Shown here: piece by piece, positions 1-64,000 of the stretch
Layout of the letters: each line of letters begins with the position of its first letter
Position numbering within the stretch: the stretch's first letter is position 1
Program-made: the position numbers and the translations under genes
Assembly (NCBI GenBank): GCA_002794775.1
Contig: NBAY01000120.1
Coordinates: 1 to 64,000 of the forward strand
Direction of reading: 5' to 3'
Origin: Porodaedalea pini
Lineage: Eukaryota > Basidiomycota > Agaricomycetes > Hymenochaetales > Hymenochaetaceae
DNA length: 64,000 nucleotides
The notes under the pieces: generated by a model
What the model was told of the DNA's origin: nothing
Seen by the model: the letters and a program-made list of their open reading frames with translations, nothing else
Database searches by the model: none

Positions 1-1498
1 CACTGCCAACTCCAGAAGGATCAATACCTGTTGCAATATCAAGGATCGTGGACCCATACCCAGAAACCTGCCCTTCTACTCCAGAACAGCCGAGAAGGAC
101 ACCAACTCCGCCCTCACGTGTACCCACACCAGCTCTACCAACTCTCCATATCATGGTGCCACCAATAGTCAGAGCAGTCATGGCTAATTCTACCACACAA
201 GGATTGAGCCAAGGACCTTCACAAGCCCCACCAATGGCACCACTGGTGCAACCCATACCAATGTAGCCAATCCTCTTCCAGACCTCGCTGAGTCCAGAAA
301 TCTCCTGATAACCGGACCAAATCCTCCAGTTCCAGGAGCAACAATGCCAAACAGCACAACAAACAAGCACCAGCAATGAATGCCCAATATAGAACCAGAA
401 GGGATCCCATGATTCTTTGAAGAGGTTAACATCTTAGGATCGAATGCAGGAATCACCAATCTACAGAAAATCAATTGAGCACGTTACTATGCACCAGTAT
501 GTGAGGAATTACTATGGTTGACTCTCCCACAGGCATGAAAAAATGATTTTGTGTCATTCAAAACAGCCACCCTGGGCTTCTATCTGGCGGCAACAATAAG
601 ATACACTTATGGAGATCTAATCAATTTTTGTCACTGAGAATTCCAACAAGGTTTTTGATGAGCACGGCTGCCCTGGGAGAATACCATTGAAGCTTTATGC
701 ATATTACATCATATCTGGTTCAAGAAGGAGTCATTTCAGATCTAGATCAAAAGCAGTTCTATTGAGAAGGTCTAAAACCAGCTCACCAATCAGCATCTCA
801 AACAACAACTTCAGTTGGTTGACTTTCGACACCCAGCTGGCATTCCTTGGGACATACCAGTACTATACAATGAACTCGACCAACTTATAGCAGGAGGAGT
901 CCTAGTAACTGGTCCTGGTGTGCAGCAAGGATATGCAGTACCACAGTATGGAACATTTGGGATACCCGCAGTGCCTCCATATTTTACTCAGCAACACATT
1001 GCCACAGCATCTGGACCATATGCACTGACCCCCATCAAATGAGAGGACTCAGAACTGAGCCTGCTCACATGCATGGTATCGGACTTACAAGCAGAGATAC
1101 AAGATCTCCGGGGTGAAAGGAAGGAAGATTATCGAAGGTGAGACTATGAGGATCGGTACACTCAAGATTGGCCATATGCCCCTAATGAACCACAGGAGTA
1201 CCAGCGACCCAATGATTACGGACGGCCACGCAAAGAATACAGGGCACCTCCAAGAGGCCCACCTCCAGTCAGAAATATGCAGGTAAGGAATACAGGACCC
1301 CAAACATGTGCAATGTGCCACAGCACCACACACCTATTCAGGGACTGTACAATCAGGGACACGTTGCTGAACTGGTGACTATTAGCCTTGGATGTGCAAG
1401 GATTCGTTGTGATGCTAGGAGGAACATGACTGCCACCAGGACCTCAAGGCTCTTCTCTACTGGATCAAATCTACTGGATCGAATGAACTTGTACTACT
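1..1498 (+). mobile_element. Ty3/gypsy gag fragment, inverted relative to the main element
   Basis: This stretch matches the reverse complement of about 6303-7793 along its whole length and so is a second, plus-strand copy of the gag region. The match breaks near 1498, just after the shared GAACTTGTACTA. Translated pieces include the capsid-like segment at 815-1040 and a region matching the zinc-knuckle part of the other copy at 1306-1370. Stops and frame changes break it, so it is not functional. It runs off the left edge of the window. The two copies look around 90% alike by eye, so they are separate old insertions or a rearranged pair and not a fresh duplication. Confidence 0.8.
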
Positions 1499-1520
1499 GG
1501 TGTAGATCCTGACTTAGGGG

Positions 1521-2455
1521 TGTCGGGGATCAACAGTCCTTTTGGGGACGTGATCGCATTGCTCTGGGAGGTTAGGGGTAGACTGTGGTGAGATCACTTG
1601 ACGTACCGGTACGTGTCGGTATGCTTCGGTACACGTCGGTACGCGTCAGTACGCTTTGGTACGTGTCGGTACGCTTCGGTACGCATCGGTACGCTTCGGT
1701 ACGCGTCGGTACGCTTCGGTACGCATCGGTACGTGTCGATATCGAGAACAAAGGTCAGGAACTCCTGTCGCGTCTGTGGTTTGACCGGTACGGAGTCGGT
1801 ACGCGTGGGTAATCAACACCAGTACGATGTGATCACGACGAGCGACGAGGTTTGAGTTACGAAGTATGAGACGAGAGACGGTTTCGAAAGACGAGATGCT
1901 AAGATGAAGACGGAATGACTACAAGATTACAAGAACTAAGACGGATCGCACTCAAGTTACCCTATCTGAGGGAGACTCTGCGGTAGAACTGACTTGTCCT
2001 CTACCTACGACATGGGGTGTATATTTATACTAAGTCCAAAGATCTATCTACAGTTAATAATTTCCATTCGGGCATACTGTGCATATCAGTCGAAACATAG
2101 AGAAGTCGAAAGGAAAAGTCATAGGTCATAGAGGCGCGCATAGAGTGCATAGAAATCAGAAGAACATAGGAAAAACATAAATCATAATGAGGAAAACGTC
2201 CGCTTCGCATCCGATCACACCGGTGCTCCACCGGAACTCAGATCGTCCAATCGGTACGTGGCTCCCGTCATCGGACAGCAGTCCGGTATGCATCTTGGCT
2301 GTATGCTCCATGTGACCGCATCCCTAATTGTCGAGATAAGATCTCCGGTATGTTCCGGTATGCTTTCGGAGGTGTCGGAATGTGCTGATGACGCGATCGC
2401 GAGGTTCTGATTCGAGACTGGACCGATTGGGTTGAGTCCGGTACTGATCGGTATG
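1521..2455 (+). mobile_element. LTR-like unit with CGGTACG tandem repeats
   Basis: Starting at 1521 the sequence begins TGTCGGGGATC and is preceded by GACTTAGGGG, which resembles a polypurine tract next to a 3' LTR. It contains a TATA-like stretch at about 2020-2034 (GTATATTTATAC) and many scattered CGGTAyG words up to about 2455. It separates the plus-strand gag fragment from the truncated minus-strand integrase. The right end is not defined: I do not see a matching ACA terminus or a target duplication. It is probably an LTR of a different gypsy family, but this is inference. Confidence 0.4.
1600..1742. repeat. Tandem repeat, 12-bp periodicity, CGGTACGcntCGGTACG
   Basis: About eleven consecutive copies of a 12-base word of the form TCGGTACGCNTC occur here, alternating between cgctt, cgcat and cgtgt variants. 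The same CGGTA word recurs at 1780-1805 and 2340-2455. Several frames are open through it only because the repeat unit lacks stops, so it is not coding. Confidence 0.85.
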
Positions 2456-2457
2456 CA

Positions 2458-3333
2458 TCAGAACCAGTTCTTGAATGCTTCTGGAGTGATCGGTGGTGAT
2501 GGGACGATCGGCACGGCTCTACAGCGAGTCTCTTGCCTGAATGATATACCTGATTTGGGCATGAGCATCACGTCTATGTGTACCCTGGCGAATAGTGGCA
2601 CTGGTGTTGGAACATTCGGTGGGATTCGTACATGAGTGAGTTGCCAAGTCCGGCACAAGTGACACGTCTTCAGGAACCAATGTATGTCGGAACTCATCAT
2701 GGGCCACCAAAATCGATCGTGGATTTGTAGTTGTACTGAAAAGAATCCTTTGTGTCCCAGGTCATTGTGTGCTGACTGCATGACTGAGAATCGGCGATCT
2801 TGTGCGAGTACAAGTTGGTGTGGTCCCAAGTACCGTTTCCTCCAGAGTTGTCCATCTGCGACAAAAAATTGAGTTGCCTTTGTTACGAAGTGTCGAAATT
2901 CATTGTCTGACATGTCTTCTGGTTTCTTTGGGTCGCCGAGAAACTCCTTGATTTTTATCAACTCTTGATTGGCCAATTCTGCTGCAGCTGTCTGAGGAAT
3001 GGTGGGAGGGTCTGCAGCAGGAGGAATGTCTCCAGTGTATGCTATGAATATGAAAGCATACTGGTCGTCGATCCATTCCTCGTAGTTTTCGTCATCTGGA
3101 GGGTCGGTGTCTGTTCGCTTTCGTCGACTGAGTCTGTCTGGGCCTGTATGCCGAGTGCCTGGTACATGGATAATCATGAAGTGGAACAAGATTCCAGCGA
3201 TCCACCGGTTGATCATCACGTTTGGCTGGATATCTGGGTTGTTGATCATGCCTTTAATGTACTTTGCGTTGACTTCAATGTAGAAGTGGTCCAGTCCTAT
3301 TAGATAGATTTGTGCATTGTGGAGGGCCCTCAT
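2458..3333 (-). pseudogene. gypsy RNase H end and integrase, C-terminally truncated
   Basis: The frame holds the RNase H tail (ending GPDRLSRRKR), then a HHCC-type zinc region (HNDLGHKGFF ... CHLC) and the first catalytic aspartate of the integrase core (HIDVMLMP). The sequence stops near 2458 before the rest of the DDE triad. A neighbouring frame continues the core as QARDSL, showing a frameshift at about 2535. Confidence 0.8.
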
Positions 3334-3687
3334 GAGGCCAAACAGTTCTACTTTTGGCTGTGAGTAGTTCTACTCTCTTTCATTCCATGTTGCAGACATA
3401 AAACGGGCTGGGAATCATTCTCTGTTTTCTCCAATCTGTAAGAGAATCACTCTGTATCCTCGAATCGACGAATCTACGCAGAGGTGGACCGGTCTCCCAC
3501 ATTTGTAGTTGATTAGCCTGATGGCTCCAGACTTGGTGACTGCCTTCTTGAGTTGGTCCATCAATCGCTGTTCGAGTTTTCCGAATGAGAAGGGGACGTC
3601 TTTTCCAGTGAGTTGGTTCAGGTCATATGCCAGTCGAGCGAAGTCGTTGATAAAGTGCCTGAAAACTCCTGCAGTTCCGAGGAATGA

Positions 3688-4539
3688 TCAAACATCCATA
3701 ATGTCTTCACAAGGAGGCCAGTCGATGACTTTTTGGATTCGTGCTTCGTCTGGGACTTGTCCTGAGTAGTTGCAGGTATGCCCGACTATCACGGCTTCAG
3801 GTGCAGCAAGTACCAACTTTTTCCTGGACAGAGTCGCCCCAACTACTTTGAATCTTTGGAGGACTCGGTTGATGTCGTTTAGGTGTTCCCATATGAACCG
3901 GCAGATTCCCAAATTTTCTGGGATGGTCTCATATGATCCGTCCTGTAACTCATACCGTGTGGCTGGCCCTTTTATGGGTATATCGTCAATGTATGGGAAC
4001 ACCACATCTGGGATTTTGTCCTTCAGGATGAATGTGACATCGGTGTGCATGATTTGCTGGGAGTTTGTATACCCCATGGGAATTGATGTGAGTCAAAATG
4101 CTCCTAGTGGCATCTGGAATGTCATTATGTCCCTACTTCATATGGCGAATTTTCTTTGGTCGAACGCTATGAATAAGTCCAGGGTTGTATAACAGGATCG
4201 GCCACCGAAAGACTCGGCGATGTGTTCTGTTGGATATGGCACCGATGGATCTTGTATTGTGACTGCATTTAGTGGTTGAAGATTGTGGACTATTCTCAGT
4301 GACTTTCCATCCTTCTTTACTACACAGAACCACCTGGATCGGTACAATGAGTTTGATGGTTCATATACGCCGGACATGATTTTGTCTTTGATGATTGCAA
4401 CGACCCTGTCAAATATTCCCGGTGGGATGGGAATATTCTTCAGTACCCATGGAATATGTTCGATCGTTGGGATAAGAACTGGAGCAAAGTAGTCATAGTC
4501 AAGTGCACCCTTTTCTGTTTCATCCCATGCGAATGCCAT
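3688..4539 (-). pseudogene. gypsy reverse transcriptase
   Basis: Two frames joined across a stop near 4138 cover the reverse transcriptase. Visible landmarks are SRWFCVVKKDGKSLRIVHNL with PLNAVTIQD (motifs 1-2), YTTLDLFIAFDQ (motif A, aspartate present), the PMGYTNS segment (motif B region) and FPYIDDIPIKG, the YxDD catalytic box. RNase H-like sequence follows towards 3300 and includes the run WIAGILFHFMIIHVPGTRH. The catalytic box is intact but the frame is not. Confidence 0.8.
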
Positions 4540-5303
4540 TTCCTGTGTCCGAATAACCCACCACGTGAGATCCTTTTCTTTAGGGAGTAGGAATCTGGCC
4601 GGATCTATGTCTATTTCATTATATCATTCCTGGGTGAGTCGTTTCCCAGGTGAGAATGGTGGAGGGTGGGTCGGCAGTTCCAGAAGGTCCTTCAGAGGAT
4701 TGGGGTGCTGTGTCCTGGTGATTCGGTATTCTTCGGGGAGTGTGGTTGGAACTGGCTTTATACGATCAGCAACCTTTTTGTACTTGTAGAATGGCTGAGT
4801 CGTTCGGCGGGTCTGATTTGTTCAAGGAATTAGAGATTTGTTATCGTATGGGTGATTAATGGAGAATAGTCCTGTTCCGCCGTTCATTCGGGTTTTGTTG
4901 TTTTTCGTATTTCGTTTTGATTTTACACCTCCCTTTTCTGTGATGGTGATTTCAATAGACCGCCTGTCAAAAGAAATATGTACTGTGTCTGATTCTGGGG
5001 TATTCATGGTATAGCATGGCTGCGACTCTGGTTCGTCTCGTCGATATTGTACCAATTCATTGACTATCAAAAATCCTCATCCTCAGCTGGTTGCTTTCGT
5101 CGTGTTCATTCTTGAGTTGGAACTGATACATCTTCTTCCGTTACCAGGTGGATTAGTTCCAGTACCTGGTCGTCGATGTCTATATCTACCAACCGAGCCT
5201 TGCAGTGTGCGAGGAACAGTTGGCCAAGTAAGATGTTGAACAGTGCCAGGTGTATGACTTGTGCTTGTACAAGTACCGAGAATCCTCCGAGTCCTATCCT
5301 GAG

Positions 5304-5570
5304 TCACGGTATTAATCCGAGCGATTGGGTCCTAGACGCGTCTGCTGTTTCGATAGTGATTTGTTCATTGTTCAGAGTCGGCGATCCTAGATGCTTCCAC
5401 ATGTTTTGCGATAGTCCGATAAACGAAGCTCCAGTGTTGAGTAGTCCTTCTACCTTGACCTTTCCGTCCAGCCATACATCGATGACTCGAATTGGTACAG
5501 TTGCTGGCGTGACTGGTTCCTTTTCCATTGTCTCATCCGGCAATCCTTGCCTAGGTCCTACCGAGTACAT
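5304..5570 (-). pseudogene. gypsy aspartic protease domain with Asp to Asn change
   Basis: The minus-strand frame contains VEGLLNTGASFIGLS. Retroviral-type proteases carry a catalytic D-T/S-G motif here, and this copy has NTG. The change would remove catalytic activity, in line with the rest of the decayed polyprotein. The domain sits between gag and reverse transcriptase, as expected for Ty3/gypsy. Confidence 0.7.
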
Positions 5571-6114
5571 GGCCGTGCCTTCATCTTCAAGGTTTATCAG
5601 ACTTCATTTGGCCATCATCATGTCCTTGCACTTTTGTCTGACTTCTGGCGAAGTTGCCAACAGTTCTCGACCTGATATCAACACCATGGAATCCAAGAAT
5701 TGGCGAAATACTGCGTCAGCCATTGCAGGGTTGTTAGCCGGTGTGTTGTATTTGAACTGAGGCCTCTGTATGTCTATTGTTGGATTGGGATGTCCAGGCT
5801 TCAGTTCTGTCCTTTCCCGTGGTGGTGCCACATGGACTTGCATAGGCTCGCTTGGTGGAATAGAGTTGGGTACCGATTCTTCGGTTGTTTTGGGCTTGGC
5901 CGATTCTGTCTCCTTTCCTTTGCCTGTTTCTGTTTCTGGTATGCCCGAGTCCGTAGCTGGTTCGCGTCCCTCTCGTTCTTTCGCTGGTTTCATCGGGTGC
6001 TTAGGTGAGGGAGAGTTGGCTTTTCCTATATTTGCCAGTCTCGCCAATCATCTCTGCTGTCCGTGAGAATTGCTCGTATCATCAAACCGAACCTTTCTTC
6101 CTTCCCCTACGTAT

Positions 6115-8300
6115 TCATCCTGAATTTCTTCGATGTGGGCTTCCTCCATACCTGGCTGGGTCGGCGTATACATACTTGGTCCTGATATGGCAGGGTAGTA
6201 CGTATCGAACAAGTTTGCCATTTGGTGCGGTGGTGGATCTCGTAGTGCTGTCATATCTACTGGGAGAGTTGTACCCAGAGGGACCTCGTTTGGGTGGTCT
6301 CGATAGTACAAGTTCATTTGATCCAGTAAAGAAGAGCCTTGTGGTCCTGGTGGTAGTTGTGTTCCTCCCAGCATTACAACAAATCCTTGTGCATCCAAGG
6401 CCAGTAATCATCGGTTCAGTAACGTGTCCCTGATCGTACAGTCTCTGAACAGGTGTGCAGTGCTGTGGCACATGGCACACATTCGGGGTCCTGTATTCCT
6501 TACCTGCATATTTCTGGCTGGGGGTGGGCCTCTCAGTGGTGCCCTGTATTCTTTGCGTGGCCGTCCGTAATCGTTGGGTCGCTGGTACTCCTGTGGTTCG
6601 TTATGGGCATATGGCCAATCTTGAGCGTACCGATCATTGTAGTCTCGCCTTCAATAATCCTCCTTCCTTTTGCCCCAGAGATCCTGTATCTCAGCTTGTA
6701 AATCTGATACCATGGGTGTGAGCAGGCTCAGTTCTGAGTCCTCTCATTTGATGGGGGTCAGTGCATATGGTCCAGATGCTGTGGCGACATGTTGCTGAGT
6801 AAAATATGGAGGTGCTGCGGGTATCCCAAATGTTCCATACTGTGGTACTGCGTATCCTTGCTGTGCCCCAGGACCAGTTACTAGGACTCCTCCTGCTATA
6901 AGTTGGTCAAGTTCATTGTATAGTACCAGTATATCCCAAGGAATGCCAGCTGGGTGTCGAAAGTCAACCAACTGAAGTTGTTGTTCGAGATGCTGATTGG
7001 TGAGCCGGTTTAGACCTTCTCAATAGAACTGCTTTTGATCTAGATCTGAAATGACTCCTTCTTGAACTAGATATGACGTAATATGCATAAAGCTTCGATG
7101 GTATTCTCCCAGGGCAGCCGTGCTCATCAAAACCTTGTTGGAATTCTCAGCGACAAAATTGATTAGATCTCCATAAGTGTATCTTATCGTTGCTGCCAGA
7201 TAGAAGCCTAGGGTGGCTGTTTTGAATGACGTGAAATTGTTTTGTTGTGCCTGTGGGAGAGTCGACCATAGTAATTCCTCGTGTACCGGTGCGTAGTAAC
7301 GTGCCCAATTGATTTTCTGTAGATCGGTGATTCCTGCATTTGATCCTAAGATGTTAACCTCTTCGAAGAATCATGGGATCCCTTCTGGTTCTACATCGGC
7401 GTTCATTGCTGGTGCTCATTTGTCGTGTCTGTTTGGCATTGTTGCTCCTGGAACTGGAGGATTTGGTCTGGTGATTGGGAGATTTCTAGACTCGGCGAGG
7501 TCTGGAAGAGGATTGGCTACATTGGGTATGGGTTGCATTGGTGGTGCCATTGGTGGGGCTTGTGAAGGTCCTTGGCTCAATCCTTGTGTGGTAGAATTAG
7601 CCATGACTGCTCTGACTATTGGTGGCGCCACAATATGGAAAGTCGGCGGAGCCGGTGTGGGTACGCATGAGGGCGGAGTTGGTGTCCTTCTCGGCTGTTC
7701 TGGAGTCGAAGGGCAAGTTTCTGGGTATGGGTCTGCGATCCTTGATATTGCAATAGGTATCGATCCTTCTGGAGTTGGTGGCGGCAGTGGCGGGACTAGT
7801 TCTTCCTCCGATGTTTCGGACCGATTCTATGGTGATTCTGGGGTTAATTGTTCTTCTTGGTCGGGGGTAGGATTCTCAGGTTTGGAGTTTTGTTCTGTTG
7901 GTACTTCTATTGGTCCTCCTGTTTGAATCAGAGGTTTGTCGATCCATCTTCTGATGGCTTGTCTGCCCCAATTAAGTGGTGACCCTGGTCTTGTGGGTGA
8001 CAATGATCCGAGTGATTAGTTTCGATACGGCGTTGCCGATTCTTGTGGTCCTGGCGATACCAGTCTCCTGACCACTTCTTCAGATCTGGAGCAACTTTGT
8101 TCCCTTGTTGGACTCCTGTATCCTTCGAGGCCTGGGTTCCTTTCCTCACCTTCGGGTGTTCCTCTGGGTCTTTGAACCTGCTGACTGAGTGGTGTACTGG
8201 CAATGCTGAAATGCAACCTGTTGCTGGTTACAAAGCTTCCTGGGATACAAAGTGATATCGGGGTTTCGATGAGATCAGGTAAGATCCTTCTAGGTTCGAC
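6115..8300 (-). pseudogene. gypsy gag (capsid and zinc knuckle), broken
   Basis: The capsid-like part lies around 6744-7420 on the minus strand. A zinc knuckle CAMCHSTAHLFRDC (CX2CX4HX4C) lies at about 6430-6480. Proline-, serine- and threonine-rich sequence precedes the capsid part (7420-7930). Several internal stops occur, for example after the ALTPIK segment. The same region is duplicated in inverted orientation at the left edge of the window. Confidence 0.75.
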
Positions 8301-8631
8301 TGGTCATCCTCGTTCTTGAGTGAGTTCTGGTTTGGTTACTGAGGGTGGCTGTTGTTGCTTGGTGTCTTGAAGTGTGTTTTCTGGGTCGGTGGTTCCAGAT
8401 CAGCAAAAAGGTGACAAGGATGCTTCTCTGGGAGCATGTAAGATCTGAGGGGTGGCTGTGGTTGGTGGATGTCCTCTTGGTCTTCCTTGGCCTCATCCTC
8501 TGGGTGGTGGTGGTGGGTTGCTTGGTTCTTCCTGAACCTTTGCTTGTATGTGCATAGAGTGCCAAGGAGCTTCAGACGTCGACCTGGTACTTAGGCGAGG
8601 CACCTTGTCCCCCTCGCAGTGGGCTCCAATG

Positions 8632-9462
8632 TGTAGGGGTGCAAACTCTTCCAATCTGAAGGGCAATTTGGGCTACGGCTCATGATCGACCCAAAGGGGA
8701 CTGTGGTGACTTGGTATACTGAGAGGGACAACCTAAGTAGAGCAAGGTTTGAGATAGGAAGACTCGTCAATATGGATACGTGCAGGATTCCAGTTGGACC
8801 AAGACTCGGGTGGGTGGAATCAGCACTTGTGACAGCGGCCGAGGGTGTTTGGTGATTGGGTGATGGAGTTCTGAGAGTTGGTGACAGAGTCGGTGTATAC
8901 TGTTTTCAGAGTGAGAGTCAGGCGAGTAGTGTGTAGTAATGCACGTAGTAGATTGCGGTCTAGAGGTGGAGAGGGGACTGTCTGTCCCAGTACTGTCACT
9001 CCTCTGTCTCTCCCTATCTCTATCTACAAACTACTGTGAATTTATACTAAACTGAAGCAGAGAAAGTGGTGCAAGACTCACCCGAGTCTGTGTGAACAGA
9101 TGTGAAGGTGAGTCGACGATTGGCCTGTGCACATCACACAGCCGATCATCGCAGAGTGATGTTATAGTGCCCAACCTGCTCTCTCATCTCCCACTACTGC
9201 GCAACTGTATCCCACGTCCTTGTCCAACTCACCTAAATCCTTCCACCTGTGCCCACAAGAGTCAGTCATCCATGTGCTGATTGAGTTCATGTGACATCCA
9301 TCTATCTGACTGTGTCCATACCAAGAATTATAATAAAGAGTTGGCTGCCGATTGTGAATGTATCAATGGTGATGTTCGGCGGCCGGTAAGGGGAGTCAAA
9401 GGAGTAGTGTAAGTGAGAGGAGAAAGACTCGGCTGGCGCATAGGCAATGGTTAATCGCTACA
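8632..9462 (-). repeat. 5' LTR of the minus-strand gypsy element
   Basis: On the minus strand this 831-base unit starts TGTAGCGATTAACC and ends CACCCCTACA, so its termini form a TGTAG/CTACA inverted repeat. A TATA box (GTATAAATTC) lies near 9045 on the minus strand, with transcription directed into gag. A primer-binding-like site follows directly. An inverted relative at 10118-10937 confirms both ends. Confidence 0.85.
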
Positions 9463-10117
9463 GTGCTCAGACTGAACCAGCACTGAGTCTTTCTATGACA
9501 ACTGAATCCTGTGCCCAGACAACATACACAGGGTTCACAACTGGTCAATATCATTCACTCTTACTGTCGCACGCCATCACTCACATCAGGCCACTCTCAA
9601 GGACGTCCTACACCACTCTGGATCTCACCAGCACTTTTGGTGCTCAATCACTGAGCCTGGCATGAAGGTGCACGAGTTCTTCCTGCACCTGTACATGGCG
9701 ATTGACATCCAGTACTGACCTCGACTGACCTTGATCAACAACCACACCAAATATGTCATTAATCAAGGCCTGGAACTGCCAGTGAATCAGCATCTACATT
9801 CAGCAGTGACACATGACCTCATCTGGATTGCGATTATCCCATGGCACCCAGACCTCCAGACCAGCATACACCACTCAGCCCCATCAGTCCAACTCGAGAA
9901 CCTCTGTGACACGGTCACACAGCAGATAGCACACATCACAAAACTCCAGGGTGCAATTTTGGCATTGATTGGTGAACCATCAACCTCTTCCTCTTCTTCT
10001 TCGCACCATTAAATACCACAGAATGCACCAAACCTCACCCATTACACTTTCTTTAATTTCCAATTCAACCACTTCTCATGTACACCACAAACACTTTTTT
10101 TCTGGCCCCCCAGGAGA
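9463..10117 (+). mobile_element. Unclassified retroelement internal remnant between two inverted LTRs
   Basis: Short plus-strand frames at 9447-9665 and 9731-10012 encode low-complexity, histidine- and serine-rich peptides, the second ending in a serine run plus HH. A purine-rich CAGGAGA stretch abuts the LTR at 10118 and could be a polypurine tract. I do not recognise a domain. The piece is best read as the 3' internal end of a plus-strand sibling of the neighbouring gypsy element. Confidence 0.45.
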
Positions 10118-10937
10118 TGTAGTGATTAACCATTGCCTACATGCCGGCCAAGTCTTTCTCCCTTTATTTACACTATGCCTTTGACTCCCTTTACCGGCCA
10201 CTGAACATTACCATTTATTTATTCATAATTGGTGGCCAACTCTTTATTACAATTCTTGGTATGGACACGATCAGACGGACGGATGACATACAAACTTGAT
10301 CAGCACATGGACAACCAACTCTCATGGGCACAGGTGGAAGGAATTAGGTGAGTAGGACGAGGATGTGGGATATGGTTGTGCAGTGGTGGGAGACAAGAGA
10401 GCAGGTTGGGCACTATAACATCACTCTGCGACGATTGGCTGTGTGATGTGCACAGGCCGATCGTCGACTCACCTTCACATCTGTTCACACAGACTCGGTC
10501 GAGTCTTGCACTGCTTTCTCTGCTTCAGTTTAGTATAAATTTGCAGTAGTATATAGATGGAGATAGGGAGATATGAGACAGAGACAGACAGTCCCCTCTC
10601 CACCTCTAGACCACAATCTACTACATGCATTACTATACACTACTTGCCCGACTCTCACTCTGAAAACAGTATACATCGACTCTGTCACCAACTCTCAGAA
10701 CTCCATCACCCAATCACCGAATGCCCTCGGCCGCTGTCACAAGTGCCAATTCTACCCACCTGAGTCTTGGTCCAACCGGAATCCCACGTGTATCCATATC
10801 GCCGAGTCTTCCTATCTCAAACCCTGCTCTACTTAGGTTGTCCCTCTCAGTATACTGAGTCACCGCAGTCCCCCTTGGGTTGATCACGAGCTGTAGCCTG
10901 AACTGCCCTTTGGATTAGAAGAGTCTGCACCACTACA
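10118..10937 (+). repeat. gypsy LTR, same family, opposite orientation
   Basis: Starts TGTAGTGATTAACC and ends CACCACTACA, with TATAAAT at 10534-10540. Its reverse complement aligns end to end with 8632-9462 at high-80s percent identity by eye. No 5-bp target duplication is visible (flanks AGAGA-type and CTGCT). It is therefore a solo LTR or the 3' LTR of a rearranged copy. Confidence 0.8.
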
Positions 10938-10993
10938 CTGCTGACATTAGAAGAGAAGATAAGATACTACCTAGGACACCAGAAGTAATAATC

Positions 10994-11317
10994 ATGGAAG
11001 TTGATCAACCGGCACAATTGGATAGTGTGGAAGATAAGAATACTTCTATTGCTAAGATAACAAATGAGATCCCAACATCAAAAGTTCTGGTCAATAAGAT
11101 CTCGGAAGAAGCACCGAGGCAAGAAACCCCAGTTGATAAGATAACCACTTCAGAAGCAGCAAGGAAGGACAATGATAATACAATCGCTAGCCTGACAAGA
11201 ACAGTGGAGCTGACACCTATACAAACCAGTGAACAATACTTATTAGTGAAACACAGACTGCAGAGACAGTTGACAATGAGGGAGGCTTTAGGACAAGAAG
11301 ATAGATACCTGAAATGA
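10994..11317 (+). CDS. Hypothetical acidic/threonine-rich peptide, probably retroelement-derived
   Basis: A 107-residue frame begins MEVDQPAQLDSVED and is rich in T, K, E and D, with internal repeats of the form KIT/KIS. A further short frame continues after the stop to about 11373, ending KDKELQV. It sits between an LTR (ending 10937) and another LTR-like unit (starting 11370). It is probably part of a small or broken retroelement. I recognise no domain, and it may not be a gene. Confidence 0.3.
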   Translation: MEVDQPAQLDSVEDKNTSIAKITNEIPTSKVLVNKISEEAPRQETPVDKITTSEAARKDNDNTIASLTRTVELTPIQTSEQYLLVKHRLQRQLTMREALGQEDRYLK

Positions 11318-11369
11318 TCTCAGAGACAGAAGGATAAATTGCCAAGTAACAAAGATAAGGAACTGCAAG

Positions 11370-11674
11370 TGTGAGGTTTGGTCACCTCTGGAACTCTGGG
11401 AGTCCACCAAGGAATGCATCAGATGCATGATACAATATGTTCAGAATGGCAATATGTTATGAAAGATGTTCAGAAGGTAATATAGCTGCATAGTATAGTC
11501 CATAGCATAGCCACCCCTGTAGAGTATATAAGGAGGGCAAGAGTAGCCCTCAATTGTCAGTTTAATCCACTTGAGCCCTCAAGCACCACACTCGAGCTTT
11601 TACTACAAACCTGCTTGACTAGTGAATCTCCTTGCACTCTCAACAAATTCTCAAGCACAGCAAGTCGCTTCACA
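11370..11674 (+). repeat. Probable short LTR (TGTGA...TCACA) with TATA box
   Basis: A 305-base unit starts TGTGAGGTTTGG and ends TCGCTTCACA, giving 5-bp inverted termini TGTGA/TCACA. A strong TATA box (GTATATAAGG) lies at about 11525-11534. Size and layout fit a compact copia- or gypsy-type LTR. Clear target duplications are not visible. Confidence 0.55.
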
Positions 11675-12780
11675 GGTAAGATTGACTTAGTTAATCAGTT
11701 TTACCGTGATTCTAACACATCTGTCCTGGCTCCTTTTGCTTTTAACTATGATTTTGACATGGCTATGATTTTGAATAACTTGATTGTACAATAATTGATA
11801 CAACAGAATACATTATTATTATATTATATGAATAGTGTGATAATGAACCAACAGGACCTGTGAACAGAGAGCAGACTTGTGGTCTTGTATAACAACTTGC
11901 AGACCTAATATAAGAACTCTACCAGAACTACAAGTAAGATTATCACATGTCATTTTGAAGCTGCACCATATTCTCTTTTATATTTTCTTCAGGGCTGGTC
12001 AGTCTTGTATATTTCTGGCAAGTGATGATCAGTATGACCTAACTTGGCAAGATCAATTAGACTTGTGGCGATCTTGCAGCAACTTGTAGTTTTGTGTCAG
12101 ATCAAAGCTGCACTGTATTTGGTTGTACATAACTTAGAAAATATACATATTGCATGGGCATATATGCCTGTGCAAGATTTTAGACTTTTTTGTGATGTAA
12201 CAGTCAATCACAGCTACAATATTCAGGGCAAAAGCGAACCATCGCTGGGATGCTGCGAATGCACACACCTCATTCAACAAAACATATAATCAAGCCCTCC
12301 GGAAGTATCTTTTAGATAATGATGCAGAACGCAGGATAAATATTGGTCTATTTTTTTGTCGTCCATGAGGACACATTCTCAGGATCTTCTCGCCGCGATC
12401 ACGGGGTTTCGTGTCCCTGGTGCGAATCATTCGCTTTCACTTGAATTGAATAGGATATATGGTACCTTTCTATGTCTGTGGGTCTGATGAATGGTTTGGG
12501 TAACAGCGGCGCATCACATCATACACCTTGGTGATATACAAATTCAGTAGCAGTATTTTGGTTATCAAATATCCAGCTTACAACTTCCATTCCTATCCAT
12601 TTGAATTACACATGTCTGCACTTTTCTTTTTTGACCCCATTTTAGGGCGCGACAGTTGATCGTTGGGATGGATATGATAGGTTCTTACTTCTACTTCGAA
12701 CTGAATTTTGCCTTGCGGATCCTGGATAACTTGTTCTCTGGCAGTCAGCTTGTAATCGTGTCAGACATAAATCACTCAAA
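11675..12780. other. No gene recognised (1.1 kb)
   Basis: A/T-rich sequence with only short frames and no domain that I can recognise. It is likely decayed repeat DNA. Confidence 0.6.
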
Positions 12781-13220
12781 TACAGTTGATTATCTCATAG
12801 TGAATTAGCTCATAGGGAATATTTCTCATAAGGAATAAAATTTCTCGGAATCGACCACATTTCAGTGGGATATTCTACAAAAATCTGATACCTAATAGGG
12901 AATAATGTTTTTTGTAAATATTCCTTACCAGATAAGGTTTTGCACCAAAAACATGTGGGAAATTAGGATGTGCCAAAGCCAAACCAAGTGAGCCAGCACC
13001 TCTATCAAACATAAATTTGCCTTGTTAGCTCAAAACTTGCTCCATGCAACAGGTTTGGCCTAAAAATGCACTTCAAAAAAAGAAAAAGTAGCAAAATTTT
13101 AATTTGTTTTTGCAAGTCACACATATGTCACACAAAAGTGACATTCTACTCAGGAATATTATCTCATAGGGAATATGAAATTCCAGATTTTGCATATTCC
13201 TTATGAGATAATCAACTGTA
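12781..13220. mobile_element. MITE with mariner-like termini
   Basis: A 440-base unit (TA duplications included) is bounded by a perfect 19-base terminal inverted repeat, TACAGTTGATTATCTCATA at 12781 and its complement ending at 13220. The outer TA on both sides suits a TA target duplication, leaving ends that begin CAGT, as in Tc1/mariner elements. Inside, the word CTCATARGGAATAT repeats in both orientations. There is no coding capacity. It lies about 120 bases upstream of the DUF6533-type gene start and may contribute to that promoter. Confidence 0.8.
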
Positions 13221-13336
13221 CATTGGCTTCTCCATCTTCTGATTCTGATAATCACACAATCCCTGTTCTATGTTTGCTTTTGCTCGGCCATTAATCTGCG
13301 TGACGTGAAGACCATGGCCTGTTCTCCCTTCCTTCA

Positions 13337-14989
13337 ATGGCATCCCAAGCCCAAACTCAAGCCCAAGAGTTGATCCTGCTTCTCCAGCACGCACAAATTA
13401 CTACAGTTCGTTCTTTCAGATGCACATTCTGACATATACTGAAAACTGACTGTAATAATCGCAGTACATCGACTGTACGTGTTATATATCAGCATTTGAT
13501 TGGGTCGGGTTACTCACTCTGTAGAGAAGTTGTTAGCCTCAGTGTGTTGGTGAGAGTCATTCTTCGATTTCTTGCTGTAAAGTGCTTATGCTCCATTTTC
13601 AGGTCTATGAATATGCGCTTACGATAGAAATGGAGCGGAGTCTTATTTGGACGATGCCTTGGTCAGTTGCAAAAGTGCTCTTCATTGCAACGCGATACTT
13701 GCCATTCATCGACACTCCCATAGTTATGTGGCGTACGTGATTGCGAGACATCAATTTATTTAGTTTGCGATTTACTTGAATGAAACAGATCAGCTGGGAA
13801 TGCCTTTGACGAACGGTCAATGTGAAGTCGCATACAAGATCACAGGATGTAAGTCTTTCTCAATAAAGGCAGAGATAACTCATTAATCCCTTGTAATATT
13901 GGAATCCTAAGGGCTAGAAACGTTCGGGATCTTACTTGCGGAAGGTGCATTCTTCTTGCAGATGGGCTGTTCAAGGATTCATGGGCATGTGCTGTGTAGT
14001 CATCCTCATGTTGCGGGCTTGGGCTATTTGGGAGAGAAGGAGGTCTGTCGCGATCATCCTTTGCGCCTGGACCGTCGCAACCTGGTTGCCACAGATCGTT
14101 TTCATGGCAAGATTCTTGAACTCTTTGGAGTGTGAGAGTTCTTCACTCGTACCTGCACATCACTATTCTAACTCGACCCCATGTAGTTTCTCCTTTCCCT
14201 CATGGCATTGCCGGGTGCCTCGTTGTGGGAGGTAGCTCAATTCTCACAATGAATTGGATTCTTCTCATGGTATTCGAAGCTGGTATGGCGAGCTGCACTC
14301 TGAAAAATTGTATATGTACTCACTTGATTAATATCTGTAGGCGTTCTCGGTTTCATGCTTGTTGTTGGTTTCCGTACCTGTACAGAAATCTCTCATTCGA
14401 ATGCTATATTCAGCTAATTGGCTTGCTTGCAAAGATAAACTTCACGGCAATTCAGCTATGTTTAAAGCGGTCTATGGAGACGGTATGTGTCATACTTATC
14501 CTTAATCCTTATATTATTAAGTACTGACGTGGCATTGTTGCAGGCTCACTTTTTTATTTATATCTCTTCGGTTTGTCCGATATTAGCTGATCTATGCTAT
14601 GTACATCGACTCAGTTTTCTTCAGTTTTATCCGTTGCGAACGTCATCGTGATTCAGACACTACCGGTTGGTGTTTTTATCTCATTAACACAATGCACTCA
14701 CAAGTCGCTTTACATGTAGGCGGACTTCTTGAATACGCTTACAAGGTTCGTAACTTTGTATTTGTGGCAATGCTGATTCTATTGATGGTCATTCAGTCTT
14801 GAAAGAGTCATGCATTCCGTTCTGGCATGTCGAATTCTTCTCAATTTACGTCGAGTAGGCAGGAAGACCGTTATTGAGAGTGGTTTCTCTATGGCAGCCC
14901 ACGAGCTGAACACCATGTCTATCAACTTCCGTGGAAGAGAGGTACATGTAGAGTCAGAATTAGCCTCGCATACAACTTTTGCAGAGTAG
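13337..14989 (+). CDS. DUF6533-type integral membrane protein
   Basis: Exons joined by short introns give an N-terminal piece (MASQAQTQAQELILLLQHAQ, start at 13337), then QVYEYALTIEMERSLIW (about 13602-13732, followed by a GTACGT donor), then WAVQGFMGMCCVVILMLRAW with AIWERRRSVAIIL (from about 13960), further hydrophobic segments to 14780, and a C-terminal exon with HSVLACRILLNLRRVGR and SFSM-type sequence ending in TTFAE (stop 14987-14989). The Y-x-Y-x-LT...E...W motif and the MRxWAIWERxR motif are hallmarks of the Agaricomycete DUF6533 family, predicted seven-helix-like proteins of unknown function. The first exon junctions are uncertain. One middle exon (14500-14800) reads poorly, so the gene may be mildly damaged. 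Confidence 0.65.
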
Positions 14990-16460
14990 ACATCACTAAA
15001 CAGTCCGTTTGAGGGCAATTAAAGAAGCAATTGCTCTTTTTCAAATACTACTCTTTTCAAATACATTGCAGTGTCGCGATTGCGGAGTACATTGAAGAGA
15101 CCCATTCCGATTCTATCTTGGTGTACATGTTACTACTTTCTGGCAATTTAGTCTACAATACATGTTTCTCCAAAGCGGCATCTCTACTCACCGTTCGAAG
15201 ATTCGAACACACGGGAGAATTGATCGTGGCTTCAACCAGTTGAAATAGTGGTAGAGTAGATCGAGAGAGCCGAGGTTGTCTAAATTGCCAATTGCAGTTC
15301 GTACAGAAAAACTCAATTTGTGCCACCTTGCATTCCCCTTGAGGTAGATATGTAGACATCCAGTGTTAAGCATGGAAGTGTTGATTAATGAATTCATGCG
15401 TATGGGGCCAGACCCGATGATCTGGAGTCATTACATTATACATACATCGAAGTTGTCATCTAAAAAATCATACCATTGTTATTCTCGCGGAGTCTCTCCC
15501 ATATAGCCTCTCTTCCTTGCTTTTGCTTCGCTAGATCTTTCACCGCCATTCTCGTGCAATAATCAGCAGACTTGGTGGCTCGTGTTGGCGGAAATATTGT
15601 AGCTCGATAGTCTTCGATTCAAGCTTTCAGTCGCCCTTTCTCCCCCGGAGACCTTGGTTCTCGTTGATGACAACATTAAAGCCGCAAGCCCCACTGCTCT
15701 CTCAGTTCTTTTAGGATATAGAAACTCGTTCACTTAGGGTACTGGACTTCTTTTCTAGATGGACTTAGCACCGCACACCACCGCTTGCCCAATGCTATCT
15801 TTTATTGGTAGACTTGATTATGACGAGTTCCGGAACTTGAGACTCCGCTAACGGGATGCAAGCTAGAATAGGTGCATATAGTCCTATCATAATCTTGGAA
15901 ACACTTCAGAAACAACTCGGAGAAAGACGAGATTCAGCTTTCGACAGAAGGCCTTGATATAGATCTCAAGGCTAGTCCAGTCGGATCTAAGTCACAGGAA
16001 ATGTTGTCCCGCTTGTTCAAGCCTTCTTGTTCCGGATTGCGAACCTTATCGACGGGGACTGGGGTCAATAGGCAATTCGTTGGATTCGTTGGACAAGGGC
16101 ATCCAATGCAGGAAGTGAACTCAAAACTCCAAATAGAAAGTGCCATTCTCTAGGCCAAGGGACGCCGTACATTTAATAAGCCGGTGAAAGATTGAGAATC
16201 CGAGGATCTTGAAGCAAATACGTGCGGTCTATTATTAAGAGGCAGGCTCTGGCTGCGAAGACAGCAAAGTAACAGAAGTTTGGAGCATCATGAGATGGAT
16301 TCCCGCAGGAAACGGAGAATGGGGATGTTGGGCTGGCTGTCTGGGTGTCAGGGGTACGCGTAAGCGTGAATGCGTCTTGGTTATTTGCAGCTTGACAGCC
16401 ACGTCATTTCGGCTTTTCACTTGATAGATACATTTTAATTCTCGGTTCAAACTTACACCG
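14990..16460. other. No gene recognised (1.5 kb)
   Basis: Short frames on both strands, none with a recognisable domain or a convincing exon pattern. Confidence 0.5.
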
Positions 16461-16461
16461 C

Positions 16462-17345
16462 TGTGGAGATCCTGATGCCGCTGGCCTCGGAATCGGCTCT
16501 ATTAGGTTCGACTCGACTCAGGACAGTCTTACAAGTATCCCCGACGCATTTCAGGACAGTTTCAGTGTTTGGCAGTATTAACTCGACGCATACAGCTTGG
16601 TTCTGCACCGGTGAGCCACCGAAGTCCATTTTGGGTCACATCTGGTATTGTTCCGAGCCTCCCGAAGCTTAATTACTCATGTTCTCGAGTTACGGCTCCG
16701 AGTTCCGGCTATTTGGTGTTGTTTGGCTAGAGCCTCCAGTCTGTCTTTGTGTCCTTTGTACGCCGCTCAGAGGCTCAACCCTCTGTTGGTTATTTAAACA
16801 CTCATGTAAATGTCTCAAAAATACAAGTTTAGTTCCCCTGAGTCAGTCCCAGTCTTTAGTTCTCGTCTCCTTCGCCGTTCAGTGTCGTTCCGTCCGTTCC
16901 GTCCGTTCCATCTCGAGTCCCGTTTTCGGCCAAATCTTGCTTTCGCTATATCGCCCTCAGTTCTTAACCGATTCTCGAGCTCTCTTCAGATCCTTAATCT
17001 CGTCGAAAATCGCTTTCGAATACTGTCTTGTCTTGCACGATTCCGAGCCAGCGTCGTAGAGCTACGAAAATAGCTTTTGGTTCCGGGAGTTCCGTGCGTT
17101 CCGCCAGCCGCAACCAGTGCAACCACCATATCTCCGTCAATTCTGCATCGCGTCTCGAGGTCTTTTCAGATTCAGAATCGTCTCGACGAATAGTATCGAC
17201 TCCTGTCTTCACTGGCAAGTTTCCGAGCCCGGGTTGTCAAGATCGTAGTTGCTCTTTGTTCTCTGACCGCATTTAGGCACGTTTTGCCGGTCGTCCTTTG
17301 TACTCGCGTCCTCGAGTCGACACCTAGCCCCGAGTATTCCCCTAC
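16462..17345 (+). repeat. Possible LTR or other repeat, pyrimidine-rich
   Basis: Begins TGTGGAGATCC, has a TATA-like GGTTATTTAAACAC at about 16785-16800 followed by a CT-rich stretch with GTTCCGTCC repeats (about 16885-16910), and ends in a TTCCCCTACACTTCCCTACACTTCC run. The layout of TATA then pyrimidine-rich leader resembles a gypsy LTR, but no matching inverted termini or target duplication were found. Confidence 0.3.
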
Positions 17346-17643
17346 ACTTCCCTACACTTCCTGACACTATCCCCTCCATCAGACACATTAGAGTGAACCC
17401 CCAGTGGCCGAACTCAACCAGGTCCGAGTCTGCCAGTAGACCGTACCATCACCTTTCACCGCATGCATCAACATCATAGGTTCTGACAAAATTTAAGAGT
17501 ATGGATTAAAGATACGACTTCGGCTCTTTCAGACCTGTCACGAGCCCACAACCGCCTTCGCTACATTGGTATTCCGGCAGTAATTGAGTATCTCGACTTA
17601 AGATCTCTATTACTCTGTTGCTCTTGACCTCAGCTACTTCATA

Positions 17644-19764
17644 ATGGCTCAGACGAATGAGGCAGCCTTGAATAGTCAGCGGCCGGAAATCGAGGAAGAA
17701 AAGCCGATTGCGGGCGAAGAACTTGACACCGAGCAGTCCCAGGCTGTCCGTGCGTTCGATGAAGTTCCAGATGGAGGCACAGGAGCTTGGATGCTAGTAG
17801 TCGGTGTGAGTTATGCATTGAATTGTTACTACTCGGGTTCTGACTAGCTGTCTTCGGATGTAGGGTTTCTTCCTGTCGCTCTCCACGTTCGGTTACTTTG
17901 TTTCTTGGGGGGTGCGTGCATTTTTTTTCTATCTGATCTACCGTCTTAGCTTACGAGCGACAGACCTATCAAGCTTATTACGAAACTGTCCTCCTAATTC
18001 ATAATACGCCGTCACAAATGTACGCTTTTTTTTTCGGTCCTCGCGGTAATTTTTATGTTGCTTTACCGTCTCCATGCAGTGCTTGGATAGGATCTCTTCA
18101 GGTGAGCGAACCCTAGCTAAATACCGACTACAGTTTCGAGTACATATCGCTGACTACATGTCATTGTCAAAACTTAGTATTCCCTGATCTTTCTGCCTGT
18201 ACGTGACTTCTCCGACATAGATGTTAATGTTTGAAGGTACACTAATCTTTTTACGTATCAGGGTCTCCTCGCTGGTTGTCTCTTCGATCTTGGCTACTTC
18301 AAGCCGACCTTAATATGTGCCTCGGTTGCCATGACAATAGCTAACTTTCTCACAGCGGAATGTTCAAAGTACTGGCACTTTGTTCTTTGCCAAGGATTGC
18401 TGCTCGGAGTGAGTTAATCTGATGTTTTCGAAACCATTACGTAGCAGAATATTGTATCAACATTTTCGCTGAACTGGCCCGCAGGTAGCAGCCGGTTGCA
18501 TATACATTCCATGTATCGCGGTCGTGTCCCACTGGTGTAGGCCATTGATTTATATTCCAACGTAAAGAAGTCAACTTATCTATAAATGTTCAGTCAAGCG
18601 GCGGAGACCGTTGGCGTTCGCCGTGGTATCTTTCGGCAGCTCATTGGGAGGAATAATCTATCCTATCATTATACACAACATGCTTCCTGCAGTCGGGTAT
18701 ATATTCGAAGATACTCGCCATCTATAACACCTCACGGATATCCAATTATAGGTTCAAATGGACCGTCAGAACGATAGGGTTTATCAATGCGGCTTCAGCC
18801 ATTATTGCGATCTTTGTGAGTAAATCTTTGGGTGCTGTTTCTACCTTGAAAGCCTAAAATCTGCTTTGTACCTTTAGATGATGCACAGTCGGCTTCCTCC
18901 TCCCGAAGTGCTTCCAAGTTTATTTGATGTCCGCACGTTCGGCTCGCCGGCCTACATATTTTATGTCTTCTCGACATTTGTCGCTTTCTTAGGTCTCTAT
19001 ACTCGTACGTTATTTTCAGTTCGTAATGACATATAATAGTTAATACTATCTTCTATAGCGCTCACGTTCCTGAGTGTCAGCGCCGAGGTGATTGGTGTGG
19101 ATGATAGCTTCGCCTTCTATCTCGTTGCTATCGCCAACGGTGCTTCTGCTGTCGGCCGTTTGGGCAGCGGGGTTCTTGCCGTGTCCTACGGGCCTGTCAA
19201 TGTAATGGTCATCTGCACGGCGCTCGCCGCAGTCTTTACATATATCTGGCCCTTTGTAACAACTAAGGGCGCGTTCGTTGCAGTCACGGTTCTGTATGGG
19301 TATGCATAATCTACCTACATGCTGGTACTTCAATGAGCTGATTTCAATCTCAGAATTACTTCAGGGGCATTCGTTTGCCTCTTTGCTATCCCTGTTGCTC
19401 ATCTCGGCGCAACACATGACATTGGACGTCGTACGGGGATGCAAATGACAGTCATGGCCATCGGTATATATTGATCTACATCTCATATCTATGAGCCTCT
19501 GATCGTCTGAGTTACTTTTCCCCATATATTCCTCTTATCTAGGTGCTTTGGCAGGTCCGCCTATTTCAGGAGCTATTAAGCAGCACAATCGTACCTTCCA
19601 TGAAGTCGGCATCTACGCTGGTGTGGATTCAAACCATCTATCTGAGACTTCCTCAGCTTTTGCTAACATGTGTCTTCATAGGCACAATGGTTGCGGCTTC
19701 GATTTTCCTAATGCTGGCAAGTAAATATTGTGTTTTAAGGAGGCTTTTTGGAGGGAAGTTTTAA
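17644..19764 (+). CDS. MFS transporter, monocarboxylate-porter type
   Basis: A plasma-membrane carrier of the fungal monocarboxylate transporter branch of the major facilitator superfamily, predicted to move small organic acids. Start at 17644 gives a soluble acidic N-tail, then EVPDGGTGAWMLVVG, where the PDGGxGAW motif is typical of this branch at helix 1. Later exons carry LSTFGYFVSWG, FQAYYET, QIAWIGSLQ-like sequence, HWxKRRRPLAFAVVSFGSSLGG (loop and helix 5), YPIIIHNML, and the second half LTFLSVSAEVIG ... NGASAVGRLGSG ... GRRTGMQMTVMAIGALAGPP. The last exon ends VLRRLFGGKF at 19762-19764. About ten short introns are needed. All recognised motifs are in frame, so the gene looks intact. 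It is convergent with the interrupted P450 gene 528 bases downstream. Confidence 0.85.
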
Positions 19765-20292
19765 GAATATCTGAGAGTGATGCAGAGGTTTTTCGTGTAT
19801 AGAGCCTATTTTTCGATGTCTTTCAGCCCAGAATGAGTTAATGCGGTAGTTTGTACGAATCCATGTCTATGAGGGAGCATGAGCGCGAGCTCCGCACTTA
19901 GTATCAAGACGTGCCACATCAATGACAGTCATGAGGTGCTCCAAATTGTCATAATTGCTATGGTACAGATGAAGAATCATCTTTCTGTTAGGTGTCAGCA
20001 CGCAACTTCCATGGTTTTCTACTAGGTACTACCACTGTCCACTGTTGCATAAGTAATCACACGCGTCGTAAAACATTTAGACTAAATTCAAAGTAAGATG
20101 AAGTCGATGCTGAGAATATCTAGCTAGAGAAATGTTTATGAGTGCGATCATTCCGCTAGCTTTAGATACAATGAGACAGAGGGCGCAGCCAACAGCGTGT
20201 TACTCAATATGAAGAATCAATATACGTACGAGAAGACATGTCAACCTATTTCTACAGTGCTTTCCATATCTCTACTCTTGTAAACTAGGCGG
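19765..20292. other. Intergenic, 3' ends of two convergent genes
   Basis: Between the MFS stop and the P450 stop. No further gene was seen. Confidence 0.7.
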
Positions 20293-21881
20293 TTAGGTAT
20301 TCGCACTTTTTGTAAGTTCTTCAATAACAGCGATTGACTTTGATGATCTCGGCTGCAGTGTACAACTGAATGGTTTGGGGTGCCTGCAACAGTATTTAAG
20401 ATGAGCAGAATCGAAGATAGAGAGCACTCACACTGTGTGTCCAGTAGTAAACGCGATCTCCGGTATGAGAGTCTGGCCAGTCGAGTCTTTTTCATGACTG
20501 ATATTGAAAGCCCACAAAACGCTTGCTATCGTCATAAAAAGAGACATTTCAGCGAAATGTTGCCCGGGGCAGGCTCTATAAGCAGTATGAGTGGCATATT
20601 TCTTCCTTTTAGTTCTTACTTACCGACGGCCAAACCCAAAGATGAATGCGGTCGGATCACGCTGTGGTTCTACAGCCTCGTTCCTCTTATCAAATCGTTC
20701 GGGCTTGAAGACGTATGGATCTGGGTATAAGGATGGATCGTGCGACATGCACCTACAGTGACATTAGTTTCTCGAATCAGTATTGGGCGCCTCCAATAAA
20801 TCGACACTTATGAAACCGACCAAACATTTGCCATGACCCATGCTCCTATTTGATAAGATGTCTGTTTAGCATAAATGATGGACCAGGTTCAAGGAATCCA
20901 CAAACCCTTCGGGATAACATATCCTTCATAAACGTCATCTCTGTCTGGGCTATGGACCAAGATCGGAACCACAGGGTTGAAGCAAAGTAACTCCTTGATA
21001 ATACAGTTTATATATGGTAAAGACTGCCAGTCTGACACGCATGGAGCTCGGTCGGAGCCAATCAGCAAATCCAATTCTTTTTGAGCATAAGCCTGGACAT
21101 CTGGATGGGTCACCATCATCATGAAAAAGAGCTTGGTGACTGACACAACCTAAACAACAGTCAGTTTGATCTCAGAACAAGCTTGAATATTACTTACAGT
21201 GTCTGTTCCACCTGGAGACTAGAGTTTCAGTAACTTCACTTGAGTTAGATGGTCACTGATTCTGGACATACCTGAGTACATACTTGCTGCTGTATACATC
21301 AGGATCTCTTCGTCTTCATCGTTAAGTCCAGGGAGTTTCTGAATATTAGTGGATGTGAAGCTAGGGAAGAAGCGGCCGCTCGACTGCAAGTGGTGAGCCC
21401 AAGACGTATACAAGCTGCTTGTCATTGCTCGTACATACCATCGACGATTTAACAAAATCATGAGGAGCGCGTGTGAATGCTTCGCATTTTTTCCTAGCTT
21501 CCCTAGCCCATTCTTTAAATTGCATACAGGGAAGCCAGGATGGCATGTATTGGACTATTCGAACTTCAAGTTCTATGCACTAGAAGATTTTAACATCACT
21601 CACTAATGGGGAATGAATCCACAAGCCAGCGACCTGGCTCAACTGCTTCAGTCGTCAGTCTCCCAAGCTTTTCAGCTAGCTGGACAAAGAAATCATCTTC
21701 GTAATTTATCTCATAACCATATATAAGCTTCAAGATAATAGCGGACGGCAGACTTTAGACACGTGAATGAAAGTGTTAGTTTAAGTGCACATATTTTCGG
21801 AGAGTAGGAAGTACCTTTTGATACTCTCAAAGACATTTCCGGGGTTTGCAAGAAGACGATGAAGAAATCGGTACGTTTCTT
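20293..21881 (-). pseudogene. Cytochrome P450, 3' half (separated by insertion)
   Basis: This is the C-terminal two-thirds of a microsomal class II P450 on the minus strand. From 21881 downwards it shows YRFLHRLLANPGNVFESIKR, SAIILKLIYGYEI, the EPGRWLVDSFP segment, an I-helix GGTDT split by introns near 21190-21215, and the K-helix region at about 20990. Next come [21 protein letters not shown] (PERF-type motif) and the heme loop [17 protein letters not shown] with its cysteine, split by an intron near 20580. It ends EELTKSANT with the stop at 20293-20295. The conserved ExxR of the K-helix reads E-L-L-C: the arginine is now cysteine, which alone should abolish heme stacking. The 5' half lies 12.9 kb away at 34751-35369. 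Confidence 0.9.
21874..21881. repeat. Target-site duplication, left copy (CGTTTCTT)
   Basis: CGTTTCTT directly precedes the left terminus of the palindromic element. The P450 coding frame confirms it as genuine target sequence. Confidence 0.9.
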
Positions 21882-21954
21882 CACATCAGGCTACCCCTCT
21901 GAGCAGACCAAGTAGGTCTATTCGTACACACAACTAATTGACCATTTAGGTATT

Positions 21955-22175
21955 GAGCCTGGGCATGCCCAATCTGCTGGGCACTCCCAGTGGGTGCGGG
22001 TTGGGTGTGCCCAATTTTTTTTACTGTGGGAAAGTTGGGTGCACCCAGATCATTTGGGCACTCCCAACTGGGCCTGCCCAGTTTTTGGGCACACCCAGTG
22101 GGAGTGCCCTGGGAGTGCCCAGATATGTCACTGTCACTGACTGTCTGGGGGACTTTTGGGCACACCCAATTTGTT
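21955..22175. repeat. Subterminal GGGCAC/GTGCCC cluster, left
   Basis: About twelve copies of TGGGCAC, GTGCCCA or GGGAGTGCCC words lie within 300 bases of the left end, many forming small palindromes such as TTGGGCACTCCCAA. Such clusters near transposon ends often bind transposase. That role is inferred. Confidence 0.8.
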
Positions 22176-22179
22176 TTTG

Positions 22180-23040
22180 CCATAAAATCTAGGGGCTTTA
22201 TAAATGTTGTATTTTATTGTTTTTGATCCTACAATTTAGTGATCTTGCTATTGACCATTGGCATGAATTGAATTTTGGTCAAGATTAGTCTGCATCAGAC
22301 AGGAAAGAATGCTGAGCATGCTAGACACACAGGACAAAAAGATATTTGTTGCTATTAGAAAGACTAAGATAATAAAAATAATAGAGATAGTATTGAACAG
22401 TTCTATATACTGTAAGACAAATGGAGAAATAGGGAAATTGTACAGCAGTATGAGAGAAATGAAAATAAATATGAGTCAGCTAAAAGTGTAATGACTACTT
22501 AAGAAATCATTAATGATATTCTAACATTAAACATTGGGAATCAAGCTCCAGCATTCTAACTATATTAGAGAGATTATATGTCATAGGCTCTATGAGAAGT
22601 TCTAACTAGAGTGACATAGCTGCACTGGACACTTAAGTAGAGCAATTGAAAACTGAACAAGTGCAAAGGTCTGATACATTAGGATTAGTTTGAATGCCCA
22701 AGTAGAATAGAGAGTATAAACTAAGAGGGAAACTGAGATAGAAATGTAGAAAGAGTGTAAGCCCACTAGAGCATTCTTATCATTTCTAACATGTTGCTGA
22801 CCTTCTGAACATCATAACATAACTTTGAGATACTAAGCATCTAACACTCTGAGATACACAAAGTATCAATACAGTGTAAAATCCTAGGATGAAGAGAACA
22901 AGAAAGGGAAGAGATTTGAAGTTAAAATGAAAGAGAGACTTGAAAGCAGTCAGACTTGAGCTGTGCTCAAATATCAGGCCTGGACTACTAAGCTTAAAAG
23001 ATTAGATATGACTAGTTGACTGTATCTAAATCTTTTACAG
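22180..23040. other. A/T-rich segment in left arm (mirror 33592-34452)
   Basis: Low-complexity A/T-rich sequence with only short frames, including a lysine/isoleucine-rich 60-codon one at 22309-22491. No recognisable gene. Confidence 0.6.
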
Positions 23041-23044
23041 GTAC

Positions 23045-23600
23045 CTAGTTGAGTATACTCAGTATACCCAACTATTTGGGAGTGCCCAATTATCTGGGGG
23101 TGCCCAGTTGGGCACGCCCAGCTATCTGGGGGTGCCCAAGTTGGGAGTGCCCAACTATCTGGGGGTGCCCAGTTGGGAGTGCCCAATTATCTGGGGGTGC
23201 CCAATTGGGCACGCCCAACTATCTGGGGGTGCTCAATTGGGCACGCCCAACTATCTGGGGGGGCCCAGTTGGGTGCGCCCAACTATCTGGGGGTGCCCAG
23301 TTGGGAGTGCCCAACTATCTGGGGGTGCCCAATTGGGCACACCCAACTATCTGGGGGGGCCCAGTTGGGTGCGCCCAACTATCTGGGGGTGCCCAGTTGG
23401 GTGCGCCCAACTATCTGGGGGTGCCCAGTTGGGCGTGCCCAACTATCTGGGAGTGCCCAGTTGGGCACACCCAATTATCTGGGGGTGCCCAACTGGGTGC
23501 ACCCAACTATCTGGGGGTGCCCAACTGGGTGCACCCAATTATCTAGGGGTGCCCAGTCAGGTACATCCAATTATCTGGAGGTGTCCAGTTAGGTACACCC
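23045..23600. repeat. Minisatellite of palindromic GTGCCC units, left arm
   Basis: Around twenty tandem units of roughly 26-28 bases, consensus GCCCAACTATCTGGGGGT plus GCCCAGTTGG with variable GCAC/GAGT/GTGC centres. Each unit contains a short near-palindrome of the type TTGGGCRYGCCCAA. All three plus-strand frames stay open for over 130 codons only because the unit lacks stop codons. Confidence 0.9.
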
Positions 23601-23639
23601 AAATGTCTGAGAGTACCTAGCTATATAAGGTCTTTTTTG

Positions 23640-24720
23640 ATTCCTGCCTTAGAATCATTTTTTAAAATGCAAAAAATCATTATGTCATGAAAATTAAATA
23701 AGTCTAGAATGGAAGCCTTAATAATTCTATAGATAATTTCTCAAGCATTTTGTTCTAGACTCTGCATCTTGGCAGCTTTGCTCTGAAGACAAATCAATAC
23801 ACTACAATCATTGGCCCGACACCAGAGCTTCCACAAGATTAAGGACAAGAAAGCATAAAACTTCATTTTGAAGAGATTACCACCCTGCTCCTCAATAGTG
23901 CTCTGTATCTTCTCAATTGCATGCTCAAGACACTCAATTGCTGCATACCGCAAACTCAAAATAAGTATAGAGTGAGACAATTACAACAAACACAGCACAC
24001 ATTGTCAGTAGCATTTGTACCCAGCACACAGAGAGGCAGTGAAATGAGCTTTGCCTTGATAGGTACCACCTCAGTGCTCACCACCTCACCTGTCTGATAA
24101 TATCAATGCCCATGTCCATATAGCACATTAACTCAATGTCTGCATGCAGCTTGATTGGCTACAGTAGTTGGCCACCACATGATCATCACCATCAGCTGTG
24201 CGAATGTTGCCAGTAACAGCAAGTTCAACAGCATTGTGAAGACCTTCTCCAGCTCCATCAGTATGAGCTTGAATGCATCATACAGATGGCCATATGTCTT
24301 GCCCAGCAGCCACCATCACTATTTCCTTCTTGTCCTCACCCGTTGCCTCCAGTTTTGCAGGTGTGGTGCTGGACTGGCCCTCAGAGATCTCCTCTGACAA
24401 AAGTTTGGATGCAACATGTCATAATATGGATGCAACCATCTTCTCTTCACATTTTGTAATGTCCTCCAGTGATACACAACACTTACTCAGATCAAAGTAT
24501 CCTTCAAGGATAACAAATGAATGACTGAGACTGATACAACAGATACAACAAGAGACAGACCCTTCCCCTTGTCCACATGTAGGATGACAATGATCTCTTT
24601 CCTTCCAACACAGATCAGCCTTTGAATTGAACAAGTTCACCTGCAAGAAAGCTCTGAGAGTAGAATCATCCCCTTGATGTTGTCACATTCAACCTGTATA
24701 TATCATGAATGACAGTCAGT
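23640..24720 (-). other. Exon-like unrecognised sequence in left arm (mirror 31912-32992)
   Basis: Read on the plus strand in the right arm, an acceptor-like ATGCAG at about 32690 is followed by a 66-codon frame starting AIECLEHAIEKIQSTIEEQG and ending KMQSLEQNA. Other short open pieces lie at 31986-32213 (cysteine-rich) and about 32340-32500. These look like exons of a degraded gene, possibly the element's own or captured. I recognise no family. Confidence 0.4.
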
Positions 24721-24721
24721 A

Positions 24722-26831
24722 TTAAGTCACATCGGCCTCTGACCCGACACTCAAGCCCAAGTTGGACAAATAGTTCAAATCTGTACTCCATGCGGGACTC
24801 CACACACCATTAGTACTGTTATTGAAGTTATAGCTATAATGATAGCTACATGACACCACACACAGTATCTCAAGCATTGGTTCACCAAGTGAGAGTGGCA
24901 AGTACAAAAAGCACACTGTCAGCTCTTCAAGTGGGACAGGCATCGGGTCAGACGACAATGGTGTCTGACGGAAAGCGGAAAAAGCAATGTTCGTTGTGCA
25001 CTGAGTGCCGCGTGCTGGTGAGCTGCAATGATCGTGAGAGGGCGGCACACTCCGCACGGCTGCGCCATCTGGCAGCGTAGCAGCACACCTGAGCTCTGTT
25101 CGCGAACCCTGCCTTTGTCTGCGTACGGCCAAATTCCGGACTATTTGCATCGGACAAGGGTGGACTCGGGAAGTGCATCGCGTCACGTGCTGCAGATTGT
25201 TGGCAGTGAACCAAATGCGATTGTTGATTCACCAAGTGAGAGCGGCGAGTACGACAGGCAGAATGTCAGTTTTTTGAGCGGAACGGGCATCGGTCAGACA
25301 ACAATGGTGTCTGTGATGCAAGCGCGGAAGAAAGGAATGTTTGCTGTGCACTGAGCGCCGCAATGACCGCGAGAGGTGGACCAACAAACGAGAACGGCAA
25401 CGATCCTGGGGATCAATAGTGGGGCAGCACGCTCCGCACGGCCGCATCACCTGGCAGCGTCGCAGCATGTCTGAGGTACTCCGTTTGCCATCCCTGCCTT
25501 TGTCTGCGCGCGGCCAGACTTCAGACTTGCGCCTGCATCTGGCAAGGGTGGACTCGGGAAGTGCCCCGCGTTTGTGCACTGCAGAAACCGGAGACGATCC
25601 AAATGCATTCGTACCCTCGCTTTTCGTGCGTTGCATGTTGCGTGACTTCTCTTCCTGCGGCAGCGTAGTGCTCTTGCCGACCCAGAGACACCACCCTAGG
25701 GCATCGCCCAATGCGCGTTAGCAGCGTTCAACCACGCGTGATGGGACCGGAGAGCTTTGCCCATGCTCGATTCAAATAGCATCGATCCTGTAAGAATCTT
25801 GATACCACAACGAGTGCGGCGACGAAAGTGCGCCGCGGGCGAAGAAGCGGCGATGACAGAGGTGACAGCGGCGTGAACGGTTTTCCAAGGATCTTACGAC
25901 GCTTGTCGTTAGACTGCCCTTGAGTCTGCATCTGCTGAGTTAATGGAAGCGAAGTGTCCATATGGTAGACTGTCGGCACGCGCGATGTGTCGGAGGGGTC
26001 CATTGACGTCAGCTCTGTCGGAAGACCGCAGGGGTTGGACGTGTCCGAAGAGGTATTTGCCTTTGACGAGAGAGACGCCTCGCCTTCCCTCTTATCCAAC
26101 TCCGGCTCGCCCCTCACTCCCGTGCTGATCTTCTCCTTCTCCGCGAGCCCCGTCACCTTCCCCCGCACCACCCCGATGTAGCAGAGCGCCGACTGCAGGA
26201 CGCTACGTCTCGTGCGTGAACGGCGAGGCGAGTGCGATGCAGTGCGTATCCGACGAAGTGCGCAAGCGTATTCGGTATCACTGGTGCCCCTCCTGATCCT
26301 GCCGTTGCGGTAGCGGGGGAACGCGAGACGACTGCGGTCGAGGACGATGTGGAAGAGGTGGAGGACGACGGAGGAAGGATCTCGGGGCAGTCGAAGGTAT
26401 GGCTGACGAAGCGCGCGCAGAGCTTGCTGATGTCTTCGTGCCCGTAGTAAGTGTCGACTGCCGGTGGGGGTGCTGCCGGCGCGGGGTGGTGCGAGTGGTG
26501 TGCGCGCGGGACTGCCGATGACTGTTTTTTTGTCGAGCGTTTTCGGCGCGGTCGGAGGGAAAAAAAAGTGATAGAGAAAAAGACAGCGATCAACAGCCGC
26601 TCATCACTCAAGTATCAGAGATCGGGGGGAAAGAGGGGGGATGCTTACAGAACTCGAGGTAGACGCTGCGGCAGCGGCGGACGCAGAAGACGATTTCGCA
26701 GGTGGAGGCGGGGCGTACGTCGCGCGGTGCACGCGCCGGAAGGGCGAGTGGTTCGAGCTGGCACTCGACGGTGATATCGAATGCGGATGCGGATGGGGGT
26801 GGGGATGGCGCGGGGCGTGGACGGTGGCCAT
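24722..26831 (-). pseudogene. Captured Pcl/PHO80-like cyclin pseudogene, left arm
   Basis: Minus-strand copy of the cyclin remnant described in full for 29801-31910. Start codon at 26831, final stop at 24722. Sequence and lesions are the same as in the right arm except for rare substitutions. Confidence 0.75.
24880..25569 (-). repeat. Tandem duplication of cyclin 3' sequence, left arm
   Basis: Mirror of 31063-31752, with copies at 25242-25569 and 24880-25185. Confidence 0.8.
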
Positions 26832-27085
26832 ATTCGCTGCAGCGGGCTCTCTGGCTCTGGACGTTGACGAGCGTCTGTGAGCGTCGAAGGACAGGTGGAG
26901 TTGATGCGTGAGAAGAGGTCGCTGCGAATGTTTTGATCGGAACGAGATCCTTCTCGGACACAACGGTTGCGTCGCGTTCGCCGGACCGCTCAATGAGAAG
27001 GGCGGATGGGAAAACGGCTGACGTCGATGTTGAAGCGTGTGGATCGTCAAGGGGGGCAGGAGGAAGAGGCGAGGAACACGTGCTG

Positions 27086-27358
27086 CGTGAACAGGGCGAG
27101 GGAAGTTGAACCACACCAGTGCGGCAGAGACGGAGGGAAGAGTGACCAGCAGAAAGGAGCACCCTGCTTCATCGGGAAGCCCTGCTTGTCGTTTCCGCCA
27201 GAGACGCGGAAGACGTAGCCCTTGAACTCATCACCGAGCAAGTCGCTGGGGACACCTGGGACATCTTCTTGCCGTGGAAAATGCGGTAACGACGCTCATC
27301 GTCGATGTTGATCGTCTTTTGCTGGCCCATCGCCAGGTCAGCGATGTCGACACTTCAT
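27086..27358 (-). pseudogene. RPS6: Captured 40S ribosomal protein eS6 fragment, left arm
   Basis: Mirror of 29274-29546 and identical as far as I can see. It carries the N-terminal part only. Confidence 0.8.
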
Positions 27359-27359
27359 G

Positions 27360-28163
27360 GCCGGTGGTGTCTTGAGGAGCTCGTCGTGTTCTGTCCCTTC
27401 AGGCAAGCAAAAAAAATGATGAAAAGTAATTATTAGTATATTCAAATAGTTTTTATGATTATTTTTTTTGCTTACCTTGAGTGTGTGGCTGGTGGGACAG
27501 CCGTGCTCGTCGTCGATGGTGAAGACGAAACGACACGAACAACGACGACGCGTTGGTTGTGTTGCCTGATTTGGCTGATCGCCGCGTCTCAAACAAGCAA
27601 TCAAAGCATTCCGATTCTTTCGGAAATCTCAAAAGTCTCAGCTGTTGGCCTCAGACAAATTCTACGGACGCGTTTAAAAATACAAAAAAATATGGAATAG
27701 TTTTATTATGTATGTATCTATAGCATAGCTAAGAATTACGCGTCCAACGCGTTTTTTTATGGAGTCATAAATACAACAGTAATCTTGACATGCAGCACCA
27801 GGCCTCCAGAAGCATACACAAAAGTACAATATACCCTGAAAGGCCTGACACATATTCTATCATGAAGTAAGTGATACATTGTGTATGTATGCAAGGTTTC
27901 AAGCCAATCAGACAAGAACTGACTTCATGATAGAGAAGGAGGTGGTTTCATGAGATCTTCTGAATCTGAGTGTTTTGTATATCCTGTTCCCAGTTTTTAC
28001 TTTGAGGGCATATAAAATATTGAGCATATTTAGGGATATCGTTTTTATGTCTCTGTAAATTTACAGGTATCCAGCCTCAGTGGTTGGAGCTGGGGGAATT
28101 GCAAAACATCGAAAATCTTGGGTTTAAGAGGTTCAGAGAAAGCATATATTCATGTTGTTGCTT
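27360..28163. other. Inner A/T-rich segment of left arm (mirror 28469-29272)
   Basis: Contains an exon-like piece reading RFVFTIDDEHGCPTSHTLK in the right arm (about 29095-29156), followed by a donor-like GTAAGC. The family is not recognised. The remainder is A/T-rich without genes. Confidence 0.5.
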
Positions 28164-28468
28164 GGTTCAAAGTATGAGAAGCTCAACAAATTTAGTTATT
28201 TGTATTTAAGTATGGTCCAAGAAAGATATCCAACCCTTAGTTTTGTGGGTGAGGGAAAAGTTGGGAATGGGGAGTGAAATGAGAGGTGATGCAGTTCATG
28301 TTTTGTGAAACTCGACGCAAATCCAAGAAACACAGAGCAGTTTTGCATGTATTTCCTCTCCCCCTTCAGAACTTTCCTCTAACTCCGAGATCTAGCACCT
28401 GATTACATTTATTGTAGTCATATAAAGTACTAATATCTATTTTATAGAGCTTCCTGAAGTTTGGAATA
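28164..28468. other. Unique central spacer of the palindrome (305 bp)
   Basis: Not repeated elsewhere in the window. It is A/T-rich on the right side and purine-rich on the left (GGGTGAGGGAAAAG...). A TATA-like CTATTTTATAGAG lies at about 28437-28449. No open frame of note. It would form the loop if the element folded as a hairpin. Confidence 0.85.
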
Positions 28469-29273
28469 AAGCAACAACATGAATATATGCTTTCTCTGAA
28501 CCTCTTAAACCCAAGATTTTCGATGTTTTGCAATTCCCCCAGCTCCAACCACTGAGGCTGGATACCTGTAAATTTACAGAGACATAAAAACGATATCCCT
28601 AAATATGCTCAATATTTTATATGCCCTCAAAGTAAAAACTGGGAACAGGATATACAAAACACTCAGATTCAGAAGATCTCATGAAACCACCTCCTTCTCT
28701 ATCATGAAGTCAGTTCTTGTCTGATTGGCTTGAAACCTTGCATACATACACAATGTATCACTTACTTCATGATAGAATATGTGTCAGGCCTTTCAGGGTA
28801 TATTGTACTTTTGTGTATGCTTCTGGAGGCCTGGTGCTGCATGTCAAGATTACTGTTGTATTTATGACTCCATAAAAAAACGCGTTGGACGCGTAATTCT
28901 TAGCTATGCTATAGATACATACATAATAAAACTATTCCATATTTTTTTGTATTTTTAAACGCGTCCGTAGAATTTGTCTGAGGCCAACAGCTGAGACTTT
29001 TGAGATTTCCGAAAGAATCGGAATGCTTTGATTGCTTGTTTGAGACGCGGCGATCAGCCAAATCAGGCAACACAACCAACGCGTCGTCGTTGTTCGTGTC
29101 GTTTCGTCTTCACCATCGACGACGAGCACGGCTGTCCCACCAGCCACACACTCAAGGTAAGCAAAAAAAATAATCATAAAAACTATTTGAATATACTAAT
29201 AATTACTTTTCATCATTTTTTTTGCTTGCCTGAAGGGACAGAACACGACGAGCTCCTCAAGACACCACCGGCC

Positions 29274-29546
29274 ATGAAGTGTCGACATCGCTGACCTGGC
29301 GATGGGCCAGCAAAAGACGATCAACATCGACGATGAGCGTCGTTACCGCATTTTCCACGGCAAGAAGATGTCCCAGGTGTCCCCAGCGACTTGCTCGGTG
29401 ATGAGTTCAAGGGCTACGTCTTCCGCGTCTCTGGCGGAAACGACAAGCAGGGCTTCCCGATGAAGCAGGGTGCTCCTTTCTGCTGGTCACTCTTCCCTCC
29501 GTCTCTGCCGCACTGGTGTGGTTCAACTTCCCTCGCCCTGTTCACG
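29274..29546 (+). pseudogene. RPS6: Captured 40S ribosomal protein eS6 fragment, right arm
   Basis: The fragment covers the eS6 N-terminus. After ATGAAG at 29274 comes [20 protein letters not shown], then [11 protein letters not shown], then in a shifted frame [20 protein letters not shown] and [11 protein letters not shown], then a deleted joint into [11 protein letters not shown], matching the eS6 GHSCYRPRRTG segment. Defects include one extra base after ATGAAG, a frameshift after MSQ, a missing HRVRLL-like block and no C-terminal half. Codon choice is GC-rich and typical of a highly expressed host gene, unlike the A/T-rich surroundings. It is followed within about 250 bases by the cyclin start. 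A GTAAGC donor and an acceptor-like GCCTGAAG at 29156-29236 suggest an upstream intron was captured too. Confidence 0.8.
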
Positions 29547-29800
29547 CAGCACGTGTTCCTCGCCTCTTCCTCCTGCCCCCCTTGACGATCCACACGCTTC
29601 AACATCGACGTCAGCCGTTTTCCCATCCGCCCTTCTCATTGAGCGGTCCGGCGAACGCGACGCAACCGTTGTGTCCGAGAAGGATCTCGTTCCGATCAAA
29701 ACATTCGCAGCGACCTCTTCTCACGCATCAACTCCACCTGTCCTTCGACGCTCACAGACGCTCGTCAACGTCCAGAGCCAGAGAGCCCGCTGCAGCGAAT

Positions 29801-31910
29801 ATGGCCACCGTCCACGCCCCGCGCCATCCCCACCCCCATCCGCATCCGCATTCGATATCACCGTCGAGTGCCAGCTCGAACCACTCGCCCTTCCGGCGCG
29901 TGCACCGCGCGACGTACGCCCCGCCTCCACCTGCGAAATCGTCTTCTGCGTCCGCCGCTGCCGCAGCGTCTACCTCGAGTTCTGTAAGCATCCCCCCTCT
30001 TTCCCCCCGATCTCTGATACTTGAGTGATGAGCGGCTGTTGATCGCTGTCTTTTTCTCTATCACTTTTTTTTCCCTCCGACCGCGCCGAAAACGCTCGAC
30101 AAAAAAACAGTCATCGGCAGTCCCGCGCGCACACCACTCGCACCACCCCGCGCCGGCAGCACCCCCACCGGCAGTCGACACTTACTACGGGCACGAAGAC
30201 ATCAGCAAGCTCTGCGCGCGCTTCGTCAGCCATACCTTCGACTGCCCCGAGATCCTTCCTCCGTCGTCCTCCACCTCTTCCACATCGTCCTCGACCGCAG
30301 TCGTCTCGCGTTCCCCCGCTACCGCAACGGCAGGATCAGGAGGGGCACCAGTGATACCGAATACGCTTGCGCACTTCGTCGGATACGCACTGCATCGCAC
30401 TCGCCTCGCCGTTCACGCACGAGACGTAGCGTCCTGCAGTCGGCGCTCTGCTACATCGGGGTGGTGCGGGGGAAGGTGACGGGGCTCGCGGAGAAGGAGA
30501 AGATCAGCACGGGAGTGAGGGGCGAGCCGGAGTTGGATAAGAGGGAAGGCGAGGCGTCTCTCTCGTCAAAGGCAAATACCTCTTCGGACACGTCCAACCC
30601 CTGCGGTCTTCCGACAGAGCTGACGTCAATGGACCCCTCCGACACATCGCGCGTGCCGACAGTCTACCATATGGACACTTCGCTTCCATTAACTCAGCAG
30701 ATGCAGACTCAAGGGCAGTCTAACGACAAGCGTCGTAAGATCCTTGGAAAACCGTTCACGCCGCTGTCACCTCTGTCATCGCCGCTTCTTCGCCCGCGGC
30801 GCACTTTCGTCGCCGCACTCGTTGTGGTATCAAGATTCTTACAGGATCGATGCTATTTGAATCGAGCATGGGCAAAGCTCTCCGGTCCCATCACGCGTGG
30901 TTGAACGCTGCTAACGCGCATTGGGCGATGCCCTAGGGTGGTGTCTCTGGGTCGGCAAGAGCACTACGCTGCCGCAGGAAGAGAAGTCACGCAACATGCA
31001 ACGCACGAAAAGCGAGGGTACGAATGCATTTGGATCGTCTCCGGTTTCTGCAGTGCACAAACGCGGGGCACTTCCCGAGTCCACCCTTGCCAGATGCAGG
31101 CGCAAGTCTGAAGTCTGGCCGCGCGCAGACAAAGGCAGGGATGGCAAACGGAGTACCTCAGACATGCTGCGACGCTGCCAGGTGATGCGGCCGTGCGGAG
31201 CGTGCTGCCCCACTATTGATCCCCAGGATCGTTGCCGTTCTCGTTTGTTGGTCCACCTCTCGCGGTCATTGCGGCGCTCAGTGCACAGCAAACATTCCTT
31301 TCTTCCGCGCTTGCATCACAGACACCATTGTTGTCTGACCGATGCCCGTTCCGCTCAAAAAACTGACATTCTGCCTGTCGTACTCGCCGCTCTCACTTGG
31401 TGAATCAACAATCGCATTTGGTTCACTGCCAACAATCTGCAGCACGTGACGCGATGCACTTCCCGAGTCCACCCTTGTCCGATGCAAATAGTCCGGAATT
31501 TGGCCGTACGCAGACAAAGGCAGGGTTCGCGAACAGAGCTCAGGTGTGCTGCTACGCTGCCAGATGGCGCAGCCGTGCGGAGTGTGCCGCCCTCTCACGA
31601 TCATTGCAGCTCACCAGCACGCGGCACTCAGTGCACAACGAACATTGCTTTTTCCGCTTTCCGTCAGACACCATTGTCGTCTGACCCGATGCCTGTCCCA
31701 CTTGAAGAGCTGACAGTGTGCTTTTTGTACTTGCCACTCTCACTTGGTGAACCAATGCTTGAGATACTGTGTGTGGTGTCATGTAGCTATCATTATAGCT
31801 ATAACTTCAATAACAGTACTAATGGTGTGTGGAGTCCCGCATGGAGTACAGATTTGAACTATTTGTCCAACTTGGGCTTGAGTGTCGGGTCAGAGGCCGA
31901 TGTGACTTAA
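29801..31910 (+). pseudogene. Captured Pcl/PHO80-like cyclin pseudogene, right arm
   Basis: Start ATG at 29801 gives MATVHAPRHPHPHPHPHSIS, a Ser/Pro/Ala-rich tail, an intron (donor near 29983, acceptor near 30110), then the cyclin box. This begins YYGHEDISKLCARFVSHTFD, continues NTLAHFVGYALHRTRL, and after a frameshift near 30434 reads LQSALCYIGVVRGKV, then FVAALVVVSRFLQDRCYLNR with AWAKLSG. A further frame gives ERC-stop-RALGDALGWCLWVGK, where family members have CERALG. The LQDRxYxNRAW and GWxLWVGK signatures fit basidiomycete cyclins that partner the Pho85-type kinase. At least one frameshift and one nonsense change make it a pseudogene. The 3' region is tandemly duplicated, and the last frame ends SVGSEADVT at 31910. 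Confidence 0.75.
31063..31752 (+). repeat. Tandem duplication of cyclin 3' sequence, right arm
   Basis: Copy A (31063-31390) and copy B (31447-31752) share long blocks, such as CACTTCCCGAGTCCACCCTT, CAGACAAAGGCAGGG and GACACCATTGT, and both end CTCTCACTTGGTGAA. They have diverged considerably, so this duplication is older than the palindrome. It is mirrored at 24880-25569 in the left arm. Confidence 0.8.
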
Positions 31911-33031
31911 TACTGACTGTCATTCATGATATATACAGGTTGAATGTGACAACATCAAGGGGATGATTCTACTCTCAGAGCTTTCTTGCAGGTGAACTTG
32001 TTCAATTCAAAGGCTGATCTGTGTTGGAAGGAAAGAGATCATTGTCATCCTACATGTGGACAAGGGGAAGGGTCTGTCTCTTGTTGTATCTGTTGTATCA
32101 GTCTCAGTCATTCATTTGTTATCCTTGAAGGATACTTTGATCTGAGTAAGTGTTGTGTATCACTGGAGGACATTACAAAATGTGAAGAGAAGATGGTTGC
32201 ATCCATATTATGACATGTTGCATCCAAACTTTTGTCAGAGGAGATCTCTGAGGGCCAGTCCAGCACCACACCTGCAAAACTGGAGGCAACGGGTGAGGAC
32301 AAGAAGGAAATAGTGATGGTGGCTGCTAGGCAAGACATATGGCCATCTGTATGATGCATTCAAGCTCATACTGATGGAGCTGGAGAAGGTCTTCACAATG
32401 CTGTTGAACTTGCTGTTACTGGCAACATTCGCACAGCTGATGGTGATGATCATGTGGTGGCCAACTACTGTAGCCAATCAAGCTGCATGCAGACATTGAG
32501 TTAATGTGCTATATGGACATGGGCATTGATATTATCAGACAGGTGAGGTGGTGAGCACTGAGGTGGTACCTATCAAGGCAAAGCTCATTTCACTGCCTCT
32601 CTGTGTGCTGGGTACAAATGCTACTGACAATGTGTGCTGTGTTTGTTGTAATTGTCTCACTCTATACTTATTTTGAGTTTGCGGTATGCAGCAATTGAGT
32701 GTCTTGAGCATGCAATTGAGAAGATACAGAGCACTATTGAGGAGCAGGGTGGTAATCTCTTCAAAATGAAGTTTTATGCTTTCTTGTCCTTAATCTTGTG
32801 GAAGCTCTGGTGTCGGGCCAATGATTGTAGTGTATTGATTTGTCTTCAGAGCAAAGCTGCCAAGATGCAGAGTCTAGAACAAAATGCTTGAGAAATTATC
32901 TATAGAATTATTAAGGCTTCCATTCTAGACTTATTTAATTTTCATGACATAATGATTTTTTGCATTTTAAAAAATGATTCTAAGGCAGGAATCAAAAAAG
33001 ACCTTATATAGCTAGGTACTCTCAGACATTT

Positions 33032-33587
33032 GGGTGTACCTAACTGGACACCTCCAGATAATTGGATGTACCTGACTGGGCACCCCTAGATAATTGGGTG
33101 CACCCAGTTGGGCACCCCCAGATAGTTGGGTGCACCCAGTTGGGCACCCCCAGATAATTGGGTGTGCCCAACTGGGCACTCCCAGATAGTTGGGCACGCC
33201 CAACTGGGCACCCCCAGATAGTTGGGCGCACCCAACTGGGCACCCCCAGATAGTTGGGCGCACCCAACTGGGCCCCCCCAGATAGTTGGGTGTGCCCAAT
33301 TGGGCACCCCCAGATAGTTGGGCACTCCCAACTGGGCACCCCCAGATAGTTGGGCGCACCCAACTGGGCCCCCCCAGATAGTTGGGCGTGCCCAATTGAG
33401 CACCCCCAGATAGTTGGGCGTGCCCAATTGGGCACCCCCAGATAATTGGGCACTCCCAACTGGGCACCCCCAGATAGTTGGGCACTCCCAACTTGGGCAC
33501 CCCCAGATAGCTGGGCGTGCCCAACTGGGCACCCCCAGATAATTGGGCACTCCCAAATAGTTGGGTATACTGAGTATACTCAACTAG
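33032..33587. repeat. Minisatellite of palindromic GTGCCC units, right arm
   Basis: Mirror copy of 23045-23600 with the same unit number and order. This is notable because such arrays normally change length quickly. Confidence 0.9.
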
Positions 33588-34456
33588 GTACCTGTAAAAG
33601 ATTTAGATACAGTCAACTAGTCATATCTAATCTTTTAAGCTTAGTAGTCCAGGCCTGATATTTGAGCACAGCTCAAGTCTGACTGCTTTCAAGTCTCTCT
33701 TTCATTTTAACTTCAAATCTCTTCCCTTTCTTGTTCTCTTCATCCTAGGATTTTACACTGTATTGATACTTTGTGTATCTCAGAGTGTTAGATGCTTAGT
33801 ATCTCAAAGTTATGTTATGATGTTCAGAAGGTCAGCAACATGTTAGAAATGATAAGAATGCTCTAGTGGGCTTACACTCTTTCTACATTTCTATCTCAGT
33901 TTCCCTCTTAGTTTATACTCTCTATTCTACTTGGGCATTCAAACTAATCCTAATGTATCAGACCTTTGCACTTGTTCAGTTTTCAATTGCTCTACTTAAG
34001 TGTCCAGTGCAGCTATGTCACTCTAGTTAGAACTTCTCATAGAGCCTATGACATATAATCTCTCTAATATAGTTAGAATGCTGGAGCTTGATTCCCAATG
34101 TTTAATGTTAGAATATCATTAATGATTTCTTAAGTAGTCATTACACTTTTAGCTGACTCATATTTATTTTCATTTCTCTCATACTGCTGTACAATTTCCC
34201 TATTTCTCCATTTGTCTTACAGTATATAGAACTGTTCAATACTATCTCTATTATTTTTATTATCTTAGTCTTTCTAATAGCAACAAATATCTTTTTGTCC
34301 TGTGTGTCTAGCATGCTCAGCATTCTTTCCTGTCTGATGCAGACTAATCTTGACCAAAATTCAATTCATGCCAATGGTCAATAGCAAGATCACTAAATTG
34401 TAGGATCAAAAACAATAAAATACAACATTTATAAAGCCCCTAGATTTTATGGCAAA

Positions 34457-34677
34457 AACAAATTGGGTGTGCCCAAAAGTCCCCCAGACAGTCAGTGACA
34501 GTGACATATCTGGGCACTCCCAGGGCACTCCCACTGGGTGTGCCCAAAAACTGGGCAGGCCCAGTTGGGAGTGCCCAAATGATCTGGGTGCACCCAACTT
34601 TCCCACAGTAAAAAAAATTGGGCACACCCAACCCGCACCCACTGGGAGTGCCCAGCGGATTGGGCACGCCCAGGCTC
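34457..34677. repeat. Subterminal GGGCAC/GTGCCC cluster, right
   Basis: Mirror copy of the left cluster. It differs at two sites (34657 and 34667), where the right arm keeps CpG and the left arm has TpG/CpA. Confidence 0.8.
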
Positions 34678-34750
34678 AATACCTAAATGGTCAATTAGTT
34701 GTGTGTACGAATAGACCTACTTGGTCTGCTCAGAGGGGTAGCCTGAAGTG

Positions 34751-34758
34751 CGTTTCTT
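34751..34758. repeat. Target-site duplication, right copy (CGTTTCTT)
   Basis: The second copy of CGTTTCTT follows the right terminus. One more C also matches, so a 9-bp duplication is formally possible, but 8 bp gives symmetrical termini. Confidence 0.9.
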
Positions 34759-35369
34759 CCTCTATGACGGACAAATAAACTTCCTCAGAACGTGGACTCA
34801 GAAACGAGACCATAAGCCTCCTTGTTTCCCTGCTACGATTCCCAGCAGGGAGAAAAAGTGCTGTTTTATCTCGTCCGACAAGTTTAGCCATAGGCTTCAA
34901 AAGGGGCACATTTAGTTGCACCGGATACGAGCTGAGAAGAATGATGCAAACCAGTTCAGGACGGCTGGAATGTATTGTAGACCGCTTTTCGAGAAGATCC
35001 ACGGCGACTCGGTGATCATTCAGGATGACAAACTGCCTCCCGAATATTGTGAAGTATGATATAGGCCCTGGAATAATGCGGGGTGAGTTCCATTCGGACT
35101 GATCGTCAACACAGTTGTATCCATACCGTATAGCTCTTTCCACTTCGCATAATGCTTCGGCGGCTCATCATGCGGCACTTGGAAGAGGTTCCCTACGAAT
35201 GGAAGGGACGCTGGGCCTTAAAATTGTCAGCTCATGTTTTTAAACCTAGTATACGAGTTCCGGTACCTGGGGGAAAGCGTGACCTGTGACGGGAGTGAAG
35301 ACTGTAGATAGCGATAGCAGAAGCTAAGAAGAACGCAGTGTAAATGAAGTACTCATTATAGAGGAGCAT
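34751..35369 (-). pseudogene. Cytochrome P450, 5' half (separated by insertion)
   Basis: The start at 35369 gives a membrane anchor MLLYNEYFIYTAFFLASAIA, then the proline-rich hinge after RHRSRFPPG, a PSVP/VGNLFQVP exon, YFTIFGRQFVILNDHRVA, DLLEKRSTIHSSRPEL, and GRDKTALFLPAGNRSRETRR (helix C region, normally WxxxR). The frame ends in VIEEET at the 8-base duplication. The codons continue without loss into the left half (YRFLHRLL at 21881 downwards) once the element and one duplication copy are removed, so the gene was one continuous P450 before the insertion. Without the heme-binding half this fragment cannot be active. Confidence 0.9.
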
Positions 35370-36135
35370 AGTCAATTGGTATGTAGCACGCAGAAACATG
35401 TCAAGGTGGAAGAGGCCGTTATGGTGCTGTCTATATACATACGAGACGGAGTATTTGAAACCAGTACACTCTTCTGGAAGTGGCGTCTTCAAACTTGATG
35501 ATTGAATCTTCTGATCTTTTTCTCTGATAGGAGAGATCCAGACAGCGAGTAGCTACACAGACGCTATGCATGCGGCTCTGTCAGTCCGTGATTAGAGCAG
35601 AATGAGCTTACAGCGTAGTCGTTAAGATGAGAAGTGATATTCCATCTCCACCGCGCGCTCATACTCATTTGATATACGGTTTGATCATCTTCCGTGCACT
35701 AGAACGTAAACGAATATCATTCACATACCAACATCACCGAGGCGTAGCAGGAAGCTTCAGAAAAGATAAGAAGGCGCTTCCTCCAAAAGTACATGTGGGT
35801 CTCTCTGTCATGCCGGCATGACAGGGTCTATCGATGATTGCAAAACGAGAAACCGAAGGAGCGTATCAAGCCCGTTCTGGCTCTCAAATAGATTGTACCA
35901 CTGCATCACGTAGCTGATTGAGAAATCTCTCGGCTCCCAAGTTTTGTCTTGAAATTAAGTTGTGAGACGAAGAGCAATCCGATCATCCGCCCTTGAACGA
36001 CCTAGGAGTAGAAAGCCATTCGATGGATGCGTTATGGAGTGCATGCAAGTTCAACAGAACAATGGAAATAAAATAAAATTGCATTAAGGAAGGTAGCACA
36101 ATGACAATATGACTTAGTGTCACAAAATTATTTCT
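35370..36135. other. Intergenic between P450 start and thioesterase-like stop
   Basis: 766 bases holding the presumed P450 promoter on the minus strand. No additional gene was seen. Confidence 0.6.
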
Positions 36136-37436
36136 TCAAGCCCTGGCCTTCAAGCCCTTCGATTGCGTGTCATAAGGAACGCACAGCGCGGTCTGAGTAG
36201 CAATAGCCAAACATCTCTGATTCTCCCTCCAGGAAACATCTCGTGAGTCATTCGCTTCATCCGGCGGTGCAGTCCACACTTCCACACTCGTCTCATGCCG
36301 CCCAAGAGGGTCCTGCAGGAAGCGACCGAGCGAGTACAGTCCGAGCGTGCGCTGTGAGTGAGACTCGAGTCGAATAGGAGCCTTGAACTCGATTGACATC
36401 GTCAGGGTGGCATACCAACTGTGATGACACAATTCAGCAAAGGACATCGACTATTAGTGATAAGATACCAACGTCTTTCCTATGAGCGGGTTTTCTTCGT
36501 GCGGAAGCAGCTCAGGTAGAGGCTTGATGATGTCCGCACAGAAGGGAAGCATGCTTGAACGCAATGGTCCAACATCGTCCTCGAAGGTAAGCCAGGAGCC
36601 AAATTCCAGGCCTGGCGGCTCCCGTTGGATAGACTCATCGTCACCGAATGCAGTGGAAAAATGGCGATTCTCCATCCTATTCAAACGCTGCAATGCAGGA
36701 TCCTCCTTGCCGCTGATGCGCGTCTTGAAGTTCCAGACATCGTAGAGGACAATGTCAGAAGAGTGCGTTGGGTGTGTGCGGAGTGGGATGCGCCGGGCGA
36801 AGGGAGATGGTGGGACAAGTGCTTTCGGATCGACTTGGGATGTCGGATTTGCGTTGGTAAAAATACCGAAAATTATATGAGCGGAGACCATGGTCTGATT
36901 CTGTTACAGATGATTGGGCACGCAGAAGAATCGTTAAAATGATGGGTCACTTACATTTTGGATCAGCTCTGCCTGAACGTTGTTCGTTGTTGAGCCGCCT
37001 TTCACAGACTTCACACGGACATCAAACGGGGCAGCTTGCATTCCAGGGCCCGATCCTGGTTCCTCGGCAGAAAGGACGGCTTGCACCGGCCGAAGGAAGT
37101 GAGCGGAGACATGTACGGGATCTGCTACTCTCGGAGAGTGCAGTTTCTGATGAGCAGCGCAAGCCTCGATAATGAGACCAATGACATATCCTGCACAGCA
37201 GAACATGAGCTCGCTACAAATCAGATGGGCCAATTCATGCGTACCTCCATTTGGAACACTATACAGCACGACGACGAGTCAACAGTCAGCGCACAAGCAT
37301 GGTGAGCCATACAACAGAGTGCTTACACGGAGACGGTCCAGTCCAAGTCGATGTGCCCACTCCAGAGGCTCTCCTTGCCAGTCACGCTTGACCTTTCGGT
37401 TTTCTGTACACACAAAGCTTCACTGAGAGGAGCCAT
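36136..37436 (-). CDS. Thioesterase-like (acyl-CoA thioesterase, double hot-dog) protein
   Basis: Start at 37436 (MAPLSEALCVQKTERSS), then WSGHIDLDWTV, an intron, a short exon VPNGG joined to YVIGLIIEACAAHQKLHSPR, then ADPVHVSAHFLRPVQ, FDVRVKSVKGGSTTNNVQAE, and after another intron VSAHIIFGIFTNA. The second half includes ENRHFSTAFGDD and the final exon WYATLTMSIEFKAPIR ... RENQRCLAIATQTALCVPYD, ending KGLKARA at 36136. The PxGGY...HPD-V...HFLRP...G..FT layout is that of fungal TesB-like thioesterase-superfamily proteins, which hydrolyse acyl-CoA or related thioesters. Here FT is replaced by STTN. The substrate is unknown. The frame looks intact. Confidence 0.75.
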
Positions 37437-38316
37437 CTCTCTGAAGGATGCTCGAGTGGAGAGCAGCGACGATGGGGAAAATGGGACCCAGGAAGGCTTC
37501 GCTGGCGGCGACGGAATTTGTCCGGTTGCTGATGAGTGGAAGACCTCGATGCTAAGCCACAGTCTCCGTGAATGTCAATGAACGTGCGGCATCTTAAGAA
37601 AACTTGAAGGACCCCAGATGACTGTACGCCACCCCAATCTCCCAGTGTGATTCATCAAGAGTATCTGTCTTCTGAAGAACGAGATCGGAGAAGTTAAAGA
37701 ACAAAAGCAAGATCATGTCGCATCCGACACAACCTACCGCGCACTTCTATCTTTGGTGATTGCGAGTCACAGTTCTAGCAGCTTCGGTGTCCCCTTCTGC
37801 ACATCCGCTTGCTGTCGACGAAACTGACTGTAATTATGCAAGGTAGGTAGGTAGGTATATTTCCCAGTTTGGGTCCCTAAACAGAAACACCAGTCGCCGA
37901 ACTACATGTCAGGAGTACAAGCACCAAATACTCCCTATTCGGCACAGTGAATCGGCCGCGTGGACGCCGGAACCAGAGGCCTAAATTGACCTGTTCAATT
38001 ACTGCTTTTTGTAAGGCGTTCGGCTATCAGTCATCGTAGCCCGGCGACATCTCTTAGATTCTCTAGGCTGATGCTCACTTACGTTCCTTCTTCTGGCGCC
38101 AGCACATTTCGTATCTGTCAAGCCCTGCGACGCCGCTGATGTGACCGAGCTTGCTCTTCACATGAAAAGTTCGAAAAATGTCCGGCGATCTAGTCATCGG
38201 AGAAACATGCTTCTGACTCTGATCTATTTACAGAAAAAACCCAAATCAATCGATCTCACGCACAGGCCTCCGTCCTGGCATGTGCTCCTCAGTATCTTTA
38301 GACTTTTCAGAAGCAC
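37437..38316. other. Divergent intergenic region, thioesterase-like and DLD genes
   Basis: 880 bases between two divergent starts, probably a shared promoter region. It contains a short (AGGT)n run at about 37843-37858. A small arginine-rich frame from about 38071 (MLTYVPSSGASTFRICQALR) could be a mitochondrial presequence exon of the DLD gene, which I cannot confirm. Confidence 0.55.
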
Positions 38317-40610
38317 ATGAGAATCGCATTTCTCTCGAAGGGCGCGGCAACTAGGACTAGTACTGCAACTGCGATGTCTACGGAAGATATTCAAACCCTC
38401 CTTGATGAGCTTCGTAGAGCATTCGTCGATGCACAGTCTGTGTCGACAAATGCCAGTGATCTGAACAAGTTTTCACAGTCAAAGTACCCGCAATTCACTG
38501 GTATGTGCTCTGATTTGAATTTCTTTCAACTGATGGACTCCTGTTCAGGCGCGCCGCATGCTGTTATCGTCCATGTTAGATCAACCGAGGATGTCGTCAA
38601 AGTCATACATCTTGCTTCGAAATACCGCATTCCCATAGTTCCTTATTCTGCTGGTACGAGTCTGGAAGGAAATGTGAGTTTCCCTTACTCTGAGGTATGT
38701 TTCGATTCCTCTAATGGCATTGAAGGTCTCAGGGAACAACAAAAGTATTTGTATTGACCTCTCCCGAATGGACCGTGTCTTGCAAATCAATGGTTTGTTT
38801 TCGCTCCAATGACTTTTTAATGCCGTTTCTCTCGAAAATTGACTTCAATGGTAGAGGAAGATGCAGATGTAGTGTGCGAAGCAGGCGTCGTCTGGAACAA
38901 GCTGAACGACTTGTTGAAGAGTAAAGGTTTGTAACCCCAGCGAGAGTATACGAGCTTGCTAACGATCGCTGTCATGTGAATTGCTAGGCATCCCCCTCTT
39001 CTTCCCGGTCAGTGTATTTATGTATAAAGCAACGTATCGGGGACTGTGTTTTTTTGACAGATGCATTTTTTTACGTAGCTTGATCCTGGTATCGGTGCGA
39101 CGATAGGTGGCATGATCTCGCAAGGTTGTTCTGGAAGTGAGTTCTCCTGTCAGAAGTACCCGGCCTATAGATCTCTTCTGATTCGCTGTACCTTCGTGAC
39201 AGCGAATGCTGTCAGATACGGCACTGCGCGAGGTGAACTCATCTTGAACCTCGTAAGCTGTATCATATCTTCTCTATCCCGAAATTTTACTCGTTTGCTC
39301 TTAGACTGCAGTTCTCCCGTCAGGAGAGGTCGTCAAGACTCGTCAACGTGCGCGCAAGTGCGCCGCCGGGTTTGATCTGACCAAACTCTTCATCGGAGCG
39401 GAAGGTACTCTCGGCATCATTACGGAAGGTATGCACGCCTCGTTCCACTCTCCTACAAATGCGTCTATATTCGAGTTCACGTCTTTCAGCTACCATCAGG
39501 CTCGTGCCGCGTCTTCCTGTATCCGTCGCCCTTGTCTCGTTCCCCGATGTGCGGAGCGCCACGCAGGCCGTTTGCGAGGTACTCACCCGCGGAGCCGCCA
39601 TCCGTAAATCTCCTATCCCACTTATTTCTTTCGCTTATCGCACTGTTTTTCCTTCTTATGTTTTTCTTTCCCTTTGACAGAATGCGCAGAGCTAGTAGAC
39701 GACTTATACATCCGAGCTGTGAGGGATTATGGCACGTTCCCTATGAAATGGATCGAGGCAGATACGATCCTCTTCAAATTTCAGGGATCCGAAGCGATCC
39801 GAGCAGACACGTCGCACCTCGTCGAGAGCATCATCAGCAAGTACGGCGGATATGGATACACACACATCACGAAGGAAGACGAAGTCGAGCTGCTCTGGGC
39901 GGACCGCAAGAACGCGCTGTTCGGGTTGCTGCAGATGCATCCTGGAAGTAAGGGCTTCATCACCGACGTCTGGTGAACTTTCTCTCGACTACTCTATCGT
40001 TGTGATCTGTTCTGATTTTCCGTTTGCATGTTTCGGATTAGTGTTCCAGTCTCGAAGCTGCCTGATCTCATTGTTGCAACGAAGCACGAACTCAGCACAA
40101 GGAGCCTAGTTTCACCTCTAGGTGGTCATGTTGGCGATGGTGAGTAAACTTTGCGTTTGAGATCTATGAAGTCACTAATGAACCTAAAAACTGATTCCCG
40201 TCTGACAAGGAAATTTCCACTGCTTCATTCTGTACCGAACTGACGAGGAGCTGAAGCTCGTCAAGGAAGTCGTCGATGCGATGATCCGGAAGGCGATCTC
40301 TTTGGAAGGAACATGTACGTGTATTATATCCCCTTTCTCTGAGCTTGTATACATCTGAAACATCGAATGGGTACACTCTTCTTGTCTGTCAATCTTGTAT
40401 GAAGGCACTGGAGAGCATGGTGTTGGATTGGGCAAGAAGGAATATCTCGTCGGGGAGCTTGGTGAAGGTACTGTGGGACTTATGAAGACGATCAAAGCAG
40501 CACTTGATCCACTCAACCTCTTCAATCCAGGCAAGGTGAATCGTCATGCCTTTCAGCCCTTATTATTATGTGACATTAATGGGTTTCTTTCAAAGCTGTA
40601 TCCCGACTAA
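38317..40610 (+). CDS. DLD1: D-lactate dehydrogenase (cytochrome), FAD-linked
   Basis: The enzyme oxidises D-lactate to pyruvate with FAD and passes electrons to cytochrome c, normally at the mitochondrial inner membrane. Exons give [14 protein letters not shown], then the FAD-binding PCMH domain: [82 protein letters not shown] sequence, and [20 protein letters not shown]. The C-terminal FAD-oxidase domain follows with [51 protein letters not shown] and the closing [15 protein letters not shown] ... [10 protein letters not shown]. Stop at 40608-40610. About ten short introns are needed. No lesion was seen. The true start may lie upstream, since a targeting presequence is expected. Confidence 0.85.
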
Positions 40611-41640
40611 TGAATTACAAATAAGCTGGCCGCAGAGAGACCCGTTTGCTATATAACAAATAGAAGTATTTTCTCTCACGCTGAAGCAGAAATTACTATC
40701 AAAATTTGATTAATATTACGCATTATTGTCCTTTCGAGGTGTTGCCCTATATATGTCAGGACACATATGTGTACCCTAGTCTAGCTACGCAGGGCGTGAG
40801 ACGCGATGAAAACATGACATGAATATAAAGATTGTTGAGAGTAAGACTCTCGGGCGAACAAAGGATATAATGGGAGCTACGTTGCAAGAGAAAATAGGAG
40901 TGGTCAAATGAGAGGATTGTTGCATCTGGTAAAGGAAAGGCTGGCAAAGCGAGGTAAAGATTAATGCTCTTTATCATGAACCAAGGGGACGGTGATGAGA
41001 AGATCAGTGGGTTGATCCATTGGGGACACAGGTGTACCAGGAGATGGGTAGCGAAAATCCCTGGAGCTGCTTGCACCCACAGTGCCTGACAGTGGACAAT
41101 TAGTTTGCATCTGTACAGGTTGCCCAAGCCTGATGGCCATTCATGGCGTGAGCATGACCATAGGTAAACCATTGCACATGGATGAGAAGGTAACGTCTAA
41201 CTACAAGTAAATATAAGAGAGATGCAGTTGATGTGAAATAAATGTTGAGAATCATGATCGACATCGCTCTGTTTTTCCATAGTCCGTATTCCGCGCCGTC
41301 AGCCACCTTCCGCATTTTAGTTACGACCGACACATATAAAGTGACGGTCGTGCCGTTAGCCACCTCAGTCCTGTACCAATACTACGACTGAGGTGAGCTT
41401 TCCGTCCTCTGCACACATTCTTACATTCATTACATAGTTCTATCATATACAGGTACATATACAGTCCTGTACCAATACTACGACTGAGTTCTATCATATA
41501 CAGTTCCGAAAAATAAAGAAGGGGTTTAGGTAGATGAGATTCGCCCAAATGTAGAATGTAAATGGCTAGTATCGTCAATGTAACGAAAAAGCAGAGGGAA
41601 GAAAGCGGGAAAGCTAAGAATATGAGGAACTGATCTCGGC
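40611..41640. other. No gene recognised (1.0 kb), with a small direct repeat
   Basis: A 27-base word (CAGTCCTGTACCAATACTAC plus GACTGAG) occurs at about 41368 and again at about 41462, and TTCTATCATATACAG also occurs twice. Otherwise only short frames. Confidence 0.6.
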
Positions 41641-41694
41641 GAGGATTCGCATGCCGTAGAGCAACTCAGTGCCGTTCATGAGATGGGCCCTCCA

Positions 41695-41937
41695 CTAGGA
41701 AGTGGGTGGTAGTTTTGCAGTCTGAAGCACAACATTCACAATGCAGAGACGGGGCCCGACCAATACGGTGGAGTGTGCATTGAGGCCAATGTGCCCCGAG
41801 TGGAGTTGAGCAAGCATGCTGGCTTGTTTTCGATAGAGAGCATCGAGGCTCAAGAGCGTCTTTCCTGGGTATGTGCCAATTGGCAAAGCCTGAAAGATGC
41901 GGCTGCAGCTCGGTGAGGTACTGCCAGTGACAGACAC
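41695..41937 (-). mobile_element. LINE (non-LTR retrotransposon) 3' remnant
   Basis: The minus-strand frame includes TYPGKTLLSLDALYRKQASM, then LAQLHSGHIGLNAH. The QASxLxQLRxGHxxLN pattern is typical of the RNase H tail region of fungal Tad-like LINEs. Only this short piece survives, with no reverse transcriptase nearby. Confidence 0.55.
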
Positions 41938-42163
41938 CCGGACTCGATACCTATTGGGTTAGAGGGTAGCCTGAAGCGACAATCTCAAAATGGACGTTGA
42001 TATTATAGCTCTACATTCGGCCAATGGCTCCTACTCACTCGATCTGAATTTCTTTCGTAGTACTAAATGCACAGAAAGCTGTCGGAATGGTCGTGTGATC
42101 CTACGCGCCTTTCGGTACTTTGATTGACCCTTCCTTCTCTAAGTCGCTCGTCGGCGCCCTTCA

Positions 42164-43500
42164 TGGCAGCAACACACTCAGAAGCCGAGACACAGACGCG
42201 AAAGGTGCGCGCGACGGGCAGGCAGGGTCGCGCCTTCATCTCCGCTGCGCTCTCCACCGGCACCTCCGTATCCTCGCGCTCACACGCTCGCTCAAGACTT
42301 CCACGGGACGCACACTCTCCGCTGCGGAACACGTCAAACTTGTCGAAGCGGACATTGACAAGCCGGATACTGTGCGGAAGGTGTTTGAAGATGAGAAAAG
42401 GGAGGATGAGGGGGTGTGGGGTGTATTTATGGTGCTTGCGTTCCCTTGACTTTGGGCGGATGCGAATGGAGAGGAGAAATAAGGAAAAGTATGCAGTCAT
42501 TTACTATATTGTCTACGTGTGAACTATTCGAGACACAGCGTAGCTCGTCGCAGACCTTGCGCTGGAGTTCGGCTTACAACATCTTGTATTCTCATCCGTC
42601 GAGCGCGGCGGCGAAGCCTACGATAACCAGCTCACACTCGATAGACGCGCAAAAGTGCAAATCGAACGCCACATTAAATCTTTGGATGGTCTTCGATGGA
42701 CGTGCGTCCTTTCCTTTCCTCCCTCGCCTATTTTCCGTTGATGATACTGAGCTTGTCGTAGAATCCTTCGTCCTGCCTTCTTCATGGAGAATTTTGACGG
42801 CGCGGTGGGCCGCATCACTTCGACCGTCCTTCGTGTGGGGCTAGAAAAGGACACCAAACTGCAGCTCATAGTAAGCTGCGTCCTCTGCGTTCTTCTCGCT
42901 CTTCTCGCTCTTCTCCTTGTTATCCTGACTCTCCATCACTACCTCTTCCCATGCGTCGGATATTTACTCATATACGTCTGCTGCTCGCAGGCTGCTGACG
43001 ACATTGGCCACGTTGCGTTCGCAGTGCTCCTCGCGTCCGACCCAGACATATGCATTGGTCAGGTAATCACCGTCGTCGGCGACGCGCTCACGCCGCAGGA
43101 GATAGCAAATGCTTACGAGCGAGATGCGGGGCACGCACTCCCGGCCGTGCCTACACCTGTCGCTCGCGCTCTACTTGCGATGAACAAGCATACGAAAGAT
43201 CTGTACGTAACCCCAATTCATTCCTTTCCTTGTCCCTTATCTTTTTTGGTTCCCCTTCGCTCCATTCATCTTACATTTATTCATTCTAGGATCGCCGACA
43301 TTGAACGCGTACACTCCTCTCGCGCGTCCCTAGCGATCACGGACCCGGAATCAAACGAGGCGCTGATCTCGCGATGTGTGATGCTTCACCCGACAACTAT
43401 GGACGTGGAAGCGTGGGCGCGCGCATGGAGAGCGCGCAAGGAACGCACAAAAGGATGGAACAACGTATCGGCTGGCGAACTCGTACAAGGGAAGCGATAA
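42164..43500 (+). pseudogene. NmrA-like NAD(P)-binding protein, degraded
   Basis: NmrA-family proteins are atypical Rossmann-fold regulators or reductases. Recognisable blocks are KVRATGRQGRAFISAAL (normally a VTGATGRQG nucleotide loop, here shortened), LRILALTRSL, AEHVKLVEADIDKPDTV, VWGVFMVLAFP, DLALEFGLQHLVFSSVERGG, LDGLRWTILRPAFFMENFDG, AADDIGHVAFAVLLASDPD, and a C-terminal part ending GELVQGKR at 43500. Lesions: a frameshift between the ISAAL and LRILAL blocks (about 42250), a TGA after AFP (about 42447) and a TAA after NGEEK (about 42479). The second half is still largely open, which points to recent decay. Confidence 0.75.
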
Positions 43501-44058
43501 CTGGATACTCGTTTTCAGGGATAGCTGTATGTTATTCCACAGCATCATGCTTCTGGAACGAGCAGCTCAATTTTTGCTTTGTGTACAGTCGTAGCTTATC
43601 TCTTCTCGATACAGTTGCGCGACTGCAGACGTGACTCCCATCTTGGATCCTTACCCGGCGGACCGAGTTTATCGCATTATTCTGTCCCTCGTGAAAGAAG
43701 TACACGTCAGGGATGGCTCCGCCCTGGAAGACATAACTGCGTTCGAATACTGGAGTGCACCTTATAGGCTTTGATGTAACTATTGCGGAGCTTATCCTGT
43801 ATCTCATTTATGATCGAGGAGTTCTACCCCGGCAGAAAGAAGCGAGATTTAATCCTTATATCAAGTAATCTAGAATGGCCCGAAAAGCAGCGGCTTGTAC
43901 GGAGTCAAGGACTCTGGACTACGGACGTTGAAGGACACAATAGCTAATGTTCATTGAACTTTAGATGGTTACGATGAGAGATGTGAGTATTCCGTAATAC
44001 ACATGAAGGCACGTTTGGTCTGGCAACAGACCGTGGTCCAAGGTCTATAACCGGCCTC
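43501..44058. other. Intergenic between convergent NmrA-like pseudogene and VLIG-like gene
   Basis: A short frame (LDPYPADRVYRIILSLVKEV, about 43650-43710) is open but not recognised. Confidence 0.5.
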
Positions 44059-47000
44059 CTAGCGGATCAGCCCTCCGCGTGTTTTCCTCAGTGACTCCGC
44101 GATGCCCAAGAATGTTTCTGCGAGTCGTACCTAGACGATCTGGATTAGGATTGTGAAGAAATACTCATGTAACACGAGACGCTCACCGAATCAAGAGCAA
44201 CACTATAAGAAGACTCCACCGTTGCATTTGCCGGAAGGAGAGGGTCACGAGGCGCGCGATCCTGAACTTCCTTCGCAATTTGGACCATGCGCCGAAGCCA
44301 AGTGGAGGAGCCCTCTGGCCCGAATGATACTGCCTGGAATGACAGAGCTCGCCTGTGAGATTGTTAGTTATACTCCCAAGGCCTCGTTCAAGGACACTGA
44401 ACGAACCCTAGACTGACAGCCTTTCGACAGAGACTATACACAACATTGTCTCCTATCGAGCATTCGCCATCGGATAGGAAAATGACAACAGGCGATCTAG
44501 ATGGTCTTTAGAGTCGATAGAGAATGCATTATCGGAATGAAATAAATACCTTTCTGTACTCCAATGCCTCGTCATTATTTCTTCGGACATGGAAAGAGCT
44601 GCAGAAAAATTGGTGCCTCCCTCTGAAGAGTATCTGAGGACTTTCTCAAGTAAAGCGTCAGGAGAGCTGCTGAAATCATTGCTGAAGATCTCGAGTGCAG
44701 ATCCAGTAAAAAGCACGGCGCTATATGCATCTCGTCTAGCCTGCGCGGATGCTTGATTCATGGCTGTTGCACGAGCCGACCAGAAGGAGTGCAGAGCCAA
44801 GTATACCGCCCCAAGCCTATTATTAGCCGCCCTCGCGATCCGAGTTGATGCAGGGTAGTTGGCCAGAGGTCGTCTGTCTTGAGAACTCATGGAACCCGAC
44901 CTGTCAGAATAGGCATCATTATTTGCAACCGTGCAGCGAGCCAAAAAAAAAAAAGAGCTGGTCCTACCTATCAATGACAAATATCCTATGGAAGCATGAG
45001 TTGACGTTTGAATAACAGCGAAAACTTTTCGCTTACACGTGGAAAGCCTGAGTTAGAACAGCGGGGTTCTTGCACAAGAAGACATGACCATCGTTCGAAA
45101 CATGACCTCCGGACTGGGCTTGACTGAGTACAGCAGGCTGATGAAAAATGGGCAGACTGCAAAAGGACGGTTGAGCGGCATTAGTAGCCGTCGCTTGATG
45201 TTCTGGTCCTATCAAACATCGGGATTGTTTAACAAATCTGAAACCTATGTAATATGGCTGACGGGCGATTCAGCTTACCACAGCACATTGCATCGCTAGA
45301 TTATAAGGTATTGTGAGAACAGTGATTAGGAATGCAAACAAGCGCAGATAGGCTCACCACTTCGCAAAGTTTGCCTGTTCCTCCCTAGAGTACGGATCTG
45401 TATTCTCTTTTAAGTCATGCCTGAACTACATTGTTTGTATACGAGGGCCTACCCTTAAAGCCTAGACGGCGCCAGTACAATTTGTGCGAGATCCAGTCCT
45501 TTGGCCGGTCTGGATCTGGCTCAATCCGCGTTTTAATATGATCTATCTCCGGTGCGTTGCATGTATTGGGATCCGATGCGCGACAGTAGTCAATGTGAGC
45601 ATGCCGATCCATAGCACTACACACGAGGTTGCAAAGCATCGGAGCACCATCATCATTCGACCCGAACTTATGACCATCAAGTTCAAGAGCACTCCCATCG
45701 GGGCCGTCTACTACCCAACGCGTTCGAGCCATGGATCCGTGGTTTGTCGAATGCTCTGGTTGAGGATGCCCTTAAACATCGAGTTAGCAAGTGACAGTCA
45801 AAGCCACACGGAATGTCTACCTTGTGGCAAGGTGCACACATATCCACAGTTGTCACATCTAGAGCGTGTCAGACCCCATAATGACGATAAAGAGATCGCT
45901 TAGCAAGGCCACGCACCTGGCGTCACAGTAATGGAACGGATTCGATGCTGTGGAGTGGATGTGGGGTCCGTCGTGAACAAGTAAGCCGGGAGCAATGTCT
46001 ATTGCACATTGAAGCCGTTTCGTAGCTGAAGACGTTCTTTAAGCAATAAGTTGTGGGAGAGGCGGTGCGAGGACTGCAAACCTTGCGAATACTTCAAGGA
46101 AGGAAAGTAAGGTTATAGCATTTAGTCAAAGATCACAATACGTACATACCTTCGTGTACTGGAAGCGGTCGTGTGCACCGCTAAAAGTAGCCTCAATTGA
46201 TTGCGGTATCGTGTCTATCTCACAGACACCTTTGCTACTACAGAGGTCCGTGCACTTATGCTCCTGGCTAGAGAGTGAGGTTAGCTGCTATCAGAGACCA
46301 TTGACAACGATTTGACTTACCCACAGAGGTGGACTGCACCGTAATGTAAACCATGCAGGTGATCAGTTGATGCACATAGTCTGCCGCAAAGCTGACACGC
46401 GATTGGGCAGGACGTGGCATCACAGATATGAGTATCGTGTTCATCATCCCTTCGTTGGTTGTCGGTATGATCCAATTATTTATTGTCGAATCACACTTAC
46501 CACAAAGTGGAGCAAGTCCCTTGACAAGTGTATAACTTCCCATCAGGCGTCTTCACCTTTCGTAGGTCGCATGTCTGTATTTTGGTACTGAAGTTAGATT
46601 ATACTGGTCTAATGATTGCTGGGCGGGTCCACAGACCTCTCCACACAGATGGCGACGTGCAGAGCAAAAATGGCCCGCTTCATCATGATTTGCTACCTGA
46701 GTGGTGGTCAGTATGAAGCAGTTGGAAGCTGCTCAGAGCGCAGAGAATCACTTTAGTACAGCTTCCTTGGCAACCCTTCCTTTCGTTCAAGTCACACTGA
46801 TGCCCACAAAGATGAGCCATTGGGTCGCAACTGTGTTTTTCGATCAATAAGAATAGTAAAATGGGTTTGAAATGTTCATACATGTGTAGGCCTTCGTGTC
46901 CAGCCCTAGAATTTCTAGTAAGTAATTAGCAACAATCATAATTAGAATACGAGACGTACAGTAAAGAGCAGGCATCGGGTGAATCTTCGTGTTCGTCGAT

Positions 47001-50000
47001 AAATTGACAGAGGTGCGGACAAGTATGATTGGTAGAGCAATTGTGATTCCCTTCATGGAACTGAGTGCCAACACACAGAAGGTGACAACGTCCGCATTGC
47101 GTCTTGCACAACTGAACGCTCCTCTTGAGTTCAACGACCCTCGCATCGAGTGCTCTCCGAAGCTCTTCAATGGCAGCGTTGCTACCATTAAACTGGGACA
47201 AGTTAGAATCGACCCATGCTTGTACATGTGCCACCCGTTGGTCGACTAGCGCCTGCAAATATGAGCAAAGTTGATCCATCCATTCGTTATCAGGTCTGTG
47301 ATGCCGCGTCTCGAACTCTGGCCAGAGGTGGAAAAGCTCGCGCAGGATGCCTTCCTTCTTCATTTGATGCTCATCTGAGTTGCTAAGCCAGAAGATCGCG
47401 TTAGAGTCTTCAGCTTCTATCTCGTAGCTTGTGTCAAAATTCTGTCGGTACAAAATTGTATCAGCGTCATGGCGTAGATCGTTTCCGAAAGACCACCTTC
47501 AATGGCTCGACGTCTGGCTCTAGCTCTGTAGCTCCAAATGTGAGAGCTCGCGATAGAAGAGATAGCACATGCTGTGCTCTGTGGGTTGCCATGTTTTCTA
47601 GTGAATTTTCGTCAACGAGTTTCAAGGTTGCTTGATGACCGGGAAGACCTACGAGACAGTGAACCCCAGTCGTTCGTCTACAGCAGTATCATATTATTAT
47701 ATGCACGGTATTTGGAAGTAGGGCATTCGCACACGTACTTTCAATTTTGCCATGAGCATCTTCAACTTTAGAAGGAAAGCACCTCCACCCTCGTGCGTCG
47801 GAGATTGACTATCCAGGTGCTTTTTCAAGGTCGTAAAGAGAGTGTAAAACTGACGGGATTCAATAACCGGCCACGGTATAATATTGAGTCGGCCACGATA
47901 TAAACGAGAGATGAAATTTGACGCTTGTTCCTCTTGGACAATTTTGTGCAGTTTAAGTTTGAACCTAATGCGCCATGAATAGGATAAGCACGTATTCAGG
48001 ACACGGGACTCACTCCCTGGCTATTTCGATACGATCGGAATCTACAACGTCCTAGGAAATTATTCAGATGAACAAGCAAAGCTTGATTTAAGAATATATT
48101 ATAATGTTACCTTAATAATTATTACGAGCGTGGACTGGAAGAGCGAACGATTTGCCTCAGGGTCGAGAATCGACGAGGAAGATTGGAAACTCTGGAAGAG
48201 ATTGGTGATATCCCTTGAAAGAGCGAAGTTGTTTCGGAAGAGAACCTATTTCAATTCAGCACCGTATCCCGGACTGTAATTCGAGTTTACTCACCAAGTT
48301 CGAGATCGCTGCATTGAACAGAACGAGGAGGGTATCTTCCTGAGCTGATCTCTCGATGCTATGAACGCCTTGGAGTGCGTGTCAATTGTGACTGAAGTTT
48401 ACACAGTCTAGATGTATCGACGGACCTTCAAAATCGAGTGCGACTATCAGCTCATTCTCTGTCGGTGTAACCGCCATCCATACGCCTTCGGTCGTCCGCA
48501 TGGCCGATCCTGCAAAGGACGTATCGGCAAGATGGTTTAAAGCGAAGCTTTTCCCGACGGATTGCTCTCCTAATAAGGAAGTCAGCAAAGTGTAAATTTG
48601 AGCCTAGGAAGGACGAGTTCTTTACCCATTGACGATACGACTTTGACATGCTATGGTTCACGAAATCAGTAACAATATGACTCAATAAGAAAACCAAAAA
48701 CACCTTCGTCGACATATATGATTGGAAGATACTTTCGTACCATCCAAACGACAAAGTATCTGCCACACGCCCGACGTCGGCTCCCAGCAAGGATTTCTCG
48801 ACTTCGGGAGCCCAGACACCATCCTTCAAAGGAATGAAACGGTTATCTCGAGCGATCGCAATATGGATGGGAATTAAACAAAATATGTCGACGATCCATT
48901 CCCCAGCTTTGTAGACTGAAGAAGAGTCAGAGTCATGATCAGCTTGAATGCTCGAGACTGCAGAGCTGAAGTCGCATGTCAAGACAGAAATGTCGCTGAG
49001 GAAAGTAGCAGTAGGCTTCTTCGTACTTCTCTCAAACTTCTGGATCAGATCCTGGAAATACTCCTTGAAAGGCACTCGTGTCTCCAAGACGGTAACAAAA
49101 CATATTGACCTGCCTTTGCGAAGCTCGCTAGACATGATGGCTTGTCGCCGTACTGCAGGGACCACAGGGAAGCGGGTCCAGACGTCGGAATGGCAATCAA
49201 TGAGTGAATTATGGGATGTTCGCCGCGCCTCTGCTTGCGTAGAATTTCTACTATTCTTCTCCCGAAACTGGAACTCTGTCACTGGGCGAGTAATGTTGAT
49301 TCGGATAGATTGGCAACTATTGCCGCTGGTGTTGAGTGTAAAAAGATGTACGTTCTTCCTCTCGTCGAGAGCAGATACAATAGGAGACGAAGAGACAGGG
49401 TGACGGAGACTGATAGCAAAGCCTTCATGCGAACCCATGGATGCCCAATGGTAGATACGAAGGATTGATTCGCCATCTTGAGAACAAATTGCGCCAAAAC
49501 AAGAGCCATCGGGCGTCCCAAACGTCGTCAACGGAGACGAACGTAGTTGCAGGAGTGCAGGTCTAGCATTTTTGTTAGCAAAGACAGCAAGCAATAGGCT
49601 TGCAGTTGAGATCGAACACTGACCGAAACTGTTGCGTCACTGTTGAAAATACTCGCAACTTCCCTGTGTCCTCCAGCAACGCTAATTCGTCACTGCTACT
49701 AACGATGTGGATATCGATTATCTTCGGTATTTCTGGCGCATACCACGCCGTTAAGTTGATTGCGCTTCCCTGCGCCTGCAGGGACTGGTATCTCTCATCG
49801 AAGACGAAGTAATAGAGTTGTACGAGGGGCTGATACGTGTTAGCATTGAAATATGTATGGCAAAAATGGATTCACTTAGCGAACCTTTTGAGCATCCACT
49901 CCACAAATGACTAGCATTCGTTTGCCTTCGTCGTATGTTAAAGCAATGTCATGGCCAGTCTTCTCTCGATTGATATGCTTTGTGTAACGTTTGTTCGCGA

Positions 50001-53000
50001 TGGCTGCGTCTAAGGTATTTGCGCTCTCGAGATAAACATAAAGATCATGATCTCGGCCTTCAACAACGACGAGGCACTTATCATTTGCTAGAAGCCGAAT
50101 GAGCCTACACAAGCGTCAGCGTAACGCACTCTTTTGTCTTAGAAAAAAAGCGTTAGGCTGACCTGATCTCGGTGCCCAACTGTAAACCGAAGCTGTATGC
50201 ACCGCGCTCGGAAAGCTTAGGCTTAGGAGCAAAGGCGGAGTCCATTTTTATCCGATGTTTGTCTTCTTCGGTTAACTCCAAAGAATGGACTGTATACTTC
50301 ATGCTCGGCTCCGATTGGTCAACTTTTGAACCTGTGGCACGATAATTTTCGGAATACACTAAACGGTGATTAACATTCAAAAGCACGTCTGCGGGACAAT
50401 GAAACATACTGTAAGGATGCTGCAGCCGCACCAAGTCCTCGAGGAGGATAGTCCGTGTACTAATGGAAGTTAGAGCATGGTAAAGCGACTATGACTAGCA
50501 TACTCACCGATCAGCTTCAGTGAGGTAGGCGTTTTCAAGATCGACGAGAAGCTGAGCGCGAGAAGACTTCCGTTCTTCACTAAGGCTTACTCCAAGCTCT
50601 CGCTCCAACTCGCGCCTGCAGTACCCGATTTGTTCATAAATAAGCCTATGAGGTGCCGAACGTAGTGTATCCGTAATGCGCTTCGCGAAATATTCGTTGG
50701 CTATGTTAAAAGTCATCCGAACGCCAGGCTCGAGCACGGGCCAGTCCTTTAATATACCGTCCACCATAGCAAAAAAATCGATGGATTTTATATGATGGAT
50801 AGCCTTTCGAGCTTCCTTGACAGGGCCGTCCTGCTCGGAGGATGAGCCAGACACAGAGAGAAAGCTTCGACCAACCTTGCCCCACCCACGGACGATGCTC
50901 GAAAGGACGCCTGCATCGTCATCTTTTAAAAACTTCTCCGCAGCTTTCATATTATCGCTCTCAACTCCGGAATCGACAAGATCCCAGACAACTTCTCGTT
51001 CACTCGCCGCGAGCTCGTTGTTGCAGAAAAGATGGTTGCAGATGAGTACCTTTTTCATGGCCTTTGTGAACGCGCGATCTTCTGATCTAATAGCTGGGAA
51101 GTCGATATCCGGTACCATTTCCAGGAGTTTTTGCTTGAATGTTGGATAGATGTTGAACAGATTCATGATATAACCTAGCAGAGCAAATGTTGATAACTCA
51201 GTCTATCAGCCAGACAGAAACGTACCCTGTTCTACGTTCTGCGCTTCCTTCGAAGACAGCTCAATTCCTATCTTCCCGCGCAAAGTAGCCTCGTCGAGTT
51301 TACTACCATTCGAGTGAGAACCGAAGTCTCGAGAGAAGAAAATCACCTACGGAAACACATTCAAGATTTTATTGACGAAGTAAGTTTCCAGAGCATCTCT
51401 CAATTTCGGCTCAGACGCCTTTAGGTCCTGGACGATTGTGTCCGTCCTCAACCTTCTGTCATGCCTGTTGTGTTCTTCGTTTTCTCTCTCGCGTGCGTTG
51501 AAAGCCGATACAGCTTCAGGATACCTCTGGTCCAAACCATTTGTAACGAGAATCGAGATGGCGTCGTGTGAAATATCCTTGCTAAGACGTAAAGCCACGT
51601 CTCTGCTGAACCTACGAAAAATCTAGTGAATTCATTTTGTAACAGTTTAAAACGCCTCACAGGCTACTTTTGAGTTGCATTGGATTTGAGTAGGTTTCAT
51701 AATACCTCCGTTGGGTCTGACGACTGGGAGTGAATTCCACAGTCAATAGTGCCTGCCTTGTGTCTCCAGCGACCAAGCGTGTGCTGAGCTGAGACTCCGA
51801 TATGCCTACCACGGCTGATGCCTCCGACACCGATGCATCCTTTATAAGCGGGCTCTTGATCTATATCCAAGAAATCAACATTAAGAGATGTCGATCTGCA
51901 CGCAAGCAACAAACGACCGCGCACCTTAAGTCCCTCGTGAAAAGTTACATTCTCTTCTTGCTCGTTGGCTTTCGAAACCTCAAAGGCGAACAACCTGTCC
52001 GTTTCTTCTTCGAGGTCTTCAAAAGCCATCACTGATGTGGCGTCGTCTCCTGTATTGTCCGGATCTTCCCATACGAGAGCGCGACCATGTTCCTCAGAGA
52101 TAAGCACCAAGATCTGGTCTGTGATTTTCGTCAAGTACCTGCACAGCACGTTAGTCAAGATGGTAATCGAACAAGAGACCAACTATTATAAGTAGTTGCA
52201 TTGATCGTGAAGCGTACACTTACCTCATGAACGTGATCCTGTTGCGTCGTACGGTGGTGATCGCATTGTCATCCCAGGTCGTGTCCTCAGGCCAAAAGAT
52301 GACGAATAGACGTCGCTCGGTCGCTGAGGCTTCTTGCACCGTCAGTGCGTACAAACCGGAACGCAGGCTTGGAGAGACGGTCGATGCGTCTTCGGATTGA
52401 GGTGAAACTAGAAGCTTTGCCCTGAATACCAAAGCACCGCGTTTAGATGTAGTTTGAGGAGGTTGAAGAAAGAAACGAACGTATGATCGTCGATCACCCC
52501 CTTTTCGCGAAGAAAGCGGACAATCTGGCTCTTGCTGCCGTAGATGCCCAGCGGCTTCACGTTGACTTCGTCCATAGCTTTGAAGTCGACTTTAGTCAAG
52601 TCCTTGTATGCACCTGGGCAAACTTCATTTATGAAGCAGCCAGTTGAAGCCTGATCGATTATCACTTTATCAACTGTATCGAATACCTTTAGCTTCAATC
52701 AAATATAAACCACTTGGTTCGACACACCTAGGCCACCACTTCCGCGCTCGGAGATAAGGTCTAGAATTCGATAAAGACCTTTGATGCTATCGACCAAGTC
52801 CAACGACTGCTTCCGAGAAACCGCTTTTTTCGTGAATGATCCCCTCACACCAGGTTGATACTTGCTCTGAGCATCCAGATCTCCTATGCGAATGGTGGAG
52901 CACCCGTCAGGAGATACAGTCGAATCTATCTTGACGTTTTCAAGCGGTGCATCATCGCCCTTGCGGCTGGGGTCGTCTTTAGAGGGAAGTCCGTGACTTG

Positions 53001-53433
53001 AATTGGCGCCTGGAGTGTCGGCAAAGCTAAATTCTGTTTCTCCTTCGTTCGCATCACCTTCATTTCGATCGTCTGGAGAACTGCGAGGGATGTCTGTCAT
53101 ATGGAGATTGTTTATCGAAGGCGTGCTAGGGGCGTCGCTTTCGGCATCAACAAACTCGGCTTCAGAATCGGAAAAATAGAGGTCATCGCAGTCATCAGTG
53201 GCCTTCTCGTCTTGCTTGTCCACGTCCATTGCATCGAAGCTGCTTGTGTGATTGACCTCATAAAATGCGATGGTGGAAGAAGCAGCCCGCTTTGCTGATG
53301 GAGAAATCAGTAAATATTTCGTCGGGCGAGTGAAACGGTTCGTACAGACAATGTCGTGGCCACTCCCGTCGGATGCCGACTGTTTTGTCCTGGTATTTGT
53401 GAACGTTTCATGAGGTGTAAAGTCTGAGTCCAT
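44059..53433 (-). CDS. Giant VLIG-like GTPase with cysteine-rich region and C-terminal VWA domain
   Basis: One minus-strand gene of about 9.4 kb with many short introns. The start at 53433 gives MDSDFTPHETFTNTR and a long acidic, low-complexity N-terminus. Large helical exons follow at 52.7-48.6 kb, for example the block beginning MNLFNIYPTFKQKLLEMVPD. A GTPase domain starts near 48.6 kb with P-loop GEQSVGKSFALNHL, then TTEGVWM and the DxxG-like ALDFEG. Cysteine/histidine-rich segments follow at 47.2-45.4 kb (CKTQCGRCHLLC, CPHLCQFIDEHE, MAHLCGHQCDLNERKGCQ, HAHIDYCR). A VWA domain lies at 45.0-44.4 kb with MIDAS IDRSGSMSS, split by an intron, and FTGSALEIF. The last exon ends VRLAETFLGIAESLRKTRGG, stop 44059-44061. 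The GTPase resembles interferon-inducible very large GTPases. The cellular role in fungi is unknown to me. It is divergent from the RBR ligase gene. Confidence 0.8.
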
Positions 53434-54187
53434 TGTAGGAAAGCGACGTCTTGGATAAAAAAGAGCTTAGGCGCAGTCGAGAAACCTAGGGGTTCAGAGT
53501 GCGTTGGCCTCTTCTTCTCCTTCAAAGTTCTGCTTATATAGACGATTTCATCGGATCGGATATCCAAGTACGACATTGGAGACAAGCACTGAGATTCCTC
53601 GCTCTTCACAAAGAACGCGCCCCTCTTTGTGTTGCTGATAGGAAGGCGATGAAGGGCGATGAAGGTACACGCGGTCTCGTATAAGCTTCAGCCTCGTGAA
53701 GCTCTTTAACTTCCGCGCTGTAGTGTTCTTCTGACAGCAGGCAGTCGGTTTGGGCAGTAACAGACTCGTTTTCAAACGCTTGAGCCTTCTAAAAAGCACT
53801 GGTTGAGCGCCTCAACACTGTTTACACCTCGTGATCACAGCCTTATTAGGAACATTCATAGTTAAGCGCCGTGAGAAGCGCTGATCAAAGTGCCGCACAA
53901 GTCACTTTGCTGTGCTGCTGTCAGTGCTGACCCCCCGATCATCGCTCGCCTATGAAGCATGTCGTCCTATTCGATGCATGCTGCAATGAACGGTCTCCTA
54001 GGGGTTCGAAGTACCCGTGTAAACCTCGAGTCCTATCCAAAGCTCTAATGAAGTTGGTCTTGCTCGGTTCTTTGGTTATCGATTTCTCCTGGCTTCGGAC
54101 CTCGTGAACTTGGCCATCCGACTACGAAAGACAGTTATTCGTCGCAGCCTCCAATCTGCCCAGATTCAGACGCGCACTAGAGCTACA
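53434..54187. promoter_or_regulatory. Divergent promoter region between VLIG-like and RBR genes
   Basis: About 754 bases separate the two divergent starts. A minus-strand frame at 53307-53609 is open but has no recognised domain. It may be 5' UTR or an upstream exon of the GTPase gene. Confidence 0.5.
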
Positions 54188-56474
54188 ATGCTTCATCGTA
54201 TTCTCAATGGAAAGGAATGTCTTTGTACGCACGCAGGGTCAAGTCAATACAGTCGCGTCGGGTCTGCTTCAGCATGTGGATTGGCCGCGATGAACTGTGC
54301 TCGGCATCTCCTGTCCTTGGAGCATCAGGGAATATCTGGTGATGAGCTATTAGAGACAATAATGTTGAAAGAAACGATGGAGGTAAGCTTTTCTCGTTAC
54401 CCCTGAGATCACAGACGACTGAAACCTCCAATGGGAACAGGAGATAATGTCTATATGTGCAAAATGGACCAGTGATGCTCACCTTGAAGTTGACGATATC
54501 TACAAGACGCCGTTATTCGAGGCGTCCCTCAAGCTCGTTCGGACGGACTACGGTCAAGCTGGAAAGCCAAAGTTCGAAAGAATGCTTCGGTGGGTGGCTA
54601 ATTATGATGCTTGATATTTTATTGCTCATATGTCAAACAGCCACCTCGAGCAGCTCACAGGCTCTCCCAGTCAGCGTAGCTCATGCGCAGTCGTCATAAC
54701 TCGTCCGCCTGAGATAGTTACTTGCCTGAGGGTCGTACATCCTCTTCAAGACTTGTTCGTTGTCTTCGATTCTCACCCCCGGTCGGCGCATCCAGCGGGT
54801 GCGGCTTTCTTTTTCTGCAGATCCAGAGAGTCGGCTGCACAATACCTTGCGAGTCTATTTCCGGTTGATTCACGCCTCCTTGCTCCCGACAGTGGCCTGC
54901 AGTGGCAGGCTGAGCTTCTTGCGCACGTGTCAGGTCATTTCTTCGAATGCTCGCGAAGTGACATGCGGATGTCGCGGGACGCAGAACAAGCGTTTCAAGA
55001 GGCAAACTGTGCTATCCTGCTGACGAGGGCTCAGGAGAGCGAGGCACAGTCGAATCGGGCGTTGCTTGCCTCCGAGAACGAGCGCTTGAAAAAAGACTTA
55101 GAGCTCATGGAGGACCAAATTGAGCTTTTTAAACACGAGAGAGCCTCCCATGCTTTCGAGCAGAACGAACTACGAGAGCTAAGGGAGAGCGTTCTTCGGA
55201 GGACCTCGGCCCTGAATGCCAGTGCCTGGCAATCACTCCTCTGCACTAGCGAAACTGATTTCGAAGACCAATCCTCAGACGAGCATATTATGGTTCGAAC
55301 TCCACATGGCGTCGGAAGCTCCTCAGATCCATTTTCAAGTTCAGCTACTACGGTGTTTTGCGACAAAATCAGTCATCTTACCCAGCCAAGTGTATCGTCG
55401 ACGAGTCTCTCCAGTACAAGAATGAAGGGAAAGGGAAGGGCATCCTATACTGATGACGAAGACGACCTGGACATAGCTATACGCATGCAGATGGATTATC
55501 AATCCGAAGATATAGCACTCGCTGCGCAAATGCAACTCCTGCAGGCCTCTTTCGTACAGCAGATATTTGACTGTAGCATATGTATGGACCAACTTCCCAT
55601 CGACGACGTTGCTCGGATCGACGGTTGCGAGCACGCATTCTGCCGAAGTTGTATTCGCCAGTACATCTCCTCAAAACTCGAGGAGCGCAAATTCCCTATG
55701 CCATGCCCATGCTGTACTGCCAAAAAGGACGGCGGAGGTAGAGGGAGTAAGTGTCTCTTGGGCAGAACGTCGGACGAACGGCTGATTTGTTCTCATTGAC
55801 GATAGATATTACAGAGGCATTGATCCACCAGATAGGAATTTCGGAGAAATCGTACACAATTTTCAATGAACTTCAGATAACAAAGTTCTCTATTCCGATA
55901 TTGTGCAAAAGGCGAGTTTTCTGTGTATACCATCCTTACCTCATTTGAGCTTCTCCTCTTATAGGTGCAACCGAAGCGCCTTCGTCGACAAGCATGAGTT
56001 CGAGCGAGCAAAGGTCCTGTTCTGTCCCTTTCCGAATTGCTCTTATTCTTGGTGCAAAGACTGCCAGCAGGAAATCTCGGCGAGTACAGACGGTCCAATT
56101 CACTCTTGTGATGGTAGTGAGGAGTTCAACCATCTCATGTCACAACGCGGATGGAAACACTGCCCTGGCTGTAAGACGCCTACGGAGAAGACGGAGGGCT
56201 GTAATCATATGACGGTGAGCGAGATAGCAGTCTGAACTTCGATCAAAATTCTTACTTATGGTCAGTGTGGGTCGCCTGGCTGCAATACGTGCGTTTTTGA
56301 ATATTTTCTTTGCGTTTCATATGGTTCAAATAACGTACTAACGTTTTCAGACATTTCTGCTACATTTGTGGTGTACTAATTGTCCGATCTGCACAACGTT
56401 CCGAGATTGATGCTCATGTGAAGGCGCATTACAGGGCAAATTGCTCGCTGTTTCATGTACCGCAGGAGAATTAG
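54188..56474 (+). CDS. RBR-type E3 ubiquitin ligase with N-terminal protease-like domain
   Basis: The RBR class passes ubiquitin from E2 to a cysteine in RING2 and then to substrate. Start at 54188 (MLHRILNGKECLCTH). The N-terminal part has SACGLAAMNCARHLLSLEHQ, LVRTDYGQ and VVFDSHPRSAHP, an agaric-typical domain with a conserved Cys and His/Asp that resembles a cysteine-protease fold (inferred). A coiled coil follows at about 55040-55230 (ESEAQSNRALLASENERLKK), then a disordered Ser-rich stretch and a DDEDDLDIA acidic patch. RING1 is CSICMDQLPIDD ... CEHAFCRSCIRQ ... CPCC (about 55570-55720). The IBR follows: RCNRSAFVDKHEF ... LFCPFPNCSYSWC ... C (about 55965-56115). RING2 is KHCPGCKTPTEKTEGCNHMT ... 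FCYIC. After the last intron the protein ends HVPQEN at 56474. It looks intact. Confidence 0.85.
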
Positions 56475-59308
56475 AGGCTACGAGCGTCATGGTACCCAGA
56501 ACTATGTATAGCGATGTATCTTGTTTCGTATGCGATAAAATAGTAATTTCACTCCAGAATCCAGGGATTTCATAAGTAAATGTAGGATGGATGAAGATGT
56601 CGTGAAGACCTTAGGTATTCCTGTAAGTAGGAGTGCTATATAGATTATGTAAGCCTACCTCCTAGCTTTTACTTTTCCCGCGCTCGCTTGTACCTCCGGC
56701 AGACATATATATGGGGACTGGATCAACCAAGCTCTGTGCAATCTAAGGTCACCTATAACTCTATGGTCTTGGAGCTTCCTTTGCTGGTCTGTCGAGAGCT
56801 TCGATAAAGCAACGAGGGGGCCGTTCATGTCTTAGGCTCCGACCCCACATCCGAAGGTTGTCCGCAAGGCCTAGGCCTGTTTTCTAGCTTCAAGTATGCT
56901 GCATACAGTATGGCTCCGCGCTAATACCAACATCATGGCCAAAAGAGCTGTTGTCACATTAAAGGTCTCTTCGAAACTCTAGTACACCGCAGCCCCGCGG
57001 CGCATTTTGTTTTTTTAGCATCACAAGCTCCCCGGGTTCCAGTCGGATGTTAGACCCATGAGGCAGAGTAATCAATCGTTTTCAAAGTCAAGGGCATATG
57101 TGTGCCTAAGGTGCGGTTCTGGATTCCGGTCGCAAGGGAGCCAACTGGCTCGAAGTGCAGCAGCAAGTACTAGTTTCGCACCGAATGACCGCGGATATCT
57201 CAAAGTGGCTGGGCATCAAAGAAACAGTTTCATTCGACACCGGTTTTTGCAGGAACTCTTATAACACAATGGCGGTGGGGGCCGTCACACCGAAAAAGAG
57301 CTTTCTATAAAATATACATGATAGCCAAAGAGCGAAATCAACTGACTCCGAATCAATACCGGGTAGCCTCCTGCTCTTCACCACAGGCAGTAGCCGAGAG
57401 CGCGTCAACATCGCAGTCGGTGTTGATACTGTATTGACTCCTATCGGAGCTAGAGCCCCTGCTTTGAGGAAGGAAGGATGAGGTCCATCATGAGGTGTTC
57501 TCAGATTGTGCACCAGTATGAGGTTGCTAGAGAAGCAGAGGATTGTGAGAGCTTCAGATACTATGCAATAAGTGGAGCGTAGCAACTCGCTGAACTGCCT
57601 GTAAGCGGTCTAGGCCTGAAGCATACCGCGAGACTCGGTGAATTTGAACGGATTAATATTGGAGATTACCCGTACCAAGAATAGTAACGGAACTTACGCT
57701 CAGAGTGAATGTTACATAATTGCTTCTCTACTCTTTGATGCCTTGAGGTACGCTCGCTCAAACCTTTCGCTGAAGCTTCTACAGAATTTCGCCATTTGCC
57801 CAGCTCCGCCCCATATATGGAATCAATCGTTTTAATAAGATGCCAAGAGCCTTCGACTTCCATTTCGCAGGCTCGCTGGTTGACTGCTTATCTAAGGCCA
57901 GGCCAAAATCAGGTGCAAATCTAATGCCCCCAGTAGCACCGGCTTGACGCCCCGCGTCTTCCTCAACCGCGTAGCACGCGCATCTGCATCCCCGTCTACT
58001 CTGCACGACGACTCACCGATCGTGTCTCAACCAGATGCGTCGCTTTCCCTAGATTCTGCTCGGCTCCTCACATCTTCCGTTCGCCTGGATTTTGTTTGAC
58101 GTGTCGTCAAGCTCGCATGGCTTCAGCGCATGCCTACAATAGCACGCATCGGGAGCCCTAACAGCAGCCGCAGGAATTTGACGAGACACGCACGCTCCCA
58201 CTTACTAATATAGTACGCATCGTTCGCCTTAGTATCTACGTACTTCAATATTAATGCGTTCATCATGTCCGCCACCGCCGTTTCGTTGCCTCACTGTCAG
58301 AGCACGCACGAGCCTCTGTGCTTTCCAGCTTCTCCCGCAACCGTCTGCAGCAGTGTTCGCCGAGCGCAGATGGAATAGGCAATCACCTGGAATGCAACTT
58401 GTAATCGACACGGAAGGACATGATCTCTTATGTATGCAACTGATTTAAATGGCGGACTGTGAGTACATCTTTTATATGACGATTAAGTGATGCGCCGATG
58501 CGCCGAATTATTACTTGTACCTTCCCGCGTCGTCTCTGGCACATTTGCTCAGGTTATTACTACGGTGCAAAGTAGCGAACAAGCGGCGCTCATATTAGTC
58601 ACCGAGTGCGCATAGGCTGAGCACGTACGAGTGATGCACTTCTGCGGGCCAGACTCATGTTGTGGGATTTGACCACTATCTCTATTCATTCATCCATCCC
58701 CCTGCCACGCCTTGTTCTTGCAATCCTCCACTGCTTATCGGATACTTTCACCTCCGTCGAGCCTGTCGACGCCTGCTTACTGGCCCACAAGGGGATCGTT
58801 CCGCCCATCCACTATTGATTCACTTGCCCCAAACTTGCCGCCATTCCTCTACACATACCACGCGAATAAACACGTTCGGATGCTCCTCCGCTCGATACTT
58901 TCAACGACATTACAGGCTTTCCAGAGATCGTGATGCGATGTGCATGTACAGTAAACACAATTATAATCTGTTTTAGCGTTTAACTGGCAATTTTTCAATG
59001 CCTGTTGCACCCTGCGCTTCATATCCAGTGTGCCACGAAGTAGTTTCTACGATCAAAAGGCGACACTCTGAAGCATTTGTAGGACCAGCTACTAGTCGAC
59101 GTTGCAAGCCTTGAGAAGGAGAATTACAGCGGGTAGACCATGCCTGTCACAACTGTCAGGTATACGAAGAAAGCTAGCTAATGTATCATACCATAGATAT
59201 TGTAGACATGATAAGAATAGCGAATGAATGAGCGACCCGTTTCCATCAGTGCAGGTCAAGTGAGATGGTCCTCCAGCTCCCCGAATAGGTCCTTGCAGGC
59301 GTCTTCCA
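56475..59308. other. Gene-poor stretch (2.8 kb)
   Basis: Only short frames on both strands, none with a recognisable domain, and no clear repeat family. It may hold promoter or UTR sequence of neighbours or lineage-specific RNA genes that I cannot see. Confidence 0.5.
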
Positions 59309-62300
59309 CTATCTATCCGTGATACCAGCTTTTAGCACGAATGCTTTACAGAAATGAAGATCACAGACCTTTAAATGTTCATTCAAGCTCGTGATCCCCA
59401 CGAGGTAATGGAAATACCTCGTGAAGCTCCCACTGCGAATCGTGAGCGCACCTTCGGGCGTACGCGCATGTCGCCCCGCAAGGACAAGCATATCGTGCAT
59501 AAAGTTGGCAGTTTCCCCTGCACTCTCAAGTTCTGCGGGTGTCTCGCGCAGCAGCGGGGCTTTCGCCATAATCGAGCTCGCGACTAAGTAATACCCAAGT
59601 TGCAAGATCTGGCTGTTGCGCCGTCGGTACGGCGCCAGCACCTGTACATAGTTCCGCAACACGACGTCCGGGAGCGGCTCGGATGAGATTGCGACGCGAG
59701 ATTCACGCATTCGGTCTACGAATATATAGAGGTTAAGACAGATAATATGATTCTGCCGAATGAACGTGAGACATGCCTAACATGACCTGACTGGTGCGCA
59801 GAACCTTGTTGACGATATCTTCCCGGAATGGGTGCTGAAACTGGGCCTCATTGGAAGCAAATCTGACCTCCTTCAGCTGATGAACAAAAAGAAGAGAGGG
59901 TTCTCATACCCAACAAGCGGCCGCAACGCGATGAGCTCGGCCTGAAGCTTCAGCTCACGGTGCCGTAGTTCCTCTACCACTCGTACAATCGCAGCCTCTG
60001 GGGCTCGCCGGTTCGCATCCGTTGGCATTACTGAATGATAATAACGACATATCAATCCTCAGCGATCGATTTTGTCCCAGGAGGAAAGTAAGCACTCACC
60101 TCCACGAACGAAGGCCTGAAGAAGAGTAAGATAACTCAACTGGGAAAAAAGCATTGCACCGATGCGTTTTCGCAATGATCGCCGAGCGGGGTTGCGGAGG
60201 ACAAATAACTTCATGGCCAGAGAACAAAACAGTCGTTATTGAGTCACAGCTAGCAGAGATCATGGCAGAGCGTCCCACCTGAAAGATGCCCACTAGACCG
60301 AGGGCGACACCTAACGTTGTGAATGCTTTCCCAAACCTCAGCACAGGCGAATCATAGGTTGCTTTCCCTAGATACTCCACATTTACCCACTCGGTGATGA
60401 GCACCGTACCTTCAAGGCATATGTTTAGCTACGAAGTAGATATATCTTGCATAACTCTGCGCATGCTCACCAACACCGTTTAGCCCAAGAATTCCCGCCA
60501 CGAAGAACTGCGGCTTGTTATAGAGAATATAAAAGAGTGCGAGCGCGTAAGGCATAAGAAGAGTGATGATCCCATATCTCAAAAGGATCGAAGTTAATAA
60601 TTTGGTCAAAATGAATGATCTTACGGAGGACAGAATGCTCACGGGTTAAAATGATATCCTCCAACATTTTTGAAGATCTACCAGACAGATTAGTTAGCGA
60701 GTCTTCTCGCCCGATACTGTCCAATTTTACCTCGAGTAGTATAAGAGCCCAGACATAACCGAACCCAGACCCTAAAATCTGCAATATGAACGTAAAGACA
60801 CTTTGCCCCCTACAAAGATCATAATTTAAACTAAAGCTAGAAGTCTTAACAATTACTGACAAAAAGCTTACAAGGTCGGTTGGAGTGCAGTCACGATCGT
60901 TAGGGCGCCACCAAACATGCCAAAACTTATGAACCATGGGCGCGGGACAGGATGCAAGATAAGCACTGCGTAAACGGACGCGGCTGCGGCCGTCTTCGCC
61001 GCGTACACGCTGGAAGAACCGCGCAGCCACTGTTCCGCGGCGAAAACCCGCTGAAAGATTGATGGACCCGGACGCGTAAGTGTGCGGTGCTCCAGCAATG
61101 CAACGGCCTCTGCAACGTTGAGCTCACGGAACGATGGATCCTCCGGGTCCTCTGAACGTCTTTTGGACAGACAGTGGTGCTTCCCTTTGAGTTCGGCAAG
61201 TGACTTTTGATGACGCGTGGATCCGTTGTCTGGACGGTTCAGCCGAGGGAAATAATGGACACGAAGCCGGCGGGGAGACACGGTATTCGCGGTGTTATAC
61301 AATGTTTCGAGTTCGCTTACGAACTGTCTGTCGCAAATATAAATAGGGCCCAGAATGAGTCCACTTCCAACAACGCAGAAAGTATAATGGTCGTACTCAC
61401 TCCATGGCAAACAAAAAAGAGTACACTCGCGTCAGACTATGGTGGCTTGCTGAAGTGATTTCATCACTGCTTTGATCATGCTTCGTCCTTTCCCTTGCGA
61501 TCTCATAGAAAATATCGCCTTGCTTCTCATCAGGCGACGCGGCAGCGACAGGCGTCGCATATCCGCTTTCTGTTGTCCGATCCATCCATGTCCTGCGTCT
61601 GCGTCGGGGCCGCGTACTCGATAGCTTCGCGTTCAATCCGTCCACGGCGGAAGGGACATATTTGTATTGATAGGTATCCTTCAATGACGGGAGCGGCTCG
61701 AGCAAGCGCAAAGTATCGTCCGCGCCATGCAGCTGTCCATCACTGAGGCACTGTACCAGAATATCGTGCTGGTTAGCGCAGAATTCATCAAATACGCGCC
61801 GGAGAGAGCGGATGCATAAACCCGACGCAGGTTTAAACGGTGCAGCAGTCTTATCGGTCGGTACGGGCAGCTTGGGTGCAGTAAGCGTGTGCTGCTGTGA
61901 ACCAGATCCAGACGTGCCATCTTTTTGATTTGGATCCCCTTCCGGAGCCGCGTCGGTAATGGAGACTGACAAAGGCAATTGTGTGGGCAGCATCTGTACA
62001 GACGTTCCTGATCCTCCTTCACGTTGTTCGTTGTTCGTTGTGGCGATGGGATTATCCGCCTCCATTTCATTATCCTCTCCAAGTTCCTCCGCAAGCCTCC
62101 TCGCCACAGATGTAAGCCTTTCATCTACCGTGTTTCCTCCCAAGCTAGCCGAGCTCGGCTCCCGCCTCAATCCTAGACTGAGCGAGGACCCTTGACGCTC
62201 GATATCCATGAATTCTGCGTACCCCGCTGAAGATGAAGGCATCGCAAGGGCCTGACAGCCGAGTTCAACGCTGAGTTCGCGCATTGTTACGTTGAGAGCT

Positions 62301-63957
62301 TCGGAGTACAATGGTGTATAAGAATGCAACAACAACAACAACAAAACATTAGTACGAACTCGAAAGCTTGAAAAACCTATTGCGATACGGCTGACGGAGA
62401 AAACGTACCTCCACGAAGCTTGTTGAAACTCTTCGAGGTGCTCGGAAGAAACTTTGTCCTGAAAAGCTCGGTGTCCTTCTTCTCTACGTTGACAAGACTC
62501 GAGTACGCTGTAATCAAGCTCTAACAAAGCAAGGAAACAAACGGAGAGCACCGTCAGATGAAGACAATATCGGAAGGGAGAAACACACTCACTTGCTGCA
62601 TCCTGCGAATGCGTGTTACGAAGCACTAGAAAGACTTTCATGATGAGATCGGTGTACATGTAGCAAATTTAATCGAAAATATGGAAAGCTACTTGGTAGT
62701 TCTTCGTCGAGAAACGCGAGTAGTTAACCTCGATGAACGTCTCGTCAATTTTCTAGGAAAGCAAATACTTGAGCATGAGCTACCCGCAAACTGAAACTGT
62801 TCGAACTTGAGAAAGCAAACCGAAATCTGCCTAAAAGGTTGATTTGAGCAGACTAGGTGAATAGGATGATTCAAGCTTCATTCAAGACGTTGCTCACCCG
62901 AATACCTTGCACTAGGTGGTCTCTGACAACCCTCTCCTCTTCTGTGATCTCAAGTGTGTATCCCTGGCATACACGGCAAAGCTTGGGATTAGCCTCGAGG
63001 ATTGGAATCCAGGACGTCAAATACTCGTACCTTTGCGAGGAGGTGAAGGAACGTAGAGATGTGCTCCAAGCTTAGTATAAGCGTCTGTCGCATCTCCTTT
63101 TCGCTTGAAACCGGCAGAACTAGAACATTGACGACGAGGACGATGGCACCTCCCCAACTATCCTCGACATTTATCAGCTTTTTTGTGAGGCAGTACAACA
63201 GAAGGCATGCTTGCCAATATGTTTTGAGATACTCTGCAAGGTATGCAGACTTGAAGCCGCCTACGAGTAATCTGCATTATTCTGACGGTGAGAACAATAA
63301 AAACTATAATAATGGAGTTTGGAAGTAGCGCACGAGGTGTATATTCCATTGAACGACATGAGAATGGCGAGCAGCGCGAGCGAAAACCACTTGATTCCCT
63401 GTGCCTTCACGAGCGCGAAAGCATACACCAAAGCTGCAAATACGAAACCTTGCGCGACTTGACTGCCAACCAGTTCCGCAAGGACGACAAAGCCTACCGC
63501 ACCGCAGCCAACGCCGACGAGCGACAGTGTGGTCGACTGAATGCAGCTCCCAAAAGACTTCCCGGCGCCACCAACGATAAGCAGGATTGTCATCGAGGTG
63601 AAGGTTGCTGGATATGCGCTTAGATTGTCAAAGGGCCGCAGAAAGATGAAGATGAAGCCGACAATGTACGCTATTGCTCCTGTGATAGAAATGGTAAGGG
63701 AGGAAGGAGTTGAGTGAGGATAAGGTGCTTGCTTGCCTTTGTACACCGAAATCGCTCTTCGTGAAAGCAAAGAGCGAGTAAAAACAGCCGTCCTTCGAGA
63801 AAGCGCATCACCGAACATGACAGCGATGTTGGTGGAGAAGGCAGGGAAGGTCTGAAACAAACGTTGAACATTGAGAGTACTTACGCCTGCTTTGAGCCCG
63901 GCTTTGTTCGGCTACAACGAAGCGCACGTGCTTACACGCCGATTCAGAACGGGTCAT
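59309..63957 (-). CDS. FUSC/ArAE-type multi-pass membrane transporter
   Basis: Start at 63957 (MTRSESA, then short exons), followed by TFPAFSTNIAVMFGDALSRR and a first membrane block: PYPHSTPSSLTISITGAIAY, IFLRPFDNLSAYPATFTSMT, GSCIQSTTLSLVGVGCGAVG, FVFAALVYAFALVKAQGIKW. A long soluble linker follows (about 62660-61450), Ser/Gly/Thr-rich, with CANQHDILVQCLSDGQLHGA. The second membrane block is at 61400-60100: FAAEQWLRGSS, AAAASVYAVLILHPVPRPWF, ISFGMFGGALTIVTALQPTL, GQSVFTFILQILGSGFGYVW. The soluble C-terminal domain ends GITDR at 59309. Two membrane blocks with inserted soluble regions match the fungal aromatic-acid exporter/DUF2421-like group, thought to export organic or aromatic compounds. 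The substrate is not predictable. About a dozen introns, and the reading looks intact. Confidence 0.7.
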
Positions 63958-64000
63958 TTCTGTATTTATCATTTATGACTAAAAGTCACAGAGGGGAAGT

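Follow-up and report, generated by a model that had tools for sequence, protein, structure and literature searches.

The near-perfect palindrome at positions 21,882 to 34,750 of the window, the 64,000-nucleotide stretch of Porodaedalea pini contig NBAY01000120.1 analysed here, belongs to a set of giant palindromic mobile elements, about fifty in this genome. The sequence itself displays the structure, the number of copies, termini and motif arrays in common with KDZ-encoding elements, target duplications, mirrored gene captures and arms that evolve in concert. Probably, the element is a non-autonomous KDZ palindrome that is moved in trans, that goes back to a fold-back founder, and whose arms are kept alike by copying. 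All counts given here come from one genome assembly of 53.27 Mb.

Regarding its architecture, base-by-base comparison after an initial repeat call (21882-28171 and 28461-34750, at a rounded 100%) gave two arms of 6,282 bp, the left at 21882..28163 on the plus strand and the right at 28469..34750 on the minus strand, with four mismatches (at 21885, 21965, 21975 and 24304). They enclose an asymmetric spacer, or loop, of 305 bp (28164..28468); pairing between the arms is lost past 28163, and the decay is confined to the flank of the loop. The right end (34735..34750, minus strand) is the exact family terminus, CACTTCAGGCTACCCC, and the left end (21882..21897, plus strand), CACATCAGGCTACCCC, is one base away from it; directly outside lie the two copies of the 8-bp target duplication, CGTTTCTT, at 21874..21881 and 34751..34758. 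The arm, spacer and duplication lengths given in the first-pass annotation were therefore exact. Each arm holds a GGGN4CCC-rich tandem array with a 32-bp unit, a candidate transposase-binding array, at 23076..23609 (plus strand) in the left arm and mirrored at 33023..33556 (minus strand) in the right; all 38 motifs of the arm fall within its outer 2 kb. Being nearly all long inverted repeat, with a small centre and an array in each arm, the palindrome has the structure of foldback-like elements.

As for the family, the 16-bp terminus occurs 118 times in the 53.27 Mb with at most one mismatch, while the reversed control gave no occurrence, which excludes chance. The centre of the palindrome recurs at at least 40 places, and a ribosomal protein S6 fragment is found in mirrored pairs at 50; the 31 elements in which both termini and centre were located measure 10.7-28.3 kb. 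The termini are CACTT..AAGTG in the copies examined, the left end of the palindrome in the window being CACAT, and they conform to the CA..TG ends of Kyakuja elements. Target duplications and flanks were checked in 12 elements, namely ten palindromes and two KDZ elements: strictly counted, the duplications are 8 bp in six, 7 bp in five and 6 bp in one, and by eye four more of the 12 reach 8 bp when one terminal base is taken as shared. The flanks are non-mirror, with the exception of C29a, which has one weak inverted match of 69 bp at 80%, and none of 132 mismatched flank pairs shares an 8-mer. Common termini, a common centre, target duplications of their own and many copies bear out the earlier proposal that the palindrome entered as one transposed unit.

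The genome was searched for KDZ and hAT transposase domains, which gave 77 and 10 matches, respectively. By eye, two of the 77 KDZ matches fall between exact terminus pairs, in the elements called here C28 and C2; these are non-palindromic, 22 and 29.6 kb long, with the same 16-bp termini, a KDZ transposase domain (PF18758) inside and an exact 8-bp duplication at both. The interior of C28 is covered in part, so that a KDZ domain, and not a complete working gene, is what it displays, and the KDZ match in C2 spans model positions 50-201 only. Among 12 DNA matches to the C28 transposase exons, the full-length ones are C28 and C2 only; a protein search with the KDZ exon of C28 gave 751 relatives, the best at 60% identity, with PF18758 in all 120 of those listed. 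The inverted repeats of C28 are 4,022 and 3,960 bp long and 98.3% identical, those of C2 are at least 2.4 kb at 98.5%. The ends of C28 match those of the palindrome in the window over 229-239 bp at 96-98%; for the C2 ends against its outer end, the longest 14 matches listed per pair comprise only the terminus and the arrays. GGGN4CCC is present 29-53 times in each of the four C28 and C2 repeats and 31-51 times in each of three palindrome arms, with none in the sampled inner arms and interiors and a single one in the remaining 51 kb of the window.

None of the 77 KDZ matches, again by eye, lies in the 31 measured palindromes. Because they lack the domain but have the ends of KDZ-encoding elements, the palindromes are most readily understood as non-autonomous derivatives of KDZ elements; the domain is not required of a non-autonomous member, so its absence is compatible with KDZ membership. 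The identical terminus, the end match with C28 and the common arrays tie them to KDZ-encoding elements, and target duplications of about 7-8 bp are those of the superfamily. The first-pass annotation knew of no named fungal family with such a layout, a view superseded by C28 and C2: with the termini, long inverted repeats and arrays of the palindromes around a KDZ domain, these two elements from the same assembly place the layout with KDZ (Kyakuja-Dileera-Zisupton). The palindromes are thus probably mobilised by the KDZ transposase of their relatives. A TET/JBP cargo was considered for these elements and rejected, since the sole match in the genome was below the cut-off and on C6, distant from C28 and C2.

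The elements also carry fragments of host genes, namely S6, Hsp90, fatty-acid synthase and XPB, as Pack-TIR elements do. In the window, the S6 fragment (PF01092 positions 35-67) lies at 27155..27253 on the minus strand of the left arm and, mirrored, at 29379..29477 on the plus strand of the right; with one such fragment per arm and no transposase domain found, the early description of arms with host gene fragments and no visible transposase stands. Hsp90, fatty-acid synthase and XPB fragments are additional cargo of subfamilies. Hsp90-bearing elements have about 1.08 kb extra, the Hsp90 fragment, at the place corresponding to 27293..27302, which is absent in the palindrome of the window; across 50 elements the fragment is in both arms in 20, in neither in 30 and in one arm in none. 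Native S6 and Hsp90 genes are located elsewhere (C81 and C3), and over 1,089 nt the Hsp90 fragment of C37 has 95.8% identity to the native gene, that of C144 95.3%. The stretch at 23971..26177 of the left arm, mirrored in the right, has no nucleotide match in the C144 subfamily, whose elements have other sequence, with fatty-acid synthase fragments, in its place, and matches C37 in part. Seven GC-rich open frames of the arm gave one Pfam match, below the cut-off, and are probably chance frames.

In comparisons among copies, the two arms of nearly every element examined evolve in concert. For 18 of 20 arms, no sequence is closer than the partner arm within that element; departures from the majority base are found in both arms 90 times and in one arm 33 times, and the inner arms show no difference at all in seven of 11 elements, where inner-arm divergence among elements of the subfamily seen in the window is 0.04-0.60%. 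In the 25 of 31 elements with arms within 600 bp of each other, left and right lengths correlate at 0.989; one arm is 5-13 kb longer in the other six, which means that not every change is mirrored. Array length is also unequal between the arms of some copies, and C40 is an exception in that its arms come from different lineages, with 19 inner-arm differences. This behaviour would be explained if one arm is copied from the other during repair, or if the palindrome forms anew through fold-back.

The proposed mechanism is that of a non-autonomous KDZ transposon whose inverted repeats run toward each other and are parted only by a small asymmetric loop. The KDZ transposase of the same-ended elements, C28 and perhaps C2, would move the palindrome whole, leaving target duplications of 7-8 bp. 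The founder was probably a broken element which, by folding back next to the loop and duplicating the end it still had, acquired two functional ends; later, one arm would be copied from the other via excision-gap repair or by conversion within the palindrome, and captured host gene fragments would become mirrored by such copying. We infer from this one assembly that the transposase acts in trans, that the founder arose by fold-back and that a repair step is involved.

Among the alternatives, an assembly or read artefact deserves mention because long reads can hold fold-back artefacts (PMC12870357), but it is very unlikely here: the same centre recurs at many places, the flanks differ on each side, a direct duplication of 6-8 bp is present at each of the 12 elements, and no mismatched flank pair shares an 8-mer. 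Another mover with 8-bp duplications has a very small probability; such duplications are usual for hAT (PMC12730594) and hAT domains are present in the genome, but none of the 10 hAT dimerisation-domain matches lies (by eye) within the terminus pairs listed, a list that extends into the termini with one mismatch, whereas two KDZ ones do, along with common ends and arrays, and hAT was rejected as the mobiliser. It is rather unlikely that the palindromes act as hairpin-RNA loci similar to Mu killer, whose small RNAs would act against KDZ elements or against the host genes captured, silencing them. The layout is that described for Mu killer, in which an inverted duplication lies between two ends that both derive from a single end of an element (PMC3440606), Piwi-domain genes are present in the genome (50 matches), and the Hsp90 fragment is close to its native gene; nevertheless, the lack of KDZ matches in the measured palindromes leaves the transposase mRNA outside the reach of a hairpin RNA, and some fifty copies suggest a parasite rather than a silencer.

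The likeness of the arms might instead reflect a young family alone, without any homogenisation, and the low divergence within the subfamily does indicate recent expansion. This explanation is improbable: from a single founder palindrome, arm differences within an element should equal or exceed those between elements, and the data are opposite, as told by the identical inner arms, the partner-nearest arms and an Hsp90 fragment that 20 of 50 elements have in both arms and none has in just one. How the arms are homogenised is a separate matter. Each new copy may be rebuilt from a single arm via a hairpin or fold-back, rather than by patchwise conversion between standing arms, a reasonable possibility that we consider somewhat the less probable one; inner arms identical over their whole length, pairing that decays solely next to the loop and inverted duplications formed via fold-back priming in yeast (PMC10622511) speak for it, but ongoing conversion would produce this pattern as well and the mixed arms of C40 fit exchange between elements. 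A bolder form, which is doubtful, takes a single self-templating arm as the mobile unit, with fold-back at each transposition or gap repair rebuilding one arm from the other. If so, a mutation or a captured gene in one arm would yield two mirrored copies, and two self-copies per molecule would keep both ends functional, which could explain the excess of palindromes (about 50, versus two KDZ-encoding elements found).

Large palindromes are usually regarded as unstable; here, a fungal nuclear genome harbours a DNA transposon family that thrives in palindromic form, at lengths of mostly 11-17 kb, and its copies offer natural replicates for arm-to-arm copying and for the capture and doubling of gene fragments. 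Within the superfamily, the Cryptococcus neoformans elements KDZ1, KDZ2 and KDZ3 are described as about 9-11 kb long, with an encoded transposase, 4-8-bp target duplications and inverted repeats of 139-241 bp (PMC12810828); terminal inverted repeats and short duplications are common to both, but in the present family the repeats of the KDZ-encoding relatives reach several kb, and the palindromes, in which no transposase was found, consist of arm throughout. Kyakuja-1_LB and Kyakuja-2_LB of Laccaria bicolor share the CA..TG termini and the 7-bp duplications, and differ in that they are described as having no inverted repeats and a TET/JBP gene (PMC12730594), while inverted repeats are present here and the genome has no TET/JBP match above the cut-off. 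Inverted repeats of KDZ elements, 0-241 bp in these two accounts (PMC12810828, PMC12730594), would thus extend to several kb with a repeated candidate binding motif. In the open-licence PMC literature searched on palindromic, foldback-like, KDZ and Pack elements, no listed title or abstract opening describes palindromic KDZ elements.

Outside KDZ, Galileo and other foldback-like two-repeat elements of Drosophila, in the P superfamily, have repeats of up to about 1.26 kb, 95.2% identical in the longest-repeat copy; they resemble the present family in long repeats with internal tandem arrays, longest-repeat copies without transposase and chimeric copies (PMC3573991), whereas the arms are here 5-8.5 kb, nearly identical, and contain host gene fragments. 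Maize Mu killer, for all its similarity in layout, is a single Mutator-derived locus with a hairpin of about 4 kb and transposase sequence inside (PMC3440606), as opposed to about 50 mobile copies in which transposase sequence was not found. Pack-TIR elements such as Ssk-FB4 likewise capture gene fragments and amplify them by transposition (PMC8277862), but in P. pini the fragments are inside the inverted repeat, hence present twice and mirrored. Any transcription of the arms would yield a hairpin RNA with sequence in common with host genes, Hsp90 among them.

Finally, the insertion splits an exon of a host P450 gene (34759..35164, minus strand), identified as such by its neighbouring exons; downstream exons of the interrupted gene (PF00067) lie at 20431..21149 on the same strand. 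Three of six minus-strand frames scanned in this region have a Pfam p450 match, which exceeds the curated cut-off in two and falls just short of it in the third (21.9 versus 22.8 bits), and the junction exon alone gives no match. An empty site, which the first-pass annotation had proposed to look for, was not found in this assembly: the 600-bp left flank is present only on C120 and C168, and both are filled. With the palindrome in place, the minus-strand frame stops a few codons into the element; in the joined flanks, with a single duplication copy retained, it resumes at 21873 and below, and a frame of 168 aa stays open across the site, in agreement with the restoration claimed at the outset.

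The palindrome at 21882-34750 of contig C120 was aligned to its own reverse complement; the first-pass annotation had given it 6,282-bp arms and a 305-bp centre, and these figures are exact because the self-alignment has 4 mismatches over 6,282 bp around a centre of 305 bp. Beyond these four differences, arm pairing decays only beside the loop. Two copies of CGTTTCTT flank the palindrome, which lies within a minus-strand gene; the predicted restoration of the frame also held, as removal of the element with one CGTTTCTT copy leaves a single frame open across the site. Pfam recognises P450 in the exons neighbouring the insertion site, and not in the junction exon alone. As for the empty P450 site, the search of the single assembly analysed (53.27 Mb, 201 contigs) did not provide one: the left flank occurs at one other place, on contig C168, where it is filled by the same insertion, and C168 is probably a duplicate contig or the second haplotype. 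Its intron-split genes, P450 and KDZ transposons indicate that the genome is probably fungal. The window, positions 1-64000 of C120, also has a short tandem array at 1607-1738, with 13 copies of the 10-bp unit CGGTACGCGT.

The palindrome family is real and unusual. The genome search proposed for the 16-bp terminus, CACTTCAGGCTACCCC, returned 62 forward and 56 reverse occurrences with at most one mismatch, and the reversed terminus, used as a control, had none in the assembly. The centre was matched at 40 places or more with 89-100% identity (best 40 of 55 candidates scored), and both termini and centre were located for 31 elements, totalling ~473 kb or 0.9% of the assembly. Left and right arms agree in length within 150 bp in 22 of these 31 and within 600 bp in 25, with arms of 5.2-8.5 kb in the near-equal-armed elements; in the remaining six, one arm is 5-13 kb longer. 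A ribosomal protein S6 gene fragment forms mirrored pairs at no fewer than 50 places, beside at least seven unpaired fragments; these 50 elements were counted via the mirrored fragment and not via checked termini, and copy numbers are lower bounds wherever only the best candidates were scored. At C50:61983-97119, the termini and the Hsp90 and S6 positions suggest that one palindrome landed in another, older palindrome, within its right arm. The elements on C19, C69 and C90 each have one arm longer by 6.3-6.5 kb, an excess that insertion of a single further kind of mobile element could explain.

Regarding their mobilisation, two of the 77 matches to the KDZ (Kyakuja-Dileera-Zisupton) transposase domain are enclosed by exact terminus pairs: one at C28:19200-19916, in the element at 3533-25584, and one at C2:524049-524513, in the element at 501266-530822. 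The domain is present once per element, therefore neither is palindromic through the middle; their inverted repeats are very long, however, those of C28 measuring 4,022 and 3,960 bp (98.3% identity) and those of C2 reaching 2.4 kb or more (98.5% identity). The ends of the window's palindrome match those of C28 over 229-239 bp at 96-98%; C2 ends match C28 ends over ~330-360 bp at 74-77%, and the direct match seen between C2 and the window consists of the terminus and the tandem arrays only. The only other full-length DNA match of the C28 transposase exons is C2 (82%), the other 10 being at most 444 nt long at 68-71%. The inverted motif GGGN4CCC, in which the arrays are rich, occurs 38 (C120), 31 (C37) and 51 (C24) times in outer arm parts, and the four repeats of C28 and C2 contain 33, 29, 53 and 51 copies; none was found in the sampled inner arms and interiors, and the remaining 51 kb of the window have a single copy. 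The motif is a candidate transposase-binding site.

By strict count, target duplications are 8 bp in 6 of 12 elements, namely four palindromes and both KDZ elements (exact in the latter), 7 bp in five and 6 bp in one; read by eye, four of the 7-bp duplications extend to 8 bp if one terminal base is common to element and target. No 8-mer was shared in 132 mismatched flank pairs. Published accounts give Cryptococcus KDZ elements 139-241-bp repeats and 4-8-bp duplications (PMC12810828), and Laccaria Kyakuja elements CA..TG ends and 7-bp duplications, without inverted repeats (PMC12730594). No KDZ match falls inside a measured palindrome (77 matches against 31 elements), and hAT was rejected as mobiliser, with 0 of 10 hAT matches within a terminus pair among the matches listed. 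We infer that a KDZ transposase mobilises the palindromes, which are best classed as non-autonomous members of the KDZ superfamily with a new architecture; the mobilising superfamily itself is not new, and foldback-like elements also occur in other genomes.

Ends, arrays and inner parts are common to the subfamilies (named by example element), and the host fragments differ: Hsp90 in C37, the ketoacyl-synthase and ACPS parts of fatty-acid synthase in C144, and the XPB helicase in C24; the S6 fragment is common to these three and the window's element. Over 1,089 nt, intron included, captured Hsp90 is 95.8% (C37) and 95.3% (C144) identical to its native counterpart, and the extra stretch that carries it maps to the place equivalent to window 27293-27302. 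Between the captured C37 exons (positions 5443-6504 of the C37 sequence analysed) and the native ones (C3:769700-771430) there are 26 synonymous changes and 4 nonsynonymous ones; the latter are too few for free drift since capture, so the fragment may derive from a different allele or lineage or be under constraint.

The arms evolve together. Both arms were read in 10 elements besides the window's, and a single arm only for C37 and C24. When the 20 arms of 10 elements from the window's subfamily were compared at 5,602 gap-free sites outside the arrays, 18 of the 20 had their own opposite arm as nearest sequence, the exceptions being both C40 arms; departures from the majority base number 90 in both arms versus 33 in one, 21 of the latter in C40. 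The two inner arms of an element are identical in 7 of the 11 elements and show 1, 6, 19 and 29 differences in C120, C35, C40 and C144, whereas members of the window's subfamily diverge from each other by 0.04-0.60%. Likewise, among the matches listed for the 50 mirrored-S6 elements, Hsp90 is in both arms of at least 20, in one arm of none and in neither of 30. As one centre is common to the compared subfamilies, the palindrome predates their split; changes mirrored since then require inter-arm copying or repeated re-formation from one arm. However, a constant process is countered by the long one-arm excess in 6 of 31 elements, by array lengths unequal between arms in some copies, and by the two lineages of the C40 arms. 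In the latter element (C40:9399-22106), the left arm is nearest to palindrome C29a (6 differences) and the right to C56 (14), which suggests exchange between elements.

As for the probable origin, a study in yeast describes inverted duplications arising via fold-back priming near inverted repeats (PMC10622511). The founder could have been a KDZ-type element broken internally: fold-back would have copied its one surviving end, leaving a loop between two functional termini. Gaps from subsequent excision, or breaks inside the element, would then be filled in with the other arm as template. Gene conversion and whole-arm rebuilding would leave the same pattern in these sequences. For gene-fragment capture, template switching during repair is proposed for Pack-TIR elements (PMC8277862). 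By analogy with Mu killer, for which such an effect is proposed (PMC3440606), the palindromes might also act through hairpin RNA, which is possible because the genome encodes Piwi-domain genes; against it, the measured palindromes contain no KDZ match, which limits the possible RNA targets to element ends and captured genes. Nine Piwi-domain matches have an identical split pattern, with open frames of 179 aa and 142 aa, as if an Argonaute-like gene had spread through duplication or a mobile element.
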